A stretch of 64,000 bases of DNA from Kribbella rubisoli (GTDB taxonomy: Bacteria; Actinomycetota; Actinomycetes; Propionibacteriales; Kribbellaceae): NCBI RefSeq assembly GCF_004217145.1, contig NZ_SHKR01000014.1, positions 124,001 through 188,000 on the forward strand, read 5' to 3'. Below, one piece after another: positions 1-64,000 of this stretch. The first letter of the stretch is position 1, and each line of letters opens with the position of its first letter. The notes below the pieces were generated by a model. It made no database searches. It was not told where the DNA came from and saw only the letters and a list, made by a program, of their open reading frames with translations. The translations under genes were made by a program, and so were the position numbers.

Positions 1-342
1 GGGGTTCGGGTTCGGCACCATGCCCATCCGCAGCGCGCGGTCGGACAGGTTCTGCGGCGACTCGAGCGTGCGGACCTGCTTCTCCAGCAGCTCCTGCTGG
101 TCGCGCAGCTGATCCGCCTGGCTGCTCAGCTTGGTGACCTCGAACGTCCCGCTCTGCAGTTGCGTGTTCAGCAGCAGCAGACCGACCAGTCCGGCGGCCA
201 GCAGCGACACCACGAAGATGACGAACGGCATCCGCGGCGGCCGGAACGGCGCGCCGTACACCACCCTGAGCCGCGGCTCAGAGCGCTTCTTCGCAGGGAC
301 AGGCGTCACCCGCGCCTTCTGCGGGCTGAAGACAGTACTCAT
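1..342 (-). CDS. ftsL: FtsL-like septum formation protein, 3' end outside window
   Basis: The 114 visible residues show the small bitopic division protein layout. There is a basic cytoplasmic N-terminus, one membrane segment at about residues 39-59, then a heptad-like Leu/Gln-rich stretch (66-95) suited to a coiled coil, ending near a Met-Val-Pro motif. FtsL acts at the divisome with FtsB and FtsQ. The ATG overlaps the rsmH stop as TGATG, so translation is probably coupled to rsmH. Position directly after mraZ-rsmH is the standard dcw order, which supports the call more than sequence does, because FtsL is poorly conserved. The gene continues beyond base 1. Confidence 0.8.
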   Translation of the reverse strand, partial: MSTVFSPQKARVTPVPAKKRSEPRLRVVYGAPFRPPRMPFVIFVVSLLAAGLVGLLLLNTQLQSGTFEVTKLSSQADQLRDQQELLEKQVRTLESPQNLSDRALRMGMVPNPNP

Positions 343-1307
343 CAGGCCACCAGTCCCTTCTCCCGGATTCGTGTCGCCGCCCGCACCCGAGCGGACGCGG
401 CCCGCGGATTCGCCGCGACCTCTTCCTCGGTCGGGCGCTCGGCGCCGCGGGTCAGTAGTTTCAGATAGGGCTCATGTCCGGCCGGGATCACCGGCAGGTC
501 GTCCGGTACGTCGCTCTTCGTGCCGGCCGCCAATGCCTGCTTGGTGATCCGGTCCTCGAGCGAGTGGTAGCTCATGACCACGATCCGCCCGTGCAACGCC
601 AGCGCCTGCAGTGCTGCGGGCAGGGCGCGACGCAGTACGTCGAGCTCGCCGTTCACCTCGATCCGCAGCGCCTGGAAGGTCCGCTTCGCAGGGTGTCCCC
701 CGGTCCGCCGGGCCGCCTGCGGAATCGCGTTCCGCACCAGCTCGGACAGCCGCGCGCTGTTCGTGAACGGTTCGGTCTCCCGCTCGCGCACGATCCGGTC
801 CGCGATCCGGCGGGCGAACTTCTCCTCGCCGTACTGGAACAGGATCCGGGCCAGGTCGGCCGCGCTGTAGGTGTTGACGATGTCGGCCGCCGTGGTCGGG
901 CCGGTCGAGTCCATCCGCATGTCCAGCGGCGCGTCCTGCGAGTACGCGAACCCGCGGTCGGCCTCGTCCAGCTGCATCGACGAGACGCCGAGGTCGAACA
1001 GGATCCCGTCGATCGCCGGTACGTCGAGATCCGCGAGTGCGCGCGGAAGCTGGTCGTACACGGCGTGCACGAGCGTGATCCGCTCCTCGTACGGCGCCAG
1101 TCGCTCACCGGCCAGCCGCAGCGCGGCCGGGTCCCGGTCGAAGCCGATCAGCCGGATGTCGGGGAACTCCCGCAGGAACGCCTCGGAGTGACCGCCGAGG
1201 CCGAGGGTCGCGTCGACGAAGACAGCGCCGGGATGCGCGAGTGCCGGCGCCAGCAGCGCGACCACGCGCTCCAGCATCACCGGCACATGCCGCTCCGCAG
1301 CGTTCAT
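342..1307 (-). CDS. rsmH: 16S rRNA (cytosine(1402)-N(4))-methyltransferase RsmH (MraW)
   Basis: RsmH uses SAM to methylate N4 of C1402 in the 16S rRNA decoding centre. The 321-residue protein has the family length. It starts with the HVPVML signature (residues 7-12), has the SAM-binding loop [10 protein letters not shown] (32-41), the family motif [11 protein letters not shown] (104-114), and the C-terminal RTFQALRI and SYHSLEDR motifs. It is second in the minus-strand mraZ-rsmH-ftsL order, 230 bp after mraZ, and overlaps ftsL by one base. The family call is secure. Confidence 0.97.
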
Positions 1308-1373
1308 CTCGACCCTTCCCGTCGCCGCGGGAGCGACCCTGCCCCCGCAGGTCTTGTGTGGTACGTAGACAGC

Positions 1374-1489
1374 ACCGTCCGGTCAGATCGCGGGTACGCC
1401 TCCCGGGGAAGTACCTGATGGCCTTGGCGCCGGGGAAGTGACGCCAACACTGCAGGTCGGAAGTCGGACCCGTGATCTCACCGGACGGT
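1374..1489. repeat. Imperfect inverted repeat between mraZ and rsmH
   Basis: A 20-bp arm at 1374-1393 (ACCGTCCGGTCAGATCGCGG) is matched in reverse complement at 1470-1489 with two mismatches, leaving a 76-nt loop. It lies in the non-coding gap between mraZ and rsmH. It could form a long RNA hairpin affecting rsmH expression or be a remnant duplication. No U-tract follows, so it is not a standard terminator. Confidence 0.5.
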
Positions 1490-1537
1490 CGGTGTGTCCT
1501 CGCACTCTGTTCAGCTGTCCATCGTTCATCTGTGCAG

Positions 1538-1969
1538 CTAGAAGATGCCTGGCAGCACTTCCTCGGAGAGGTCGGCGAACGCCTGCTCCTGCTCCGCGGA
1601 GTACCGGTTCCAGTTCTCCGTGTTCCAGATCTCCACCCGGTTCATCGCCCCGATGACGACGCAGTCGCGATCCAGTGACGCGTAATCGCGCAGCATCGGT
1701 GGGATGGTGACCCGGCCCTGCTTGTCCGGCATCTCGTTGGAGGCGCCGGCGAACAACATCCGTAGGTAGTCCCGCGCACCCTTGTTGGTGATCGGAGCCT
1801 GCTTCAACTGCTCGGTCAGCTGGACGAACTCACGCTCCGGCCACACGGACAGCGATCGCTCCTGCCCACGTGTGATCACCAGACCGTCGGCCAGCTCGTC
1901 GCGGAACTTCGCCGGCAGGAACAGCCGGCCCTTGTCGTCGAGCTTGGGGAAGTGAGTTCCGAGGAACAC
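1538..1969 (-). CDS. mraZ: Transcriptional regulator MraZ
   Basis: MraZ is a DNA-binding repressor of the dcw cluster built from two SpoVT/AbrB-like halves that assemble into a ring. The 143-residue product begins [20 protein letters not shown], the first AbrB-like half, and a second copy is seen around residues 75-120 ([14 protein letters not shown]). The start is GTG at 1967-1969, preceded six bases away by GGAGGTG, an almost ideal ribosome-binding site. The upstream region carries phased GTGG boxes typical of MraZ autoregulation. It heads the minus-strand division cluster and is divergent from moxR. Confidence 0.97.
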
Positions 1970-2013
1970 GCTCCACCTCCCCGTTGCGGACTCTCCGACT
2001 CAGGCGAGTGTTT

Positions 2014-2067
2014 CCACCACTTCAGTTCCACTGCGCTCCACCTTACTCCACTTTCCACCACCGTCAA
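2014..2067 (-). promoter_or_regulatory. mraZ promoter with MraZ-box array
   Basis: On the minus strand TTGACG (2062-2067) and TAAGGT (2040-2045), 16 bp apart, form a sigma-A-type promoter. GTGG boxes, read here as CCAC, begin at 2017, 2028, 2038, 2048 and 2058, giving spacings of 11, 10, 10 and 10 bp; extra overlapping CCAC units occur at 2014 and 2055. The array covers the -35/-10 region. MraZ proteins are known to bind short T/GTGG-type direct repeats with 10-bp period, so autorepression is expected. Confidence 0.8.
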
Positions 2068-2150
2068 CCAACTTCCGCCCCCTTCCGCCCCAGCGCCGCC
2101 TGAATCCCACGCCTGCTTTCCCGCGTGTCGCTGCCGGCTCAGCCGTTGAG

Positions 2151-2191
2151 TCCTCCACTTCGCTCCACTCCCTTCCTCCACTTCGCTCCAC
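2151..2191. promoter_or_regulatory. Second MraZ-like box cluster, 18-bp direct repeat
   Basis: The 18-mer TCCTCCACTTCGCTCCAC occurs at 2151-2168 and again at 2174-2191, 23 bp apart. Each copy contains two CCAC/GTGG boxes exactly 10 bp apart (2155/2165 and 2178/2188), the same half-site and phasing as in the mraZ promoter. It lies about 180 bp upstream of mraZ and may be an auxiliary MraZ site also affecting the divergent moxR operon. Confidence 0.6.
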
Positions 2192-2426
2192 CGAGGGCCC
2201 GATGAACCATTCGGCGCGGTTTGTCGTGAACCTTCTACGGGCTCCGAACGTCGTACGGCGCACGCATGCTTTTCCCGCCCGTACGCTTGGAGGGACGACT
2301 CCGACCCCGTGAGGGCGTGCGCCGATGAACACCGAAACGCCAGGTAACGAAACCCCCGCCGCACTAGGCCCGACCCCTACAGCGGGTGAGAATGTGTCGG
2401 CAGTCAACGAATGGGGAGGACACAGA

Positions 2427-3419
2427 GTGAGCACCACCGCGACCAGCTCGCCGCTGGCAGGAGCCGGGGACTTCGACGAGCTGTCCGAGGTGGCGGGCCG
2501 CGTCCGCCGGGCCATGGAGCAGGTGATCGAGGGCAAACCCGACGTGGTCGAGGTCGCCATCACCGTGCTGCTGGCCGAGGGACATCTACTGATCGAGGAC
2601 GTGCCGGGCGTCGGCAAGACGATGCTGGCGAAGGCGCTGGCGAAGTCGATCGACTGCACTGTGCGCCGGATCCAGTTCACACCGGACCTGCTGCCGTCGG
2701 ACATCACCGGCGTCTCCGTCTTCAACCAGGAGATCCGCGACTTCGAGTTCAAGCCCGGCGCGGTGTTCGCGAACATCGTCGTCGGCGACGAGATCAACCG
2801 TGCCTCGCCGAAGACCCAGGCCGCGTTGCTGGAGTCGATGGAGGAGCGCCAGGTCACCGTCGACACCACGACGTACCACCTGGACGCACCGTTCATGGTC
2901 ATCGCGACGCAGAACCCGATCGAGATGGAAGGCACCTACCCGCTGCCCGAGGCGCAGCGCGACCGGTTCATGGCACGCGTCTCGATGGGCTATCCGGAAC
3001 CGGCCGCGGAGCTGCGGATGCTCGACGGGCACGCCGCCGACGACCCGCTGCTGAGTCTGCAGCCGGTCACCGACGGCCAGCAGATCCTGCGGCTGGTCAA
3101 GACGGTGCAGTCCGTGCACGTGTCCGAGTCGGTCAAGGAGTACGCCGTCGCCCTGGTCGGCGCGACCCGGCGGTCGCAGGAGCTCCGGCTCGGCGCCAGC
3201 CCGCGGTCGACGCTGCACCTGATCCGGGCGGCGCGTGCGGCGGCCGCGCTCGACGCACGCGAGTTCGTACTGCCTGACGACATCCAGGAGCTCGCGGTGC
3301 CGGTCCTCGCGCACCGGGTTCTCCCAGCGGCTGAGGCGCATCTCGGTGGGCGCGGATCAGCCGACATCATCTCCGGGTTGGTGTCCAGCGTGGCCCTCCC
3401 CCGCACCCGCCGGGACTGA
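2427..3419 (+). CDS. MoxR-family AAA+ ATPase
   Basis: This is a MoxR-type AAA+ chaperone ATPase that probably remodels or activates a partner with the downstream DUF58 protein. Counting from the GTG at 2427, Walker A (DVPGVGKT) lies at residues 58-65 and Walker B (VVGDEINRA) around 118-126. The sensor motif ATQNP and the arginine-finger region follow. I chose GTG 2427 because GGGGAGGA sits six bases upstream; it gives 330 residues, the usual family length. An in-frame ATG at 2325 would add 34 low-complexity residues without a clear ribosome site. It is followed after three bases by the DUF58 gene. Confidence 0.92.
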   Translation: MSTTATSSPLAGAGDFDELSEVAGRVRRAMEQVIEGKPDVVEVAITVLLAEGHLLIEDVPGVGKTMLAKALAKSIDCTVRRIQFTPDLLPSDITGVSVFNQEIRDFEFKPGAVFANIVVGDEINRASPKTQAALLESMEERQVTVDTTTYHLDAPFMVIATQNPIEMEGTYPLPEAQRDRFMARVSMGYPEPAAELRMLDGHAADDPLLSLQPVTDGQQILRLVKTVQSVHVSESVKEYAVALVGATRRSQELRLGASPRSTLHLIRAARAAAALDAREFVLPDDIQELAVPVLAHRVLPAAEAHLGGRGSADIISGLVSSVALPRTRRD

Positions 3420-3422
3420 GAC

Positions 3423-4709
3423 ATGCGGCAGGCACTGCGCGGACTGACCACCAGAGGGCGGGCGTTCGTCGCAGCCGGTCTCACCGCATCGCTGTGCGCG
3501 CTGCTGCTCGGCCAGAAGGACCTGCTGCGCGTCGGCATCCTGCTGGCGGCGTTGCCGGTCGTCGCGGCGCTCGTCGTCGGCCGGACGCGGCTGCGCCTGC
3601 AGGTACGGCGGAGCCTCGCGCCGGACCAGGTTCCGGTCGGGACGCAGGCCACCGTGGAGCTGACCCTGAGCAATCAGGGCCGGATGCCCGCGGGCCTGCT
3701 GCTGCTCGAGGACCGCATTCCTTATGTACTAGGTCACCGGCCGCGGTTCGTCGTCGACCGTGTCAGCCCGAACTGGCGTCGTACGGTCACGTATCCGGTC
3801 AAGTCCGACGTCCGTGGACTGTTCCAGGTCGGGCCGTTGATGCTGACGGTGGCAGACCCGTTCGGGCTGGTGGAGACCAGCCGGACGTTCACGCGCAGCC
3901 AGCACCTGCTGGTCACGCCGCGGGTCTACCGGCTGCCCGAGATCCGTCTCGGTGCAGACCGGGCCGGCTCGGGCGAGAACCGGCCGCGGGCAATCGCCTC
4001 TGCTGGTGAGGAGGACGCGACGGTCCGCGAGTACCGCGACGGTGACGACCTGCGACGGGTGCACTGGCGGTCGACGGCTCGCCGCGGTGAGCTGATGGTT
4101 CGCCGCGAGGAGCAGCCCTGGCAGAGCCGGTGCGCGTTGTTCCTGGACGCGCGGACGATCTCGCACCACGGCCACGGTCCGTCGTCCAGCCTGGAGTGGG
4201 CCGTCAGCGCGGCCGCGTCGGCCGGCATCGACCGGATCCGGCGCGGGTACGTGACCACGATGCTCGGCGGGCCGACCACGCTGAACGCGATCACCCACCG
4301 GACCTCCGCGTCGGTGCATCAGCCACTCAACCAGCAGCAACTGCTGACCGAGTGCGCGACTGTCGAGGAGCACAAGTACGCCGAGCTCGGTCCACTGCTG
4401 ACCGTCGACCGGCACGCGCAGGAGCCGAGCCTGGTGATCGCGATCGTCGGCGCCTGCAGCACCGACGACGTCATCGCCCTGAACCGCTGGCGGACCAGCC
4501 AGGCGACGGGAGTCGCCCTGCTGCTCGACGCCGCGAGCTGGGCGGTCGGTGCCGAGGCGACCGAGAAGGCGGCCCGGCTGACCGCCGCCACAGACGCGAC
4601 TGAGAACGAACTACGCCGCAACGGCTGGCGAGTAGCCAGAGTCCGCCGCGGCGACCACCTCCCCACCGTGTGGTCCGGCCTAGGACTACGGAGCGGACGG
4701 ATCGCATGA
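3423..4709 (+). CDS. DUF58 domain-containing membrane protein
   Basis: The 428-residue protein has two N-terminal hydrophobic segments (about 13-30 and 36-52). The DUF58 core follows, including the diagnostic stretch around residues 198-223 with REYRDGDDLRRVHWRSTAR. DUF58 proteins resemble von Willebrand A folds and are nearly always encoded next to MoxR ATPases and transglutaminase-like proteins. That three-gene arrangement is exactly what is seen here. The biochemical role of the family is unsettled; an envelope function is inferred from context. The ATG begins three bases after the moxR stop. Confidence 0.93.
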   Translation: MRQALRGLTTRGRAFVAAGLTASLCALLLGQKDLLRVGILLAALPVVAALVVGRTRLRLQVRRSLAPDQVPVGTQATVELTLSNQGRMPAGLLLLEDRIPYVLGHRPRFVVDRVSPNWRRTVTYPVKSDVRGLFQVGPLMLTVADPFGLVETSRTFTRSQHLLVTPRVYRLPEIRLGADRAGSGENRPRAIASAGEEDATVREYRDGDDLRRVHWRSTARRGELMVRREEQPWQSRCALFLDARTISHHGHGPSSSLEWAVSAAASAGIDRIRRGYVTTMLGGPTTLNAITHRTSASVHQPLNQQQLLTECATVEEHKYAELGPLLTVDRHAQEPSLVIAIVGACSTDDVIALNRWRTSQATGVALLLDAASWAVGAEATEKAARLTAATDATENELRRNGWRVARVRRGDHLPTVWSGLGLRSGRIA

Positions 4710-4749
4710 CTGTATTGATGCCACGCCTCAGTCCAGGCCGGGAGGCCTC

Positions 4750-7110
4750 GTGACCGGTCACGCAAGGATCTCTATCGCTGCTTGGGGAGCGACTGTTCTC
4801 GGGTCGCTCGTGCTGACGCCGGTGTTCTCCGGGCCGTTCCTGTTCATCAGCGCGTTCCTGTGCGCGGTGGTGACAGGGATCGGGGTCCTGCTGCAGAACC
4901 TGCGGACCCCGCGGATCGTCGTACCGATCGTTCAGCTGTTCGCGCTGGTGGAGCTGTTGTCGCTGTTCTTCCTGCACGGGACGATGAAGTTCGGGCTGAT
5001 TCCGTGGAAGGCGACCGCGCTCGAGTTCAACTCGCAGATGGTCGACGCGATGGACTCGATCAACCGATTCAGCGCGCCGCTGCCGCAGGACTCTCATCTG
5101 ACGCTGTTCGCGGTTTCGGTGATCACTGCGACCGGGCTGCTGATCCACATCATCGCCGTACAGCTGCGGCAGGCCGCGTGGTCGGGCTTGCTGCTGCTGA
5201 TCATGTACACGGTGCCTGCCGCGACCGTGCACGGCGGTCTGCCGGCACTGCTGTTCATCCCGCCGGCGATCGGCTACATCGTCCTGCTGTCGGCGGAAGG
5301 CCGCAGCCGGCTCAGCCGGTGGGGCCGCCGGATCTCGGGCGTTTCGCACCTCGACGCGGCCGAGCCTGTCGAGGCGTCGGCACTCGGCCAGGCAGGTCGT
5401 CGGATCGGGCTGACCGTCGTCGCGATCGCTGCTCTCCTGCCCGCCTTGCTGCCTGCCCTGCCGGAAGGTGTCATCGGCAACGGTCTGGCGGGTGGCGGCA
5501 CCGCCAACGGGCTCGGCGCGTCGATCTCGTCGACCGACCCGATGCTCGACATGGGCAAGAACCTGAAGCGTGGCGACAACGTCGTCGCACTCACCTACAA
5601 AGGCGGCCCGTCCGGCGGAACGTACCTGCGACTGACTGCGCTCGACCTCTTCGACGGCAACACCTGGCGGATCGCGCCGCGGGGGGACGAAGGGCACAAG
5701 ATCAGCGGCGACGTGACGCCGCCGCCCGGGTACTCCGGTGATCTGTCGAAGGTCTCGCAGAGCAACATGGAGATCGACGTCACCCGGACGTTCCGCTCCC
5801 AGTTCGCCCCGGTCCCGTACCCGCTGCACTCGATCTCGCTGAAGAAGGACTGGCAGTACGACGCGGAGGCGCTGGACGTCGTCTCGACGAACGGGTCGAT
5901 CGTCGCCGGTAAGAAGTACAAGCTCTCGTCGTACGACATACAACCGACGCCGCAGCAGTTGCACGACTCGATCACCACGGCCGGCCCGGACCAGTACACG
6001 CTGGTGGTTCCGCAGAAGACGCCGAACGACATCAAGCAGAAGACGTTCGAGGTCACCGCCGCCGCCGGGGACAACAAGTTCGAGGCCGCGGTGCTGATCC
6101 AGAACTGGTTCCGCAGCGGCGACTTCACCTACAGCACCGCGAACGCCAAGGGCAGCGGAATGACCGCGCTCGAGGACTTCCTGCTGAAGAACAAGACCGG
6201 GTACTGCGAGCAGTTCGCGACCGGGATGGCGCTGATGGCGCGGATCATGGGGATCCCTTCGCGGGTCGGGATCGGCTTCCTGCCCGGGCAGGCCGGCAAG
6301 GACGGCGAGTTCACCGTCCGGATGCACGACATGCACGCGTGGCCGGAGCTGTACTTCCAGGGCATCGGCTGGGTCCGGTTCGAGCCGACGCCGTCCGCCC
6401 GCGTCTCGGCCACGCCGAACTGGACCGTGCCCGCGACCGGCGACGCGACCAGCCCGACGACCGTGCCGACCACCGTGCCGAGCACGCCGGGCGCCGGCGA
6501 TACCCCGGGGATCGACAAGCCGCGGCACGACCCGAACCTGCCGGACCAGAGCGGCATCCCGATCGTTGACTCCGGCAACTGGTTCACCAACGGCGGCGGA
6601 CAGGTCATCGCCGGCGTACTCGGTGCCGGCCTGCTGCTGTGCATCCCGTGGATGATCCGCGCGGCCACCCGACGACGCCGCTTCCTGCGGCCGCCGGGGC
6701 GGGTAAGCGCCGAGGGGCTGTGGGCGGAGATCCGCGACACGGCACGAGATCTGGGCCTCGACTGGTCCGAGATCTCCACGCCCCGCCAGACTGGCCAGTG
6801 GCTGCTCACCAAGCTCCCCGACGAAACCCATCCGGCGGCCCGCAAACTGGCCCGCGGGATCGAAGCCCTCCGGTACGCCGGCGACGCTGATCCCGAACTC
6901 GACCTCCGCCCGGAGGCAACCGCCATCCGCAAGGCCCTATGGACCCGAGCCTCACGCCGCCGCCGCCTGCGCGCCCGCTTCCTCCCCCCGTCCTGGCGCT
7001 GGTACCTGAACCGAGGCAGCACAGAAGCCTCAGACCTCCTGGACGAATTCGACCTCCTACTAGCCCGCCTGCGCGCCTTGGTCCTCCCCAAACGTGCCCA
7101 CACCAACTAG
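4750..7110 (+). CDS. TgpA-type membrane transglutaminase-like protein (DUF3488 / transglutaminase core / DUF4129)
   Basis: The 786-residue protein has an N-terminal multi-pass membrane domain (residues about 5-235) and an extracytoplasmic transglutaminase-like core. It ends with another membrane segment near 618-640 and a cytoplasmic DUF4129-like tail. The catalytic cysteine is C486 in GYCEQFATG and the histidine is H529 in MHAWPEL. The expected third acidic residue is Glu in RFEPTP rather than Asp, which I believe is common in this subfamily. A Thr/Pro-rich linker (about 555-600) precedes the last membrane segment. GTG at 4750 has GGGAGG upstream. It ends the moxR-DUF58-transglutaminase operon. 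Confidence 0.93.
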   Translation: MTGHARISIAAWGATVLGSLVLTPVFSGPFLFISAFLCAVVTGIGVLLQNLRTPRIVVPIVQLFALVELLSLFFLHGTMKFGLIPWKATALEFNSQMVDAMDSINRFSAPLPQDSHLTLFAVSVITATGLLIHIIAVQLRQAAWSGLLLLIMYTVPAATVHGGLPALLFIPPAIGYIVLLSAEGRSRLSRWGRRISGVSHLDAAEPVEASALGQAGRRIGLTVVAIAALLPALLPALPEGVIGNGLAGGGTANGLGASISSTDPMLDMGKNLKRGDNVVALTYKGGPSGGTYLRLTALDLFDGNTWRIAPRGDEGHKISGDVTPPPGYSGDLSKVSQSNMEIDVTRTFRSQFAPVPYPLHSISLKKDWQYDAEALDVVSTNGSIVAGKKYKLSSYDIQPTPQQLHDSITTAGPDQYTLVVPQKTPNDIKQKTFEVTAAAGDNKFEAAVLIQNWFRSGDFTYSTANAKGSGMTALEDFLLKNKTGYCEQFATGMALMARIMGIPSRVGIGFLPGQAGKDGEFTVRMHDMHAWPELYFQGIGWVRFEPTPSARVSATPNWTVPATGDATSPTTVPTTVPSTPGAGDTPGIDKPRHDPNLPDQSGIPIVDSGNWFTNGGGQVIAGVLGAGLLLCIPWMIRAATRRRRFLRPPGRVSAEGLWAEIRDTARDLGLDWSEISTPRQTGQWLLTKLPDETHPAARKLARGIEALRYAGDADPELDLRPEATAIRKALWTRASRRRRLRARFLPPSWRWYLNRGSTEASDLLDEFDLLLARLRALVLPKRAHTN

Positions 7111-7318
7111 CAACCGGGGTGCGTGAGCAGCCGCCCACGCTCCCCAGCAACAGCCGGACGACGAACGAGCCGCTGGCACCGAGCAGTCGCCTGAGCCTGC
7201 TCGGGCGTGGGTTCACCCCGACGCAAAGCGTCGGCCCTGCGCCAGCGCGACAGCGCTGTCAGTTCGCTCGCGTGGGTGGCGCGGCTAGCGGCGTCGGCTC
7301 TACCTCGGGGAAAACCAG

Positions 7319-7347
7319 CACACCCGTGCCGCGGGGGCACGGGTGTG
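7319..7347. terminator. Strong hairpin between convergent genes
   Basis: CACACCCGTGCC (7319-7330) pairs perfectly with GGCACGGGTGTG (7336-7347) across a 5-nt loop. It lies between the plus-strand transglutaminase gene and the minus-strand DUF3040 gene. Read on the minus strand a TTTT run follows a few bases after the stem, so it may terminate DUF3040 transcription more efficiently than the opposite operon. The rest of the 250-bp gap shows nothing recognisable. Confidence 0.75.
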
Positions 7348-7362
7348 GGAAAAGGTTGTGGG

Positions 7363-7764
7363 TTAGAGGTCTTCGTCGCGGCGGCGGCGCCAGCGGTCTT
7401 CCATGCGTTCCATGAAGCTGCCGGAGGAGTCGTGCTTGGTCCGGTGGCGTTTGGTGGTCGGCGGCGGCGGGATGTCGTCGGACTCCCCCGCGTTGCTGAT
7501 CCGCTTCATGCTCAGCGCCGCGATGTACAGACACGCGACCATCATCACGAAGCCGACGACGCCGATGATGGTGTTGGGGATGATCGCACCGGTCATCAGT
7601 ACGACGATGCCCAGCACAAATCCAACGCCGGCAAGCACTGCCCGCCGCTTGTAGTACAAGCGCACATTGGTTCCCCGCATGGCGGAAACGAACTTCGGGT
7701 CTTCCGCAGCGAGGGCGCGTTCGAGCTGCTCGAACTGGCGCTGCTCTTCTTCCGAGAGGGGCAC
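7363..7764 (-). CDS. DUF3040 domain-containing membrane protein
   Basis: The protein starts with PLSEEEQRQFEQLERAL, the signature of actinobacterial DUF3040 proteins, and has two adjacent hydrophobic segments in its middle. The C-terminus is charged (MERMEDRWRRRRDEDL). I set the start at the GTG at 7762-7764 because GGAGGG lies seven bases upstream; an ATG five codons earlier overlaps that ribosome site. The family's function is unknown. It is often found near the dcw cluster in actinobacteria, consistent with this position. Confidence 0.9.
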   Translation of the reverse strand: MPLSEEEQRQFEQLERALAAEDPKFVSAMRGTNVRLYYKRRAVLAGVGFVLGIVVLMTGAIIPNTIIGVVGFVMMVACLYIAALSMKRISNAGESDDIPPPPTTKRHRTKHDSSGSFMERMEDRWRRRRDEDL

Positions 7765-8021
7765 CGTCGATCCCTCCATGATGAGCGCGATCTCGATAGG
7801 CCGCCTTCAGTCTAGGCCGCAGGTGGCTGACACGAAACCCTGACCGGCTGTCCAGCGCGTCACGGTCCGGCAACTGCCCCGGCAGAACAGGTCCCAAACC
7901 CATGTATTCCGGCGTGTCGCTCACAGTCGGTTCACAGCGACGACCCGGTGACCGTGCCTCAGGTAGCCCGCTCGTCACCCTCCGTCGCGATCGGCCGTAC
8001 GCCGGACCTCCGGCGAACGGC

Positions 8022-8768
8022 TCAGCGCGTCGCGAGAATGTGCAGCTGAGTAGCCAGCGCGCGGAACGCCGGGTGCTGACTGGCGGCGCGCTCGAGCTCG
8101 GCCAGCGAGTCGGCGGCGCCGGGCTCGGAGTCGACGAACGCAGCCGGCACCAGGTCGGCGAATGTCCGCACCCCGTGCACCGTGTGCACCATGAATCCGG
8201 CATCGGCCAGCTGCGCCGTGATCCCGGCCTCGTCGAACCGCCGCGGCATCGGATCGGTCGGACCCCAGCGCCCGTCCGGGTCCTGCAGCGCGATCCGCGC
8301 CTCGGCCAGATGACCGGCCAGCGCACGAGCCAGTACGACGGCGTTGCGCTGGGCAACAAGCAGACTCAGCACGCCGCCCTCCCGCAGCACCGACGCCATC
8401 GCCTGCAGCGCCTGCACCGGGTCGTCGACGACCTCGAGCACGCCATGGCAAAGCACGGCGTCAGCGCTTGACTCCCCCGCCAGCCCGGGGAGCTCCGCCG
8501 CGTCACCCTGGACGCCGCGAACCAGCTTGCTCACGCCCTCGTCGCTGGCCCGTCGCTCCAGCGATGCCAGCGCGTCCGGGCTCGGGTCGACGACCGTCAC
8601 GCGATGTCCTTCTACCGCCAACGGAACCGCGAACCCGCCGGTGCCGCCGCCGAGGTCGACGATGTCCAATCCGCCGCCGGGATCGGTCCGGCTCCGGCCT
8701 GCCAACGCAACGCGCAACGCCTCGCCAACCAACGCCGTACGCAAGCTCCGCCGTCGCCGATCCACCAT
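8022..8768 (-). CDS. SAM-dependent class I methyltransferase
   Basis: The 248-residue protein has a Rossmann-type SAM fold with motif I DLGGGTGGFAVPLA near residue 38 and the acidic end of strand 2 at TVVDPSPDAL. A motif IV region AVLCHGVLEVVDDP follows. The substrate cannot be read from the sequence; a type 11, SmtA-like small-molecule or tRNA methyltransferase is possible. The start is ATG 8766-8768, with GGAGGG four bases upstream; the longer upstream reading has no ribosome site. It is divergent from the cupin gene. Confidence 0.88.
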   Translation of the reverse strand: MVDRRRRSLRTALVGEALRVALAGRSRTDPGGGLDIVDLGGGTGGFAVPLAVEGHRVTVVDPSPDALASLERRASDEGVSKLVRGVQGDAAELPGLAGESSADAVLCHGVLEVVDDPVQALQAMASVLREGGVLSLLVAQRNAVVLARALAGHLAEARIALQDPDGRWGPTDPMPRRFDEAGITAQLADAGFMVHTVHGVRTFADLVPAAFVDSEPGAADSLAELERAASQHPAFRALATQLHILATR

Positions 8769-8963
8769 CAACCCTCCAGCCAGTCCCCCATCAGCACCGC
8801 CGCGCCACACCCTACTTCCACCCCACCCCCCGTCCGGCAGACGGATCCCGTCCGCCGTCAGGTGCCGTCCGTCGTAAGCAGTCCATAAGTTCTGACACCT
8901 ATCGCCTGCCGGGTAGCGGAGCAATGGTGAATGGAAGGGAGAGCCGATCACCAGGGAGGGATC

Positions 8964-9323
8964 ATGGCCATCTTCAGCAAGTCATTCGACGAGCCTGACG
9001 AACGACGTTCGCCGGACAAGACGACAGTCGACGTCGTGAAGTTGCCGGGCGCCAGCGTCGCCCGGCTCACCGTACAACCGGGCTGGCGCTGGTCCGAGTG
9101 CATCCAGCCCGTCGTCGGTGGCGAGGCCTGTCAGGTCCGCCATGTGGGGGCGCTGCTTTCCGGCGAGATGGAGATCGTGCACAACGACGGCACCAAGGCG
9201 CAGTTGGTGCCAGGCACGGCGTACGTCATCGAGCCGGGACACGACGCCTGGGTCGTCGGCAACGGGCCTGCGGTCGCCCTGGAGTTCGAGTCACTCGCGG
9301 CGGAGACGTACGCGAAGGCCTGA
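8964..9323 (+). CDS. Cupin domain-containing protein
   Basis: The 119-residue protein is a single small beta-barrel cupin. It has the conserved GWRWSECIQPVVGG, RHVGALLSGEMEI and PGTAYVIEPGHDAWVVGN stretches. The metal-site histidines are incomplete (RHVG, GHDAW), so catalytic activity is uncertain. The start is ATG 8964 with AGGGAGGG just upstream; an upstream in-frame start lacks this. It stands alone, divergent from the methyltransferase and convergent with the next gene. Confidence 0.85.
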   Translation: MAIFSKSFDEPDERRSPDKTTVDVVKLPGASVARLTVQPGWRWSECIQPVVGGEACQVRHVGALLSGEMEIVHNDGTKAQLVPGTAYVIEPGHDAWVVGNGPAVALEFESLAAETYAKA

Positions 9324-9340
9324 CGCGAGCACAGGGCTTG

Positions 9341-10552
9341 TTACGACGGCCTACGGGCGATGACGTACAGGCGGCGGGTGGTTTCGGCGCGGGCGGCGAT
9401 CGGGCCGCGGAGGTACCACTCGACGTCCGTCAGGCCGGCGGCCTCGACGATGTTCACGACCTGGGTCGGGTCGTAGAGGACGTAGTCCAGGTTGACCTCA
9501 TGGCCGAGGAACTCCTCGACGTGGCGGACCTCCGCGCCGGCGTGGAGTGCGAGCACCAGCCAACCGCCGGGATCGAGCGGACGAGTCAGGGCGGCGATCG
9601 CCTCCGGAAGCTCCGACGCGGCGAGGTGGATGAGCGAGTACCAGGCGAGCACTGCGGCCCAACCGGAGCTGGTCGGCGGACGGCCGAGCCGACGGAGATC
9701 CCCGACCTCGAACATGCGATCCGGGAAGCGCCGCCGCGCCTCGGCGACCATCTCCGGCGAGATGTCGACACCGGTTGCGTCAACGCCGTAGTCGGCCAGG
9801 TACGCCGTGATGTGCCCGGGCCCCGAGCCGACCTCGACCACCGGGAGACCGTTGGCCTGGGCAACGACCCGGTCGAGCAGCCACCGCTCGAAGGGCAACC
9901 CGTCGAGTTCGTGGAGCAGCTCATCGGCGTACGCCGTCGCCACCGCGTCGTACGACGAACGCACCCGGGCGTCACGCGCTTCGGTGCCGTCGGCGATGAC
10001 CGTGTCGCGGTCGACCGACTCGACGACAGCGATCGCTTCCTCTTCGGGCACCGGGCCGAGGAGGTGGATCCATCGGCGGTCGTGCTGACCGGCGCGGCGC
10101 TCCAGCTCACGCACCAGCGGCTCGGGGCGTGCGGCCATCCGCCGCAGGCACGCCTCCACGTCGGTCCGGTCGTCGAACTTGTGGATCCGCTCGGTCCGCG
10201 TCCGCAGCTCACCAGGCGCCTGCGCACCACGCAGCAGCAACACCGTGATCAGCGCTCGCTCGTCCGGCGCGAGCTCGAGCTTCTCGTCGAGGGTCTGGTG
10301 GTACTTCAGCGTCCGGCGACCGGTGTCGACCCAGACGATCCGCAGCAGCTCGCGATCCCGCAGCGACCGCGCGACCCGCTCAACGGTCCCCTGGTCGTAG
10401 TCGACGACCGGATCCCGGTTGCTGGTCTGATTGCACGCCGTCCGCAGCGCGTTAGCGGTGAGCGGGTACGACGCCGGCACGGTCGCCTGCTTCTCCAGCA
10501 AGCTCCCCAGCACCCGCTGGTCCTCAGCATCCAGAACAGGAAGGTCACTCAC
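9341..10552 (-). CDS. DUF480 (YceH-like) domain fused to a class I methyltransferase
   Basis: Two domains are visible. Residues about 6-170 match the DUF480/YceH winged-helix pair (LDAEDQRVLGSLLEKQATVP, then YPLTANALRTACNQTSNRDPV). Residues about 190-400 form a SAM methyltransferase with motif I VVEVGSGPGHITAYLADYG near residue 236 and a DISPEMV motif. DUF480 proteins usually stand alone, so the fusion suggests a nucleic-acid or repressor-like module guiding or sensing a methyl transfer. The target is unknown. It lies 52 bp downstream of a small zinc-binding gene and could share its transcript. Confidence 0.88.
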   Translation of the reverse strand: MSDLPVLDAEDQRVLGSLLEKQATVPASYPLTANALRTACNQTSNRDPVVDYDQGTVERVARSLRDRELLRIVWVDTGRRTLKYHQTLDEKLELAPDERALITVLLLRGAQAPGELRTRTERIHKFDDRTDVEACLRRMAARPEPLVRELERRAGQHDRRWIHLLGPVPEEEAIAVVESVDRDTVIADGTEARDARVRSSYDAVATAYADELLHELDGLPFERWLLDRVVAQANGLPVVEVGSGPGHITAYLADYGVDATGVDISPEMVAEARRRFPDRMFEVGDLRRLGRPPTSSGWAAVLAWYSLIHLAASELPEAIAALTRPLDPGGWLVLALHAGAEVRHVEEFLGHEVNLDYVLYDPTQVVNIVEAAGLTDVEWYLRGPIAARAETTRRLYVIARRPS

Positions 10553-10604
10553 GTGGCTGACCTTAGTTCCCTCCTGGTGCCAGCGAGGAGCAGCGGATGG
10601 GTGA

Positions 10605-10853
10605 TCAGCCAGGTTGGTACGTCTCCGGAAGCGTCAATGGCTCGAAGGCGGTGCCGTTGCAGGCTGCGCACAGGGCGTCGTCCAGGATGCCGGAACCGGC
10701 GCACTGGGTGCACAGGCCGTCATGCCAGGTCTGATCGGTCAGCGAGTGGTGGGGGCGCGGGTAGTGGGTGTCAGGCAGGTAACACTCGGCGCCGGTGTGG
10801 GCGTGCACACGACCGCACAGGTCCTTGCCCAGGCCTCTCGGCTGTTCGTTCAC
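10605..10853 (-). CDS. Small zinc-ribbon protein (DnaJ-like CxxCxGxG pair)
   Basis: This 82-residue protein carries CTQCAGSG and CAACNGTAF, a pair of CxxCxG motifs like one half of the DnaJ zinc domain, plus a Cys/His-rich N-terminal half. A structural zinc site is likely; no function is recognised. GTG 10853 is preceded by GAGGAG nine bases upstream. It is the third gene of a minus-strand series, DUF6504-HEPN-this, that begins at an SOS-type operator, so damage-inducible expression is possible. Confidence 0.75.
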   Translation of the reverse strand: MNEQPRGLGKDLCGRVHAHTGAECYLPDTHYPRPHHSLTDQTWHDGLCTQCAGSGILDDALCAACNGTAFEPLTLPETYQPG

Positions 10854-10890
10854 GGTCGGGATCTCCTCAAGTACCTCAGCGCCAGACTCG

Positions 10891-11364
10891 TCAGCTGGCT
10901 TGCATCCAGGGTTGGGTCAGAACGGACTGCGGGTCGGTGGTGGCCGTGAGCACCGGGGTGGTGGACAGTCGCAGGCTGGCCTCCACCTGGCCGTAGAACG
11001 TGTCGACCGCACGGACCAGATCGTCGGCCTCGCGGGTGGTGACGGCACGCTCCAGGCCCGCCTCGGCGGCGGCACGCTGGGAGGCACCGGCGGCGAAGAA
11101 CGTCGCCCACTCGCCGAACTCCGGCGCGACCTCGGCCAGCAGCACCCAGGCGTTGCGCTGCACCCGGCGGCGGCTGCCCGAGCGGACCGGGCGAGCGCGG
11201 ACGGCGAGCACCGCGGCCGCGACCCGGAGCGCCGCGACGTGGGCGCTCGAGTAGCGGATCAGGTGGTCAGTGGTCTCCGTGGCCTCGACCAGCGCGGCAC
11301 GGGCACGGGACAGCTCTCGGCTGGCCGCGCCGGCAGCTGCCGGCGACACCGGTGAAACAGTCAT
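10891..11364 (-). CDS. SAV_6107-type HEPN domain protein
   Basis: The 157-residue, all-helical protein matches the SAV_6107 HEPN family (SRARAALVEATETTDHLIRY at the start and FGEWATFFAAGAS in the middle). HEPN domains often act as RNases or nucleic-acid-linked helpers. An R-x4-H arrangement (RYSSAH) is present, but in the N-terminal third, which is not the usual position of the catalytic motif, so activity is unproven. The ATG (11364-11362) overlaps the DUF6504 stop as ATGA, indicating coupling. Conserved near the dcw region in streptomycetes, to my knowledge. Confidence 0.82.
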   Translation of the reverse strand: MTVSPVSPAAAGAASRELSRARAALVEATETTDHLIRYSSAHVAALRVAAAVLAVRARPVRSGSRRRVQRNAWVLLAEVAPEFGEWATFFAAGASQRAAAEAGLERAVTTREADDLVRAVDTFYGQVEASLRLSTTPVLTATTDPQSVLTQPWMQAS

Positions 11365-11771
11365 CGGTCGGTCACCCTCTCCAGTTGCCAACGACCCGAG
11401 ACCGGGTCGTGGGCGAGATCGAACAACTCACGGCGGCCATACCGGCCGGAGCCGGCTTCCACCCTGAACACCGTGCGCTCCGGTCCCCAGTCGGCATCCA
11501 GCACCCCGACAGCGGCCGAGCAGGCTTCGGCGACCATGGCCGCGTCGATCCGGGCCGGCAACACGTCGGACTGCGCCGGGCGCTGGGCGCGCGGGTCGTG
11601 GATGGCCCCCGGGCCGATGACGCCGCGCTCCCACCAGACGGCGGTCTCGGTCCACTGGGACCTGAGTGCGGTGACCCGCCAGAGGCGGCCGCGCCAGAGG
11701 AACTGGTCCGGGGTCTCGATGCCGTCCACGAACACCGAGTGCACCTCGACTGCGTCGTCGAACTCCCACAT
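11361..11771 (-). CDS. DUF6504 family protein
   Basis: The 136-residue protein starts MWEFDDAVEVHSVF and contains PDQFLWRGRLWRV and a C-terminal WQLERV strand, the pattern of DUF6504, a small beta-rich domain. To my recollection this domain is found next to, or fused to, Y-family polymerase/ImuB-type proteins in actinobacteria, which fits the LexA-like box upstream. The start is ATG 11769-11771 with GGAGG nine bases before it; the longer upstream frame is not protein-like. It is first gene of the coupled operon and is preceded by a roughly 240-nt untranslated leader. Confidence 0.8.
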   Translation of the reverse strand: MWEFDDAVEVHSVFVDGIETPDQFLWRGRLWRVTALRSQWTETAVWWERGVIGPGAIHDPRAQRPAQSDVLPARIDAAMVAEACSAAVGVLDADWGPERTVFRVEAGSGRYGRRELFDLAHDPVSGRWQLERVTDR

Positions 11772-11995
11772 GGCCCATCGCCTCCTCTGTACGCCGCCTG
11801 TAATCGATGGCAGTCCCTGTTTCACTGCCGGGTCCGAGGCCCGGCGGGTGAGCCCGGGGTGGGGGTCGAGGTCCACCCCGGTGCCCGGCCCGCCGGGACC
11901 ACCGGATTCCGATGCGGCCGCAACTCCGCACCGGAGCCGTCCAGCTGTCCGGCTCACCCCGGTCCGGCCTCCCGACGAAACCGGGGCCGAGGTAA

Positions 11996-12011
11996 TCGAA
12001 CATCTGTTCGA
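11996..12011. promoter_or_regulatory. LexA-type SOS box
   Basis: The palindrome TCGAACATCTGTTCGA matches the Gram-positive and actinobacterial LexA consensus TCGAAC-N4-GTTCGA without mismatch. It starts nine bases downstream of the -10 hexamer of the minus-strand promoter, so it would cover the transcription start of the DUF6504-HEPN-zinc operon and repress it when bound by LexA. Confidence 0.85.
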
Positions 12012-12019
12012 ACACTGGA

Positions 12020-12049
12020 AGCGTATCGTCGCCCGCCGACAATCGTCAA
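12020..12049 (-). promoter_or_regulatory. Promoter of the DUF6504-HEPN operon
   Basis: TTGACG (12044-12049) and TACGCT (12020-12025), read on the minus strand with an 18-bp spacer, form a good sigma-A-like promoter directly upstream of the SOS box. The predicted start is near 12013. Confidence 0.7.
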
Positions 12050-12126
12050 CGGCCCGTAATTCCGGCGCGTCGCCACGCGACGTCGCCGGACGCCAGACTG
12101 GAAAGCCCGGGACGGAAGGACGAACG

Positions 12127-12690
12127 ATGCGGAGACGGGCGGCAGGAATCACCGCGGCGGCGGTTGCCATCGCGGTCGCGGCGGTCGCGCTGCCGCTCTT
12201 CCAGCCGTGGCGGCTGCTCACCGACACGGTCGTCGACGAGGCGCTGCCCGGCACTGCTCCGATCTCCATGACTTCATCGTCGACCACGCCACCGACAGTT
12301 TCTGCGCACGCGGCAAAACCGACGCCGGTTGTCAAGCCCCGGCCGAAGGTTCTCCTGACCGGGAAGCTGATCACTCACGAACACCGGACGTCCGGCACCG
12401 TCGCCGTGCTCGCCCTGCCGGACGGCAGCCGGGTGCTGCGGATCGAGAACCTCGACACCTCCGACGGCCCCGACCTCAAGGTGTGGCTGAGCGATGCCGA
12501 GGTGGTCGCCGGCCGCGCGGGTTGGCATATCTTCGACGACGGCGCTTACCGGAGCCTGGGCAGCCTCAAGGGCAACCACGGCAATCAGAACTATCCGATC
12601 CCGGCGGAAGTGAAGCTCGGGGACTTCCGCAGCATGGTGATCTGGTGCGACCGCTTTAACGTGTCGTTCGGCGCGGCCACGCTCGCATAA
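12127..12690 (+). CDS. DM13 domain-containing exported protein
   Basis: The 187-residue protein has an N-terminal hydrophobic anchor or signal (about residues 6-27), a Thr/Pro-rich linker, and a DM13 domain from about residue 76 onward. The domain shows LLTGKLITHEHRTSGTVAVL, a DGPDLKVWLSD motif, GNQNYPIP, and a terminal IWCDRFNVSFG strand with the domain's cysteine. DM13 has been proposed to be a redox or cytochrome-like domain. It is probably extracytoplasmic. The ATG at 12127 has GGAAGGA seven bases upstream; the longer frame upstream has no start signals. The stop codon forms part of the next gene's -10 box. Confidence 0.88.
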   Translation: MRRRAAGITAAAVAIAVAAVALPLFQPWRLLTDTVVDEALPGTAPISMTSSSTTPPTVSAHAAKPTPVVKPRPKVLLTGKLITHEHRTSGTVAVLALPDGSRVLRIENLDTSDGPDLKVWLSDAEVVAGRAGWHIFDDGAYRSLGSLKGNHGNQNYPIPAEVKLGDFRSMVIWCDRFNVSFGAATLA

Positions 12691-12693
12691 GCT
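12688..12693 (+). promoter_or_regulatory. Leaderless-type -10 box of the YbaK gene
   Basis: TAAGCT is followed by exactly seven bases and then the GTG start of the YbaK-like gene. Its first three bases are the TAA stop of the DM13 gene. The spacing predicts transcription starting at or next to the GTG. Confidence 0.6.
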
Positions 12694-12700
12694 CAGTCGG

Positions 12701-13171
12701 GTGAGCAGTCATCCCAATGTGCAGAAGGTTGCCGACGCGCTCGCGGCGGCAGGCGCCACCGGCGAGATCGTGATCCTGGACGAGGCGGTGCCGACGGCGG
12801 CTGCCGCGGCGGCCGAGCTCGGCTGCGAGGTCGGCGCGATCGCGAACAGCCTGATCTTCAACGGCGACGGTGCACCGGTTCTCATCCTCACCTCGGGCGC
12901 GCACCGCGTGGACACCGCGAAGGTCGCCGCCGAGCTCGGGATCGCCAAGCTGAAGCGAGCCACCCCGGAGTTCGTGAAGGAGCACACCGGTCAGTCGATC
13001 GGCGGCGTCGCCCCGGTCGGGCACCCGGGCCGCGTCCCGACGTACGTCGACGCCGCGCTCGAGCAGTACGACGTGATCTGGGCCGCCGCCGGAATCCCGC
13101 ACTCGGTCTTCCCGACGACGTACGACGAGCTGCTCAAGCTCACCGAGGGCAGGCCCGTCACGGTCAACTGA
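12701..13171 (+). CDS. YbaK/EbsC-type aminoacyl-tRNA deacylase
   Basis: The 156-residue protein belongs to the YbaK/ProX/INS superfamily, which hydrolyses mischarged aminoacyl-tRNAs such as Cys-tRNA(Pro). The family lysine lies in the strand around SLIFNGDGAPVLILTSGAHRVD, and the C-terminal loop IGGVAPVGHPGRVPTYVD carries the GGxxPxGH motif. It has no ribosome-binding site; a TAAGCT box seven bases upstream suggests a leaderless mRNA. It converges on the next gene and the two overlap by eight bases. Confidence 0.9.
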   Translation: MSSHPNVQKVADALAAAGATGEIVILDEAVPTAAAAAAELGCEVGAIANSLIFNGDGAPVLILTSGAHRVDTAKVAAELGIAKLKRATPEFVKEHTGQSIGGVAPVGHPGRVPTYVDAALEQYDVIWAAAGIPHSVFPTTYDELLKLTEGRPVTVN

Positions 13172-13889
13172 GTACGGCGGGAATCGCCGTACTCACAAAC
13201 CGCCGGGTCAGCACGCCTCGGCGGTGCCGCCACCACGGCAACGTCCGAGGCGCTGGTCCGTAGCGGCGTGCCCTGATGTCGTCGATCACCGACGCGGGAG
13301 CACCGAGACCGGGCAGTACGTCGAGCGCGGCGCGCTTGGTGATGAGGTCGCCCGTCGCCAGAGTCACGTGGGCACGGGCGAGCGTGAGCAGGCTGAGGTC
13401 GACCCAGATGTCGGCGTACCAGTTGGTGCGCTTGCGGGTCGCCGGGAGCCAGAACTCCCGCAGGTCCCGCCGGACGAAGGCGAAGAGCTCCTCGTCGGTT
13501 GTCGCCGGCAACAGCTCGGCGGGCGTCGGACCGAACAGCGTGCGGTTGCCGATGGCAAGCTCTCGCCGAGTCACCGGAGTCACCGGGCGGTCGAAGTACC
13601 GCTTCTGAGCAAACGTCGGATGCCGCACGGAGAGGTCGGCCAGGTCCGTCATGTAGGAGCAATGCAGCTTTGCAGCCAGTGGTGAGTTGCGGATCAGTTG
13701 CCGGTGGACGTCGGCGACAGCGGGCGGAGGCGGTGACGACGTCACGACGATCACGTCCAGGTCGCTGCGGCCCAACTGGTAGTCCCCCAGTGCCAGTGAG
13801 CCGTGCAGCCAGACCGCCTCGACTGCGGCAACTTCTCGTACTGACGTGACGAAGCCGTCCAGCAGTTGCTGGACGGCTTCGTCGATCAC
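13164..13889 (-). CDS. Nucleotidyltransferase-domain protein (aminoglycoside adenylyltransferase-like)
   Basis: The 241-residue protein has the Pol-beta-type nucleotidyltransferase signature GSLALGDYQLGRSDLDVIVV at residues 30-49, with the two catalytic aspartates. A helical C-terminal domain like that of streptomycin/spectinomycin adenylyltransferases follows. The substrate is unknown and resistance should not be assumed. The start is GTG 13887-13889 with a TAGTCT box seven bases upstream and no ribosome site, so a leaderless mRNA is likely. It follows the amidase gene on the same strand by ten bases. Confidence 0.82.
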   Translation of the reverse strand: MIDEAVQQLLDGFVTSVREVAAVEAVWLHGSLALGDYQLGRSDLDVIVVTSSPPPPAVADVHRQLIRNSPLAAKLHCSYMTDLADLSVRHPTFAQKRYFDRPVTPVTRRELAIGNRTLFGPTPAELLPATTDEELFAFVRRDLREFWLPATRKRTNWYADIWVDLSLLTLARAHVTLATGDLITKRAALDVLPGLGAPASVIDDIRARRYGPAPRTLPWWRHRRGVLTRRFVSTAIPAVLS

Positions 13890-13896
13890 GTGCGAC

Positions 13897-13902
13897 AGAC
13901 TA
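13897..13902 (-). promoter_or_regulatory. Leaderless-type -10 box of the nucleotidyltransferase gene
   Basis: TAGTCT on the minus strand lies seven bases before the GTG. Its TAG is the stop codon of the upstream amidase gene, the same arrangement as at 12688. Confidence 0.55.
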
Positions 13903-15831
13903 GATCGCCGGTCGGACGTCTACGTCGGCAGCCCGTACGTAGGCCATCCGGTGGCCGAACCAGATCTGGTAGTACTTGTCCTTGCCGAGCACCTGGACGT
14001 GGTCGGTCGGCGGCTGCCCGTCGAACGTCACGGCCCGGTAGTAGTCCGTCTCGATGTTCAGGTCACCGACCGGGTAGGACTGACCCGCGGCGATCGAGTA
14101 CTGCAACGGCGTCACCGTCTGGTACGGGATGCCGGTCGGGTACGCCGACTGCTCCGGGTACGCACGTCCGTAGACGGGCACCGACGCGAGACCGGCCTTC
14201 GGCTTCACGACCAGACCCGGCTTGGCGAAGGCATCCGGTGCGTTGGCCGGGCTCTTGAACCAGCCCAGCGCACCCAGGTACCAGACCGCCACCCAGTCGC
14301 CCTGACGCTGCGCCACGACGTACTGCGAACCCGCTGCGGCCCGCGAGCCCATGTCGGACACGTCAGTGGTGCCATCGATCCCGTTCGGGTGCAGTCCGAT
14401 GTCCTTGACCAGCGGGGCGTTGTCGTCCGGCGACTGACGCAGGTACACGAAGTTGGTGCCCTGCGGCGTGCACGTGGTGTTCGGTGCGTCGCAGTTGGAC
14501 ACGACCTGGATGTTGTTCGCGAAGCCCGGCTTGATCGTCACGATCGAACCGGCGCGGACCGGGAAGACCTTGTGTCCGTAGATCGGCGCACCGAGCAGGT
14601 CGAAGTAGTGCTCCCAGTCCCAGTACGGTCCCGGGTCCCAGTGCATGCCGGAGACCGTGGACGGGACCGTGCCCGGCACCTGGTCGTGGCCGATGATGTG
14701 CGCGCGGTCGAGCGGGATGTTGTTCTTCGCGGCCAGGTACTTCACCAGCTTGGCCGAGTTGCGGTACAGCGACTCGGTGAACCAGGTGGCGCCCTGCGGT
14801 GCGAAGCCCTCGTGCTCGATGCCGATGCTGTGCATGTTCACGTACCAGTTACCGGCGTGCCAGGCGACGTCCTTGGCCTTCACGTGCTGCCAGGTGTGTC
14901 CGTCGGACGACCGCATGGTGTAGTTCCAGCTCACGTACGTCGGGTCCTGCACGAGGTTCAGCACGCCCTGCCAGGTGCCCTCGGTGTCGTGGATGACGAT
15001 GTAGTCGATCTTGCCGGTCTTCGGCCGATTGGCGAGGTCGTGGTTGCCGTAGTCACCCGCCGTACCGAAGGTCGAGTACGGCGCCGGCAGCCACTCGCAG
15101 CCGAGCGTCGGCGGGCACTCCACGTCCGACTTCGACGGCTGTACTCCGGCCGGCAGCGGCAGCTTGCCGACCTGTGCCTTGTCCGGCTTGACCGCGACGG
15201 CCGGCATTACGATCTGCTGGCCGGTGTTCGTCGTACGGGCGGCGCCTTTGGCCATGATCGAGTAGACGTCGTCGGCGAACCCGGCAGCGCCGACCTTGTC
15301 GCCGGACTCGGCGTACGACGCCACTGCGCCGTACCACTCGGCCGGTGAGGTGGTCGCGCCGACCGGCAGGCCGAGCGACTTCTGGTACGACGCCAGCACC
15401 GCGGCGCCGCCGTTGATGTTCGCGGTGACGTCGGTGCGCAGCGAGGACGCGTCCAGCCCGGTCAGCTCGGACGCCTTCTTCAGCGTCTGCAGCGACTCGG
15501 CGGTGGCGACCTTCTGCTTGCCGGACAGGTCGGCTACCTCGGACGCACCCAGCGAGGTGAGGTGCATGGGGCCGTAGCCGCCTGACGTGCTCGGCGCGCC
15601 GGCGTGGTCGTCCCAGCGCGACTCGGCGTACGAGACCGCGAGCAGGACGGACTCCGGTACGCCGTACTTCGCAGCGGCCGCGCTGTACGCCGTGGCGGCG
15701 ACGGCGGACGGTGCGGGCTTGGCAGGCGCAGGCGACGCCTCGGCGGGTGGACCTCCCAACGACACGCCGACCAGGGCGGCCGGCAGCGCTACCGCAGCGA
15801 GTGCGGCAAGAATCTTCGGACGACGCAGCAT
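13900..15831 (-). CDS. Secreted N-acetylmuramoyl-L-alanine amidase (PGRP/Amidase_2) with N-terminal lysozyme-like domain
   Basis: The 643-residue product carries a signal peptide (about 1-33, cleavage near AEASPAPA). Next is a transglycosylase-like helical region (about 45-190; AAAAKYGVPESVLLAVSYAESRWD). The zinc amidase domain spans about 270-410, with the ligand-containing motifs YIVIHDTEGT, SIGIEHEGFA and HIIGHDQVPG. The C-terminal part (about 430-643) is beta-rich and SH3-like, probably for wall binding. It should cleave peptide stems from peptidoglycan outside the cell. It is expressed alone, divergent from DUF4126. Confidence 0.93.
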   Translation of the reverse strand: MLRRPKILAALAAVALPAALVGVSLGGPPAEASPAPAKPAPSAVAATAYSAAAAKYGVPESVLLAVSYAESRWDDHAGAPSTSGGYGPMHLTSLGASEVADLSGKQKVATAESLQTLKKASELTGLDASSLRTDVTANINGGAAVLASYQKSLGLPVGATTSPAEWYGAVASYAESGDKVGAAGFADDVYSIMAKGAARTTNTGQQIVMPAVAVKPDKAQVGKLPLPAGVQPSKSDVECPPTLGCEWLPAPYSTFGTAGDYGNHDLANRPKTGKIDYIVIHDTEGTWQGVLNLVQDPTYVSWNYTMRSSDGHTWQHVKAKDVAWHAGNWYVNMHSIGIEHEGFAPQGATWFTESLYRNSAKLVKYLAAKNNIPLDRAHIIGHDQVPGTVPSTVSGMHWDPGPYWDWEHYFDLLGAPIYGHKVFPVRAGSIVTIKPGFANNIQVVSNCDAPNTTCTPQGTNFVYLRQSPDDNAPLVKDIGLHPNGIDGTTDVSDMGSRAAAGSQYVVAQRQGDWVAVWYLGALGWFKSPANAPDAFAKPGLVVKPKAGLASVPVYGRAYPEQSAYPTGIPYQTVTPLQYSIAAGQSYPVGDLNIETDYYRAVTFDGQPPTDHVQVLGKDKYYQIWFGHRMAYVRAADVDVRPAI

Positions 15832-16015
15832 GATGTTCTCCTGAACCCCTCGGGCGGGTGCCGGTCACACAGACTGGCAGCCTAGTCACTGTGAGTCGAG
15901 GCGACGCGGATGTCAACGGTTAACCAAAACTCACGTACGAGGGTTCGATACTGACGAAAACGTGGGTCGTGAACTACGGCCACTGAGGGTTACCGGAAAG
16001 GGTGCGGGCAGGACA

Positions 16016-16663
16016 GTGGAAGCGCTGCCGTTGGCGATCACGACTGGCTGGGCCAGTGGCGTGAATGCCTATGTCTGCGTGCTGATTCTCGGTCTGCTGG
16101 GCCGGTTCGCCGGCGCCGACGACGTGCCGCACGCCCTGACCACGACACCGGTGCTGATCGCAGCGGGTGTTCTCTTCGCGTTCGAGTTCGTCGCCGACAA
16201 GATCCCGTACGTCGACTCCGCGTGGGACGCGATCTCGACGGTGATCCGGCCGACGATCGGCGCGATCCTGGCCGCGATGCTGTCCGGCGAGGCGAGCACA
16301 CTGCACCAGGCGATCATCGCGACGACAGGCGGTCTGGTGGCGCTGCTCTCGCACACGGTGAAGGCCAGTCTGCGGCTGGCGATCAACACCTCCCCCGAGC
16401 CGGTCACCAACATCGCCGCGTCCTCCGGTGAGGACGTCGCGGTCGCCAGTGTGGTGACGCTGGCCGCCTTCCACCCGGAGGCCGCGCTGATCGTCGCGAG
16501 TGTCCTGCTGATCCTCGGACTGATCGGGGTGTATTTCGCGTTCCGGTTCATCCGGCGCGGGTATCGCAGGTTCAAGGCCTGGCGCGAGAGACGAAGTACC
16601 CCTGCAACTGGGAGCAGTGCTGCCTTGCCTGACCGGGGTGGAGGGGTGGGGGAAGAAAAGTAA
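16016..16663 (+). CDS. DUF4126 family membrane protein
   Basis: From the GTG at 16016 the 215-residue protein begins VEALPLAITTGWASGVNAY, the standard DUF4126 opening. It has about five hydrophobic segments and ends in a basic tail. I prefer this start because family members begin here, although the AGGA upstream is only two bases away; GTG 15962 is an in-frame alternative. The family's function is unknown, with resemblance to small membrane transporters. Its TAA overlaps the next ATG by one base, so the two are coupled. Confidence 0.82.
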   Translation: MEALPLAITTGWASGVNAYVCVLILGLLGRFAGADDVPHALTTTPVLIAAGVLFAFEFVADKIPYVDSAWDAISTVIRPTIGAILAAMLSGEASTLHQAIIATTGGLVALLSHTVKASLRLAINTSPEPVTNIAASSGEDVAVASVVTLAAFHPEAALIVASVLLILGLIGVYFAFRFIRRGYRRFKAWRERRSTPATGSSAALPDRGGGVGEEK

Positions 16664-17970
16664 TGGCGAACGTAATTGTTGTGGGGGCCGGTCTGGCCGG
16701 TCTGGCCAGTGCAGTGCGGCTGGCAAAGCTGGGTCACCAGGTCACCATCTGCGAGCAGAACGAGCATCTCGGCGGAGTGCTCGGCCGAGTCGAAGCAGAC
16801 GGCTTCACCTGGGACGCCGGAGCAGCCAGTACGACGCTGCCGGCTGCGCTGCGCGACCTGTTCCGCAAGAGCGGCCGTCCGATCGAGAGCCTGGTCCAGC
16901 TGGAGCCGGTGAACGAGCCACGCCGCCACATGTTCACTGACGGCTCTGTGCTCGACCTGCCGATCAGCGACCGCGGACTGCAGGAGGAGGCCTGGACCGA
17001 CCTCGCAGGTGCGGCAGTGGCCGAGCAGTGGACCGCACTGGTCGATTCGTACGGCGACACGTGGCAGATCCTCCGGAAGACCTCACTGGAGCCACCGCTC
17101 GAGGACAAGCTGCCCATCAAGACGATCCGAGCCCTCAAGCCCTGGCAGTCGCTCGAGAAAGTCGCACAGCGCGAGTTGAGCGACGAGCGGGCCCGTGCGG
17201 TACTGCGGCATTTCGCAGCCCAAGGCGGTTCGGACGCCACTCTCACGCCCGGGTACGTCGGCGTGTGGTCGTACTTGGAGCGCACGTTCGGCCGCTGGAC
17301 GATCGCAGGCGGCTTCGGTGCCCTGGCCGACGCTTTGGTGCAACGAGCGAGCGAGCGGAAGATCACCGTCCACACCAGCGCAGAGGTGGTCGCCGTGACG
17401 ACGACCGGCGGCGCAGTGACCGGCGTACGGCTCACTGACGGCACAGAGCTCGCAGCGGACGTCGTAGTGAGTGACGTCGACCCACGGGTGCTCTACGAGA
17501 GCTTTGTGGCCGATCCAGCGGCGAAGAAGGTCCGCAAGCGGATCCTCGCGACACACCAGGCCCAGGCGGCGTACGTCGTCCACCTCGGCCTGAAGGATCC
17601 CGTTCCGGAGCTGCCGTTCGAGACCGTGCTGCATGGGACACCGACGGTCGTGGTCCGCACCGGCGGTACGGCGCCGGCCGGTCACCAGGCCTGGTCGGTG
17701 CTGGTCCACGGCTATCCCACCGACGACGTACTGGACCTGCTGGTCGCGCGCGGGCTGCCCGTCCGGGACAACGTGGTCTCCCGGCAGACCTCGCCGTCCT
17801 GGTGGGCCGGCGTGGCCTGGGAGGGCTACCGGACCGCCCGCCGCCGCGCCTCGAACGTGTCCCCGGTGAAGGGCCTGTACTGCGTCGGCGCCGGCGCACA
17901 CCCGGGCTCCGGCGTGCCCGCCACCACGCTCGGCGCCGCGATTGTGGCCGACGCCATCGGGAAGGCCTGA
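16663..17970 (+). CDS. FAD-dependent NAD(P)-binding oxidoreductase (phytoene desaturase/amine oxidase-like)
   Basis: The 435-residue protein opens with the dinucleotide-binding motif VIVVGAGLAGLASAVRLAKLG and a second motif GGVLGRVEADGFTWDAGA, typical of the amine oxidase/phytoene desaturase superfamily. The C-terminal FAD contact CVGAGAHPGSGVPATTLGA is also clear. The substrate is not identifiable; carotenoid-type or quinone-related substrates are possible. It is translationally coupled to the DUF4126 membrane protein, suggesting joint action on a lipid-soluble compound. Confidence 0.88.
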   Translation: MANVIVVGAGLAGLASAVRLAKLGHQVTICEQNEHLGGVLGRVEADGFTWDAGAASTTLPAALRDLFRKSGRPIESLVQLEPVNEPRRHMFTDGSVLDLPISDRGLQEEAWTDLAGAAVAEQWTALVDSYGDTWQILRKTSLEPPLEDKLPIKTIRALKPWQSLEKVAQRELSDERARAVLRHFAAQGGSDATLTPGYVGVWSYLERTFGRWTIAGGFGALADALVQRASERKITVHTSAEVVAVTTTGGAVTGVRLTDGTELAADVVVSDVDPRVLYESFVADPAAKKVRKRILATHQAQAAYVVHLGLKDPVPELPFETVLHGTPTVVVRTGGTAPAGHQAWSVLVHGYPTDDVLDLLVARGLPVRDNVVSRQTSPSWWAGVAWEGYRTARRRASNVSPVKGLYCVGAGAHPGSGVPATTLGAAIVADAIGKA

Positions 17971-17992
17971 GGCCGCGGTGGGGTTGGACAAG

Positions 17993-18017
17993 GGAACAAA
18001 CTAAGATTGGTTGTTCC
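17993..18017. promoter_or_regulatory. Inverted repeat and -10-like box upstream of the helicase gene
   Basis: GGAACAA (17993-17999) and TTGTTCC (18011-18017) form a perfect 7-bp inverted repeat. TAAGAT (18002-18007) lies inside as a likely -10. The arrangement suits a repressor site over the promoter of the HelD-type gene. It does not match the rifamycin-associated element I know from streptomycetes. Confidence 0.5.
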
Positions 18018-18061
18018 TGTGTTCTGTGTCGGGGTGGTGCCCGGCGGTAGAGAGGACCTCG

Positions 18062-20284
18062 GTGGATCAAACCCCCACATCGGCCGATCACGACAACTTT
18101 GACAACGTGGAGCGGGCGGAGCTGGCGGCTGAGCAACAACACATCGACCGGGTGTACGGCCGGGTCGATGAGGCCGCGCGGTCCGCATCCCGGATCGCGG
18201 TCGAGGGCCACCAGCGTGGCCAGGCGCAGAACGTCGGCCGGGTCCGCGACGAAGAGCAGACCGGCCTGTACGAGCGGGACGTGCTCGTGTTCGCCGCTGC
18301 CCGCCGGATCGCCGAGCTCGACGCCGAGCACGAGGGCCTGGTTTTCGGCCGGCTCGATTCCGACCACGGTGACGACGAGCCGCCCGCCGGAACAGCGGCC
18401 GACCTCGACAAGCTGTACGTCGGCCGGATCGGCGTCCGCGACGCGGAGTACGAGCCGCTCGTGATCGACTGGCGTGCGCCCGCGGCCGAGCCGTTCTACC
18501 GGGCCACCGCGACGGACCGCCTGAAGGTCGTCCGGCGCCGCGTGCTGCGGAACAAGGGCCCGCGGATCGTCGGGCTCGAGGACGACCTGCTGGCGCCGGA
18601 GCGCGCGCCCGAGGACCTGCCGGTGATGGGTGAGGGCGCGCTGATGGCCTCGCTGTCGCGGGCCCGTGGTCACACGATGCGCGACATCGTCGCCACGATC
18701 CAGGCCGAGCAGGACGAGGCGATCCGCGCACCAGCCCGTGGTGTCACCGTCATCGGCGGCGGACCGGGCACGGGCAAGACCGTGGTCGCTCTGCACCGGG
18801 CGGCGTACCTGCTCTACAGCGACCGCAGGCGCTTCGAGCGCGGCGGCGTACTGGTTGTCGGGCCGTCTGCTGCGTTCATGGCGTACATCGAGCGGGTTCT
18901 GCCGAGCCTTGGTGAGAACACGGTCTCGCTGCGAGCCGTTGGTGAGCTGGTCGACGGTGTGAAGGCCACCGCGGTCGACGAGGCCGACGTGGCCGCGATC
19001 AAGGGCTCGCTGCGGATGCGCGCCGTGCTGTCGCGTGCTGCCCGCGACCGGGTGCCGAATGCACCGACCACCCTTCGCGTGTTCATCGGCGGCGCCACGG
19101 TCGAACTGGAGGCCAACCAGCTCGACAACGTACGCCGGAACGCGCTGCGCCGGACTGCTCGCAACAAGGCAACCGGTGAGGCTCGGAAGGGCCTGATTGC
19201 CGCACTGTGGCAGCGGTTCCCGGAGGACCTGCGCAACGGGCCGCTGGGCGACCGTGAGGCGTTCGGTGATCGTGTTGGCGACACTCCGGCTTTCCGGACG
19301 TTCTTCAGCCAGTGGTGGCCGGTGGTGACGCCGGAGTCCGTGCTGCGCTGGCTCGGTGACCCACGCCGGCTGCAGCGCTGGGCGCGGAACGACATGACCC
19401 CGGCGGAGATCGACGCGCTCGCCCGAGGGATCCGTACGACGAATGAGTTCACCATCGCCGACGTGGCCTTGCTGGACGAGCTGAGCGCGTTCCTCGGTCG
19501 TCCACCGCTGCAGGAGAACACCGATGAGGAGTTCGACTGGCTGGAGGGGCTGAGCGACGGCGTCAACGAGGTGCTGACCAGCTCCGAGCGCCGCGCCAGG
19601 GCCGCTGCCGCCCGTGAGGCGGAGGAGCCGGAGGAGTACGCGCACGTGCTGGTGGACGAGGCGCAGGACCTCTCCCCCATGCAGTGGCGGATGGTCACCC
19701 GCCGCGGACCGCAGGCCAGCTGGACGATCGTCGGCGACCCGGCGCAGAGCTCCTGGCCGGACCCGGACGAGGCACGGGCCGCGATGGACTCGATGCTCTC
19801 GCACCTGCAGCGGCACTCGTTCCGGCTGTCCACCAACTACCGGAACTCGGCCGAGATCTACTCGTTCGCCGGTGAGGTGATCAGGCAGTCCATCCCCGAC
19901 GCAGACCTGCCCAACGCGGTCCGCAGTACCGGAGTGGAGCCGGAGCACCGGATCTTCGACGACGGCAAGGTCTCGGAGGCCGCCGCCGACGCCGCCGCCG
20001 AGCTGCTCCAGCTGGTCGAGGGAACAGTCGGCGTCATCGTGACGCCGAAGCTGCGCCCTGCCGTCGACCAAGTGCTGGCCGAGCTGGGCGACCCACGCGT
20101 CGTCGCACTCAGCCCACTGGAGTCCAAGGGCCTCGAGTACGACGCGGTCGTGGTCGTCGAGCCGGACCGCATCGTCAGCGACACACTAGGCGGAGTCCGC
20201 GCACTGTACGTCGTACTGACCCGGGCCACTCAGCGGTTGATCACGGTCAACAGCACGACGCACTGGCTGCCCCAGGACAGCTAG
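18062..20284 (+). CDS. HelD/HelR-type RNA polymerase-recycling ATPase (UvrD-like)
   Basis: The 740-residue superfamily 1 ATPase has an N-terminal arm rich in charged helices (residues 1-110; AELAAEQQHIDRVYGRVDEA), as in HelD proteins. Walker A GGGPGTGKT lies near residue 234. The HVLVDEAQDLSPMQW Walker B/motif II and late motifs SKGLEYDAVVVVEP and YVVLTRATQ are present. HelD proteins pull stalled RNA polymerase off DNA, and some actinobacterial members protect against rifamycins. GTG 18062 has AGAGGA five bases upstream; the earlier TTG at 18011 would overlap the operator. It ends sharing CTAG with the convergent gene. Confidence 0.9.
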   Translation: MDQTPTSADHDNFDNVERAELAAEQQHIDRVYGRVDEAARSASRIAVEGHQRGQAQNVGRVRDEEQTGLYERDVLVFAAARRIAELDAEHEGLVFGRLDSDHGDDEPPAGTAADLDKLYVGRIGVRDAEYEPLVIDWRAPAAEPFYRATATDRLKVVRRRVLRNKGPRIVGLEDDLLAPERAPEDLPVMGEGALMASLSRARGHTMRDIVATIQAEQDEAIRAPARGVTVIGGGPGTGKTVVALHRAAYLLYSDRRRFERGGVLVVGPSAAFMAYIERVLPSLGENTVSLRAVGELVDGVKATAVDEADVAAIKGSLRMRAVLSRAARDRVPNAPTTLRVFIGGATVELEANQLDNVRRNALRRTARNKATGEARKGLIAALWQRFPEDLRNGPLGDREAFGDRVGDTPAFRTFFSQWWPVVTPESVLRWLGDPRRLQRWARNDMTPAEIDALARGIRTTNEFTIADVALLDELSAFLGRPPLQENTDEEFDWLEGLSDGVNEVLTSSERRARAAAAREAEEPEEYAHVLVDEAQDLSPMQWRMVTRRGPQASWTIVGDPAQSSWPDPDEARAAMDSMLSHLQRHSFRLSTNYRNSAEIYSFAGEVIRQSIPDADLPNAVRSTGVEPEHRIFDDGKVSEAAADAAAELLQLVEGTVGVIVTPKLRPAVDQVLAELGDPRVVALSPLESKGLEYDAVVVVEPDRIVSDTLGGVRALYVVLTRATQRLITVNSTTHWLPQDS

Positions 20285-20820
20285 CCGCGCGGTACGACGT
20301 ATTGCACGAGGTCGGCCTCGTTTGCGGCGAGGTCCGGCCAGCGGCAGGTGAGGTGCAGGATCGTGAGACCGGACGTCGGGTACTTCTGGGTGAGCTCGAC
20401 GCGCTCCGGGCTGGTGCCGTCCAGCGCCAGCTCGTCGGCGAGCCACGGGATGCCGGGCGCATGGCCGACGACGATCACGGTGCGGGCCTCGGCCGGGGCC
20501 TCGTGGATGACGTCGAGGAGCCCGTCGGCGTCGGCGCTGTAGATCCGCTTGTCGTACCAGGCGTCGGCCGCGCTGACGCCGGCCTCGGCGACGTACTTCC
20601 AGGTCTCGCGGGTGCGCTTCGACGGCGAGCACAGGACCAGGTCCGCTTCGATGCCCTGGGCAACGAGATGCCGGCCGGCCGCGGCGGCGTCGGCGCGACC
20701 GCGGTCGGCGAGCGGCCGGTCGAGGTCGGGCAGATCCGGCCTCGACTCGGGCGGCACCGCCTTCGCGTGCCGGAGCAGGACGAGCGTGCGGTCGATCAAC
20801 AGGTCCGACGGGTCAGCCAT
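20281..20820 (-). CDS. SixA-like histidine phosphatase
   Basis: The 179-residue protein is a histidine-phosphatase-superfamily member with the catalytic RHAKA motif at residues 17-21. The second arginine lies in the CSPSKRTRETW motif and the second histidine in VIVVGHAPGI. The size and the RHAK form fit SixA-type phosphohistidine phosphatases rather than phosphoglycerate mutases. The substrate is not shown by sequence. Its stop codon shares the CTAG palindrome with the stop of the convergent helicase gene. Confidence 0.88.
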   Translation of the reverse strand: MADPSDLLIDRTLVLLRHAKAVPPESRPDLPDLDRPLADRGRADAAAAGRHLVAQGIEADLVLCSPSKRTRETWKYVAEAGVSAADAWYDKRIYSADADGLLDVIHEAPAEARTVIVVGHAPGIPWLADELALDGTSPERVELTQKYPTSGLTILHLTCRWPDLAANEADLVQYVVPRG

Positions 20821-20824
20821 TGCG

Positions 20825-21742
20825 TCAGGATACGACGGTCGAGCTGAGGTTGCGGAAGACCTGTCGGGTCGCTGTCGACCTGTTCAGCGTGATGAAGTGG
20901 ATGCCCGGCGCTCCGCCGGCCAGCAGGCGTTCGCAGAGCTCGGTCGCGATTTCGATACCGGCCTCGCGAACCGCCGCCGGCTCGTCCTCGACCGCGAGCA
21001 GCCGCGACGTCACGGCCTCGGGCAACGCCATCCCGGTGAGCTCGGCCATCCGCTGGATCTGCTTGATGTTCGTGACCGGCATGATGCCCGGCAGCACCGG
21101 CATGTCGCAGCCGAGCGCGGCGGAGCGGTCGACCAGCCGGAAGTAGTCGTCGGCGCCGAAGAACATCTGGGTGATGGCGTAGTCGGCACCCGCCTGCGCC
21201 TTGGCGGCGAGCACCTGGGCGTCCGCCTCCAGCGAGGTCGCTTCGGGGTGCTTGTCCGGGAACGCCGCGACGCCGACGCTGAAGTCGCCGAGTGAACGGA
21301 TCAGCTCGACCAGCTCGACCGCGTGGTTGAGGCCTTCGGGGTGCGCTACCCACGGCTGGTTCGGCCCGCCGGGCGGGTCGCCGCGCAGCGCGAGCATGTT
21401 CCGGACGCCGGCTCCGGCGTACGCACCGATCACCGAGCGCAGCTCGTCCCGCGAGTGCGAGACGCAGGTCAGGTGACCGAGCGGGGTCAGCGAGGTGTCC
21501 TGGGCGACCCGCTCGGTGACGCGGATCGTGCCGTCGCGGGTCGTCCCGCCGGCGCCGTACGTGATCGAGACGAAGGTCGGGTGCAGCTGCTCGATCTCAC
21601 GGATCGACCGCCAGAGCACCTCCTCCGCCTCGGGCGTCTTCGGTGGGAAGAACTCGAACGAGAAGGACCGGTCTCCGGACGCAAGCAGTTCGCGGATCGT
21701 CGGCGCCCCGCCGGGACGCGTCGAAGGAAGCCCGTTCGCCAT
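20825..21742 (-). CDS. metF: Methylenetetrahydrofolate reductase
   Basis: The 305-residue enzyme reduces 5,10-methylene-THF to 5-methyl-THF for methionine synthesis, using FAD. Visible family motifs are FSFEFFPPKTPEAEE near residue 28, VSITYGAGGTTRDGT, CVSHSRDEL, NMLALRGDPPG and ITQMFFGADDYFRLVD, ending with HFITLNRS. The start ATG at 21740-21742 gives the normal length; the longer frame runs over the divergent promoter. It is divergent from the polyprenyl synthase gene with 58 bp between, and lies five bases before the phosphatase gene. Confidence 0.97.
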   Translation of the reverse strand: MANGLPSTRPGGAPTIRELLASGDRSFSFEFFPPKTPEAEEVLWRSIREIEQLHPTFVSITYGAGGTTRDGTIRVTERVAQDTSLTPLGHLTCVSHSRDELRSVIGAYAGAGVRNMLALRGDPPGGPNQPWVAHPEGLNHAVELVELIRSLGDFSVGVAAFPDKHPEATSLEADAQVLAAKAQAGADYAITQMFFGADDYFRLVDRSAALGCDMPVLPGIMPVTNIKQIQRMAELTGMALPEAVTSRLLAVEDEPAAVREAGIEIATELCERLLAGGAPGIHFITLNRSTATRQVFRNLSSTVVS

Positions 21743-21787
21743 GCCGCACAGGTTACCCGCGGTGGTCAGCCCTGTCTGCCTACCGAC

Positions 21788-21793
21788 TACGCT
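21788..21793 (+). promoter_or_regulatory. Leaderless-type -10 box of the polyprenyl synthase gene
   Basis: TACGCT is followed by seven bases and then GTG 21801. No ribosome-binding site is present, so the transcript probably begins at the start codon. Confidence 0.6.
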
Positions 21794-21800
21794 CCGAGAC

Positions 21801-22871
21801 GTGGATGGCGATGTGGATATTCCGGCCGGGATCCAGCTGGCGCTGAGTGGGTTCCTGGACCGGCAGGAGGAGCGGCTGGCGGCGATCGGGCCGGAGCTGA
21901 CCGAGCAGGTGCAGGCCGCACGGGACGCGACCAGCGGCGGCAAGCGGCTGCGTCCGTCCTTCTGCTACTGGGGTTTCCGGGCCGCCGGCGGTGATCCGGC
22001 GCTGCCGATCCTGACCGCCGCGGCGAGCCTGGAGATGCTGCACGTCAGCGCGCTCGTCCATGACGACGTGATGGATTCCTCCGACGTACGACGGGGTGCG
22101 CCGGCCGCTCATCGCCGGTTCGAGGCGCTGCAACGGGAGCGGGCCGAGAAGAGCGGCCACGGCAGCGATCCGGTCGGTTTCGGGATCGGCGCGGCGATCC
22201 TGCTCGGGGATCTGTGCCTGATCTGGGCCGACGAGCTGCTGCACACGTCAGGGTTCGACGCGGCGGCGCTGGCCCGGGCCGAGCAGTACTTCGACGCGGT
22301 GCGCGTCGAGGTGACCGCCGGGCAATACCTCGATCTGCTGGCGCAGGCGAGCGGCGAGTCGGACATGGATCTGGCCCTGCGAGTCCTGCGGTACAAGTCC
22401 GCGACGTACACGATCGAGCGCCCGCTCCACGTGGGTGCCGCGCTGGCCGGCGCCGACTCGCGGTTGATCTCGGCGTTGTCGGGCTACGGGTTGCCGCTGG
22501 GTGAGGCGTTCCAACTGCGGGACGATCTGCTCGGAGTCTTCGGTGATCCGGCGGTCACCGGCAAGCCGGCCGGGGACGATCTGCGCGAGGGCAAGCGCAC
22601 GGTCCTGATCGCCTACGCGATCGATCATGCGTCCGAGGTCCAGCTGTCCGAGTTCGACCGGCTGTTCGGGCGGCCGGATCTGGACGACGACGAGATCCAG
22701 CTGCTGCGCGAGATCCTGCAGGACTCCCGCGCCGTCCGGGCCTGCGAGGACCTGATCACCAACCGCACCGAAGATGCCCTCGATGCTCTGGACGAGGCGC
22801 CGCTTGCCGACGACGCGAGCCGGAAAGCCCTGACGGACTTGGCGATCGCGGCGACCTCCCGCTCGGTGTAG
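21801..22871 (+). CDS. Polyprenyl (geranylgeranyl-type) diphosphate synthase
   Basis: The 356-residue trans-prenyltransferase condenses isopentenyl diphosphate with allylic diphosphates. It has the first aspartate-rich motif HDDVMDSSDVRRG near residues 87-99 and the second RDDLLGVFGD near 240-249. GGKRLRPSFCYW provides the basic diphosphate-binding region. The small residues before the first motif (MLHVSALV) do not allow a firm chain-length prediction. It may serve quinone, carotenoid or carrier-lipid synthesis. The pairing with divergent metF is a conserved actinobacterial arrangement to my knowledge. Confidence 0.93.
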   Translation: MDGDVDIPAGIQLALSGFLDRQEERLAAIGPELTEQVQAARDATSGGKRLRPSFCYWGFRAAGGDPALPILTAAASLEMLHVSALVHDDVMDSSDVRRGAPAAHRRFEALQRERAEKSGHGSDPVGFGIGAAILLGDLCLIWADELLHTSGFDAAALARAEQYFDAVRVEVTAGQYLDLLAQASGESDMDLALRVLRYKSATYTIERPLHVGAALAGADSRLISALSGYGLPLGEAFQLRDDLLGVFGDPAVTGKPAGDDLREGKRTVLIAYAIDHASEVQLSEFDRLFGRPDLDDDEIQLLREILQDSRAVRACEDLITNRTEDALDALDEAPLADDASRKALTDLAIAATSRSV

Positions 22872-22874
22872 CTG

Positions 22875-23294
22875 CTACTGGTCGGCCATCAGGTTGATCA
22901 GCCGCAGCAGGTCGGCGGTGGCAGGAAGGTTGCCGAGGACGATGACCTTGAGGACGGCACGGTCCTCGTCGTAGATGGCCTCGGCCTTGAGGTTGACCGC
23001 CTCGGGCTGGTTGAGCGCGCCGAGGATGTGCGTGGTGATGCGGTCCGCGGTCGCGCGATCGACGGCGTCGATGTGGACGATGCTCGACGCCTCGACGTGC
23101 CGGGCGGACCGGTCGACGTCGACCACGGCGGTAGGTGCGCCGGTGAACTCCTCGAGGTCCTCGCGGGTGATCCGGTACTGCTTGCCGATCCGCACCGCCT
23201 TGAGGCGGCCGTCGCGGACGTAGTTCCGGATCGTGCGAACGTGCAGCCCCAGCCGATTCGCCACCTGCTCGACCGAGTACAGCTCCTGCGCCAT
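22875..23294 (-). CDS. Excisionase-type helix-turn-helix DNA-binding protein
   Basis: The 139-residue protein has an N-terminal MerR-like/excisionase HTH (residues 5-50; YSVEQVANRLGLHVRTIRNY, then RIGKQYRITREDLEEF). The C-terminal part (about 60-139) is a small alpha/beta domain that may bind a ligand or dimerise. The first domain resembles BldC-like proteins. It is divergent from a DUF4180 gene across an AT-rich gap with a 42-bp palindrome, so it probably regulates both itself and that gene. It converges on the polyprenyl synthase gene three bases away. Confidence 0.88.
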   Translation of the reverse strand: MAQELYSVEQVANRLGLHVRTIRNYVRDGRLKAVRIGKQYRITREDLEEFTGAPTAVVDVDRSARHVEASSIVHIDAVDRATADRITTHILGALNQPEAVNLKAEAIYDEDRAVLKVIVLGNLPATADLLRLINLMADQ

Positions 23295-23315
23295 CTCACT
23301 AGACTATGGCAAGTT

Positions 23316-23357
23316 CCTTAGAATTCCCTATAAATAGCAACAGAGGGATAGATAAGG
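23316..23357. promoter_or_regulatory. 42-bp interrupted palindrome, probable HTH operator
   Basis: CCTTA-N4-TCCCT at 23316-23329 is repeated in inverse orientation as AGGGA-N4-TAAGG at 23344-23357, centred on 23336.5. The stretch is strikingly AT-rich for this genome and contains -10-like TATAAAT and TAAGGT. It lies midway between the divergent HTH gene and the DUF4180 gene, and so is the natural operator for the HTH protein. Confidence 0.7.
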
Positions 23358-23361
23358 TATT

Positions 23362-23724
23362 TTGAAGCACATGGTTGAGCTTGCCGGCGTGAAGGTGTTC
23401 GTCAGTGACACGGCCGTCGCCACCGAGGGCGACGCCGTGCAGCTCATCGTCGACGCGCACTACGCACACGGGGCCGAGTGGATCGCGTTCACGCCGGAGC
23501 AGCTCGGTGACGAGTTCTTCGAACTGCGGACCGGGCTGGCCGGTGCGATCACGCAGAAGTTCGTGATGTACCAGATGGGCCTTGCCGTCGTCGGCGACAT
23601 CTCGTCGCGCGTCGCGGCGAGCAAGCCGCTGGCCGACTGGGTCCGGGAGAGCAACCGCGGCCGCAATCTCTTGTTCGCCGAGGATCTCGACGAGCTGACC
23701 GAGCGCCTACAGGATCGGCAGTGA
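23362..23724 (+). CDS. DUF4180 domain-containing protein
   Basis: The 120-residue alpha/beta protein matches DUF4180, with the typical DAHYAHGAEWIAFTPEQLGDEFFELRTGLAG segment (described here in part) and FVMYQMGLAVVGDIS. The function is unknown; members often occur with HTH regulators, as here. The start could be TTG 23362, four bases after AAGG, or ATG 23371. It overlaps the convergent barstar gene by 18 bases at its 3' end. Confidence 0.85.
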   Translation: MKHMVELAGVKVFVSDTAVATEGDAVQLIVDAHYAHGAEWIAFTPEQLGDEFFELRTGLAGAITQKFVMYQMGLAVVGDISSRVAASKPLADWVRESNRGRNLLFAEDLDELTERLQDRQ

Positions 23725-24141
23725 GCCCAACAGGTCCGGCGCTTCGGCGCCGGCCCGCTCGTGGATGAGGACCCGGAGCTGACCGGAGTTGGTGGTGTCC
23801 TCGGCGAAGATCTGCAGGGCCACGTCGACGGTGTCATGGTCGTGCTCGAGCAGGTGCCGTAGGCCCGACCACAGCACGACCTCGGGCTCTCCGGTCGACC
23901 GGTCGCTGAGCGAGTCGGCCAGCGCGTCCCAGTTCCGGCCGAACCAGCGCGGCAGGTCGAAGGCAGTCGCACACAGGTCCAGGAACCCTGCCTTGTCCTG
24001 GATCTCGGCGGTGTCGAGCAGGACGAATCCGAACCCGGCGTCGGCAGCATCACGGCGTACCTGGTCGGCAGTTGCCGTCGATGGCCAGCGGTAGACGCCC
24101 GGACGGAGCCCGTCCGACAGCAGCGCGCGTAGATCGGTCAT
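23707..24141 (-). CDS. Barstar-family ribonuclease inhibitor
   Basis: The 144-residue protein contains the barstar fold signature DKAGFLDLCATAFDLP followed by WFGRNWDALADSLSD, the segment that plugs the active site of guanyl-specific RNases. Its N-terminal 40 residues are an extension relative to the classical 90-residue barstar. Its ATG overlaps the stop of the RNase Sa-like gene as ATGA, which is the order expected for an RNase and its cytoplasmic immunity protein. The pairing is therefore strongly supported. Confidence 0.92.
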   Translation of the reverse strand: MTDLRALLSDGLRPGVYRWPSTATADQVRRDAADAGFGFVLLDTAEIQDKAGFLDLCATAFDLPRWFGRNWDALADSLSDRSTGEPEVVLWSGLRHLLEHDHDTVDVALQIFAEDTTNSGQLRVLIHERAGAEAPDLLGSLPIL

Positions 24142-24563
24142 GAAGTTCCCCCGTCTTCCGCGATGCGGCGGAAGGACTTGTAGTGGTCGTCCGTGTAGTA
24201 ACGCTCCTGAGCGTTACCGGTCACGATCCGGCGGGCACCACGGTCCTTCTCGCCCGGCGTCTTCACGGTGTACTCGTGGTAGTAGCCGCGGTCGTGCTTC
24301 GGAAGAATCTTCTCAAGATTCCCGAACACCACGCCGTCGCGGCTGTACGGGTACGGTCCGCCCTGGTCGATCAGCTTCAGCGTGGCCTGCGCCTCCTTCG
24401 GCAGGTCGGCCACCGCGACGATCTTGAGACCGCTCTCCGGATCGACGTCGCTGGAGGCCTTCGTGTCCGCCGAGCACCCGAACAGCGATGCCGCCAGGGT
24501 GATCACCAGCATGGCGATCACCACGACCGCGACGATCCGCGCGGCCTTCGGGTTGTTGATCAC
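24138..24563 (-). CDS. RNase Sa/barnase-like guanyl-specific ribonuclease, membrane-anchored
   Basis: The 141-residue protein has an N-terminal hydrophobic segment (residues 9-29) ending in LFGC, so a lipoprotein or membrane tether is possible, although Phe at -2 is not ideal for a lipobox. The catalytic domain (about 46-136) aligns with RNase Sa from memory. Glu97 lies in YYHEYTV, Arg108 in DRGARR, and His127 in YYTDDHY. The Streptomyces enzyme's disulfide cysteines are missing. GTG 24561-24563 overlaps the thiE stop as GTGA, with GGAG eight bases upstream. It should cleave RNA after guanosine outside the cytoplasm. Confidence 0.9.
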
Positions 24564-25198
24564 CGAAGTCTCCGACTGAACTCGGCGGCCGCCTCCCCCG
24601 GGTCGTCCGCGTCGGTGATCGCGCGTACGACGACCACGCGCGTCGCACCCGCTTCGAGTACGTCGTCCAGCCGCTCCAGGTCGATCCCGCCGATCGCGAA
24701 CCACGGCTTCGACTGGCGGCGGCCCGCGGCGTACGACACCAGCTCCAGACCGGCGGCCTGACGTCCCGGCTTGGTCGGCGTCGCCCACGTCGGACCGACA
24801 CAGAAGTAGTCCGACCCCTGCTCGGCCACCGCGGCGTTCACCTGGCTGAATGTGTGCGTCGACCGCCCGATGATCGGCCCCGGTCCGGTGACCGCTCGAG
24901 CGGCATGCACCGGCAAGTCACGCTGCCCCAGGTGCAGTACGTCGGCTCCTGCGGCGAAGGCGATGTCAGCGCGGTCGTTGACTGCCAGCAGCTTGCCGTG
25001 CCGCTTGCACGCGTCGGCGAACACTTCCAGCGCAGCCAGCTCGTCGGCGGCCTCCATCTCCTTCTGCCGGAGCTGCACGATGTCCACGCCGCCGGCCAGG
25101 GCAGCGTCGAGGAACTGCTCGAGGTCACCCTGCTTCTCGCGGGCATCCGTACACAGGTAGAGGCGGGCGTCGTCGAGCCGTTCGGTGTGGTCAGTCAC
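24560..25198 (-). CDS. thiE: Thiamine-phosphate synthase
   Basis: The 212-residue TIM-barrel enzyme joins HMP-diphosphate and the thiazole phosphate to make thiamine phosphate. Motifs are YLCTDAR near the N-terminus, [34 protein letters not shown] (metal and pyrophosphate site, quoted in part), [26 protein letters not shown] and WFAIGGID. The start is GTG 25196-25198; CAGGCT seven bases upstream may make it leaderless. It is divergent from thiO by 43 bp, too short for a THI-box riboswitch. It is coupled to the ribonuclease gene downstream. Confidence 0.95.
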
Positions 25199-25228
25199 AC
25201 CCCAAAGCCTGCCATGCCAGCGCAGCCG

Positions 25229-25234
25229 TAGGCT
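25229..25234 (+). promoter_or_regulatory. Leaderless-type -10 box of thiO
   Basis: TAGGCT lies seven bases before ATG 25242 with no ribosome-binding site between, predicting transcription from the start codon. Confidence 0.6.
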
Positions 25235-25241
25235 CTGTGCC

Positions 25242-26387
25242 ATGCCTGACGTGGTGGTGATCGGCGCCGGACTCATCGGTCTTGCGACCGCATGGCGACT
25301 GGCCGCGGACGGTGTCCAGGTGACGGTGTGCGACCCGACACCGGGCGCTCAGACCTCCAACGTCGCTGCAGGAATGCTCGCACCGGTCACCGAGGTCGAG
25401 TACGGCGAGGACGACCTGCTGGCACTCAACCTCGCGTCCGTGAACGCCTGGCCCGCCTTCGCCGAGGAACTGGAAGAGCTGACCGGCCAACCCGCCGGCC
25501 TGCACCGGACCGGCACGCTGTCGGTCGCGTACGACGTCGACGACGCAGCAGCGCTCCGCAGGCTCGCCGACTACCAGCACCGGCTCGGACTCGAGGTGGA
25601 AGAGCTGTCCGGTCGCGACGCCCGCCGTCGCGAACCACTACTCGCCACAGGCGTGTCCGGTGGCGTCTGGGTCCCGGGTGACCACTCCGTCGACAACAGG
25701 CAAGCGGTCGCCACCCTCCTGCGCGCCGTCGACCTCTCCGGCGTCCAACTCATCCGCCAACGCGTGTCTCGCGTCCTCACGTCCGGTACGACGGCTGTCG
25801 GCGTACTGCTGGAAAACGGCGACACCGTGCAGGCGGGTCACGTGATCGCTGCGACCGGACCGTGGTCGTCGCAGCTCGACGGCGTACCCGAGGAACTGCG
25901 TCCGCCGGTCCGCCCCGTCAAGGGTGAGGTACTGCGACTGCGAGTGCCCGAGGCATACCGTCCTGCGCTGCAGCACACCGTGCGGGCGACGGCGCGTGGC
26001 TTCTCCGTCTACCTGGTGCCGCGGCCTGGTGGCGAGCTCGTCGTTGGCGCGACCACCACCGAGCTCGGCTACGACACTCGCGTGCTGGCGGGCGGCGTGT
26101 TCGCACTGCTGCGCGACGCCCGGACCGTCCTGCCGATCATCGACGAGCTCGAACTGGTCGAGGCGATCGCCGGCCTCCGTCCCGCGACTCCGGACAATGC
26201 GCCGATCCTCGGACCGTCCGGTCTGGATCGGTTGCTTTGGGCAACTGGCCACTACCGGAACGGCGTGCTGCTGACGCCGGTCACCGCGCAGGTGCTGGCC
26301 GAGACCGTCCGCACCGGAACGCTGCCGGATCTCGCGAAACCCTTCCTCGCCAGCCGGTTCAGGCTCGCCAGTCGGTTCGGGCACTGA
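25242..26387 (+). CDS. thiO: Glycine oxidase ThiO
   Basis: The 381-residue FAD oxidase converts glycine to the imine used for thiazole synthesis. It opens with [18 protein letters not shown] (dinucleotide motif). The FAD-contact stretch [29 protein letters not shown], and C-terminal [17 protein letters not shown] and [13 protein letters not shown] follow. It faces thiE across a compact divergent promoter. The usual partners thiS and thiG do not follow; the next gene is a LysM protein, so they must be elsewhere or absent. Confidence 0.93.
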
Positions 26388-26555
26388 CTCACAGTTGCCT
26401 GCAGCAACCGGAATGCTTGTGAACGACAACAATGTAGTTCAGCCTTGAATTGTAAACATTGCATCACAGGCGTAACACGCACCCCATGGCCCCCTGTTGT
26501 CACACCTGTACCAGCGCTTACGGTCAACAGGACGTCACACGGGGAGATGGTTGCC

Positions 26556-27515
26556 ATGCACAAGGTCCTACGGGTGCTGAGCGGACTCGCCGTGCCGGTC
26601 CTGACCGCGGCCGTGATCACGGCCGGCTCACCCGGCTTCGGCGCGTACAAGGTGAAGCAGGGCGACACCCTCAGCCACATCGCCGGCCGCTACGGCACGT
26701 CGGTCATGACGCTGGTCGCGCTGAACAAGCTGCCCGGCAACGGCAACGCGATCTACGCGGGCGAGGTCCTGAAGGTCCCCGCCAAGAGGTCGCCCACGAG
26801 GACCGCTCAGCCGGCCAAGCGTTCCCAGCTCGGCCGGGTGACGTACGTCGTCAAACGCGGCGACACCGTCTCGAAGATCGCGAAGCGGTTCAAGTGCTCG
26901 CAAGCCAACCTGCTCGCCGCGAACGGGCTGCGCTCCGGCGACCGCATCTACGCCGGCAAGCCGCTGCAGGTCCCGGTGAAGCTGCACCCGAAGAAGCCGC
27001 CCAAGAAGGCACGCACCGACAACACGTTCGCCGGCCGCACGTACGCCGATCACATCGTCGCGCAGGCCAACCGCAACCGGGCGATCCTGAAGCAGCGCAA
27101 GCTGCAGACCCGGACGCAGATGCGGTCACTGATCGTGACGACCTCGAAGCGGTACGGCGTCGACCCGCAGCTCGCGCTCGCGGTGAGCTGGCAGGAGTCC
27201 GGCTGGAAGCAACGGGTCGTCTCCCCCGCCAACGCGATCGGCGCGATGCAGGTGATCCCGTCGACCGGCAAGTTCGCCTCGAGCATCGTCGGCCGCAAGC
27301 TCGACCTGCTCAAGCCGCAGGACAACGTCACCGCCGGAGTCGTGCTGCTGAGCCGGCTGACCGGCGCGGCCCGCCTCGACCTCGCGGTCGCCGGGTACTA
27401 CCAGGGCCTGGGCGGCGTGAAGAAGAACGGCGTGTATCCGGACACGAAGCTGTACGTCAAGAATGTGCTCCGGATCAAGGCTCAGCTCGAACGCGGTTGG
27501 GACCCCCTGCGGTGA
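26556..27515 (+). CDS. Secreted LysM / lytic transglycosylase protein
   Basis: The 319-residue protein has a signal segment (about 1-30) and two LysM peptidoglycan-binding repeats ([17 protein letters not shown] at about 31-77 and [17 protein letters not shown] at about 99-143). A basic linker leads to an SLT-type transglycosylase domain (about 195-310) with the catalytic Glu in SWQESGW and [10 protein letters not shown]. It should cleave glycan strands in the wall. ATG 26556 has GGGGAG nine bases upstream; ATG 26547 is too close to that site. It precedes the PASTA kinase gene by about 70 bp. Confidence 0.92.
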
Positions 27516-27587
27516 GCCTGAGCCAGTCACGCTGAGGCGTTATCTACACTCTCTGAGCAGAACGTTTGGAGAGGCGGCTCACCGCAA

Positions 27588-29564
27588 GTGACGGATGACG
27601 TGGACACGCAGGTCAGCGACCGCCTCGTCGGGCGAGTGCTCGACGGCCGGTACCGCGTGGACGCGCGTGTCGCGAAGGGCGGCATGGCGACCGTCTACCG
27701 GGCTCTCGACACCCGGCTGGACCGCACCGTCGCGCTCAAGGTGATGCACGACGGACTCGGTGACGACGCGCAGTTCGCCCGCCGGTTCGTGGCCGAGGCC
27801 CGGGCCGCCGCCCGCCTCTCGAACCCGAACGTGGTCGCGGTCTTCGACCAGGGTGACGACGACGGCACGCTGTTCCTGGCGATGGAGTACGTGCCGGGCC
27901 GCACGCTGCGTGACGTCATCCGCGAGCAGGCACCGCTGTCCCCCGCCCGCGCGCTCGACCTGCTCACCCCGGTCCTGTCCGCGCTGTCGGCCGCTCACGA
28001 CGCCGGCATCGTGCACCGCGACATCAAGCCCGAGAACGTGCTGATCTCCGACAAGGGCGCTGTGAAGGTCGCCGACTTCGGCCTGGCCCGTGCGGTCAGC
28101 GCAAGCGGCAACACCGCCACACAGGGTCTCCTGATGGGCACGGTGTCGTACCTGGCGCCAGAGCTGGTCACCGACGGCAGTGCGGACGCCCGCTCGGACG
28201 TCTACTCGGCCGGCATCCTCCTGTACGAGTTGCTCACCGGCAACAAGCCCCACTCCGGCGACACCCCGATCCAGGTCGCGTACGCGCACGTCCACGCCGA
28301 CGTACCCGCTCCGTCGCTCGAAGTGCCGAGCATCCCGCCGTACGTCGATGCGCTCGTGCAGCGTGCGACCGCGCGTGACCGGGACCTGCGGCCGACCGAC
28401 GCGCGGGTGTTCAGCCGACAGGTGCATCGCGTACGCAGCGCGCTCGAGGAAGGGCTGCCGGACGACCCGGAGCTGACCGGCGACCTGACTGTGCCGATCC
28501 AGCAGATCCGGCAGGACAGCGGGTACGACGACGGCTACACGCGCGGAGAGGCACCGCTCGACAGCGAACCGCTCCGCCACGACACCATCGTCGTGCCGGT
28601 GGATCGTGGTCGGCCGACCGGCGCTCCGGCCAAGCCACCGACCGGACCCCAGCAGCAGCGGCAGCAGCAGCAGCAGCAGCGCAGAAACCGCGGACCGATC
28701 GCCCTGATCGTCATCCTGGCCGCAGCGATCGCCATCGGCACAGCGGCCTGGTACTACGGCATCCACCGCTACACCTCCACGCCCAACCTGGTGAGCATGG
28801 CGCCCGCGGTCGCAGCAGCGGAGGCGGAGAAGTCCGGCCTGCGCACGAGCCTGGACAACCAGGACTACTCCGAGGACGTGCCCTTGGGATCGGTCATGCG
28901 GACCGACCCGGCGGCCGGCGATCGGATCCGGAAGAACGGTGATATCGGTCTCACCGTTTCGAAGGGCCCTGAGCGCTACCGGGTGCCGCAGCTCGTCGGT
29001 CTGCAACTGGACGCCGCTCAGCAGGCGTTGTCGCCGATCAAACTGATCACCGGGCAGATCAAAGAGCAGTACAGCGAGACCGTGCCGGAGGGCAGGGTGA
29101 TGGCGATCAGCCCGCGGTTCAACACGGTCGTCAAGCCGGGCACAGCGGTGAACTTCGCGGTCAGCAAGGGCAAACGGCCGATCACCGTGCCCGACTGGAC
29201 CGGCAAGTCCTACCACGACGCCAGCAAGGCACTCCGCAAGCTCGGCTTCACCGTCGGCCGCACCACGCAGTACGACGAGAAGGTCGCCGAGGGCAACGTG
29301 ATCAGCCAGACCCCGAACAGCGGCACGTTGTTCGCCAAGGACAAGGTCACGATGGTGGTCTCGCTCGGCCCGCCGCTGGTCGACGTACCGGACGTCAAGC
29401 GGAAGAGCACCGCGGACGCGCAGAAGATCCTCACCGACGCGGGCTTCAAGGTGACGGTGCAGAAGGCGCCGTTCAACCTGGGGCTCAACATCGTCGCCGC
29501 GCAGAACCCGAGCGCCGGAAAGAAGGCGCAGCCGGGCAGCACGGTCATCATCACAGTGCTCTAG
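27588..29564 (+). CDS. PASTA-domain Ser/Thr protein kinase
   Basis: The 658-residue membrane kinase has a Hanks-type domain (about 20-285) with the glycine loop VAKGGMATVY, Lys in VALKVM, catalytic HRDIKPENVL and DFG. A juxtamembrane linker contains a glutamine run (residues 355-364) and a single membrane helix at about 368-390. Four extracellular PASTA repeats follow from about 395 to the end (PNLVSM, YRVPQLVG, ITVPDWTG, VDVPDVKR starts). Such kinases sense muropeptides or lipid II and control wall synthesis. The upstream LysM-SLT gene fits this role. Confidence 0.96.
   Translation: MTDDVDTQVSDRLVGRVLDGRYRVDARVAKGGMATVYRALDTRLDRTVALKVMHDGLGDDAQFARRFVAEARAAARLSNPNVVAVFDQGDDDGTLFLAMEYVPGRTLRDVIREQAPLSPARALDLLTPVLSALSAAHDAGIVHRDIKPENVLISDKGAVKVADFGLARAVSASGNTATQGLLMGTVSYLAPELVTDGSADARSDVYSAGILLYELLTGNKPHSGDTPIQVAYAHVHADVPAPSLEVPSIPPYVDALVQRATARDRDLRPTDARVFSRQVHRVRSALEEGLPDDPELTGDLTVPIQQIRQDSGYDDGYTRGEAPLDSEPLRHDTIVVPVDRGRPTGAPAKPPTGPQQQRQQQQQQRRNRGPIALIVILAAAIAIGTAAWYYGIHRYTSTPNLVSMAPAVAAAEAEKSGLRTSLDNQDYSEDVPLGSVMRTDPAAGDRIRKNGDIGLTVSKGPERYRVPQLVGLQLDAAQQALSPIKLITGQIKEQYSETVPEGRVMAISPRFNTVVKPGTAVNFAVSKGKRPITVPDWTGKSYHDASKALRKLGFTVGRTTQYDEKVAEGNVISQTPNSGTLFAKDKVTMVVSLGPPLVDVPDVKRKSTADAQKILTDAGFKVTVQKAPFNLGLNIVAAQNPSAGKKAQPGSTVIITVL
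28650..28679 (+). repeat. CAG trinucleotide repeat inside the PASTA kinase gene
   Basis: Three CAG codons, one CGG and six CAG codons run in frame and encode a Gln tract with one Arg in the cytoplasmic juxtamembrane linker. Such repeats can expand or contract by slippage without breaking the frame. Confidence 0.85.
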
Positions 29565-29572
29565 CCCGTTTT

Positions 29573-29588
29573 GCCTTCTACTGAAGGC
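29573..29588 (+). terminator. Weak hairpin after the kinase gene
   Basis: GCCTTC (29573-29578) pairs with GAAGGC (29583-29588) across a 4-nt loop just after the kinase stop, followed by TTCTG. The stem is short and no long T-run follows, so termination would be partial at best. Confidence 0.4.
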
Positions 29589-29595
29589 TTCTGAT

Positions 29596-30489
29596 GTGAT
29601 GTGCGGCGTGAACCGCCCGCGTATCGCCGTACTCGCCCTGCTGGCGGTCGCGGCGGCGTGGGGGTCGACGTTCTTCCTGACCAAGGACCTGCTCACCAGG
29701 ATGGACGTCGCCGACTACCTGGCGTTGCGATTCCTGATCGCGTCGGTCGCGCTGGTGCTGATCCATCCGCCGGCCATCTCGAAGCTGAGCCGCCTGGACC
29801 GCGGGCGGGCCGTTGCCCTGGGCATCACCTACGGCATCGCCCAGCTCGTGCAGACCGAAGGCCTGCGGCACACCTCGGCGAGCGTGTCCGGCTTCGTCAC
29901 CGGCATGTACGTCGTCTTCACCCCGCTGCTCGGCGCGGTCATCCTGCGGCACAAGATCGGCCGCTGGGCCTGGTTCGCCGTGATCCTCGCCACGGTCGGC
30001 CTCGGCGTACTGTCCCTGCGCGGGCTGACGCTCGGCACCGGCGAGCTGCTGACGCTGGCCTCCGCCGGGCTCTATGCGCTGCACATCATCGGGCTGGGCG
30101 CGTGGTCGACCCCGAAAAACGCGTTCGGATTGTCGGCGCTGCAGATGATCGTGATCACGTGCGTCTGCGGGATCGGCGCGCTGCCCGGCGGGTTCTCGGT
30201 GCCGAGCTCCGGGCGCGACTGGGTCGCGGTGGTCTATATGGCGCTGGTCGCCGGAGCGCTCGCGCTGATCGTGCAGACGTGGGCGCAGGCACACCTGACT
30301 CCCACGCGGGCCGCGATTGCGATGACAATGGAGCCAGTGTTCGCCTCGACGTTCGCAGTACTGTTCGGCTCCGACAGCCTCACGTGGCGGATGCTGGTGG
30401 GTGGAGCGCTGGTGGTGTCGGCGATGTACCTGGTCGAGCTGGCGCCGCGGCGTAAATTCGAGGCGGAAGTGCAGCACCTGGCTCAATAG
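29596..30489 (+). CDS. EamA/DMT-family transporter
   Basis: The 297-residue protein has ten predicted hydrophobic helices in two homologous halves, as in drug/metabolite exporters of the EamA family. The first half shows WGSTFFLTKDLL and the FVTGMYVVFTPLLGAV pair, and the second half shows TPTRAAIAMTMEPVFASTFAVLFGSD, quoted in part. It probably exports a small metabolite; the substrate is unknown. It follows the kinase by about 30 bp and precedes the GH15-like gene by nine bases, possibly co-transcribed with the latter. Confidence 0.9.
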   Translation: MMCGVNRPRIAVLALLAVAAAWGSTFFLTKDLLTRMDVADYLALRFLIASVALVLIHPPAISKLSRLDRGRAVALGITYGIAQLVQTEGLRHTSASVSGFVTGMYVVFTPLLGAVILRHKIGRWAWFAVILATVGLGVLSLRGLTLGTGELLTLASAGLYALHIIGLGAWSTPKNAFGLSALQMIVITCVCGIGALPGGFSVPSSGRDWVAVVYMALVAGALALIVQTWAQAHLTPTRAAIAMTMEPVFASTFAVLFGSDSLTWRMLVGGALVVSAMYLVELAPRRKFEAEVQHLAQ

Positions 30490-30498
30490 GAGGGGACT

Positions 30499-31701
30499 AT
30501 GCGGGGAGGCAGCCGGCACCGCTGGTTCCCGTACGCCGTCATTGCCCTTCTGCTCGCGATCCTTGCCGCCGGGACGACCAGCAACCTGATCCGCAACCCG
30601 CAGCCCCGCCTCGTCTCGGACGGCATCCCCGGCCGTACGGCCACGCACGCCGACTCCGCCCTCGTCAGCGGCAAGTACGACGACCTGGTGCAGCACGCAC
30701 TGGCCGACCTGGACGGTCTCACGCTCCCGAACGGCGCCACGCTGGCCGGCTGGAACGGCCCGTGGCGGTATGTCTGGCCGCGGGACGCGTCGTTCGTCGC
30801 CGTCGCCCGGTGCGCGATCGGCCAGTACGACGAGGCGCTCGACGTACTGGCGTTTCTGAATCGCGTCCGGCCGTCGACGGGACGGTGGGAGGCGCGGTAC
30901 ACCGAGACCGGCGGGCGGGTTGACGACGGTCGCGCGTCGCAGCTGGACGGGTCCGGGTGGGTGCTGTGGGCGACCTGGTTCTGCCGGGCGGGCGACAGGT
31001 ACTGGGAGATGGTCCGCGAGTCGGCCGACCAGATCGTCACCGAGCTCGCGCCGGACGGATTGCCCGCACCGTCGTCGGACTACTGGGAGCGGCGTGAGAC
31101 GGAGCTGACTCTCGGCACGGTCGCGCCGCTCCTGACCGGGCTGCGGTCGGCGGTCCGGATCGCCACCGACCAGCACCAGCCGGCTGAGGCGACCCGCTGG
31201 CAAGCCGCGCTCGAAACGTTGTCGGCAGCAACCGATCGGGTCTTCGGACCGGACTATCCACGCACTCCGGCGGCAGCGACGAGCTTCGTCGAGCCGGGGG
31301 TCGAACCGGTCAGCATCGGCGGTGGCGCGGACGCGATCGTAACGGTCCTCGGTCCGCCGTTCGCCCCGGCCCGTGCCGTCGTCTCGACCGCGATCGACCG
31401 CGCGCACGCCGTACTCACGCAGCCCAACGGTGGTGTGACTCCCGGCGAATCCTGGCGCGCCGACGGAGTGTCTTGGACCCCTCAGACCGCATTGTTCGCG
31501 CTGAGCGCTGCAGCGCGCGGGGATCAGGCCACGGCGAACACCCTGCTGTCATGGCTCGATCAGCATCGGACCAGCACCGGTGCCTTGCCGGAAAAGGTGA
31601 ACCGGGATCTGGAGCCGGCCGGCGAGGCGCCGCTCGCGTGGACCGCGGCGCTCGTCGTCCTCGCCGACACGGCTCTGCAGAATCCTTTGCCCACGCCTTA
31701 A
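30499..31701 (+). CDS. GH15-like (glucoamylase-fold) exported protein
   Basis: The 400-residue protein has an N-terminal membrane anchor or signal (about 8-28). An alpha-toroid domain follows, resembling glucoamylase/GH15, with PWRYVWPRDASFVAVA near residue 90, LDGSGWVLWATW near 150 and GESWRADGVSWTPQTALF near 325. It is shorter than classical GH15 enzymes. A carbohydrate-active role at the cell surface is likely, but the substrate is unknown. AGGAGGGG precedes the ATG. It is convergent with the GH172 gene. Confidence 0.78.
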   Translation: MRGGSRHRWFPYAVIALLLAILAAGTTSNLIRNPQPRLVSDGIPGRTATHADSALVSGKYDDLVQHALADLDGLTLPNGATLAGWNGPWRYVWPRDASFVAVARCAIGQYDEALDVLAFLNRVRPSTGRWEARYTETGGRVDDGRASQLDGSGWVLWATWFCRAGDRYWEMVRESADQIVTELAPDGLPAPSSDYWERRETELTLGTVAPLLTGLRSAVRIATDQHQPAEATRWQAALETLSAATDRVFGPDYPRTPAAATSFVEPGVEPVSIGGGADAIVTVLGPPFAPARAVVSTAIDRAHAVLTQPNGGVTPGESWRADGVSWTPQTALFALSAAARGDQATANTLLSWLDQHRTSTGALPEKVNRDLEPAGEAPLAWTAALVVLADTALQNPLPTP

Positions 31702-31743
31702 TCCATCGCGGTGGCCTCGACGGTGGATCGAGACCCAGGCGGG

Positions 31744-32814
31744 TTAGCAGATCTCCATGACGTCGTGGGTCGGGGCGTCCGGCCGCTCCGTACTCGTCCT
31801 GCCGGAGTAGAAGAAGGCGGTCGATGCGATGTCGTCCTGGAGCGGCAAGTAGCGGCCGCCGGAGCGCCAGCCGAGAGCCTGTACGTCGACGCGCAGCTTC
31901 TCCTTGAAGCGGATCGGGTCTGGCAGATGGAAGCGGTACATGCCGAAGCGTTGCTGGCTCTGGTACTGCCCGTCCGGGCGGATCACCTGCGGCATACCGA
32001 GGTACGGCGTACTGAACTCGGTGTAGCCGCCCAGGTGAGGTACATCGAAGTTCCACGCGCCGCCGAAGTAGTCCTCGGTACCAGTGCCGCAGATGGTCGG
32101 GAACTCGTCGTCACCGTCCAGGTAGAACTTCACCTCACCCTCACCCCACCACCCGGTGCTGTTGACGCCCCAGGCCAGGTAGGTGCCGACGTAGTGCCCC
32201 GGCCCCTCCACACCGTCCAGCAGGGTGTGAACAGTCTTCGACTCGAGCGGATTGCTCCGCCGCCACTGCGCATGCAGGTACGCCGACTTGTCGGGCACAG
32301 CGCCGAGCCAGTAGTCCACCTGGAAATACACGACCACCTTCTCGTCGTGCGTGTTCTCCAGCGTGAACGTGGCGTGCTCCTTGAACGGCATCTCCCAGTA
32401 GCAGTTGAAACCGCCGTTCGGGTTCACCGCGACGGGCAGCGAGCTGACCTGCGCGAACTTGCCCCAGCCGGAGCAGAAGAAGTCGCCGACCGGAGTCTCG
32501 ATCGCCGGCGCGGTGTCGCCGTCCCAGTAGCCGCGCAGCACCAGCCGGCGCCAGTGGTCGACGTGCGTGGTCAGCCAGATGTGGGTGACGCAGCCGGAGC
32601 CGGCGATATCCGCCAGCGTCGCGGTCTCCCCCGGCCCGATCTCGATCGACGGCGAGACCTTCCACCCCTGACCGAGATCGCGGGCCGCATGCGCCCCGGT
32701 CCCCTCTGTCCGCCGCCCACCCTGACCGGGCTCGCCGGTCGGGTTCTCCGCACTGATGGACCGCGACTCGACATCGGCGAGCGCACTGATACCGGTGAGA
32801 TTCCCAAGAGTCAT
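31744..32814 (-). CDS. DUF2961 / GH172-family glycoside hydrolase
   Basis: The 356-residue protein matches DUF2961, now glycoside hydrolase family 172, known for cleaving or rearranging fructofuranose and arabinofuranose disaccharide linkages. The conserved core is visible in GSGCVTHIWLT, LRGYWDGD, GGFNCYWEMPF, the ICGTGTEDYFGGAWNF motif whose Glu is a proposed catalytic residue, and QRFGMYRFHLPDPI. There is no signal peptide, so it acts in the cytoplasm, presumably after import. No transporter genes lie beside it. Confidence 0.88.
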   Translation of the reverse strand: MTLGNLTGISALADVESRSISAENPTGEPGQGGRRTEGTGAHAARDLGQGWKVSPSIEIGPGETATLADIAGSGCVTHIWLTTHVDHWRRLVLRGYWDGDTAPAIETPVGDFFCSGWGKFAQVSSLPVAVNPNGGFNCYWEMPFKEHATFTLENTHDEKVVVYFQVDYWLGAVPDKSAYLHAQWRRSNPLESKTVHTLLDGVEGPGHYVGTYLAWGVNSTGWWGEGEVKFYLDGDDEFPTICGTGTEDYFGGAWNFDVPHLGGYTEFSTPYLGMPQVIRPDGQYQSQQRFGMYRFHLPDPIRFKEKLRVDVQALGWRSGGRYLPLQDDIASTAFFYSGRTSTERPDAPTHDVMEIC

Positions 32815-32982
32815 ACCCGCGACCCTAGCGGTGATCGGGCGTATGGGAAATCGATTGCTCGCAACCTGGACTCAGCAGATCGGACCTTAGCGTCGTTTGT
32901 ACTGACCGCCTCACCGAACGACCCGGCCGGGTGGTTCGACGCGGCGACGCCGATCCCCTGATGGTTTATATGCCTGCTGGGT

Positions 32983-32988
32983 TATATT
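32983..32988 (+). promoter_or_regulatory. -10 box before the SRPBCC gene fragment
   Basis: TATATT lies six bases before ATG 32995, and a similar TTTATAT occurs 18 bp upstream, in a local AT-rich patch. The spacing suggests a leaderless transcript for the now-truncated gene. Confidence 0.45.
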
Positions 32989-32994
32989 GAGGGC

Positions 32995-33162
32995 ATGGAC
33001 AGTCGGCGAGGGAGCGTGTTCGAGGCCGAGGACGGGCGGGTGGCGATCAGGTTCGTGCGGCTGTTTCCGCATCCGCCGGAGAAAGTGTGGCGGGCGATCA
33101 CGGATCCTGGGCAGTTGTCCGCCTGGTTCCCGGCCGTCGTGGAGCTGGCCCGGCGTACCTGA
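32995..33162 (+). pseudogene. Truncated SRPBCC/AHSA1-type gene
   Basis: The 55-codon reading frame encodes the first strand and helix of an AHSA1-like SRPBCC protein (FVRLFPHPPEKVWRAITDPG followed by LSAWFPA). It then stops at TGA 33160-33162, whereas family members have 140-230 residues. Nothing resembling the remaining domain follows in any frame. The break coincides with the left end of an 89-bp segment bounded by 10-bp inverted repeats. I regard it as a decayed gene. Confidence 0.7.
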
Positions 33163-33249
33163 GGACAGGACGTATATGTGTACTACACCGGCGACTCACG
33201 CCTGAAGAGCTGTCGAGGATCGGCGATCGGACCGACACCTCCTGTCCTC
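33161..33249. repeat. 89-bp segment with 10-bp terminal inverted repeats
   Basis: GAGGACAGGA (33161-33170) and its perfect complement TCCTGTCCTC (33240-33249) bound a short non-coding segment starting at the break in the SRPBCC gene. No target-site duplication is evident. It could be a miniature mobile element remnant or a transcription-related hairpin for the convergent gene. Confidence 0.45.
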
Positions 33250-33258
33250 CCGCGGATC

Positions 33259-33783
33259 TCAGCAGGGGCGGACCTTTGCGTCGAGGCCGGTGAACGAGAC
33301 GCAGGCCCACGGGCGGCCCTGGTCGCGCTTGGCGCGGACGATGACCGGGAACGCGTCCGCGCCGTGCACCTGCGGGGTCTTCTCGGTGGGGAAGGAGCCG
33401 ACGGCGCCGCCGTGCGCCTCGGCCGCGGTCTTCACGTTCGCGACCGTGACGCTGCTGCTGGATGCCTTCTCGGCCGCGCTCTTCGCGTCGGTCGCGACCT
33501 GCAGCGCGAACTTGATCTCCGGCGGCTTCGACCACGTCGTCTGCGACCAGGGGATGATCAGTCCAAACATCGCCAGCCCGATCGCCGTGATGATCTGCCG
33601 GAGCCGCCGGCTCTGATCAGTCAGCAGCAGCGCCGCACAGCAGATCGCGAGGAAGGCCGTAAGCCCGCGCAGGATCCAATGCCGGTCGAGCCGGCTGTCC
33701 ACCGCGAGTCCGGCCGCGACCGCGATCACCAGGCAGAGCACAGCCGCACCGAGCGCCCGCGCCCGTGGAGACAGAGATTGCAT
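33259..33783 (-). CDS. Hypothetical membrane protein
   Basis: The 174-residue protein has three hydrophobic segments (about 9-28, 36-55 and 63-80). A soluble Ala/Ser/Thr-rich C-terminal half follows, probably extracytoplasmic, with two cysteines (WACVSF and the final KVRPC). I do not recognise a family. It stands alone between the SRPBCC fragment and an oxidoreductase gene on the same strand, 121 bp downstream of the latter. Protein-like composition and a clean ATG support it as real. Confidence 0.7.
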   Translation of the reverse strand: MQSLSPRARALGAAVLCLVIAVAAGLAVDSRLDRHWILRGLTAFLAICCAALLLTDQSRRLRQIITAIGLAMFGLIIPWSQTTWSKPPEIKFALQVATDAKSAAEKASSSSVTVANVKTAAEAHGGAVGSFPTEKTPQVHGADAFPVIVRAKRDQGRPWACVSFTGLDAKVRPC

Positions 33784-33904
33784 GCCGCAGACGATAGACG
33801 CTCACGCCCGAACAGCTTCATCGGGTTTGTTGCGAGGGTTAAGAAGGCAGGCCCAGCTGCGTTTCAAGCTTGGCGGGCCAGTGCTCGTGGCTGGTCAGGG
33901 TAGG

Positions 33905-35026
33905 TCAGAAGGTGGTGGTGAGTTCCTGGGTCTGGCCGGTGGCTGCGGCGCGGTAGGCGGATTCGATGATGTCGATGACGTGGCGGGCGTGTTCGGCGGT
34001 GACGATGGAGGGCGTGCCGTCGCGGACCCAGTCGACCAGCTGCATGACGTCCTCGTACACGTGCTGTTCCTCGATGTCGCGGTGCGCGCCGGTGACGTGC
34101 GGGAGGAGCCCCTGGTTGCCCGGGCCGCGCGGTGCGAGCTCGGCGGGGTCGCGGTTGGGGAAGTCGAACGGCTCGCCGTTGAGCAGGAGGCCGTCGATCG
34201 TGCCTTCCGTGCCGTAGTACGCGCCGCCGAAACCGCCGCGGATCGGTCCCGCCGCGGTGCCGGTCGCGACGCAGTACACGTTGTCGCCGAAGTCGATCAG
34301 CACGATGGTGTTGTCGTCGGCATCGGTCTGTACGTCGACGCCTGCGCTGCTGCGGACCGGGATCCGTACGCCGGACATCGCCGTCACGCGCTTCGCCGTA
34401 CCGAGGATGCCGGTGACGGTGTGCAGCGCGTAGACCGTCATGTCGTACATCGGCCCGCCGCCGGGTTTGCGGAAGTACCACGAGGGGTCGATGTTGCTCA
34501 GTACGTCGTTGCCGCCGCGCACGGACTCGTTCTCGTGATAGGTACCGAACGACGCGCCGCAGCTCACCCACGACAACGTGCCGATCGCACCCTCGGCGAT
34601 GAGCTCGCGCGTACGAATGTGGTGCGGACGCAGCATCTCCCCCGGCGAGGCAACGATCCGCAGCCCGTTGGCGGCCGCAAGCTCGATCAACTCGGTGGCC
34701 TCGGCAACGGTGATCGTCATCGTCTTGTTGAAGTGCACGTGCTTGCCGGCCTGCAACGCGAGCTTCCCCTGCTCGTAGTGCAACCCGATCGGCGACGCAA
34801 TCGTCACCGCATCCACATCACCCCGAGCCAACAGCTCCTCGTACGCCGTAAACCCCCGCTCCACCCCAAACCGCTCAGCCGCCGCCTCGGCCCGCCCGGC
34901 TACCGGATCGCACACAGCGGCAAGGGTCACCCGCCCCGCAAGATCAGGCTGCGACAAATGCGGCAGGATCCCCCGCACCGAGATGCTCCCCGCCCCGACC
35001 ACACCCATCCGCACCGAGTCCGCCAT
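33905..35026 (-). CDS. Gfo/Idh/MocA-family oxidoreductase
   Basis: The 373-residue NAD(P)-dependent dehydrogenase has the Rossmann motif MGVVGAGSISVRGIL, then AVCDPVAGRAEAAAERFG and the HVHFNKTMTITVAEA region. The usual EKP motif reads NKT, so the catalytic Lys is retained with an altered neighbour. The C-terminal beta-sheet domain follows. Substrates in this family are mostly sugars or cyclitols, and the specificity here is unknown. The start is ATG 35024-35026 with AGGA eight bases upstream; ATG 35035 has no spaced ribosome site. Confidence 0.9.
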   Translation of the reverse strand: MADSVRMGVVGAGSISVRGILPHLSQPDLAGRVTLAAVCDPVAGRAEAAAERFGVERGFTAYEELLARGDVDAVTIASPIGLHYEQGKLALQAGKHVHFNKTMTITVAEATELIELAAANGLRIVASPGEMLRPHHIRTRELIAEGAIGTLSWVSCGASFGTYHENESVRGGNDVLSNIDPSWYFRKPGGGPMYDMTVYALHTVTGILGTAKRVTAMSGVRIPVRSSAGVDVQTDADDNTIVLIDFGDNVYCVATGTAAGPIRGGFGGAYYGTEGTIDGLLLNGEPFDFPNRDPAELAPRGPGNQGLLPHVTGAHRDIEEQHVYEDVMQLVDWVRDGTPSIVTAEHARHVIDIIESAYRAAATGQTQELTTTF

Positions 35027-35133
35027 ACAAGCCATCCTATGAATGAATGCCGCCCCATCGCGCTCAGCCGGTGAGTCCACACCAGTCACCCACGAACCGG
35101 AGCGGCTTGGGTGACCTCCACACTCTGGTCGGA

Positions 35134-35139
35134 TAGGTT
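35134..35139 (+). promoter_or_regulatory. Promoter of the alpha/beta hydrolase gene
   Basis: TAGGTT lies eight bases before ATG 35148, with GTGACC (35111-35116) 17 bp upstream as a -35. No ribosome-binding site is present, so the mRNA is probably leaderless. Confidence 0.55.
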
Positions 35140-35147
35140 TCGGCGAC

Positions 35148-35921
35148 ATGAGCGATGTCGAGCATGTTGTTCTCATCCACGGGACCTGGGGTCGCGGGAG
35201 TCATTTCCATGAGGCCCGCGCAGCCTTCGAAGACCGTGGGTTTGTGGTTCACACGCCGACGTTGCGCCACCATGAGCTGTCTTTGGAGGAAGGCTCGGCG
35301 CAGATCGCGTCGCTCAGCCTGACGGACTATGCCGACGATCTGGTCGAGGTGTGTGAGGCGCTCGATTCGCCGCCGTTGATCCTCGGGCATTCGTTGGGTG
35401 GGTTGCTGGCGCAGCTCGTCGCGGCGCGGACCAAGCACGCCGGTCTGATTGGCGTATGCCCGGCGCCGGGGGCCGGGATCTTCGCCATGTACCCGTCGAT
35501 GAGCCGTCTGTTCCTGAGCCACTACCTCCAGCCGCGGCCGTGGACCAAGCCGCTCCGGCCGACCTGGGACAAGTTCCACGTCGGCGGCCGGATCACGCAG
35601 ACGGAGGAGGCCTCCCGCGCGCTCTTCGCGGACCTCGTCTGCGAATCAGGCCGCGCGTACTGCGAGATGGCCTTCCCCCAACTCGACCGCCGCAAGGCCT
35701 CGCGCGTCGACTACTCAGCGATCACCGGCCCGGTCCTGATCTTCGGCGGCGCCCAGGACCGCACCGTCGTACCAGCAGTCTGCCGCGCCACCGCCGCGAA
35801 GTACCGCAACGCCACCTACCAGGAACTCCTCCACGCCGACCACATGATCCTGTTCGGCGACATCCTCCAAACCACCATGAGCCACGTCGACAACTGGCTC
35901 GCCACCAACAAGCTCCGCTAG
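35148..35921 (+). CDS. Alpha/beta hydrolase
   Basis: The 257-residue hydrolase has the oxyanion motif VVLIHGTWGRG, the nucleophile elbow ILGHSLGGLLAQ near residue 82, an acid in FGGAQDRTV near residue 204 and the histidine in HADHMILFG near 230. The catalytic triad is complete. It is an esterase or lipase-like enzyme with unknown substrate. Its TAG stop shares the CTAG palindrome with the stop of the convergent cupin gene. Confidence 0.9.
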   Translation: MSDVEHVVLIHGTWGRGSHFHEARAAFEDRGFVVHTPTLRHHELSLEEGSAQIASLSLTDYADDLVEVCEALDSPPLILGHSLGGLLAQLVAARTKHAGLIGVCPAPGAGIFAMYPSMSRLFLSHYLQPRPWTKPLRPTWDKFHVGGRITQTEEASRALFADLVCESGRAYCEMAFPQLDRRKASRVDYSAITGPVLIFGGAQDRTVVPAVCRATAAKYRNATYQELLHADHMILFGDILQTTMSHVDNWLATNKLR

Positions 35922-36382
35922 AGCGGGTCGGAGACGGCCAGGGGTGGGCCGCCGAACTCGAGCCAGTTGGCGCGGCCGATTGCCGCGAGCTCTTCGGGGT
36001 CCACCGGATGTGACAGCTTGCCGGCCTGCTCGAAGAACCGCTCGAGACCAGACGGCGTGGTGATGATCAGCAACCGTCCCACCGTGTCGCCGATGTTCTG
36101 GAAGGCATGCGGCACCCCACGTGGGCCGAAGGCCATGCCGCCCGTCGTGGCTCGCAGCATCTCGTCGCCGGCCTTGAACCGGAAGTCACCGTCGAGGACG
36201 TACCACACCTCGTCCTCACGAAGGTGCGTATGGGCCGCCGGCCCGTCGTACGCCGCTATCTCCAGCTCCAGCACCGTCAGCGAACCATTGGTCTGCAGCG
36301 TGTCCGCCAGGACTACAGCCGACCCCTTGATCGGAGTCGAGAGCCTCACCCCGTCGCTTGCCTGCACCGCAAAGGGCTTCAT
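35918..36382 (-). CDS. Cupin domain-containing protein
   Basis: The 154-residue protein is a cupin with the metal-binding first motif HTHLREDEVWYVLDGDFRF and the second motif GPRGVPHAFQNIGD, so the His/His/Glu/His set is intact. Such proteins include quercetin-type dioxygenases and sugar-binding cupins. The C-terminal helix carries LERFFEQAGKL. The start is ATG 36380-36382 with GGGGGAG upstream. It lies 59 bp downstream of a phosphotransferase gene on the same strand. Confidence 0.88.
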   Translation of the reverse strand: MKPFAVQASDGVRLSTPIKGSAVVLADTLQTNGSLTVLELEIAAYDGPAAHTHLREDEVWYVLDGDFRFKAGDEMLRATTGGMAFGPRGVPHAFQNIGDTVGRLLIITTPSGLERFFEQAGKLSHPVDPEELAAIGRANWLEFGGPPLAVSDPL

Positions 36383-36441
36383 CGCATCTCCCCCTCTCGT
36401 GAACCCAGTAGGCCACTCTTCGGCGGCCGGGGACAAGGACT

Positions 36442-37362
36442 TCAGCCTTGAGGGTTGATACCGAGAGCTTCGAATCGGTCGGCTAGGTCATCGACCCACG
36501 CTTCCGGAGTGCGGTGGTCCGGCAGCGGTACGCCGGCCTCGCTCCGCCATAGGGCGTCCGCGAGCGCCGTACGCAGATGCCACGCCATCACCCGCTCGAC
36601 CGACAGCTCTTGCGGGTAGTGACGCATGGTGGCCGTCAGCAACTCAACGCCTGGACCCGTCCCGGGAAAGACCCGCAGGTCGTACTCCGCATCAGCGAGA
36701 CCCGCCGTCTCGAAATCCACCACCGCACGGAGCTTCCCGTGGTCCCACACCTGATTCCCGCCGTGCAGGTCGCCGTGCACCAGCACCTGCCGACCCGGCG
36801 TCGCGAGTACGTCGTCTGCCCAGTCGCACCAGCTGATCACGTCGGCGCGCTGATCCGGGCGAGCCCATTTCGGGAACTGCTCACGCAGTACGTCGGTCGT
36901 GGCCGGCTGCAACGATGCGGCGGGGAAATCACGTTCTGTTTGGTTGTGCAACTCGCCGAGGAACTCAGCGAGCTGCCGGCCGGCCTCGTCCCGGTCGATC
37001 GAGTCCACAACCTCGAACAAAGACTCGCCAGGCACCAGCGCAGTCGCCAACAACAGCGGATCGGTGCTGCTGGCAACCACCTCCGGCAGGTACGGAACTG
37101 TCGGCTTCAACGCTGCCAACACATCGATCTCGTGCGCCAAGCGCAGCGCCGCGGGCTGCGACCACGCGAACTTCACGACGTACTGCTCACCCACAACGGC
37201 GCTGGCAGACCACCACGTCGGGTCACCACCCACCGACTCCCGAACCACCACCGGGTATCCGCCGAGCCCAACCTCCTCCAACGCCTCCGCAACCGCCCCC
37301 GCCGACCCGTCCTCCAGCCATCTCACCTGACCGACACTATCGCCAGGCCATACTGATTTCAC
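36442..37362 (-). CDS. Aminoglycoside phosphotransferase-family kinase
   Basis: The 306-residue protein kinase-like enzyme has the APH signature VLVHGDLHGGNQVW, the catalytic loop, and VVDFETAGLADAEYDL, with the DFE replacing DFG-type metal site. An N-lobe lysine is seen in EQYVVKFAWS. The substrate may be an antibiotic, a sugar or another metabolite; resistance is not shown by sequence. The divergent small gene at 37383 begins 20 bases away. Confidence 0.87.
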   Translation of the reverse strand: MKSVWPGDSVGQVRWLEDGSAGAVAEALEEVGLGGYPVVVRESVGGDPTWWSASAVVGEQYVVKFAWSQPAALRLAHEIDVLAALKPTVPYLPEVVASSTDPLLLATALVPGESLFEVVDSIDRDEAGRQLAEFLGELHNQTERDFPAASLQPATTDVLREQFPKWARPDQRADVISWCDWADDVLATPGRQVLVHGDLHGGNQVWDHGKLRAVVDFETAGLADAEYDLRVFPGTGPGVELLTATMRHYPQELSVERVMAWHLRTALADALWRSEAGVPLPDHRTPEAWVDDLADRFEALGINPQG

Positions 37363-37382
37363 GACCTTTTGGAGGCGCTCCG

Positions 37383-37763
37383 ATGACCGACACCCGCCTG
37401 CCCGGCATGACGGTCCAGCGCACGATTTCGTACTGGCGGATGCAGTCCCAGATGATGGGAACCCTCGACGTCGACCCGGCGACGAACTGCCTCGTACTCC
37501 GCGCTCCTTTCAGCTACATCGACGAGCTGGGCAGCATCGCCTCTAGCGACAGACTGATCGACGTCGCCTGGCCGGCCGGCTGGACCGTCGCAATCCGCGA
37601 CAACAGGTCCGCCCTGATCGACGCAACCGGCCAGACGGTCGCCCGTGTAGGTGACGAGGTATCCCTCGGAGGAGGCTCCATCGCCACAGCCGCCGCAGAC
37701 GTCACCTCCTCCTGCACCGGCCAAGACAGTGTGTTCGTGGCATCGGAACTCTCCCGCCTGTAG
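37383..37763 (+). CDS. Hypothetical protein (126 aa)
   Basis: A good GGAGG ribosome site lies about ten bases before ATG 37383. The product has a beta-rich composition with no membrane segment. A core around LVLRAPFSYIDELG and TVAIRDNRSALIDATGQTVA alternates hydrophobic and polar residues, like a small beta barrel. No family is recognised. It is divergent from a phosphotransferase gene and convergent with a VOC-type gene, so neighbours give no clue. Confidence 0.72.
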   Translation: MTDTRLPGMTVQRTISYWRMQSQMMGTLDVDPATNCLVLRAPFSYIDELGSIASSDRLIDVAWPAGWTVAIRDNRSALIDATGQTVARVGDEVSLGGGSIATAAADVTSSCTGQDSVFVASELSRL

Positions 37764-37818
37764 CCAGGCCCAGTGGACGCCCGCGCGATCCGGGGGACGG
37801 CGGAGGGGACAGGTCGGC

Positions 37819-38472
37819 CTAGCCCAGGCCGGGAGCGCCGTCAGGCCAGGCGGCGATGCAGACCTTGTTTCCGGCGCGGTCGGCGAGGATCCAGGCGCCT
37901 GGGGCCGTGGAATCATCGACGATCCGGCCACCGGCTGCCAGCGCTGCGGCGAGGCGCTGCTCAGCCTGTTCGCGGGCGACGGATACGTCGACGTGCATCG
38001 CGTGTCGGAGGGGCTTGTTCGGGTCAAGGTCCTGCATCCAGAACGTCGATCCGTGGCCGAGCGGGTCGACCCCGTTGTCGTAGTCCAATTCGTCGTACCC
38101 AAGAACCGCGCGCCAGAACCCGACATCAATCGCGTCAGGCTGAGCCGCCACAGCAAACGACACCTCCTGCGCCAGGCTCCGATCAGCCGTCGCACCATGC
38201 GCTCGAGCTGCCGCCGAGACCGCCCGCGCCACCTCAACATGCGCCTCCTCCAACTGAAAGACACCACGCGCCAACCGCACGGTGAGCTGGCGATCGGTCA
38301 AGGTCAGAATCACCTCGGCACCTGCAACCTGAGCTACCACCTCAGCCAACCGCGCCGCCTCAACCAGCGACGCCACCGGGAAGGCCGCCACCGCGCCGCC
38401 GTGCAGCACCACCCAATCGCCTCCACCCTCCGCAGCCAGAAACCGCTGCCACCCCTGCTCGCTCAAAGCCAA
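37819..38472 (-). CDS. VOC-family protein with pterin dehydratase-like N-terminal domain
   Basis: The 217-residue protein has two parts. Residues about 1-105 resemble pterin-4a-carbinolamine dehydratases (LTLTDRQLTVRL followed by EEAHVEVARAVSAAARAHG). Residues about 110-217 are a glyoxalase/VOC half with the SFAVAAQPDAIDVGFWRAVLGY opening, quoted in part, HAMHVDVSV as a metal-ligand strand and DRAGNKVCIA at the end. Fusions of this type occur in actinobacteria to my knowledge. The reaction is unknown. It lies 12 bp downstream of the next gene and is probably co-transcribed with it. Confidence 0.82.
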   Translation of the reverse strand: MALSEQGWQRFLAAEGGGDWVVLHGGAVAAFPVASLVEAARLAEVVAQVAGAEVILTLTDRQLTVRLARGVFQLEEAHVEVARAVSAAARAHGATADRSLAQEVSFAVAAQPDAIDVGFWRAVLGYDELDYDNGVDPLGHGSTFWMQDLDPNKPLRHAMHVDVSVAREQAEQRLAAALAAGGRIVDDSTAPGAWILADRAGNKVCIAAWPDGAPGLG

Positions 38473-38484
38473 CTCCCAACGTCT

Positions 38485-39129
38485 TCACGGCGTAACGGTG
38501 ATCTCCAACGGCCGCGACAACACGAACCCCTCGTCGGTCACCAACAAGACAACCAGCTTCCACTCCCCCGGCGGAACCGCATACCCCAACTCAGGAACCA
38601 CCGAGGCCGTACCAATCAAGACAGTTGCAGGCCGGCTCTGCTGAGGCTCAATCGGGAGTCCGCGGCGTCCCGCATTGCGCGGTCCTGCATACCGACCAAC
38701 GACGTTGCCTGCGCGATCGGTCACCGTCGAGTGCAGGTCCCGCGCGGTCATCAACGTCTGCGTGTGATCGGCGCGATTCGTCACCAGCAGCTCTTCGGCC
38801 GCATGCCGTCCGGACCGAACCGACAACGGACGCACCGCCTCGACGTCGAGCCCGGCAGCGTCGGCAGGGACTCCCGGCAGCTGGAGCGCAGCCTCACTCG
38901 CCACCAACTCTCCGCCCGGAAAGGTCATCGCCCCAACCTGCAGATCCACCAGGTCGCCGTACTTCGCCTTCAGCGTGCCCGCAATCTCCGTCGCCCAGGC
39001 CGCCAACACGATCCGAAACCGCCGCTCGGACCGCCGCTCGGTGTGCGGATTCGGCCACACCACCAACGCCCCCGGCGACTCCTCACGCAACCGCAGCAGA
39101 TCCACCCGCAGACTCTCCCAGCCCGCCAC
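38485..39129 (-). CDS. Hypothetical protein (214 aa)
   Basis: From GTG 39127-39129 (GAGG close upstream) the product begins VAGWESLRVDLLRLREE and continues with a Trp/Arg-rich alpha/beta region (FRIVLAAWATEIAGTLKAKYGD). The C-terminal half is beta-rich and Ig-like (VLIGTASVVPELGYAVPPGE). There is no signal or membrane segment. I do not recognise the family. Its frame is open well upstream, but that part is Pro/Arg-rich and unlikely to be translated. It probably forms a two-gene unit with the VOC gene. Confidence 0.65.
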   Translation of the reverse strand: MAGWESLRVDLLRLREESPGALVVWPNPHTERRSERRFRIVLAAWATEIAGTLKAKYGDLVDLQVGAMTFPGGELVASEAALQLPGVPADAAGLDVEAVRPLSVRSGRHAAEELLVTNRADHTQTLMTARDLHSTVTDRAGNVVGRYAGPRNAGRRGLPIEPQQSRPATVLIGTASVVPELGYAVPPGEWKLVVLLVTDEGFVLSRPLEITVTP

Positions 39130-39191
39130 ACCTCGACGATACCGACGATGAGCCCGGGATCGACGGTTCGGACTGCTGCACGATCCGGGGA

Positions 39192-40079
39192 TTACGCCGT
39201 AAGGCGGTCTGCTTCGGCGAGGAGGAGGTTGCCGAAGGGCTGGAAGCCGATGGTGCAGGCGTAGACGCCGCTGAAGACCCGGTGGATGGTTCCCCATTCC
39301 CAGATGGCGGTGGCGTCCACGCCCGTACGAGAAGCCAGTCGCTCGGTCCGCGCCCGGAGATCATCGCCGAGGTCGGGATTGCATCGCACGATGGTGCCGA
39401 GATCGCACGCTGGTTCGGCCCGCAGTCCGGCTGGATCGATGAGCTTGTAGGTGCCGTCGCTCGCCTGCAAGGCGTTCATCTCGTGGACATCACCGTGGAC
39501 CAGAACCGCGGACCGATCGTCGTGAGCAGCACGACGACGATCCATGCAATCCAGCGCATCCGCCACAGTGGCCGGCGAACACGGTCGTCCCGCCTGCTCC
39601 CACAGCTCCGGCAGCCGATCGGCGTACTGCTCGGCCAGCATCGCACCGGTTCGAAGGTCAACGTCGGCACCGATCGGACGCCACAAGCGAACCGCCACGT
39701 CGCACAGCAAGGTGTGGCGGCTGGCGGGATCGGCCACGACGTCGTACATCGGACTCCCCAGGCGCTCCATCAGAAGTGCTTGTCGATCCAGGTCTTCAGC
39801 CAACAGCCTGGCGCATCCCTCTCCATTCGCCAGGCGCATCACCGTGGCCTCGGGCCCGACGTCGCGACCCGGCACACCGATCTTGAGGACCGCCGGAGTC
39901 CCGTCAGCCAGCGTCACCTCGACGACCAGGGCGGCATGACCACCCGCGAAGCTCGACCCGATCGTCAGAGACCAGTCCTGGGCCAGCGAATCGACCAGGC
40001 CCGGCAGCTCGTCCAGCCAGGATTCGTTCCCGTCTGCCATGACCGTCTTGCGGACCTGGTCAGGAATGTCGAGGCTCAT
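39192..40079 (-). CDS. Aminoglycoside/streptomycin 6-phosphotransferase-like kinase
   Basis: The 295-residue enzyme matches the APH(6)/hydroxyurea phosphotransferase-like family. The N-lobe lysine lies in AVLKIGVPGRDVGPEATVM, the catalytic loop is AVLVHGDVHEMNAL and the metal motif is KLIDPAGLRAEPACDLG. The order and spacing are typical for streptomycin 6-kinases. Many chromosomal members have no proven resistance role. It is the second phosphotransferase within 4 kb, but the two are from different subfamilies and not duplicates. Confidence 0.87.
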   Translation of the reverse strand: MSLDIPDQVRKTVMADGNESWLDELPGLVDSLAQDWSLTIGSSFAGGHAALVVEVTLADGTPAVLKIGVPGRDVGPEATVMRLANGEGCARLLAEDLDRQALLMERLGSPMYDVVADPASRHTLLCDVAVRLWRPIGADVDLRTGAMLAEQYADRLPELWEQAGRPCSPATVADALDCMDRRRAAHDDRSAVLVHGDVHEMNALQASDGTYKLIDPAGLRAEPACDLGTIVRCNPDLGDDLRARTERLASRTGVDATAIWEWGTIHRVFSGVYACTIGFQPFGNLLLAEADRLTA

Positions 40080-40286
40080 ACCGCCAGCCTAGTTAGCGAA
40101 AGTCGCACCGAATCAAGGAGAGGTTGCAATTCATGGGCCGGAGGCAATCTCTGTGGATTTGATCGTGGCGTGAATGAGGTGCTGGTGCCACACTGACCTC
40201 ATCCCGGGGGGACGGGGCGGGAGCGACGGACGGCAAGGCCGATGCCGTCGCGGATGGCGTGATCGCCATCGGAGCAAGGGGGCGGC

Positions 40287-40679
40287 ATGGACAAGGTGCT
40301 GAAGGCATTGGGAGCCTATTCGGCAGTAGTCGGCGCTGTAGCGCTGGTGACCGGTACGGACAGTTGGAGCGGCAAGTTCACCGAGATCTTGTGGCTTCTG
40401 CTGAGCATGTACATCGCTTTGGTTCCGACCGGACTGATCGTGGCGGGCATCAGCAACCTGCCCAAACACGTGCTGGACGTGGATAAATGGAGCGACGGAC
40501 AGACGATCTTCGCAGTGGGCGCAATCAACCTGAGCCTCGCCTTCATCATCCGCTACACCCTCCTGGACTCGAGCACCAGAACACCGAGCACGGCCTCGGC
40601 CATCGCAGGAGCAGTCCTCCTCGCCATTCCTTTCGTACTGCTCACCTTCAGAAGCCTGGGCACACCCGCAAAGGCGTAG
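40287..40679 (+). CDS. Hypothetical four-helix membrane protein
   Basis: The 130-residue protein has four hydrophobic segments (about 8-22, 32-54, 74-92 and 103-122) linked by short charged loops. No family is recognised. The 207-bp gap before it, after the phosphotransferase start, shows no other feature. Codon choice is slightly less GC-biased than in backbone genes, consistent with the accessory character of this stretch. Confidence 0.68.
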   Translation: MDKVLKALGAYSAVVGAVALVTGTDSWSGKFTEILWLLLSMYIALVPTGLIVAGISNLPKHVLDVDKWSDGQTIFAVGAINLSLAFIIRYTLLDSSTRTPSTASAIAGAVLLAIPFVLLTFRSLGTPAKA

Positions 40680-40695
40680 TCCGTAGCGAGGCAAT

Positions 40696-41292
40696 GTGAA
40701 AAACCTCCCCAGCCTGCTAAGGGCAATCGCAACAGGCGACCGACGATCCGCGACGGCATCCCTCGAGTCCACACCATCGCTGGTCACGGCACGCTTGGCG
40801 CGCCCCGATGAGTTGTTCATCGGCCAGTGCCACGCGCAACTCTACGAAGGCGACACTGCCCTTCACGCCGCAGCATTCGCGTACGACGTCCAGCTCGCCC
40901 GGGACCTGATCGCCCGCGGCGCCGACATCAGCGCCCGAAACCGACGCGGCGCACAACCCTTGCACGCCGCAACCAACGGCGTACCAGGATCAACGAACTG
41001 GAACCCAACGGCTCAGCAAGCCATCATCCAGTTCCTGATCGAAGCAGGCGCCGACCCGAACGCAACTGCCGCCGGCGGCGCCACTCCCCTACACCGAGCA
41101 GTCCGCAACCGATGCTCAGCCGCCGTCGATCAACTCCTCCGCGCAGGCGCCAACCCACACTTGCCAAACGACCACGGCTCAACCCCGTCCGACCTCGCCC
41201 ACCGCACAACGGGCCGCGGCGGCACCGGTTCGGAGGAAGCGAAAGCCGAGCAGCAAATCATCATCGCCCTCCTCACCAAAGCCACAACCTGA
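40696..41292 (+). CDS. Ankyrin-repeat protein
   Basis: The 198-residue protein has about three ankyrin repeats: GDTALHAAAFAYDVQLARDLI, with RGADISARNRRGAQPLHAAT; then AIIQFLIEAGADPNATAAGG with ATPLHRAVRN; and AVDQLLRAGANPHLPNDHGS with TPSDLAH. These are quoted in pieces. Ankyrin repeats bind other proteins. There is no signal peptide, so it is cytoplasmic. The start is GTG with GCGAGG upstream, 16 bases after the membrane protein gene, so the two may be co-transcribed. Codon use is relatively A-rich for this genome. Confidence 0.85.
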   Translation: MKNLPSLLRAIATGDRRSATASLESTPSLVTARLARPDELFIGQCHAQLYEGDTALHAAAFAYDVQLARDLIARGADISARNRRGAQPLHAATNGVPGSTNWNPTAQQAIIQFLIEAGADPNATAAGGATPLHRAVRNRCSAAVDQLLRAGANPHLPNDHGSTPSDLAHRTTGRGGTGSEEAKAEQQIIIALLTKATT

Positions 41293-41440
41293 GGCGCATC
41301 GTCAACGAAATCAATTGGACGCCTCTACCCTCCACGACCACCACGGAAACATTCCGTTTCGTACGGCGATCAGCGCGCGGCTGGAATAGCAGATGGGTAC
41401 TTGAAAGCTACTTCCGCCCGATCGTTCGAAGGAGAACGAA

Positions 41441-41611
41441 ATGTTCGCGATCATCGCCGCTGTCATCTTCGGCCTGGCACTCATTCTGGACTGGGCCGAC
41501 GCCCGCGTAAGTGACGCATTCACGCCGCAGACACTGCTGATGGCCGGCCTCCTTTGCATCGCGCTCCACCTGGCCGGCGTCGGCGCAGGCCGCTGGGGCC
41601 GCCGCCGCTGA
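41441..41611 (+). CDS. Small membrane protein (56 aa)
   Basis: A clear AAGGAG site six bases before ATG 41441 starts a 56-residue protein with two hydrophobic helices (about 2-17 and 32-49) separated by a short polar loop (DWADARVSDAFTPQ). It ends in a basic GRWGRRR tail. The composition fits a real small membrane protein. Similar two-helix proteins are common and mostly uncharacterised in actinobacteria. Confidence 0.72.
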   Translation: MFAIIAAVIFGLALILDWADARVSDAFTPQTLLMAGLLCIALHLAGVGAGRWGRRR

Positions 41612-41696
41612 CAGACCTACACCCGAAGGTCACAGTTGGATGCCAACCGGAGGCAAGACTGCCCGGACGCCGCCGTATGGGGTCTGTAATGACGAC

Positions 41697-42098
41697 GTGA
41701 GCTGGTCAGCGCCCCCGGACCCCCGCGTGTTTCATGGCTTCTCCGACGCGCCCACCCACCGGATCCTCATCACCGTTGGGTGGTGCGCGTCGGGCCTCTT
41801 CGCAGTGCTCGGCTTCCTTGGCGTGATGATGCTGGGAGTTCCATCCGACCCCTGCGCCCCGGACGCGACCGGGTGCGGACCTGAACCCACAACCTTCGCC
41901 GCAGCCGGCGCGGCGCTCCTCGCGTTGGCCCTAGCCGCGGCCGGGTGGTCACTGTTCTGGCACGTCCGAGACAAGCGATACCGCTTCCAGCCTCCCCCGA
42001 ACTGGCCACCCACCCCGCCCGACTGGCGACCACTCCCAGGCTGGAGCCCGCCCCCCACATTCCCAAAGGCCCCCGACGGTTGGACCTTCTGGCGCTAA
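41697..42098 (+). CDS. Two-helix membrane protein with Trp/Pro-rich tail
   Basis: From GTG 41697 the 133-residue protein has two hydrophobic segments (about 22-46 and 66-90) flanking a Cys/Pro loop (SDPCAPDATGCGPEP). Its cytoplasmic tail is built of repeated PPxW units (PNWPPTPPDWRPLPGWSPPP). Tails of this type recur in actinobacterial membrane proteins and may bind partners. TGTAAT six bases upstream of the GTG could serve as -10 of a leaderless message; the in-frame upstream ATG at 41640 is an alternative start. Confidence 0.7.
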   Translation: MSWSAPPDPRVFHGFSDAPTHRILITVGWCASGLFAVLGFLGVMMLGVPSDPCAPDATGCGPEPTTFAAAGAALLALALAAAGWSLFWHVRDKRYRFQPPPNWPPTPPDWRPLPGWSPPPTFPKAPDGWTFWR

Positions 42099-42250
42099 AC
42101 CCTTACGACCCATGCTGGATTGCCGTGGGCAATTCCCGGGGGCGGTACGCGTGTGTGAACGTTCTTGGGTGGGGTTGTCGGATTGTGGGTGGCGGGTTCG
42201 TGGATAGAGCAACCGGACCTGACAAGGTCCCAGACTCGAGGAGAACCACC

Positions 42251-43069
42251 ATGAACGACCAGGCCGGGCGTACGACCAGAGCTTTCCGCTTCGGGGTAGT
42301 CGCGCCGATCCTTTCGGACCTGCCGGCGTGGCGAGACCAGGTGCGCCGCATCGCCGGCAGCGGTTACTCGACGTTGCTGATGCCCGACGTGCCTACGTGG
42401 CAGCCAGCACTGGGCCCCACGCTGGCGACCGCGGCCGCGCTCACTGACCTGCGGATCGGCTCGTGGGTCTATGCCGCTGCGCTGCGCGAACCGTGGAGCA
42501 CAGCGTGGGAAGCCCACTCGCTCTCAGTACTCACAGAAGGCCGCTTCGAAATGGGCATCGGCGCCGGCCGACCCGGCATCGAAGTCGAACTGGGCCTGCC
42601 TGCAGTCTCGCCAGCTGAGCGTCGCGCCAGAATGCGCGACACCGTGGCTGCGCTGCGTACGTTTGACGGCCCCGATCTGCACACGCCGGTGGTCATGGCG
42701 GTGAGCGGACCGAAGTCGCAGGCTCTGGCCCTCGAGGTCGCCGACGCAGTCACGTTCGTGCTCTCGCCCGACGACGATCGGGTCGAAACCACGAAGCGGG
42801 TACGCGACTTCGCCGGCCGCACCGACATCGAACTCGCCCAGCATGTCGCCGCCGTCGGTGACGGTGTCGCTGCGTTCATGGCGCCGCCCACCCTCGACAC
42901 CGCAGCGCTCCGCGCGGCCGACTCGCTCGTCATCCTTCCCAGTGACCCCGGCGCAGCCGCCGAAGAAATCCAACGCCGCCGCGAGGAGATCGGCCTGTCG
43001 TACTTCGTCATCGGCGCCGCCTTCGCCGACACCCTCGCCCCGGTCGTCGCCAAGCTGGCCGGCCAGTAG
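42251..43069 (+). CDS. LLM-class (F420-dependent-type) oxidoreductase
   Basis: The 272-residue TIM-barrel protein matches luciferase-like monooxygenases of the F420-binding kind. It shows RFGVVAPILSDLPAWRDQVRR at the start, LRIGSWVYAAALREP, and GRFEMGIGAGRPGIEVELGL, the cofactor-binding signature quoted in part. It is shorter than the usual 290-350 residues, and the last helices seem reduced. Actinobacteria commonly use F420. The substrate is unknown. It is a single gene with ATG 42251. Confidence 0.87.
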   Translation: MNDQAGRTTRAFRFGVVAPILSDLPAWRDQVRRIAGSGYSTLLMPDVPTWQPALGPTLATAAALTDLRIGSWVYAAALREPWSTAWEAHSLSVLTEGRFEMGIGAGRPGIEVELGLPAVSPAERRARMRDTVAALRTFDGPDLHTPVVMAVSGPKSQALALEVADAVTFVLSPDDDRVETTKRVRDFAGRTDIELAQHVAAVGDGVAAFMAPPTLDTAALRAADSLVILPSDPGAAAEEIQRRREEIGLSYFVIGAAFADTLAPVVAKLAGQ

Positions 43070-43154
43070 ACGGCGTACGTCGCGCAGGTCGACCAGGCGA
43101 CGGCGCTGTACCTGCCGTCGTCGAGCATGGTTCCCTGAAGCGGAGGTGATTGGT

Positions 43155-43496
43155 ATGCGTTATCGGGAGGGTCCGGCGACGGCTTCACCAGACCTGCCGG
43201 TCGTTCGGGAGTGGGTCGAGCGCAATCCGGACACGGATGCCAGGCTCACGGAGACTGTCGAGCATGGCGGTGATCGCGTGGTCCTGATCATCAGCATCCC
43301 GGTTCACGAGGAGATGCTCCGCGCGCAGCGTGAGATTCCCCCGCTCGTACAGTTCCCCGAGTTGTTGCGCTTCAGGCGCTGGCAGCCGACCGAGCAGGAA
43401 GCCGTTGCTCGCAGTCCTTCGCCCGATTACCGACTCCCGGATGCAGCAAGTCCGACTTGGGTCACTGTGGAGAAGCCACGCGCCGACCTCCCGTGA
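43155..43496 (+). CDS. Hypothetical protein (113 aa)
   Basis: GGAGG eight bases before ATG 43155 starts a 113-residue polar protein with a central hydrophobic strand (RVVLIISIPVHEEML). The rest is Pro/Arg-rich (PPLVQFPELLRFRRWQPTEQ). No family is recognised. The 164 bp that follow, before the convergent gene, hold nothing that looks protein-coding. It is accepted mainly on the strength of the ribosome site and plausible composition. Confidence 0.55.
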   Translation: MRYREGPATASPDLPVVREWVERNPDTDARLTETVEHGGDRVVLIISIPVHEEMLRAQREIPPLVQFPELLRFRRWQPTEQEAVARSPSPDYRLPDAASPTWVTVEKPRADLP

Positions 43497-43660
43497 TGAA
43501 AGCGTCGAACAGCTCGCGGCTGGCGACCAGGGGCCTACGGCCGATGGCCTTTGGGAGTGGTCCTGCTGCCCAACGCTCCCTGGCTGGTGGCCGGCATCAC
43601 GCACTCCGGCCTTGCGACCGACGGGGCGATCCGAGTCGTTGGGAGCGTGAGTCGCGTACG

Positions 43661-44893
43661 TCAATGGCTGGTGATGACGAGGGTTGGTGGAGGATGGACG
43701 ACGCCTGGGAGTGCGGCGGTTTCGTAGACGTGGCGTAGGCCTGGGTGCCAGGCCAGGAGGCGGGTGCGGGATCCTGCGTCCAGGGCTATTACCAGCCAGC
43801 CCTCTTTGGCGAAGGCCAGCGCCGGTTGGGATTTGGCAGGGAGTTCGATGCCGGGGACGATCTCCAGGCGGCCGGTGTCGAGATCCAGCGTCGCGATGTC
43901 GAGGGGCGGGAGCGGGCGGCCTTCGATGTCGGAGTCGGGCGTGGGGTGGTCGAGGAGGAAGGCGAGCGTCTTGCCGTCGGGGCTGACGACGCCGCAGCAG
44001 GCGGGGCGTGGAAGCGGGAATACGGTGGTCTTACCGCCGGCGACGGCCCGGCGGTGCAGCATGCACGATGACGGGTCGTCGTGGCAGCCGCTGGTCCAGA
44101 AGACTTGGCCTGCCCCCGTCGCGAGCGGTGCCACATGTTGATCCAGCTTGGCCTGCAACCGACCGGTGCGTGCATCGACGAGCGCGAGCCACATCGGTGA
44201 GATTCCCGGATCGGGCTGCATCAGACCGACGACCGTGTCGCCCACGATGGCGGACGCGTAGAAGCCGAGCGGCAGCCGCACCCGCTGCCCGCCGGCGAGA
44301 GGAGCGATCGTTCCGTAGGGGTTGTTGATGTCGCTGGCAAAGGATGCGATCCACAGGCGATTGCCATCGGTCAGGGGAGACTCGGTAGGACCGAGTGGCC
44401 GGATGACACTCACATGGTGATCGACCCCGACGCGCAGCATGGCATACGGCGCCGCCTCCGCGCAGGAGCCGGTGGTCGCGTACGCCGTGATCGGATCGCC
44501 GGCCAGCACAGCGGCGTACTCGCCCGGCCGGACGACTTCGTCAGGCAAGGTCGTTGTCCGGCCGCTGTCGAAGTCGACCTGCCGTAGCCGGTCCCCGCCG
44601 AGCAGCGCCTGGATCCCGGTGTGCTCGGCCGAGGCCGTACTGGACACGATAGGCAGCGGTACGTCTGCTCCACACGCGCCGGGAGTTGTCGGCCACGGGT
44701 TCGCCGCCCGTCCGTCGGGGATGACGCTGTTCAGCTCGGACGGGGTGGTAGTCGGCGTATGTGCCGGACCCGTCGAGGCCCGAAGAACGATCAGGGTCAG
44801 CACAGCCAGCAGGATCAGGCCCCACCCGGCGATCCGGCGCCCACGTCTCGAAGCGCTCCCCACCTCGAGAAGCTCTTCCCGATCATGCTCCAC
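43661..44893 (-). CDS. Membrane-anchored beta-propeller-like hypothetical protein
   Basis: The 410-residue protein has a short basic cytoplasmic N-terminus, one membrane helix (about 22-40), and a large extracytoplasmic part. That part has repeated beta-strand motifs such as GGDRLRQVDFDSGRTTTLPDE, DGNRLWIASFASD, VVSPDGKTLAFLLDHP and LDIATLDLDTGRLEIVPG. These resemble WD40/Tol-B-like propeller blades. It has several cysteines that may form disulfides. Its function is unknown. It is divergent from the histidine kinase gene by about 130 bp, so it may be under that system's control. Confidence 0.75.
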   Translation of the reverse strand: MEHDREELLEVGSASRRGRRIAGWGLILLAVLTLIVLRASTGPAHTPTTTPSELNSVIPDGRAANPWPTTPGACGADVPLPIVSSTASAEHTGIQALLGGDRLRQVDFDSGRTTTLPDEVVRPGEYAAVLAGDPITAYATTGSCAEAAPYAMLRVGVDHHVSVIRPLGPTESPLTDGNRLWIASFASDINNPYGTIAPLAGGQRVRLPLGFYASAIVGDTVVGLMQPDPGISPMWLALVDARTGRLQAKLDQHVAPLATGAGQVFWTSGCHDDPSSCMLHRRAVAGGKTTVFPLPRPACCGVVSPDGKTLAFLLDHPTPDSDIEGRPLPPLDIATLDLDTGRLEIVPGIELPAKSQPALAFAKEGWLVIALDAGSRTRLLAWHPGLRHVYETAALPGVVHPPPTLVITSH

Positions 44894-45021
44894 ACCACCA
44901 TGAAATCACCGCACTCCTGGAAGCGCGCCAAGTCTGGGACGGCGCCGGCTCCCACTCAGGCAAGTGGTCGTCAGTGTCGGGGCCTATCGGTTAGCGTTCG
45001 TCCAGGGGAAAGTGTGGTGGG

Positions 45022-46503
45022 ATGGACCGTCGCCGGACGAGCTCAGCGGTTGCCCGCCGGCTGACTGGACTGCTCGCAGCCGGTCTGCTGGTCGCTGCCG
45101 TGACCGGGCTCATCAAGCTCGGCGAGCCACATGTCCCGACACTCAGCCTGCTGGTGCTCTATCTGCTCGCGGTACTGCCCATCGCGATCTTCTGGGGTAC
45201 GCCACTCGCCGTCGTCACGGCGGTGCTCAGCGTGTGGGCGTACGCGTACTTCTTCGTCAGCCCGCTGCACTCCCTCCTGCTTGCCGACGCCCAGAACGCG
45301 ATCGGCTTGGGTGTGTTTCTCGTGACGGCGGTGGTCGTGGGCGAGCTTGCGGCTCGGCTACGGCGGGCGGCGCTGGAGGCCCAACGGCTGTCGAACGAAC
45401 AATCCGCGCTCCGGCGGGTCGCCACTCAGGTGGCTCAAGGGGTGGCGCCCAGTGTCCTGTTCACAGCCGTGACCGAAGAGGTGGGGCGACTCTGCGACGC
45501 CGATCTCGCGCGGATGGAGCGGTACGAACCGGACGGGACGGTCACCGGTGTCGGGGCCTGGAGCCGGGTGCCCGCCCATCTGACCGTCGGCGAGCGGTTC
45601 GATCTCGACGGCCTGAGCATCGCCCGTGAGGTACGCCGCCGCGCCGGACCGATCCGGTTGGACAGCTTCGCCGGTGCGTCAGGCGCGATCGCGCAGGAGG
45701 CGCAGACCCTGGGAATCCGTTCCTCGATCGGCTGCCCGATCACCGTGGGCGGCCGGCTCTGGGGTGTCGTTGCCGCCTCGAAGACCAACGACGTACCGTT
45801 CCCGGCCGCGACCGAGGCACAGATCGCGGGCTTCACCGAGCTCGTCGCCACCGCGATCGAGAACGCGGAGGCCCGGGCCGAACTGATGGCATCCCGCGCC
45901 CGCGTGGTGGTCACCGCCGACCGGACGCGCCGCCAGATCGAGCGCAATCTGCATGACGGCGCACAGCAGCGGCTCGTCTCACTCGCGCTCCGGCTGCAGA
46001 CAGCCCAGACGAAAGTGCCGCCTGAGTTGTCCGTGCTCAACGCGGAGCTGGACCAGGTCCATGGCGGACTGACCGACGCCTTGGACGAGCTCCGCGAGAC
46101 GGCGCGCGGAATCCACCCGGCGATCCTCGCCGAGGGCGGCCTCAGTCCGGCACTGAAGTCACTGGGCCGCCGGTCGACGATCCCCATCCGCCTGACGCTC
46201 CGTGCGCAGCTGCGCCTGTCGGAGCGGCTCGAGGCGAGCGCCTACTACTTCGTGTCCGAGGCTCTGACCAACGCGGCGAAACACTCGCACGCTTCGCTGG
46301 TCGTGGTCACCACCGACATCACCGGCGACGCGCTCCGCGTCGAGATCCGCGACAACGGACAAGGCGGCGCGGACTTCAGCCGGGGCACCGGGCTGCTCGG
46401 CCTCCGCGACCGGGTGGAGGCACTAGGCGGCCGGCTGAACCTCGACAGTCCCCGCGGCGCCGGAACCACCTTGACCGCTGAGTTCCCGCTGACCGGCAGC
46501 TGA
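45022..46503 (+). CDS. Sensor histidine kinase (DUF4118-GAF-HisKA_3-HATPase)
   Basis: The 493-residue kinase has an N-terminal four-helix DUF4118-like membrane part (about 12-105) and a GAF domain (about 130-285; SIGCPITVGGRLWGVVAAS). A dimerisation domain with phospho-accepting His near residue 310 in QIERNLHDGAQQRLV follows, then a HATPase_c domain (about 395-490; EALTNAAKHSHA and DNGQGG). This is a NarL/DevS-class two-component sensor. Two response regulator genes follow, the natural partners. Confidence 0.95.
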   Translation: MDRRRTSSAVARRLTGLLAAGLLVAAVTGLIKLGEPHVPTLSLLVLYLLAVLPIAIFWGTPLAVVTAVLSVWAYAYFFVSPLHSLLLADAQNAIGLGVFLVTAVVVGELAARLRRAALEAQRLSNEQSALRRVATQVAQGVAPSVLFTAVTEEVGRLCDADLARMERYEPDGTVTGVGAWSRVPAHLTVGERFDLDGLSIAREVRRRAGPIRLDSFAGASGAIAQEAQTLGIRSSIGCPITVGGRLWGVVAASKTNDVPFPAATEAQIAGFTELVATAIENAEARAELMASRARVVVTADRTRRQIERNLHDGAQQRLVSLALRLQTAQTKVPPELSVLNAELDQVHGGLTDALDELRETARGIHPAILAEGGLSPALKSLGRRSTIPIRLTLRAQLRLSERLEASAYYFVSEALTNAAKHSHASLVVVTTDITGDALRVEIRDNGQGGADFSRGTGLLGLRDRVEALGGRLNLDSPRGAGTTLTAEFPLTGS

Positions 46504-46587
46504 CGTGCGCCGGAGCCAACGTTCGATTGCACAGAGAGTCGCGTTAGCTGGAATGCGCCGGGCCCCCCGTCGCGTGATTCTGGAGCC

Positions 46588-46953
46588 ATGGGGTTGCGCT
46601 GCTTCATCGTCGACGACAGCACTGACTTCCTGGACGCCGCCAGGTCCCGCCTCGAAAGTGACGGGGTCACCGTGGTCGGAGTCGCCTCGACGATCGACGA
46701 GGCGCTGGCGCGACTGGACCGCGCCGAGCCCGACGTCGTACTCGTCGACGTGAACCTCGGCAGCGAGAGCGGCCTCGACCTGGCCCGGCGGATCCAGACC
46801 GAGACGAATGTGGACCCCGCGCAGGTCATTCTGATCTCCACCCACGCGGCGGAGGACCTGATCGATCTGGTCGAGAGCGTGCCGGCCGCGGCTCTGCTGT
46901 CCAAGACAGCGTTGTCAGGTGTCACTCTTCGCCGGATCCTCGACGACGGGTAG
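46588..46953 (+). CDS. Stand-alone response regulator receiver protein
   Basis: The 121-residue protein is a receiver domain only. It has the acidic pocket VDD at residues 8-10, phosphorylatable Asp in VVLVDVNLG near residue 52, Thr in LISTHA and Lys in LLSKTAL. No output domain follows. It could be a phosphate sink or act through protein contacts. GGAG precedes the ATG by three bases. It lies between the histidine kinase and the NarL-type regulator on the same strand. Confidence 0.92.
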   Translation: MGLRCFIVDDSTDFLDAARSRLESDGVTVVGVASTIDEALARLDRAEPDVVLVDVNLGSESGLDLARRIQTETNVDPAQVILISTHAAEDLIDLVESVPAAALLSKTALSGVTLRRILDDG

Positions 46954-46965
46954 GTCTACCGTGGG

Positions 46966-47652
46966 GTGATGACGATCGACTCGGCCGTCGATGGCGGTGC
47001 GACACGCACCCGCGTTCTCCTGGCCGAGGACGACGTACTCCTGCGCCAGGGGCTGGCCAGCCTCCTCGAGCAGGCGGGGTTCGAGGTCGTCGGGCAGACC
47101 GGCGACAGTGTGTGGATCCTCCCGCTGGTGCGGGACCTTTCGCCCGACCTGGTTGTGGTGGACATCCGGATGCCACCGACGCACAGCACCGAAGGGCTGG
47201 ACGCCGCCCGGGAGATTCGGCGCGACTTCCCGGCCACCGGGATCCTTGTCCTGTCGGCCCACGCCGAGGTCGAGCACGCCATGGAGCTGCTCGCGTCCGG
47301 CCAGCGGATCGGCTACCTCCTCAAGAGCCGGGTGACGGATGTGGGCGACTTCATCGAGACGATGGAGCGGATCCTCAGAGGCGGCTCGGTGATGGACCCT
47401 GCCCTGGTCCAGGAACTGGTCAACGCCCGCCGGGATGGCGACCCGCTCGCCGAGCTCAGTCCACGAGAGCACGAAGTGCTCGCACTGATGGCCGAGGGTC
47501 GCTCCAACTCGGGCATCGCACGCCGGCTGTGGGTGACCGAAGCGACTGTGGAGAAGCATGTCCGGCATGTCTTCGCCAAGCTGCGCCTCCCCGAGACCAG
47601 CGACGACCATCGCCGGGTGCTGGCTGTGGTCCGGTATCTCGACGCCCACTGA
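46966..47652 (+). CDS. NarL/LuxR-type response regulator
   Basis: The 228-residue regulator has a receiver domain (about 16-135; LLAEDDVLLRQGL, Asp in LVVVDIRMPP, Lys in YLLKSRV) and a LuxR-type helix-turn-helix (about 160-220; LSPREHEVLALMAEGRSN and ATVEKHVRHVFAKL). It is the DNA-binding output of the preceding kinase. Start candidates GTG 46966 and ATG 46969 are adjacent; either gives the same protein within one residue. Target genes may include the glycosidase gene 140 bp downstream. Confidence 0.94.
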   Translation: MMTIDSAVDGGATRTRVLLAEDDVLLRQGLASLLEQAGFEVVGQTGDSVWILPLVRDLSPDLVVVDIRMPPTHSTEGLDAAREIRRDFPATGILVLSAHAEVEHAMELLASGQRIGYLLKSRVTDVGDFIETMERILRGGSVMDPALVQELVNARRDGDPLAELSPREHEVLALMAEGRSNSGIARRLWVTEATVEKHVRHVFAKLRLPETSDDHRRVLAVVRYLDAH

Positions 47653-47790
47653 GTACCGGTCAGCCAGCCACCAGGATTCCGGTTAGCGGGTAGCCCGTCT
47701 GGACGCTGGCCTTGCTGACGCCCGCCCTCCGATAGCGGATCGTAGTGACGAGATCAGCGGCCTGGGGAACGACCAGAGGGACCGATCGCG

Positions 47791-49419
47791 ATGTTCACGA
47801 CAAGGCCCCGGCCCGGAGCCGACTGGTGGCGGACCGCCGTCATCTACCAGGTCTACCTGCGCAGCTTCCACGACTCCGACGGCGACGGTGTCGGTGATCT
47901 GGCCGGCGTCCGCGCGAAGCTGCCGTACCTGCGGGCCCTGGGAGTGGACGGCATCTGGCTCAACCCGTTCTACCCCTCACCGCAGCACGACCACGGGTAC
48001 GACGTCTCCGACTACTTCTCGGTCGATCCCCGCTACGGCACGCTCGACGGTTTCGACCGTCTGGTTCAGGACGCGCACCGGCATGACATCAAGGTCCTCA
48101 TCGACCTTGTCCCGAACCACTGCTCGACCGAGCATCCCTGGTTCACCGCGGCGCTGGCCGCGGGCCCGGGGAGCCCTGAGCGCGAGCGGTTCCACTTCGC
48201 CGACGGCCGGGGCGAGGAACCGCCCAACAACTGGCGCTCCGTCTTCGGCGGCCCGGCCTGGCAACAGGTTCCCGACGGCCAGTGGTACCTGCACAGCTTC
48301 GCGCCGGAGCAGGCCGACTTCAACTGGCGCCACCCGGACGTGGCGGCGTACTTCGAGCAGGTACTGCGATTCTGGCTCGAGCGCGGTGTCGACGGCGTCC
48401 GCATCGACGTAGCGCACGGGTTGCACAAGGCGGTCGGACTGCCGGACCACGGGCAGGCGATCGACGACGAACTCACCGGCGACCCGCTCAACCCGCACGC
48501 ATGGAACCAGCCCGAGGTGCACGACGTCTGGCGCCGGTGGCGGCAGATCGCCGATGGATACTCGGCCTTCACCGGCCGCGAACGCGTGCTGATCGGTGAG
48601 GTCGGCGTACTGGACACCCGGCAACTCGCGCTGTACCAGCGGCCGGACGAACTGCATCAAACCTTCTACTTCGAGTTCCTCCGCGCGCACTGGGACGCGC
48701 AGATTCTCTCCGACGTCGTCGACCGCGGGCTGGGAACGATCCAGGACGCCGGCTCCTCGGTCGCCTGGGTGCTGAACAACCACGACATGCCGAGATCCGT
48801 CACCCGCTACGGCGGTGGGGCCCCAGGCTCACACGCCGGGGACGTCGATCTCGGGACCGCACGTGCGCGGGCGAGTGCGCTGCTGATGCTCGCGCTGCCG
48901 GGAGCGGCGTACCTCTATCAAGGCGAGGAGCTCGGTCTGCCCGAGGTCACGGATCTGCCGGACAGTGTGCTGACCGATCCGATGTTCCACCGCAGCAACG
49001 GGGCACGGCGGGGCCGGGACGGCTGCCGGATTCCCTTGCCCTGGTCGGCCGGCCAGGACGCTTTCGGCTTCTCCTGGTCAGATCCCTGGTTGCCGCAGCC
49101 TGACTGGTTCGCCACGCATGCTGTGGACCATCAGCTGGGCTGGGGCGAATCGATGCTGCATCTGTACCGCGAGGCACTCGGCGTACGCCGGCGGCTTCCG
49201 GCACTGGCTTCGAACGACTTCGATTGGCTGGCGACCGAACCCGGCGTACTGGCCTTCACCCGCGGCGACGGATTCTGCTGCGTCGTCAACTGCTCGTCGA
49301 GAGTGGTCGCTCTGCCGGTCGACGGCGAACTACTGCTCGCGAGTCACCAGGAAGCGGGCGACAAACTCTCGCCCAACAGCGCGGCGTGGTACCTGCTGTC
49401 GTCGCCGATCCCCACCTAG
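47791..49419 (+). CDS. GH13 alpha-glucosidase / oligo-1,6-glucosidase
   Basis: The 542-residue enzyme is an alpha-amylase-superfamily glucosidase. The sequence shows the WWRTAVIYQVYLRSF start and the conserved regions LIDLVPNH, GVRIDVAHG (nucleophile Asp near 206), LIGEVGVLD (acid/base Glu near 270) and LNNHDMPR (Asp near 331). It has no signal peptide, so it acts on imported alpha-glucosides such as isomaltose or trehalose derivatives. It stands alone after the two-component system and is followed by a strong hairpin. Confidence 0.95.
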   Translation: MFTTRPRPGADWWRTAVIYQVYLRSFHDSDGDGVGDLAGVRAKLPYLRALGVDGIWLNPFYPSPQHDHGYDVSDYFSVDPRYGTLDGFDRLVQDAHRHDIKVLIDLVPNHCSTEHPWFTAALAAGPGSPERERFHFADGRGEEPPNNWRSVFGGPAWQQVPDGQWYLHSFAPEQADFNWRHPDVAAYFEQVLRFWLERGVDGVRIDVAHGLHKAVGLPDHGQAIDDELTGDPLNPHAWNQPEVHDVWRRWRQIADGYSAFTGRERVLIGEVGVLDTRQLALYQRPDELHQTFYFEFLRAHWDAQILSDVVDRGLGTIQDAGSSVAWVLNNHDMPRSVTRYGGGAPGSHAGDVDLGTARARASALLMLALPGAAYLYQGEELGLPEVTDLPDSVLTDPMFHRSNGARRGRDGCRIPLPWSAGQDAFGFSWSDPWLPQPDWFATHAVDHQLGWGESMLHLYREALGVRRRLPALASNDFDWLATEPGVLAFTRGDGFCCVVNCSSRVVALPVDGELLLASHQEAGDKLSPNSAAWYLLSSPIPT

Positions 49420-49421
49420 CC

Positions 49422-49473
49422 GGCGGGCCTGGCGTCTTGAGAACCCCTCCAACACCTCGGCGCCAGGCCCGCC
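49422..49473. terminator. 13-bp perfect hairpin after the glucosidase gene
   Basis: GGCGGGCCTGGCG (49422-49434) pairs perfectly with CGCCAGGCCCGCC (49461-49473) across a 26-nt loop, starting two bases after the glucosidase stop. It lacks a T-run. It sits directly before the ribosome site of a 51-codon gene, so it may also act as a leader structure. Confidence 0.55.
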
Positions 49474-49489
49474 CTTCCAAGGAGTACCG

Positions 49490-49645
49490 ATGCGACAGAT
49501 TCGGATAGCCAAGGTCATTCGCAGAAAAGACAGACGGTACGACGACGACGCTGTGCTCCCGCTCGACCCCAGGGACCCGGACATCGTCCGCGCCAAGCAA
49601 GCACACGGCCGACCGAGGGATCAGCCGCCGTTGAGGGGGTCGTAG
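49490..49645 (+). CDS. Small charged hypothetical protein (51 aa)
   Basis: An excellent CCAAGGAG site five bases before ATG 49490 starts a 51-residue, highly charged soluble protein (RQIRIAKVIRRKDRRYDDDA, then VLPLDPRDPDIVRAK). The pattern of an acidic DPRDPD core with basic ends looks conserved rather than random. I recall similar small actinobacterial proteins without known function. Its 3' end overlaps the convergent secreted-protein gene by 25 bases. It was judged real because of the ribosome site. Confidence 0.6.
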   Translation: MRQIRIAKVIRRKDRRYDDDAVLPLDPRDPDIVRAKQAHGRPRDQPPLRGS

Positions 49646-50568
49646 GCGGGGGCGAAGCGGAAGCGGTCGAAGTCGCCCCAGTTGAGGGTGACCTTGCCGA
49701 GGTTCCTGATCGCGGTGCTGGTGCCGTTCGCGTGGCCGACGGCGTAGACGTAGTAGCTGCCGTTGTCGTGGTCCTGCGCGAGGACGGTCGAGCCGCTTCC
49801 GCACGGGGCCGCGGTCATCTTCTCGAATCTCTGCCAGCTCGTCGTGCGGACCGGCGTCGCCACCGGCTTGAGCGGGCTGGTGGTCGGGATCTTCAGCGTG
49901 TACAGGCCGCCGGCCCGGTTGTTCACGAGGAACAGGTCGTACGTGGCCGTCGTGGCGATCAGTGCGAACGCCTTCATCGTGTTGAGTCCGCCGACGTACC
50001 CGGTGTTGCGGAAGCCCGTACCGAGGTCGGTCCAGCGCCCGAACCGGCCGGACGTGTCCTGCGCGTACAGCGTCGTACGCGACGGCTTGCTCGCGGCCGA
50101 GGCTTTGTAGCGCGCCTGGACGAGGAAACGCTTCCCGCTCCAGCCACCGCCGTACTTCTTCAGCACGTTCGATCCCCGCACCAGCGAACCGTCGGAACGG
50201 ACGATGGCCGAGCTGTCGTACAGGTACCCGCCGATGACCAGCTTCCCGACCCGGGCCGTCCGGCCGCCCGTCATCGGAGTCTCCGAGAATGTGGTCGGCG
50301 TGCTGCCGATACCGAAGGGCGACTGGTAGATGTTCGGCGTGCTGACCACCACGCCTTCGGCCGGTGGTGCGGTCGCGGTGACGACCTCGCGGTTCTGGCC
50401 CCAGGTCTGGTTGAAGGAGCCGACCACGAGCGCGCAGGCCGCGGCCACCTCGGCGGCGGCGGTGTACGCGGTTGGCACGGTCGGGGCGGCCTGGGCCGGT
50501 TGGAGTACCGGCCCGAGGGTCAGCGCCAGGCCGGCCGCACTCGCCACGGCGATCGTCCTGCGGAGCAT
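49621..50568 (-). CDS. Secreted beta-rich hypothetical protein
   Basis: The 315-residue product has a clear signal peptide (about 1-28, with PAQA-A cleavage). A long beta-rich region with repeated Thr/Gly-rich strands follows (VVVSTPNIYQSPFG, GKLVIGGYLYDSSAIVRSDG, LVQARYKASAASK, FALIATTATYDLFLVNNRAG). This resembles a lectin-like or beta-propeller fold, but no family is recognised. It carries only a few cysteines. It stands alone, with about 130 bp separating it from the PRPP synthetase gene on the same strand. Confidence 0.75.
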   Translation of the reverse strand: MLRRTIAVASAAGLALTLGPVLQPAQAAPTVPTAYTAAAEVAAACALVVGSFNQTWGQNREVVTATAPPAEGVVVSTPNIYQSPFGIGSTPTTFSETPMTGGRTARVGKLVIGGYLYDSSAIVRSDGSLVRGSNVLKKYGGGWSGKRFLVQARYKASAASKPSRTTLYAQDTSGRFGRWTDLGTGFRNTGYVGGLNTMKAFALIATTATYDLFLVNNRAGGLYTLKIPTTSPLKPVATPVRTTSWQRFEKMTAAPCGSGSTVLAQDHDNGSYYVYAVGHANGTSTAIRNLGKVTLNWGDFDRFRFAPAYDPLNGG

Positions 50569-50667
50569 TCTGTTGTCCTCTCGGAGGGCTTAATCGCCGT
50601 TGGCGACGTCATAAGGAGCGATTGGGACCCAACGGAAGTACACCGGATCGTCGAACGTCCCGGTCCT

Positions 50668-50686
50668 CCCCGCGGAGAGCGCGGGG
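50668..50686 (-). terminator. Hairpin downstream of the PRPP synthetase gene
   Basis: CCCCGCG (50668-50674) and CGCGGGG (50680-50686) form a 7-bp stem with a 5-nt loop, 14 bases beyond the 3' end of the minus-strand PRPP synthetase gene. There is no T-run, as is common for actinobacterial terminators. Confidence 0.5.
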
Positions 50687-50700
50687 GTGAATGCCCTGTT

Positions 50701-51678
50701 TTAGAAGGGGAGTTTGGGTTGGGGTGGGGCGTGGGTCGGGTCTACGCCGTCGAAGAGGCTGCTGACTGATTCGCCGTCGTGGATTCGTTTGATGGCTTCG
50801 GCGAAGAGGCCGGCTACCGAGGTGACCTGTAGCTCGGGGAAGCCGTCGGGGCGGGGGACGGTGTCGGTGCTGATGACCTCGGTGATGGAGGGGTGGGAGC
50901 GGAGACGCTCCACGGCGGGGCCGGCGAAGAGGCCGTGGGTGCAGGCGACGGCTGCTTGGGTGCAGCCTCGGTCTTTGAGGCGGTCGAGGAGTTCGATGAT
51001 GGAGCCGCCGGTGGCGATCTCGTCGTCGAGGATGATCGCGCGTTTGCCGGCTACGTCGCCGACGATGGCGTCGATCACGACCCGGTCGTCGGCCAGGCGC
51101 TGCTTGCTGCCGGCGGCGACGGGTGTGCCTAACAACCGGGCGAACTGGGTCGCGGTTTTGGCATTGCCCAGGTCGGGGCTGACGACGACGGTGTCGTTCA
51201 GGTCGCGGCCGCGGAAGTGGTCGGCGAGTACGCCGATCGCGGTCAGGTGGTCGACCGGTACGGAGAAGAACCCGTGGACCTGCGGCGCATGCAGCGCCAT
51301 CGTCAGGACTCGATGAGCGCCGGCCGTCGTCAGCATGTCCGCGACGAGGCGGCCGCCGATCGAGATGCGGGACGAGTCCTTCTTGTCGGAGCGTGCGTAC
51401 GCGTAGTGCGGGATGACCGCCGTGATCTGCTGGGCCGACGCGCCGCGAGCGGCGTCGATCATCAGCAGGAGCTCCATCAGGTGCTCCTGCGTCGGCGGCA
51501 CCAGTGGTTGCACGATGTACACGTCTCGCTGCCGACAGTTCGCCTGGAGTTGGACCTGCAGGCAGTCGTTGCTGAAACGATGGATCTCGACCGGTGAAAG
51601 CGGTACGCCGAGATCACTACAGATCTGGTCCGCCAACTCGGTATGGGCATTTCCGCTGAACACGACGATCTCTCGCAC
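50701..51678 (-). CDS. Divergent ribose-phosphate pyrophosphokinase
   Basis: The 325-residue protein belongs to the PRPP synthetase family. It has an N-terminal VVFSGNAHTELADQI, the HRFSN and IVQPLVPPTQEHLMELL segments, PHYAYARSDKKDSSRISIGG (the ATP/flexible-loop region, altered from the usual RQDRKDRPR form), and the PRPP loop AIILDDEIATGGSI. The ribose loop reads SPDLGNAKTATQFA. These departures suggest a paralogue with modified regulation rather than the housekeeping enzyme. The start is GTG 51676-51678 with GGGGAGA just upstream. Confidence 0.85.
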   Translation of the reverse strand: MREIVVFSGNAHTELADQICSDLGVPLSPVEIHRFSNDCLQVQLQANCRQRDVYIVQPLVPPTQEHLMELLLMIDAARGASAQQITAVIPHYAYARSDKKDSSRISIGGRLVADMLTTAGAHRVLTMALHAPQVHGFFSVPVDHLTAIGVLADHFRGRDLNDTVVVSPDLGNAKTATQFARLLGTPVAAGSKQRLADDRVVIDAIVGDVAGKRAIILDDEIATGGSIIELLDRLKDRGCTQAAVACTHGLFAGPAVERLRSHPSITEVISTDTVPRPDGFPELQVTSVAGLFAEAIKRIHDGESVSSLFDGVDPTHAPPQPKLPF

Positions 51679-51881
51679 GGCTCTCCCCGAACGCTGCAAC
51701 CCGACATCGGCAGCCTACCTGGCGCATCCGAGCCGTTAGTGCCGAGGGCGTCGGGCAGCGACGGCATCGAGCGGAAAGCTCAACACTTCGCGGGTCTCGT
51801 GACGTATATGGGACAAGCGGGCATCAGCTCATCGGCCGGCCCGACGCGACACTGAGATCCACCGGGCCGGCCGCTACCGAT

Positions 51882-52904
51882 TCAGCTGACCAGACGCGCG
51901 AGGATTGTCGCAGCCATGCGGCAGTCCTCCGCGGATGCGTCGAGATGCGTCACGATCCGGAGCTGAGTGGCGCCGACGCCGCCGACCAGTACGCCGGCCT
52001 CCCTCGCGCCAGCCACCACCTCGGCGACCGTGCGTCCGGTACTCGCCAGGTCGGCGACCACGATATTCGTGTCGACCTGGTCCGGCTTGACCGAGCCGGG
52101 CGCAGCATCCGCTAACACTTCGGCGATCGCGCGAGCATTTGCGTGGTCGGAGGCGAGCCGCTCGACGTTGTGCGCAACGGCGTACAGCCCGGCCGCGGCG
52201 AGCACACCCGCCTGCCGCCAACCACCGCCGAGACGCTTGCGCCAGATCCGCGCCTCGCGGATGAGCTCCGTCGAGCCGACCAACACCGAGCCGACGGGAG
52301 CGCCGAGGCCCTTGGACAGGCACACGCTCGCCGCCGCAGCCCGCGAGGCATAGGCCGCGACCGGCACACCCGACGCCACAGAGGCGTTCCACAGCCGGGC
52401 GCCGTCCAGGTGCAGCGGGATGTCCCGAGCATCGAGCTCGTCGGCAAGAGCGTCGTACCCGTGCTGGATCGCGCCGCCGCCGAAGTTGTGCGTGTTCTCG
52501 ACCGAGACCGCCGACGTGGTGACGAAGTACGGCCCGAGGTCGGGCGCGATCAGCGCGCGGATCTGCTCGAGGTCGATCTGCCCGGCCGGCGCACTCCAGG
52601 TCCGCGTGGTGACGCCGCTGGCGGCCGCGTGCGAGCCGAGCTCGGCGCGGACGATGTGCGCGTTCGCCTCGCAGAGCACCTCGCCGCCACGCGGCACCAA
52701 CGCCCGTACGCCGAGCACGTTCGCGAGCGATCCGGTGACTGTGAACAGCCCGGCCTCGTGCCCGAGCAGCCCCGCGACGTGCTCCTCCAAGGCGTTGACG
52801 GTCGGATCCTCGCCGTACACGTCATCGCCGACGGGCGCCGACGTCATCGCGGCCAGCATCTCCGCCGACGGACGGGTGACGGTGTCCGAGCGAAGATCGA
52901 TCAT
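51882..52904 (-). CDS. Low-specificity L-threonine aldolase
   Basis: The 340-residue PLP enzyme cleaves L-threonine or L-allo-threonine to glycine and acetaldehyde. Signatures include MIDLRSDTVTRPSAEM at the start, GDDVYGEDPTVNALEE, HLDGARLWNA, and the PLP lysine near residue 198 in SVCLSKGLGAPVGS. The ATG overlaps the DAHP synthase stop as ATGA, so the two are translationally coupled, an unusual pairing metabolically. The pairing gives no clear shared pathway, apart from amino-acid metabolism. Confidence 0.93.
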   Translation of the reverse strand: MIDLRSDTVTRPSAEMLAAMTSAPVGDDVYGEDPTVNALEEHVAGLLGHEAGLFTVTGSLANVLGVRALVPRGGEVLCEANAHIVRAELGSHAAASGVTTRTWSAPAGQIDLEQIRALIAPDLGPYFVTTSAVSVENTHNFGGGAIQHGYDALADELDARDIPLHLDGARLWNASVASGVPVAAYASRAAAASVCLSKGLGAPVGSVLVGSTELIREARIWRKRLGGGWRQAGVLAAAGLYAVAHNVERLASDHANARAIAEVLADAAPGSVKPDQVDTNIVVADLASTGRTVAEVVAGAREAGVLVGGVGATQLRIVTHLDASAEDCRMAATILARLVS

Positions 52905-54274
52905 GCCTGCGCGCCCCGCAGCCGCTCCGCGACCAGGAAGGCGAGCTCCAGCGACTGGTGCCGGTTCAGCCGCGGGTCGCAAGCCGTCTCGTACCGGTTC
53001 ACGAGGTCCTCCGCGACCAGCTCCTCACCGCCGCCGAGACACTCGGTGACGTCGTCGCCGGTCAGCTCCATGTGTACGCCGCCCGGCCACGTCCCGACCT
53101 GCTCGTGCGCGTCGAAGAAGCCCTGCACCTCGTCCATCACGTCGTCGAAGTTGCGGGTCTTGTACCCGTTCGGCGTCTCGTAGGTGTTGCCGTGCATCGG
53201 GTCGGACACCCACGCGATCGGCGAGCCGTGATCGCGCACGGCCTCGAGCAAGGGCGGCAACGCCTCGCGGATCTTGCCCGCACCCATCCGCGTGATGAAC
53301 GTCAGCCGACCCTCGATCCCCTTCGGGTTCAGCTTGTCGATCAACGCCCGGATGTACTCCGGAGTCGTGGTCGGCCCGATCTTGACGCCGAGCGGGTTCG
53401 ACAGCGAAGCGAGGAACTCGACGTGCGCGCCGTCCAGCTGACGGGTCCGCTCCCCCACCCAGAGCAGGTGGCCGGACACGTCGTACGGCTGCTCGGTCCG
53501 CGAGTCGATCCGGGTCAGGGCGTGTTCGTACTCGAGGATGAGCGCCTCGTGCGAGGCGTAGAAGTCGACGGTCTTGAACTCGTCAGCCGTCGCGCCGCAG
53601 GCCCGCATGAACGCCAGCGCCCGCTCGATCTCGGACGCCAGCTGCTCGTACCGGCGGCCGACCGGCGACGACTTCACGAAGTCCGTGTTCCAGGCGTGCA
53701 CCTGGTGCAGGTCGGCGTACCCACCCGTCGTGAACGCGCGGGTCAGGTTCAGCGTCGCGGCGGCCGCGTTGTAGACACCGCGCAGCCGGTTCGGGTCCGG
53801 GATGCGCGACTCGGGCGTGAAGTCGAAGCCGTTGACGGCGTCACCGCGGTACGACGGCAGTGTGACGCCGTCCCGCGTCTCCTCGCCGGAGCTCCGCGGC
53901 TTCGCGTACTGCCCGGCGATCCGGCCGATCTTCACCACCGGCACGCTCGCGGCGTACTGCAGGACGACCGACATCTGCAGGAGGACCCGAAGCTTGGCCC
54001 GGATGTTCTCCGCGGTCACGCCGGCGAACGTCTCGGCGCAGTCGCCGCCCTGCAGGATGAACGCCTCGCCGCGGGCGACCGCACCGATCTTCGTGGTCAG
54101 GTCGTCGCACTCACCGGCGAACACCAGCGGCGGCAGCGTCCGGAGCTCGGCCATCACCTGGTCCAGCACGGCTCCGTCCGGCCATTCCGGCTGCTGCAGC
54201 GGCTTCAGCCCTCGCAGCTCGTCCAGACTCGGAACCCCCGGCACTTCCCCTGCCGTCAACGTCGCGAATTGCAT
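52901..54274 (-). CDS. aroG: Class II 3-deoxy-7-phosphoheptulonate (DAHP) synthase
   Basis: The 457-residue enzyme condenses phosphoenolpyruvate and erythrose-4-phosphate, the first step of the shikimate pathway. Class II features are visible: PEWPDGAVLDQVMAELR, the FILQGGDCAETF motif with a metal-site Cys, KIGRIAGQYAKPRS, RRPYD-type RRYEQL, GERTRQLDGAHVEF, KIGPTTTPE, and the metal-binding WVSDPMHGNT. The length is normal. It heads the pair with threonine aldolase and starts 43 bp after the DUF2237 gene on the same strand. No leader peptide is evident in that gap. Confidence 0.95.
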   Translation of the reverse strand: MQFATLTAGEVPGVPSLDELRGLKPLQQPEWPDGAVLDQVMAELRTLPPLVFAGECDDLTTKIGAVARGEAFILQGGDCAETFAGVTAENIRAKLRVLLQMSVVLQYAASVPVVKIGRIAGQYAKPRSSGEETRDGVTLPSYRGDAVNGFDFTPESRIPDPNRLRGVYNAAAATLNLTRAFTTGGYADLHQVHAWNTDFVKSSPVGRRYEQLASEIERALAFMRACGATADEFKTVDFYASHEALILEYEHALTRIDSRTEQPYDVSGHLLWVGERTRQLDGAHVEFLASLSNPLGVKIGPTTTPEYIRALIDKLNPKGIEGRLTFITRMGAGKIREALPPLLEAVRDHGSPIAWVSDPMHGNTYETPNGYKTRNFDDVMDEVQGFFDAHEQVGTWPGGVHMELTGDDVTECLGGGEELVAEDLVNRYETACDPRLNRHQSLELAFLVAERLRGAQA

Positions 54275-54317
54275 GGGGCCAACTCTAGGCCAGAGCCCAG
54301 AACCGACCGTGACCGTC

Positions 54318-54710
54318 TCAGGTCAATGAGCCCGGATCAGACGGTACGTCGACCGCGTGCTCGCGGAGCGCCGTGAGCGGGATCGTGTCGAGCGTACGGG
54401 CGTGGGTGGAGGCGAGTACGACGGGAGACGCGGCGCCGGCGTGGTACGCCTGCAGCCAGCGGGCGGCGACCACGCACCAGCGGTCCCCCGGCTCGAGACC
54501 CTGAAAGTTGTACTCGGGGCGGGGTGTGATCAAGTCGTTCCCGACCGAGGCCTGGTGGGCGAGGAAGTCCGCGGTCATCACCGCGCAGACGGTGTGGCTG
54601 CCGAGGTCTTCGGGGCCGCTCGTGCAGCAGCCGTCGCGGTAGAAGCCGGTGACCGGATCGGTCCCGCACTCCTCCAGCGGTCCGCCCAGCACGTTCAGGT
54701 CGCTGTCCAT
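54318..54710 (-). CDS. DUF2237 family protein
   Basis: The 130-residue protein matches DUF2237. It begins LNVLGGPLEECGTDPVTGFYRDGCC, quoted in part, and continues with SHTVCAVMTADFLAHQASVGND and PGDRWCVVAARWLQAYHAG. The clustered cysteines are family-conserved. The function is unknown. It lies between the acyltransferase and DAHP synthase genes on the same strand and may be co-transcribed with them. Confidence 0.92.
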   Translation of the reverse strand: MDSDLNVLGGPLEECGTDPVTGFYRDGCCTSGPEDLGSHTVCAVMTADFLAHQASVGNDLITPRPEYNFQGLEPGDRWCVVAARWLQAYHAGAASPVVLASTHARTLDTIPLTALREHAVDVPSDPGSLT

Positions 54711-54746
54711 GGCGACATCCTCGCCCGGGACCGGCCCGGAACCGCG

Positions 54747-55511
54747 TCAGCTCGCCTTGGTGTCGCCGAGTCGCAGGTGCTCGTCGACCGATTCGCCGGC
54801 CTTGATCAGCTCCTTGGCCTTGTCGGCGTACATGTCGACGTACTCCTGACCGGACAGCTCCATCAGCGCGTACATGATCTCGTCGGTGACCGAGCGCAGG
54901 ACGAAGCGGTCCCGCTCCATGCCCTCGTAGCGGGAGAAGTCCAGCGGCTTGCCGAACGCGACGCCCGGACGGACCAGGCGCGGCAGCGGCCGGCCCTTCT
55001 CGCGGTAGAAGAAGTTCGGCCGGATCTTGCCCGGCGGCTGCAGCTTCTCGGTGTCGATCATCGCGACCGGGATCACCGGGACGCCGGCCACGATCGCCAT
55101 CCGCGCGACGCCGGTCTTGCCCTTGTACAGCCGGCCGTCAGGCGAGCGGGTGCCCTCGGGGTAGATCCCGAACAGGCCGCCCTCCTCGAGGATCCTCAGC
55201 CCGGTGTTCAGCGCGGCCAGCGAGGCGCGCCCGCCGGACCGGTCGATCGGGATCTGGCCCACCGACCGGAAGAACGTGGCAACCAGCTTGCCTTTCAGGC
55301 CCGGACCGGTGAAGTACTCCGATTTGGCCGGGAAGACGATCTGCCGCGGTACCGAGACCGGCAGGAAGATCGAGTCGCAGAAGGCCAGGTGGTTGCTGAC
55401 CAGCAGCGCCGGACCGTCGGTCGGCACGTGCTCGAGCCCGGTCACCTTGGGCCGGAAGAGCAGCTTGATCAATGGGGCGACCAGGAACCGTCTCAGGAAC
55501 AGGTACAGCAT
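54747..55511 (-). CDS. 1-acylglycerol-3-phosphate acyltransferase (PlsC-type)
   Basis: The 254-residue membrane-associated acyltransferase has the catalytic NHLAFCD (His41, Asp46), the substrate-binding FPAKSEYF block, IPIDRSGG and YPEGTRSPDG. It should transfer fatty acyl groups to lysophosphatidic acid in phospholipid or triacylglycerol synthesis. It is first in a minus-strand group with DUF2237 and DAHP synthase, and is divergent from an esterase gene, a pairing consistent with lipid metabolism. Confidence 0.94.
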   Translation of the reverse strand: MLYLFLRRFLVAPLIKLLFRPKVTGLEHVPTDGPALLVSNHLAFCDSIFLPVSVPRQIVFPAKSEYFTGPGLKGKLVATFFRSVGQIPIDRSGGRASLAALNTGLRILEEGGLFGIYPEGTRSPDGRLYKGKTGVARMAIVAGVPVIPVAMIDTEKLQPPGKIRPNFFYREKGRPLPRLVRPGVAFGKPLDFSRYEGMERDRFVLRSVTDEIMYALMELSGQEYVDMYADKAKELIKAGESVDEHLRLGDTKAS

Positions 55512-55617
55512 TCGCCTCGACCTCCGTCACTCGCCCGACACACGGACACTACGTTCCAGCTTCCCCCTCAGGCAATGTCACCGCCAGGAATGTGGGTGTT
55601 GCTCACCGTGTTGTCAC

Positions 55618-55648
55618 CTGGATGCAGACTGGATGCAGCCCAGATGCG
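55618..55648. repeat. Three 11-bp-phased repeats in a divergent promoter
   Basis: CTGGATGCAG occurs at 55618-55627 and 55629-55638, and a degenerate CCAGATGCG follows at 55640-55648. The 11-bp period places the units on one face of DNA. They lie between the divergent acyltransferase and esterase genes and may be a regulator site. Confidence 0.45.
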
Positions 55649-55718
55649 ACGATTGAGGTGCGCTCCGGCCGTCCTCGGCTGGGGCGTCTGTGAGGAACGG
55701 AACGGCGAGGAGTCGAGC

Positions 55719-56489
55719 GTGCCAGTGCAAGCCCACGCGGAGGAGTTTCGCAGTCCCGGAAGCGGGGCGAACGCGGCCGTCGGAGTCCTGCTCAGCCACG
55801 GGTTCACCGGTTCGCCGAAGTCGATGCTGCCCTTCGCGGAACATCTCGCCGCCCAGGGGTACGGCGTCGCCGTACCGCGGCTGCCCGGTCACGGGACCAG
55901 CTGGCAGGAGATGAACAAGACCGGCTGGCCCGACTGGTACGCCGTACTCGACAACGAGCTGATGCGCCTGCGCAAGGAGCACGACCAGGTCTTCCTCGTC
56001 GGACTGTCGATGGGCGGCTGCCTCGTCCTGCGGCTGGCCGAGCAGCACGGGACGGATGTTTCCGGTCTGGTCCTGATCAACCCGTCTGTGCGCACCGACG
56101 ACAAGCGGCTGGTGCTGCTGCCGGTGCTGGCCAAGCTGCTGCCGTCGTTCCCCGGTATCTCGAACGACATCAAGAAACCGGACGTCGACGAGGGCGCGTA
56201 CGACAAGATGCCGCTGCGCGCGCTGCATTCGCTGTCGCAGCTGTGGAAGCTCACTCGCAATGATTTGGCCGAAGTCACGCAGCCGGTGCTGCTGTTCCGC
56301 AGTACTGTCGATCATGTGGTGGAGCCGAGCTCGGGGCGGACGGTGCTGGCCTCGATCTCGTCCCGCGACGTGACCGAGACCCTGCTCGAGGACAGCTATC
56401 ACGTGGCAACCCTGGACAACGACGCAGCGCGGATCTTCGCGGACTCATCAGCCTTCATCAAGCGGCTGAGCGGTACCACCGATGCGTGA
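55719..56489 (+). CDS. Alpha/beta hydrolase (carboxylesterase/monoacylglycerol lipase type)
   Basis: From GTG 55719 (GGAG eight bases upstream) the 256-residue hydrolase shows GVLLSHGFTGSPKSM (oxyanion region), LPGHGTSWQEMN and the nucleophile elbow LVGLSMGGCLVLRLA (Ser near 97). An acid in FRSTVDHVVEPSS (near 197) and a His in EDSYHVATLDND (near 227) complete the triad. It fits Est30-like carboxylesterases or monoacylglycerol lipases. The long open frame upstream is a shadow. Its 3' end overlaps the next ATG by eight bases. Confidence 0.93.
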   Translation: MPVQAHAEEFRSPGSGANAAVGVLLSHGFTGSPKSMLPFAEHLAAQGYGVAVPRLPGHGTSWQEMNKTGWPDWYAVLDNELMRLRKEHDQVFLVGLSMGGCLVLRLAEQHGTDVSGLVLINPSVRTDDKRLVLLPVLAKLLPSFPGISNDIKKPDVDEGAYDKMPLRALHSLSQLWKLTRNDLAEVTQPVLLFRSTVDHVVEPSSGRTVLASISSRDVTETLLEDSYHVATLDNDAARIFADSSAFIKRLSGTTDA

Positions 56490-57183
56490 CAACGGACTGA
56501 CCGCGGCGTCGTACGCGTCACTCGGGGGGATCGACCCGTTGGTCGCCCAGCCGGTGCTGGACGCGCTCGCCGCGGCCGGGATCGCGGCGTACTGCGAGAA
56601 CCAGAGCGAGGCCCGGACGCCGGAGGAGGCCGAGGAACCGGTCCGCATTCCGGTCGGGTACGACGAGATTTTCGTCGACGCCGAGGCGGTGGACAAGGCC
56701 CGCCCGGTGATCGATCGCAGTACCGAGGACGCGGAGTGGGAGTCGCTGGTCCAGCAGTTCAGCCAGCCGTCCGCGCCGGGCCATGACGGCGGCGAGGACC
56801 CGGTCCCGCGGTGGCCGGCGAGCGAGGACGTCGACGACAAGTACGAGCCGCTGATCGACGTGCCGACCGGGTTGACCGTCTCGGAGACGTCGGAAGACGA
56901 CGAGGACGAGAAGCCGGTCCGCAAGGCCGACGATCCGCACGACCACTTCGTCCCGCCGGACCCGCCGCGCGGTCCGCGGCTCGACTGGATCACCCGGCTC
57001 GCCTGGCTCGGGCTGCTCGGCGGTCCGCTGCTGCTGATCGCGGCCGCCGTCCTCGACTTCGGCACCGGCCGGATCACCACGCTCGCGGTCGCCGGCTTCA
57101 TCGGCGGCTTCCTGACCCTGGTCTTCCGGATGAAGGACCGCCTTCCACCTGGTGACGGGGGCGACGACGGGGCGGTCGTCTGA
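56482..57183 (+). CDS. Acidic hypothetical protein with C-terminal membrane segments
   Basis: The 233-residue protein has an N-terminal region like small DUF2007-type domains (VAQPVLDALAAAGIAAYCEN and VDAEAVDKARPVID). A long acidic, disordered-looking middle (about 90-160) and two hydrophobic helices near the C-terminus (about 172-194 and 200-220) follow. I recall similar actinobacterial proteins annotated as DUF308-containing, but do not see that domain clearly. It overlaps the esterase gene by eight bases, so the two are coupled. Confidence 0.82.
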   Translation: MRDNGLTAASYASLGGIDPLVAQPVLDALAAAGIAAYCENQSEARTPEEAEEPVRIPVGYDEIFVDAEAVDKARPVIDRSTEDAEWESLVQQFSQPSAPGHDGGEDPVPRWPASEDVDDKYEPLIDVPTGLTVSETSEDDEDEKPVRKADDPHDHFVPPDPPRGPRLDWITRLAWLGLLGGPLLLIAAAVLDFGTGRITTLAVAGFIGGFLTLVFRMKDRLPPGDGGDDGAVV

Positions 57184-57196
57184 GCTAGCATGCGGA

Positions 57197-57215
57197 TCGT
57201 CGGACAATCCGACGA
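57197..57215. promoter_or_regulatory. Perfect palindrome in the leader of the TIGR00300 gene
   Basis: TCGTCGGA (57197-57204) and TCCGACGA (57208-57215) form an 8-bp inverted repeat with a 3-nt centre. It lies just downstream of TAGCAT (57186-57191), a likely -10, and six bases before the GAGGGAGG ribosome site. It could be an operator at the transcription start or an RNA hairpin. Confidence 0.55.
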
Positions 57216-57234
57216 ATCGCGAGGGAGGGCACCC

Positions 57235-58473
57235 GTGCAGGTCACCGAGACGGTCGAGATCACCGGCCACCTGATGGACTCCGGGCTGCTGTCCCGCGTC
57301 CTCGACGACATCCGCGGGTACGGCGGTGAGTACACGCTGGACAAGTTCGACCTCGGCTACGACAAGGACGACCCGTCCACGGTCCGGATGACGGTCGGCG
57401 CGGACGACGAGGAGTCGCTGCAGCGGCTGCTGATGCGGATCCAGACCAAGGGCGCCAACCTGGTCGACCCCGGTACGCCGGAGATCTCCGAGGTCTCGCA
57501 GGACGGCGTGTTCCCGGACGGGTTCTACTCGACCACGAACCTGCCGACCAGCGTGCGGCTCGGCGGCCACTGGGTGCCGGTGCAGAACCCGGAAATGGAC
57601 TGCGGTCTGCTCGTCGAGGGCGACCCTTACGACTCCGTGCGGACCATTCCGATGTCCGACGTCCGCGCCGGGATGAAGATCATCACCAGCGCGCAGGGCG
57701 TGCGGGTCACTCCCCCGATCGTGGTGAACACCGACGAGGGGTTCGGCTTCATGGAGTCGGACGTGTCGTCGGAGAAGCCGCAGCGGGTCCTGGTCAAGCA
57801 GGTCGCGGACGGGATGCGTGAGGCGAAGGCCAACGGACAGAAGGTGCTGTGGGTCGGCGGTCCCGGCATCGTTCACACCGGCGCGGCGCCGGCGATGGTC
57901 GCGATCGTCGAGGCCGGGTACGTCGACGTACTGTTCGCCGGCAACGCGCTCGCGACGCACGACATCGAGTCCTCGCTGTACGGGACGTCGCTCGGGGTTG
58001 ATCTTGCCCGCGGGCGGGGTGTGGAGCACGGGCACGAGCACCACATCCGTGCGATCAACACGATCCGGAAGGCCGGTTCGATCAAGGCCGCGGTCGATCA
58101 GGGCGTTCTCACCTCGGGCGTGATGCACGCGCTGGTGAAGACCGGCGGGAAGTTCGTGCTGGTCGGGTCGGTGCGCGACGACGGGCCGCTGCCGGACGTC
58201 TACACCGACGTACTCGAGGGGCAGCGCGCGATGCGGGCCGAGCTGGACGGGGTCGGGTACTGCCTGATGGCGGCGACGATGCTGCACTCGGTTGCCACCG
58301 GCAACATCCTGCCCGCGTCGATCCCGCTGACCTGCGTGGACATCAACCCGGCGACGGTGACCAAGCTCGCCGACCGCGGTTCGTCGCAGGCACGGGGCAT
58401 CGTGACCGACGTCGGCCTGTTCATCGAGCACCTGGCCCGCGAGCTGTCACCGGAGTACGCCGACAGCAAGTGA
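57235..58473 (+). CDS. TIGR00300-family (LOR/SDH-type, ornithine cyclodeaminase-like) protein
   Basis: The 412-residue protein matches TIGR00300, a family including the archaeal ornithine cyclodeaminase type and the C-terminal part of cyanobacterial arginine-degrading fusion enzymes. Its N-terminal half is the LOR/SDH conserved domain (TVEITGHLMDSGLL, YDKDDPSTVRMTVGADD, GVFPDGFYSTTNLPT). Its C-terminal half binds NAD (WVGGPGIVHTGAAPAMV, FAGNALATHDIESSLYGTSLG). It may convert ornithine to proline. GTG 57235 has GAGGGAGG upstream, whereas the in-frame ATG at 57190 overlaps the -10 box. Confidence 0.87.
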   Translation: MQVTETVEITGHLMDSGLLSRVLDDIRGYGGEYTLDKFDLGYDKDDPSTVRMTVGADDEESLQRLLMRIQTKGANLVDPGTPEISEVSQDGVFPDGFYSTTNLPTSVRLGGHWVPVQNPEMDCGLLVEGDPYDSVRTIPMSDVRAGMKIITSAQGVRVTPPIVVNTDEGFGFMESDVSSEKPQRVLVKQVADGMREAKANGQKVLWVGGPGIVHTGAAPAMVAIVEAGYVDVLFAGNALATHDIESSLYGTSLGVDLARGRGVEHGHEHHIRAINTIRKAGSIKAAVDQGVLTSGVMHALVKTGGKFVLVGSVRDDGPLPDVYTDVLEGQRAMRAELDGVGYCLMAATMLHSVATGNILPASIPLTCVDINPATVTKLADRGSSQARGIVTDVGLFIEHLARELSPEYADSK

Positions 58474-58499
58474 CCCCGTGCCGGGGTGAGACTGGCTGG

Positions 58500-58922
58500 G
58501 TGATTGAAGACTTCGAATCGTTCCTGCGCCGGTTCGAGGAGGCCAACACCGCCTTCGTCAACGGGGATCCGTCGTTGTGGCTGCCGCTGGTGTCGCACAG
58601 CGAACAGACCTCGATCTTCGGCGGCTTCGGCGGCCACGAGGTCGGCTTCTCGCAGATCGGGCCCCGGTACGAGTGGGCGTCGTCACAGTTCCGCGACACC
58701 GGCGCCAAGGTCGAGTTCGAGTACCTCGAGAAGCATGTCGGCGCAGACACGGCGTACACGGTCGCGATCGAGCGATGCACGGTCCACCACATCACTCAAC
58801 CCGAGCCTGTTCCGCATGTGTTGAGGGCCACCATGGTGTTCCGCGCCGAGCACGGTGAGTGGAAAATCACCCACCGCCACGCGGACCCCCTCAACCCAAA
58901 GGCCTCCCCCTCCGGCCCGTGA
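58500..58922 (+). CDS. SnoaL/NTF2-like domain protein
   Basis: The 140-residue protein has the cone-like NTF2 fold pattern: an N-terminal helix FESFLRRFEEANTAFVNGD, then SIFGGFGGHEVGFSQI, a beta-rich middle and the closing strands RATMVFRAEHGEWKITHRHAD, as in ketosteroid-isomerase/SnoaL_3 proteins. The substrate is unknown. GTG 58500 and GTG 58470 are both possible starts; I prefer 58500 because family members begin with the helix. A short CCCCG/CGGGG hairpin (58474-58486) lies just upstream. Confidence 0.83.
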   Translation: MIEDFESFLRRFEEANTAFVNGDPSLWLPLVSHSEQTSIFGGFGGHEVGFSQIGPRYEWASSQFRDTGAKVEFEYLEKHVGADTAYTVAIERCTVHHITQPEPVPHVLRATMVFRAEHGEWKITHRHADPLNPKASPSGP

Positions 58923-58939
58923 CGGTGTTGGATGGCGCC

Positions 58940-59689
58940 ATGACCGAACTCGTGCACCTGGAAGTGGCCGATGGCGTCGCGACGATCACGCTGGACTCGC
59001 CGCAGAACAAGAACGCGTTGTCGCAGCAGCTGACGGGTGAGCTGTTGGAGCAGCTCGAGGCGGCGGGGGCGGATGATCTGGTGCGGGTGGTCGTGATTCG
59101 GTCGGCGCTGGATGTGTTCTGCTCGGGGGCCGATCTGTCCGAGGCGACGACCGTCGGGATGGGGGTCGGGGCGCAGCGGATGGTCGACGTACAGCGGGCG
59201 ATCGTCGCGCACCCGAAGCCGGTGGTCGCGCGGGTGGCCGGGGCGGTGCGGGCCGGTGGGATCGGGATCGTTGCGGCCGCCGATATCAGCATCGCCGGGG
59301 AGAGCGCGACGTTCGCGTTGACCGAAGTACGGCTGGGGCTCGCGGCGGCGACGATTTCGCTGACCGTCATTCCGCGGCTGACCGACCGCGCGGCGGCGTA
59401 CACGTTCCTCACCGGCAACGGGTTCGACGCACTGGAGGCGGCCCGGCTCGGGTTGCTCACGCTGACGGTGCCGGACGCCGACCTGGATGCGGCGGTCGAC
59501 ACAGTGCTCGACGGTCTGCTGAAGGGCGTCCCGCAGGGTATGCGCGAGACGAAGAAACTGCTCAACCGCGACCTCCTCGCCAACATCGATGCCAACGGCA
59601 AGGACCTCGCCGAGCTCTCGGCGTCCCTCTTCGGCTCCCCCGTGGCCCAGGACGCGATGCGCGCTTTCCTCAACCGCAAGAAGAGCTGA
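58940..59689 (+). CDS. Enoyl-CoA hydratase/isomerase-family protein
   Basis: The 249-residue crotonase-fold protein has ITLDSPQNKNALSQQL at the start. The oxyanion-hole segments VFCSGADLSEATT and AGAVRAGGIGIVAAADISIA, and the LTEVRLGLAAATISLTVIP region are also visible. The canonical catalytic glutamates of hydratases are not both clearly present (EVRLGL keeps one), so a different CoA reaction is possible. There is no ribosome site; TTGGAT six bases upstream suggests a leaderless message. It converges on the EEP gene with a 20-base overlap. Confidence 0.9.
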   Translation: MTELVHLEVADGVATITLDSPQNKNALSQQLTGELLEQLEAAGADDLVRVVVIRSALDVFCSGADLSEATTVGMGVGAQRMVDVQRAIVAHPKPVVARVAGAVRAGGIGIVAAADISIAGESATFALTEVRLGLAAATISLTVIPRLTDRAAAYTFLTGNGFDALEAARLGLLTLTVPDADLDAAVDTVLDGLLKGVPQGMRETKKLLNRDLLANIDANGKDLAELSASLFGSPVAQDAMRAFLNRKKS

Positions 59690-60404
59690 TCCGTTTGCCT
59701 GCTGCGGTGAGTTCGACCAGTAGCGGGAGGTGGTCGGTGGCCGCCGCCAAGTCTTCGTGGGTGGCGGGGACGTGGCGGAGGCGGGCGGTCAGCTGAGGGG
59801 AGAGTTGGGCCGCGTCGATCCGCTTGTGCGGCGTTGCCGAATTGAACGTCGGGCCCGCGTCGAGGTCGAGCAGGCCCTCCTCGGCAAGGCGTTTCCAGAC
59901 GGGACCGTCGGGCTCCTCGTTGATATCGCCCGCGAGCAGGTAGGGCGCGTCGAAGGAGCGGCAGAGCGTGAGGACTTGCGCGACTTCGTGGACTCGGCCG
60001 CGGGGGTGCAGGCCGAGGTGGCAGACGACGACGGCCACGCGGGTCGTGCCTAGGACGAGTACGCCGCCGACGGCGCCGCCAGGGAGTTGGGTGGCGATGA
60101 AGTTCAGGCGGCGCCGGACGAACGGGCGCCAGATGCGACGGCCGCGGATGCCTGTCAGGTTGATGCCGTCGGCAACGAAGATCGCGTTGCGGGCCGACGC
60201 CGCGACGTACCGCAGGTCGAAGGTTGCCGCCATCGCGCGTCGCTTGCGCCGGGTACCGAACCAGGTCGGCGCCTCCTGCACCAGCATCACGTCCGGCGCG
60301 CACGCCTTCACCACCCGGGCGAGCGCCGTACGGTCGTCGCCCCAGCGGTGCACGTTGTACGACAGCACCCGCAGCACCGCCTTTGCAGGCGGCCTGTCGC
60401 TCAT
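59670..60404 (-). CDS. Endonuclease/exonuclease/phosphatase-family hydrolase
   Basis: The 244-residue EEP protein has SYNVHRWGDD near residue 14, the metal-binding Glu in VMLVQEAPTW, the YLLAGDINEEPDG block and the final catalytic His in ATDHLPLLVE. The four-part active site is complete. Substrates range from DNA to phospholipids in this superfamily, so specificity is open. The ATG overlaps the upstream ROK kinase stop as ATGA. Confidence 0.9.
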   Translation of the reverse strand: MSDRPPAKAVLRVLSYNVHRWGDDRTALARVVKACAPDVMLVQEAPTWFGTRRKRRAMAATFDLRYVAASARNAIFVADGINLTGIRGRRIWRPFVRRRLNFIATQLPGGAVGGVLVLGTTRVAVVVCHLGLHPRGRVHEVAQVLTLCRSFDAPYLLAGDINEEPDGPVWKRLAEEGLLDLDAGPTFNSATPHKRIDAAQLSPQLTARLRHVPATHEDLAAATDHLPLLVELTAAGKRISSSCG

Positions 60405-61543
60405 GCCTCGTTGTCGCCGTTCACGTCAGCCGGGTGCAGCTCGGTCTCGGTCGCTGCGGCGCGCATTCCGGTACGCCGGGCGGCCGACTTCCGGGCGGCC
60501 CGCTCCAAGCGGGTCGAGCGTCCGCGCGCGGCGGCCGTCTTCGCGGTGACCGCGGTCGTCTTGACGCGGACCCGACGCAACCAGGTCGCCTCCTCGCGAG
60601 CCAAGTCAGCCGCGCCGACCAGGCCGGCCTCCGGGCCGAGGACCGCGCGGACGATCCGGGCCTCCGGGCGGAAGCCGCGGCCGGTCAACGTGCGCTTGAA
60701 CGCCTCGCGGGCCGGCGCCAGCAGCAACTCACCCGCGTCGGACACGCCGCCGCCGATGACGAACGTGCCGGGGTCGAGCGCGGCCGCCAGGTTCGCGAGG
60801 CCGATGCCGAGCCAGCGGCCGACGTCCTCGAGCAGCTCGACCGCGACCGGATCGCCGTCCTTGGCCAGCTCGGTCACCATCGGGCCGTTGATCTTGCGCG
60901 GGTCGCCGCCGGCCGCACGCAGCAGGTTGTGCGCGACGGGTGAGCCGGATGTCGCCAGCTCGCGGGCCTCGCGGGTGAGCGCGTTACCGGACGCGTACTG
61001 CTCCCAGCAGCCGCGGTTGCCGCACTCGCAGCGGTGACCGCCCGGGACGACCTGCATGTGGCCGAACTCGCCGGCGATGCCGAACTTCCCGCGCTGCAGG
61101 GAGCCGTCGTTCAGGATCGCGCCGCCGATGCCGGTGCCGAGCGTGACGCAGACCAGGTGGCTCTCACCTTGTCCGCCGCCGAAGCGCCACTCGGACCAGG
61201 CCGCCGCGTTCGCGTCGTTCTCGACCACGACCGGCAGCCCGAGCCGGCGCTCGACCGCGTCCCGCAGCGGCTCGTGCCGCCAGGCGAGGTGCGGTGCGAA
61301 CAAAACCGAGGACCGGGTCACGTCGACGAACCCGGCCGCGCCGATCCCGACCGCGATCACGTCGTGCCGCGACTCGAGGTCGTGCACGATCTCCGCGATC
61401 GCGTCCTCGGTCTCCTTCGGGTCCGTGGTCGGCGTGTCCCGCCGTACCCGGTCCAGGATGTTGGCCTCCGGGTCGACCACCCCGGCGGCGACCTTGGTCC
61501 CGCCGATATCGATCCCGATCGTCAAAGCCTGCGTCAGAGCCAA
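60401..61543 (-). CDS. ROK-family sugar kinase (glucokinase-like) with basic C-terminal tail
   Basis: The 380-residue ROK kinase has the phosphate-binding IGIDIGGTKVAAGVVD, the active-site VVENDANAAAWSEW, GTGIGGAIL, the HMQVVPGG segment and the zinc motif CECGNRGCWEQYASG. Beyond the normal fold (ending near residue 315) it carries about 65 extra residues rich in Arg, Lys and Ala, which the neighbouring ROK paralogue lacks. It should phosphorylate glucose or a related sugar. It lies 58 bp downstream of the second ROK gene, so the pair looks like a tandem duplication. Confidence 0.93.
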   Translation of the reverse strand: MALTQALTIGIDIGGTKVAAGVVDPEANILDRVRRDTPTTDPKETEDAIAEIVHDLESRHDVIAVGIGAAGFVDVTRSSVLFAPHLAWRHEPLRDAVERRLGLPVVVENDANAAAWSEWRFGGGQGESHLVCVTLGTGIGGAILNDGSLQRGKFGIAGEFGHMQVVPGGHRCECGNRGCWEQYASGNALTREARELATSGSPVAHNLLRAAGGDPRKINGPMVTELAKDGDPVAVELLEDVGRWLGIGLANLAAALDPGTFVIGGGVSDAGELLLAPAREAFKRTLTGRGFRPEARIVRAVLGPEAGLVGAADLAREEATWLRRVRVKTTAVTAKTAAARGRSTRLERAARKSAARRTGMRAAATETELHPADVNGDNEA

Positions 61544-61601
61544 GGTTCGACCTTCCTCGCGGTACCCCCGACCCCCGCCGGTCCGCTCCCAGTATCCCAG
61601 A

Positions 61602-62573
61602 TCACCGAGCGAGAGCCTGGACAGGAGCCGGTCGGCGGGCCAGGTCGGCGGCGCCGATGAGGCCGGCGTCGTTGCCCAGCAGCGCGAGGGTGAAGGTCGG
61701 ATGGGGCCGGTTGGACTTGGCCGGGAGGACCTTCTCGAAGGCGATCTCGGCGGACTTCATCAGCAGGTCCCTCGCGGCACTCACGCCGCCGCCGATCACG
61801 ATCAGCGTCGGGTCGAACATCGTCGCGAGGCTCGCCAGCCCTTCGCCGAGCCAGCGGCCCAGGTCCTCGAGCAGCTCCACCGCGCACGGGTCGCCGGCCA
61901 TCGCCGCCTCGGTGATCATCGGCCCGGTCAGCTCCGCCGGGTCGGTGATCCCGCAAACGCTCAGCATCTGCGCCGCCGCGATCGAACCCGACTCCGCCTG
62001 AGCCCGCCCCTCACGCACCAGCGCCCGGCCGGACGCGTACTGCTCCAAGCAACCGCGCGATCCGCACCCGCACCGATGCCCGCCTGGTACGACGCGCATG
62101 TGGCCGAGCTCAGCTGCGACGCCGTGAGCGCCGCGAAGCATCTCGCCGTCGCTCACCACAGCGCCGCCGATGCCGGTGCCGACCGTGAGACAGAGCATGT
62201 GCTCGACGTCCTTCGCCGCGCCGAACGCGAACTCGCCCCAGGCCGCGGCGTTCGCGTCGTTCTCGACGACCACCGGGATGTTCAGCGTCTCCGAGACGCG
62301 CGCGCCGAGCGGCTCGCCCCGCCAGGCCAGGTTCGGCGCGAACAGCACGGTCGAGCGGTCCGACGAGACGAACCCGGCGGCACCGATCCCGACCGCCTCG
62401 ATGTCGTGCCCGGCGATCAGCTCGGCCGCCGCGTCGCAGATCGCCGCCGCGGTCCCGTCGGCGGAGTCCGCCGGGGTGTCGCGGTGCGTGCGGGCCCCGA
62501 TCGTGCCGTGCTCGTCGACCACGCCGGCCGCGATCTTCGTACCGCCGACATCGATGCCGATCGTCAGTCCCAT
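61602..62573 (-). CDS. ROK-family glucokinase (GlkA-like)
   Basis: The 323-residue kinase has IGIDVGGTKIAAGVVDEHG at the start, VVENDANAAAWGEFAFG, GTGIGGAVV, HMRVVPGGHRCGCGSRGCLE with the four-cysteine/His zinc site (quoted in part), and YASGRAL. Length is normal. Streptomyces GlkA, the catabolite-repression-linked glucokinase, has the same neighbours (DUF5304-like and ArsA-like genes) to my knowledge, so this copy is the probable orthologue. Its ATG lies inside the 3' end of the DUF5304-like gene with a 10-base overlap. Confidence 0.94.
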   Translation of the reverse strand: MGLTIGIDVGGTKIAAGVVDEHGTIGARTHRDTPADSADGTAAAICDAAAELIAGHDIEAVGIGAAGFVSSDRSTVLFAPNLAWRGEPLGARVSETLNIPVVVENDANAAAWGEFAFGAAKDVEHMLCLTVGTGIGGAVVSDGEMLRGAHGVAAELGHMRVVPGGHRCGCGSRGCLEQYASGRALVREGRAQAESGSIAAAQMLSVCGITDPAELTGPMITEAAMAGDPCAVELLEDLGRWLGEGLASLATMFDPTLIVIGGGVSAARDLLMKSAEIAFEKVLPAKSNRPHPTFTLALLGNDAGLIGAADLARRPAPVQALAR

Positions 62574-62992
62574 GGTTCGGGGTCCTCACTCACGTCGATC
62601 CGGTCCACCTTGGTCGGGGCCGGTTCCTCCTCGGGCTGTGCGGAGCTCTTCGGCCGCGACGCTGCGTCCTCCCGCGACTGCCGGGCCGCGTCCGCGGCGG
62701 CCTCCAGCAGAGATCTCAACGAGCCCAGCAGATGCGCGGCCGCCGTCGACAGCTGCTCGATCGTCTCCGGGCTGGTGTTCCGCACCCGGTGGATCAGCTG
62801 GCACACCGGACACCACACGCAGTCGGGCCCCAGCTTGTGCTCGTGCTCCGCCGCTTCAGCAGATTCAGCAGCTTCAGCAGACGACTCGGCGGCCGGCTCG
62901 CGCCGCGGCGGAGCGTCCGTGGCCGCATGCTGCAGCACCGCGAACAGCTTGGCCGCCTCCTCGGCCACCGAGCCGACCGGGTCCTTGCTCAC
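62564..62992 (-). CDS. DUF5304-like small protein with CxxC motif
   Basis: The 142-residue protein has an acidic, Ala/Glu-rich N-terminal half and a short GPDCVWCPVCQLIHRVRN segment with three cysteines and a histidine that could bind zinc. A helical stretch (ETIEQLSTAAAHLLGSLRSL) and an acidic tail follow. Position between an ArsA-like ATPase and a glucokinase gene agrees with DUF5304 proteins of other actinobacteria. The function is unknown. The ATG overlaps the ArsA stop as ATGA. Confidence 0.82.
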   Translation of the reverse strand: MSKDPVGSVAEEAAKLFAVLQHAATDAPPRREPAAESSAEAAESAEAAEHEHKLGPDCVWCPVCQLIHRVRNTSPETIEQLSTAAAHLLGSLRSLLEAAADAARQSREDAASRPKSSAQPEEEPAPTKVDRIDVSEDPEPWD

Positions 62993-64000
62993 AAGCCCTC
63001 CCCGATCGCCGCCGTACGGCGAGCCAGCTGCTCGTGGTACTCCGCTGTCAGGCCCTGGGCCAGCTCCTGCGCAGACTCCAGCGGACCCGATCCGCTGGGC
63101 ATCTCCGTCGGGGCGACAGGCCGCGCACTCTCCCGCGGCGCGAACCGCACCTGCAGCCGTCCGTCATCGAGCCGTGCACCTGCGACCACTCCACGCGCCA
63201 GCGCCGCCGGCAACGGCAGGACCCGCCGGTACGACCCGACGGTGATGATCAGCTCGTCACCGTGACGGGCCAGCTCCAGCTCGCTGGCCGATGCCAAGGG
63301 CAACGGCATCGTCAGCGTGTACGTCCGCCCGTCGGTGTCGATGTGCCGATCCACCCACAGCGACGTCTCATCCGTGGCACGGGCGAAGGGGTCGTCCCCG
63401 CCGTACATCTCGACGGCGAACGCGGCCAGCTCCTCGACGCCCACCGGCTCACAGACCCGGTACGGCGACTCCCAGATCGGCAGCGGCCGGAACGAGTCGG
63501 CGACCTCCTCCAGGATCCCCCGTTGTGCAGCAACCCACTGCCGCCGCCAGGTGTCCGCACCGGCAGCCGGGAAGACCCGGTTGGCCACGACGCCGTCCAC
63601 GCGGTACCCGTACAGCGAGAGCCTCGTCAGCGACCGCCGCGCCTCGGCGACCACGACCGCCTCCGGCGTCAGCACCAGCCGCACCGAGGCGTCCGGGCCG
63701 GCCAGCAGCGTGCGGATGTCGGAGAGGTCGCTCTGCAGGCGGCGCAACGCGTCGAAGACGTTGTCGTCCGGGACCGGCAGGCTCGACCCGCGGCTCAGGA
63801 ACGGCCGGAACGTGCGCATCATCTTGCGTTCGGCGTTGAAGATCCGGTCGAGGTACCAATTCAGCGCCTCGGGCAGCCCCAGCAGCCGGAGCGTCTCCGC
63901 GGTCGGCGCACAGTCGACGACGATCACGTCCCAGCGACCGGACCGGACGTGGTCGCGCACCTCGAGCAGGGCGAGCACCTCCGCGGCGCCGGGCAGCACG
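62989..64000 (-). CDS. ArsA/Get3-like ATPase, 5' end outside window
   Basis: The 336 visible residues are the C-terminal part of an ArsA-family ATPase. They include VIVVDCAPTAETLRLLGLPE, the switch II Asp and adjacent motif, and LVLTPEAVVVAEARRSLTRLSLYGY. A C-terminal domain with EFTLxMPLP-like strands (RTYTLTMPLPLASASELELAR) is typical of actinobacterial ArsA-like proteins with an alpha-crystallin-like end. The P-loop is beyond base 64000. Such proteins in actinobacteria are not linked to arsenic; a role in protein targeting or transport is guessed. It is first in the chain with DUF5304 and glucokinases. Confidence 0.88.
   Translation of the reverse strand, partial: VLPGAAEVLALLEVRDHVRSGRWDVIVVDCAPTAETLRLLGLPEALNWYLDRIFNAERKMMRTFRPFLSRGSSLPVPDDNVFDALRRLQSDLSDIRTLLAGPDASVRLVLTPEAVVVAEARRSLTRLSLYGYRVDGVVANRVFPAAGADTWRRQWVAAQRGILEEVADSFRPLPIWESPYRVCEPVGVEELAAFAVEMYGGDDPFARATDETSLWVDRHIDTDGRTYTLTMPLPLASASELELARHGDELIITVGSYRRVLPLPAALARGVVAGARLDDGRLQVRFAPRESARPVAPTEMPSGSGPLESAQELAQGLTAEYHEQLARRTAAIGEGL

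Follow-up and report, generated by a model that had tools for sequence, protein, structure and literature searches.

BldC binds direct repeats head to tail, with AATTXXXX(C) as the unit and one helical turn between the protected tracts, and it relies partly on DNA shape (PMC5859096). Each RdfS monomer occupies approximately 10 bp; the protein represses the promoter of its own gene, and a consensus motif was not identified by the authors of the study (PMC11963761). The BldC/Xis class of winged helix-turn-helix (HTH) proteins is wide and its DNA code is poorly defined (PMC11963761, PMC5859096). On the HTH family and the motif treated here, a literature search returned nothing specific. Comparison of the locus with its relatives points to an operator composed of two facing, phased arrays of CCYTA/TARGG boxes, by which the HTH protein probably represses its own gene and the divergent gene in a cooperative manner.

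The site is a 42-bp palindrome at positions 23316-23357 of the window, i.e. of the whole stretch of 64,000 nucleotides (64 kb) that was analyzed. As the original prediction had it, the palindrome is situated between two divergent genes, one for a 139-residue HTH protein (22875-23294, minus strand) and one for a DUF4180 protein (starting at 23362 or 23371 and ending at 23724, plus strand; Pfam PF13788, E 1.8e-32, 112 bits against a gathering cut-off of 25). The left arm reads CCTTA (23316-23320), GAAT and TCCCT (23325-23329), and after 14 bp the right arm follows with AGGGA (23344-23348), TAGA and TAAGG (23353-23357). The two arms had been described as exact inverse copies, which is true of the 5-base blocks but not of the N4 spacers (GAAT versus TCTA in the inverse reading).

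When the window was scanned for CCTTA-N4-TCCCT with no mismatch, only the two arms of the palindrome were found. With up to two mismatches the 64-kb window gave 12 matches, against 18.07 expected, and thus no enrichment. The palindrome was also absent from the output of a general repeat finder, and the case from the window alone is therefore modest. It is the conservation across relatives that places the palindrome beyond chance.

Of 38 genomes of the genus Kribbella, 32 encode the HTH protein. The core of the left half of the palindrome, CCTTAGAATTCCCTATA, was searched for in the same 38 genomes with at most one mismatch allowed, and 31 of them carry it, in one copy each and always directly upstream of the HTH gene, within approximately 75 bp of its start (as judged by eye from the positions). 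The HTH gene is missing from six genomes (G003, G014, G018, G021, G026 and G027), and these have neither CCTTAGAATTCCCTATA nor DUF4180. In G028 the HTH gene (L030) occurs without the motif and DUF4180 (L062) lies approximately 2.4 Mb away, and in G032 both HTH gene and motif are present and DUF4180 is absent. The distance between DUF4180 and the HTH gene is at most about 1.3 kb in 29 of the 30 Kribbella loci compared, and in G058 as well.

Out of 36 loci given to the Kribbella alignment, 31 were aligned with the core, while L030, L062, L064, L069 and L070 were left out for want of it. All 17 columns of the left half, from CCTTA to CCCTATA, are identical in 30 or 31 of the 31 loci, the HTH proteins of which show identities down to 61%, and GAATT and TATAAAT, which belong to the left half outside the boxes, are nearly invariant in Kribbella. 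In the same alignment the right half holds its two boxes less strictly (TANGGTANTTT), and its inner box is weak in several Kribbella species including that of the window. With the left half conserved beyond the boxes and the right inner box weak, a second function of the left half, as a promoter or as a site for another protein, is possible. In two loci from another family of the order (L069 and L070), the HTH proteins of which are approximately 54% identical to that of the window, the palindrome is degenerate with one extra base in the middle (by eye), and the box matrix described below places boxes 10 bp apart in both. Upstream of the isolated DUF4180 gene L062 the right box remains together with a -10-like TAAGGT; a facing pair 18 bp apart at this locus was considered and dropped, since reading of the sequence leaves only the right box and TAAGGT convincing. 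The palindrome is thus conserved where the gene pair occurs in the genus genomes, as had been expected. At the level of sequence we regard it as confirmed that it is a real and conserved control site, and its reading as an operator as very likely right.

To follow the site beyond the genus, genome contigs were scanned for homologues of the HTH protein, and of the 483 relatives obtained the best 80 were kept. They comprise 17 loci of the Kribbella group (L071-L087, one of them titled Streptomyces) and 63 non-Kribbella loci (L088-L150), mostly from other actinobacteria (Amycolatopsis, Nocardia, Streptomyces, Kutzneria and Nonomuraea), with three records titled proteobacterial MAGs. In the light of these relatives each arm appears better read as two CCYTA boxes, head to tail and 10 bp apart, with the two arms facing each other. 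Since the unit across relatives is CCYTA-N5-CCCTA with a 10-bp period, the inner left box of the window is better parsed as CCCTA (23326-23330), facing (T/G)AGGG (23343-23347).

Read in this manner the whole operator (23316-23357, not assigned to a strand) would comprise two facing head-to-tail pairs of boxes with centres at 23318, 23328, 23345 and 23355. The outer left box CCTTA (23316-23320, minus strand) has bases identical in 30 or 31 of 31 loci and a matrix score of 12.3, and the inner left box CCCTA (minus strand), 10 bp from the outer one, is identical in 31 of 31 at each base and scores 17.3. The inner right box, GAGGG (plus strand), is degenerate in the window and falls below the scan cut-off; TAGGG is the majority form in relatives, and columns 27-31 of the Kribbella alignment hold T 27, A 25, G 22, G 24 and G 30 of 31. 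The outer right box TAAGG (23353-23357, plus strand, alignment columns 37-41) scores 17.4.

Among the 63 non-Kribbella loci there are 33 same-strand TANGG/CCNTA pairs exactly 10 bp apart, and 27 of the loci have one, compared to a mean of 0.34 and a maximum of 3 pairs in 200 shuffles and to a single pair in 630 control windows. The same period emerged without reference to any motif, with 50 repeats of 6-mers at lag 10 and 22 at lag 20 as against 1.93 and 1.5 in 60 shuffles. A box matrix was then trained on half of the loci and scored on the other half, and the held-out scores gave 2.51 boxes per 110 bp in the 63 loci versus 0.018 in 1260 control windows, with at least one box in 61 of the 63, where it should be borne in mind that training and test halves contain related species and are not independent samples and that the locus counts are likewise not independent because the homologues are related. 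In the matrix scan 49 of the 65 same-strand spacings proved to be multiples of 10, with 9 others ending in 9 and 7 in 2, while 89 of 93 facing spacings equal 10n+7 or 10n+8, and diverging pairs did not occur in the 63 loci. The unit consensus is TAGGGAAGTT-like. TANGG had been imposed when the matrix sites were collected, and TAGGGA is the most frequent enriched 6-mer without that constraint. The 80 loci, 661,880 bases in all, contain no other phased pair with both scores at least 8.

The number of boxes per locus ranges from none to five, and some loci have boxes on one strand only. At L113 and L130 a box directly upstream of the HTH gene is absent; at L113 DUF4180 is the first gene with the HTH gene after it, and two weak boxes (7.3 and 8.0) stand 10 bp apart upstream of DUF4180. 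Exact 6-mer repeats show no peak at lag 10 in the 17 loci of the Kribbella group, and inverted 6-mers exceed expectation at offsets 18 (11 versus 0.37) and 16 (8 versus 0.28). The matrix from the other genera, applied with a cut-off of 6, picked out a pair of boxes with 10-bp spacing in every one of the 17 left arms.

Residues 4-51 of the HTH protein form a winged HTH of the HTH_17/excise family, with matches to TIGR01764 (E 2.7e-15) and phrog_66 (E 2.2e-11) that make it an excisionase-type HTH_17 domain. In the AlphaFold2 model (62 sequences, pLDDT 88.1, pTM 0.52) they are followed by a beta-alpha-beta-beta-alpha domain at residues 69-138 (window 22881-23090), for which no Pfam or NCBIfam match was obtained at E 0.001. 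In Foldseek nothing reached E 0.001 for the model; the best match was Xis of mycobacteriophage Pukovnik (4j2n, E 5.2e-3), with BldC among the next, and Pukovnik Xis was also the sole match of the HTH sequence profile among solved structures. Alignment of the predicted model to BldC with VIA-align gave Z 8.1 and rmsd 1.4 over 50 residues for 6amk_B, and Z 8.2 and rmsd 2.1 over 54 for 6ama_P. With Z values of up to 10.0, the second domain matches designed ferredoxin folds as well as KH and Pcc1 proteins, which gives no function since this arrangement is common. D109 and G121, both within it, are invariant in the 62-row alignment. Among its charged residues E105, D109 and R112 are invariant and K116 nearly so in an alignment of 18 rows. 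Padloc labeled the winged HTH as mad1 (E 5.5e-13) and also reported MTase_II (E 4.5e-5).

The protein also matches the MerR-like families PF00376 and PF13411, and the two-part half-site had originally been attributed to two dimers or to an extended MerR-like contact. A MerR-type site, at which symmetric dimers on the palindrome would activate or repress by distorting the promoter spacer, with the half-site being two stacked dimers, would be in line with the MerR-like character of HTH_17, with the symmetry of the site and with the several Kribbella loci in which boxes lie upstream of the -10-like element of the HTH gene. However, the long coiled-coil dimerization helix that should follow the HTH is absent from the model, where helices 80-94 and 123-138 belong to the half-ferredoxin-like domain, and symmetric dimers alone are insufficient to account for a box number between none and five, for loci with boxes on one strand and for the predominance of 10-bp spacing. 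We therefore consider MerR-type binding unlikely. Head-to-tail like boxes 10 bp apart, the number of which varies among homologues, replace the stacked dimers as the better description, and they fit a BldC/Xis mode of binding better than MerR dimers.

A candidate -10 element of the HTH gene, TAGTCT (23301-23306, minus strand), is located 6 nt before the ATG, which would imply a leaderless mRNA, and an identical element stands equally far from the HTH start in the homologous loci L071 and L077. For the rightward (DUF4180) promoter the candidate is TAAGGT (23353-23358, plus strand), which overlaps the outer right box; the TANGGT columns in the 31 Kribbella loci hold T 30, A 28, G 26, G 30 and T 28. 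In 14 of the 80 loci TANGGT is found 6-7 nt before a possible start codon of the HTH gene and is then itself a box, and TAGAGT takes its place in three more, whereas TANGGT stands at that distance before only 9 of 20,376 ATG, GTG or TTG triplets elsewhere in the 80 loci. The looser TANNNT 4-10 nt before a possible start codon occurs in 42 of 80, a count made without a control. This suggests leaderless transcription with an outer box serving as -10 element. The ATG at 23371 is probably the start of DUF4180, since the listed TTG at 23362 probably comes too early, only 3 nt past the candidate -10 element, and an ATG is present at or near the position equivalent to 23371 in most aligned Kribbella rows.

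The operator-like site, conserved with the HTH gene, accordingly overlaps candidate promoters on both sides. In several Kribbella loci, that of the window included, the -10-like element of the HTH gene is not a box and the array covers its -35 region, so that activation of the leftward promoter is also conceivable. The simplest reading would nevertheless be occlusion of both promoters and hence repression. A palindrome in a short intergenic gap might also suggest an RNA element or a terminator hairpin instead of a DNA-binding site, but with leaderless promoters the palindrome would not be transcribed, helical phasing is meaningless for a hairpin, and no Rfam match up to E 1 was obtained between 22700 and 24700. 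To this explanation we attach practically no weight.

Further sites were sought by pattern. In the own genome of the window the 22-base left half occurs once with up to three mismatches, i.e. a second site was not found. In eight non-Kribbella genomes TANGGAANNTTNGGGAA with at most one mismatch matched 26 places, compared to 8 for the reversed-pattern control; the matches comprise the HTH locus in five of the eight genomes, a recurrent TATGGACTCTTGGGGAA, and singles that were taken as chance. TATGGACTCTTGGGGAA is present in seven copies in G060 (L165, L170, L175, L176 and L178-L180) and once or twice elsewhere, perhaps within rRNA operons. A stricter pattern matched in two of the eight genomes, at the HTH locus only, and the reversed control also matched once in each of these genomes. 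A three-box pattern gave 26 matches in the 38 Kribbella genomes against 31 for its reversed control, the places listed being all at the HTH locus except for three GC-rich ones (G026, G024 and G007). These pattern searches yielded no clear second site, and weakly diverged targets would escape them.

Seven further HTH_17 loci, all from a single Kribbella genome, were examined, and a phased pair was found in none. Two of these other HTH_17 loci (L199 and L205) have one isolated box each, approximately 50 bp upstream, and related HTH proteins might therefore use similar words. The same seven loci bear on the question of whether the conserved block is the site of a different factor, such as a special sigma factor or another regulator, and stands at the HTH gene by accident. 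Such a factor could supply the extra constraint suggested by the conservation of the left half well past the boxes. Evidence against it is provided by the lack of phased pairs at the seven loci, by the absence of the motif from all six genus genomes that lack the HTH gene, by its single copy per genome, and by a box code that tracks the HTH family across genera and partly to other phyla. An accidental neighbor of this kind seems to us very unlikely, and we retain the HTH protein as the putative owner of the site.

An alpha/beta hydrolase gene directly downstream of the HTH gene and on the same strand is found at 37 of the 63 non-Kribbella loci (a first tally of 40 included L115, L138 and L148, which were removed since the gene is more than 2 kb away). 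DUF4180 lies within 3 kb at 32 of the 63, 30 of these having it downstream on the same strand, and the connection between DUF4180 and the regulator that had been proposed is accordingly genuine and extends beyond the genus. Both genes occur at 14 loci, always in the order HTH, hydrolase, DUF4180, and at least one of them at 55; the eight loci with neither are L108, L111, L115, L126, L127, L130, L144 and L150. A Pfam scan of nine neighbor proteins confirmed two hydrolases (PF00561 and PF12697) and four DUF4180 proteins. The 17 Kribbella-group loci all have DUF4180 and two of them the hydrolase, and at L132 the HTH-DUF4180 pair is divergent as in Kribbella. In the window, barstar and barnase-type ribonuclease genes adjoin DUF4180 (23707-24563), and barstar is seen near the site again in many Kribbella loci.

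DUF4180 itself is rare: when 396 genomes of the phylum were sampled, only 8 carried it, and among the seven besides G000 one (L183) has the HTH gene within the 1.5-kb flanks. The possibility that DUF4180 owns the site was rejected, as the stand-alone loci L181, L182, L184, L185 and L186 lack a box scoring at least 7; the remaining DUF4180 loci have three boxes (L062), one (L064), one (L183, with the HTH gene) and nine scattered ones (L187). In the sequences compared, it is the HTH gene and not the gene pair that the site accompanies, since it is kept in G032 without DUF4180 and outside Kribbella precedes the HTH gene whatever gene follows. The predicted structure of DUF4180 (pLDDT 96.1) gave mostly STAS-type proteins in its top structure rows, and because Z is at most 7.6 a STAS-like fold is suggestive only. 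In the literature searched, DUF4180 appears in one paper (PMC10920822).

When plasmids were searched with the HTH protein, 18 records matched, 11 of them covering at least 80% of the query, and among the 12 matches listed the full-length non-actinobacterial ones are 25-37% identical. One Klebsiella plasmid has HTH, hydrolase and DUF4180 genes in that order, a Paraclostridium plasmid has HTH, DUF4180 and hydrolase, and a second Klebsiella plasmid and a Bosea plasmid have HTH and hydrolase. DUF4180 is hence placed with a regulator and a hydrolase both in actinobacteria and on Klebsiella and Paraclostridium plasmids. Six plasmid loci, five non-actinobacterial ones and L211 from Nonomuraea, were inspected for boxes. 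At L207 a pair of boxes spaced by 10 bp faces a third box 17 bp away, and at L210 (Klebsiella) a pair with the same spacing is opposed by weaker boxes; the pattern is partial at L206, L208 and L211, and at L209 there is no clear one. A class D beta-lactamase gene is near the HTH and hydrolase genes of L206, a Klebsiella plasmid.

The occurrence of homologues on plasmids, the excisionase name of the top family and Pukovnik Xis as the closest solved relative by sequence raise the question of whether the protein could be a recombination directionality factor and the array the att-side binding region of a mobile element. Against this, the recurring neighbors are the hydrolase and DUF4180, the same flanking gene clusters, barstar among them, recur in Kribbella, and none of 61 phage records covers 80% of the query, the eight listed covering 32%, which corresponds to the winged HTH. 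No integrase was recognized among the recurrent neighbor clusters looked at. We consider an excisionase site highly improbable.

We propose instead that the 42-bp operator allows the 139-residue HTH protein to regulate both its own gene and the divergent gene for DUF4180. Each CCYTA/TARGG box would bind one winged-HTH monomer. With boxes one helical turn (10 bp) apart and head to tail, neighboring monomers would line up along the same face of the DNA, in the fashion of BldC, and the two facing arrays would keep a constant helical phase. Both divergent promoters, which are probably leaderless, would have their -10 or -35 regions covered by the arrays, and protein bound there would block RNA polymerase, the outcome being negative autoregulation and co-repression of the neighbor gene. 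The C-terminal half-ferredoxin-like domain may serve as a bridge between the two arrays or as the sensor of a signal. That the HTH protein binds the site, oligomerizes cooperatively and represses is inferred, and so are the role assigned to its C-terminal domain and an inducer.

More tentatively, but as a real possibility, the winged HTH protein with its half-ferredoxin domain, the hydrolase and the STAS-like DUF4180 may constitute a hitherto undescribed cross-phylum module that controls itself by arrays phase-locked through the C-terminal domains. If so, the BldC/Xis class would gain a countable operator code readable from sequence, and repression would be tuned by the length of the arrays and by their facing distance (10n+7 or 10n+8). 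The HTH family offers a strong, natural and repeat-counted operator in dozens of variants, and cooperative head-to-tail binding, phasing and bridging of arrays are therefore directly testable.

Compared with the described systems, the locus shares with classical MerR regulators an N-terminal HTH and a palindromic promoter site, but differs in that the model is devoid of the coiled-coil dimerization helix and in that the site is composed of phased repeats. With RdfS and Pukovnik Xis (4j2n) it shares the HTH_17 winged HTH, and with RdfS in particular approximately 10 bp per monomer, a head-to-tail arrangement and own-promoter repression, as read here. For RdfS a consensus was not found by its authors, whereas the motif here is strong, and in contrast to RdfS and Xis no recombination partner was recognized among the neighbor clusters looked at. 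Streptomyces BldC, of a family that is monomeric in solution and multimerizes head to tail on DNA, is likewise a small actinobacterial MerR-like winged-HTH regulator that uses direct repeats approximately one turn apart and variable in number, and the 10-bp spacing of the sequence boxes is consistent with the BldC type of spacing (direct repeats of approximately 9-10 bp). On the other hand BldC is a single domain of 68 residues, whereas the HTH protein here has a second, half-ferredoxin-like domain at residues 69-138; the unit AATTXXXX(C) of BldC differs from the TAGGGAAGTT-like one found here; and BldC has a regulon, while the pattern searches here gave no clear second site. Finally, unlike those of BldC, the arrays at this locus face each other.
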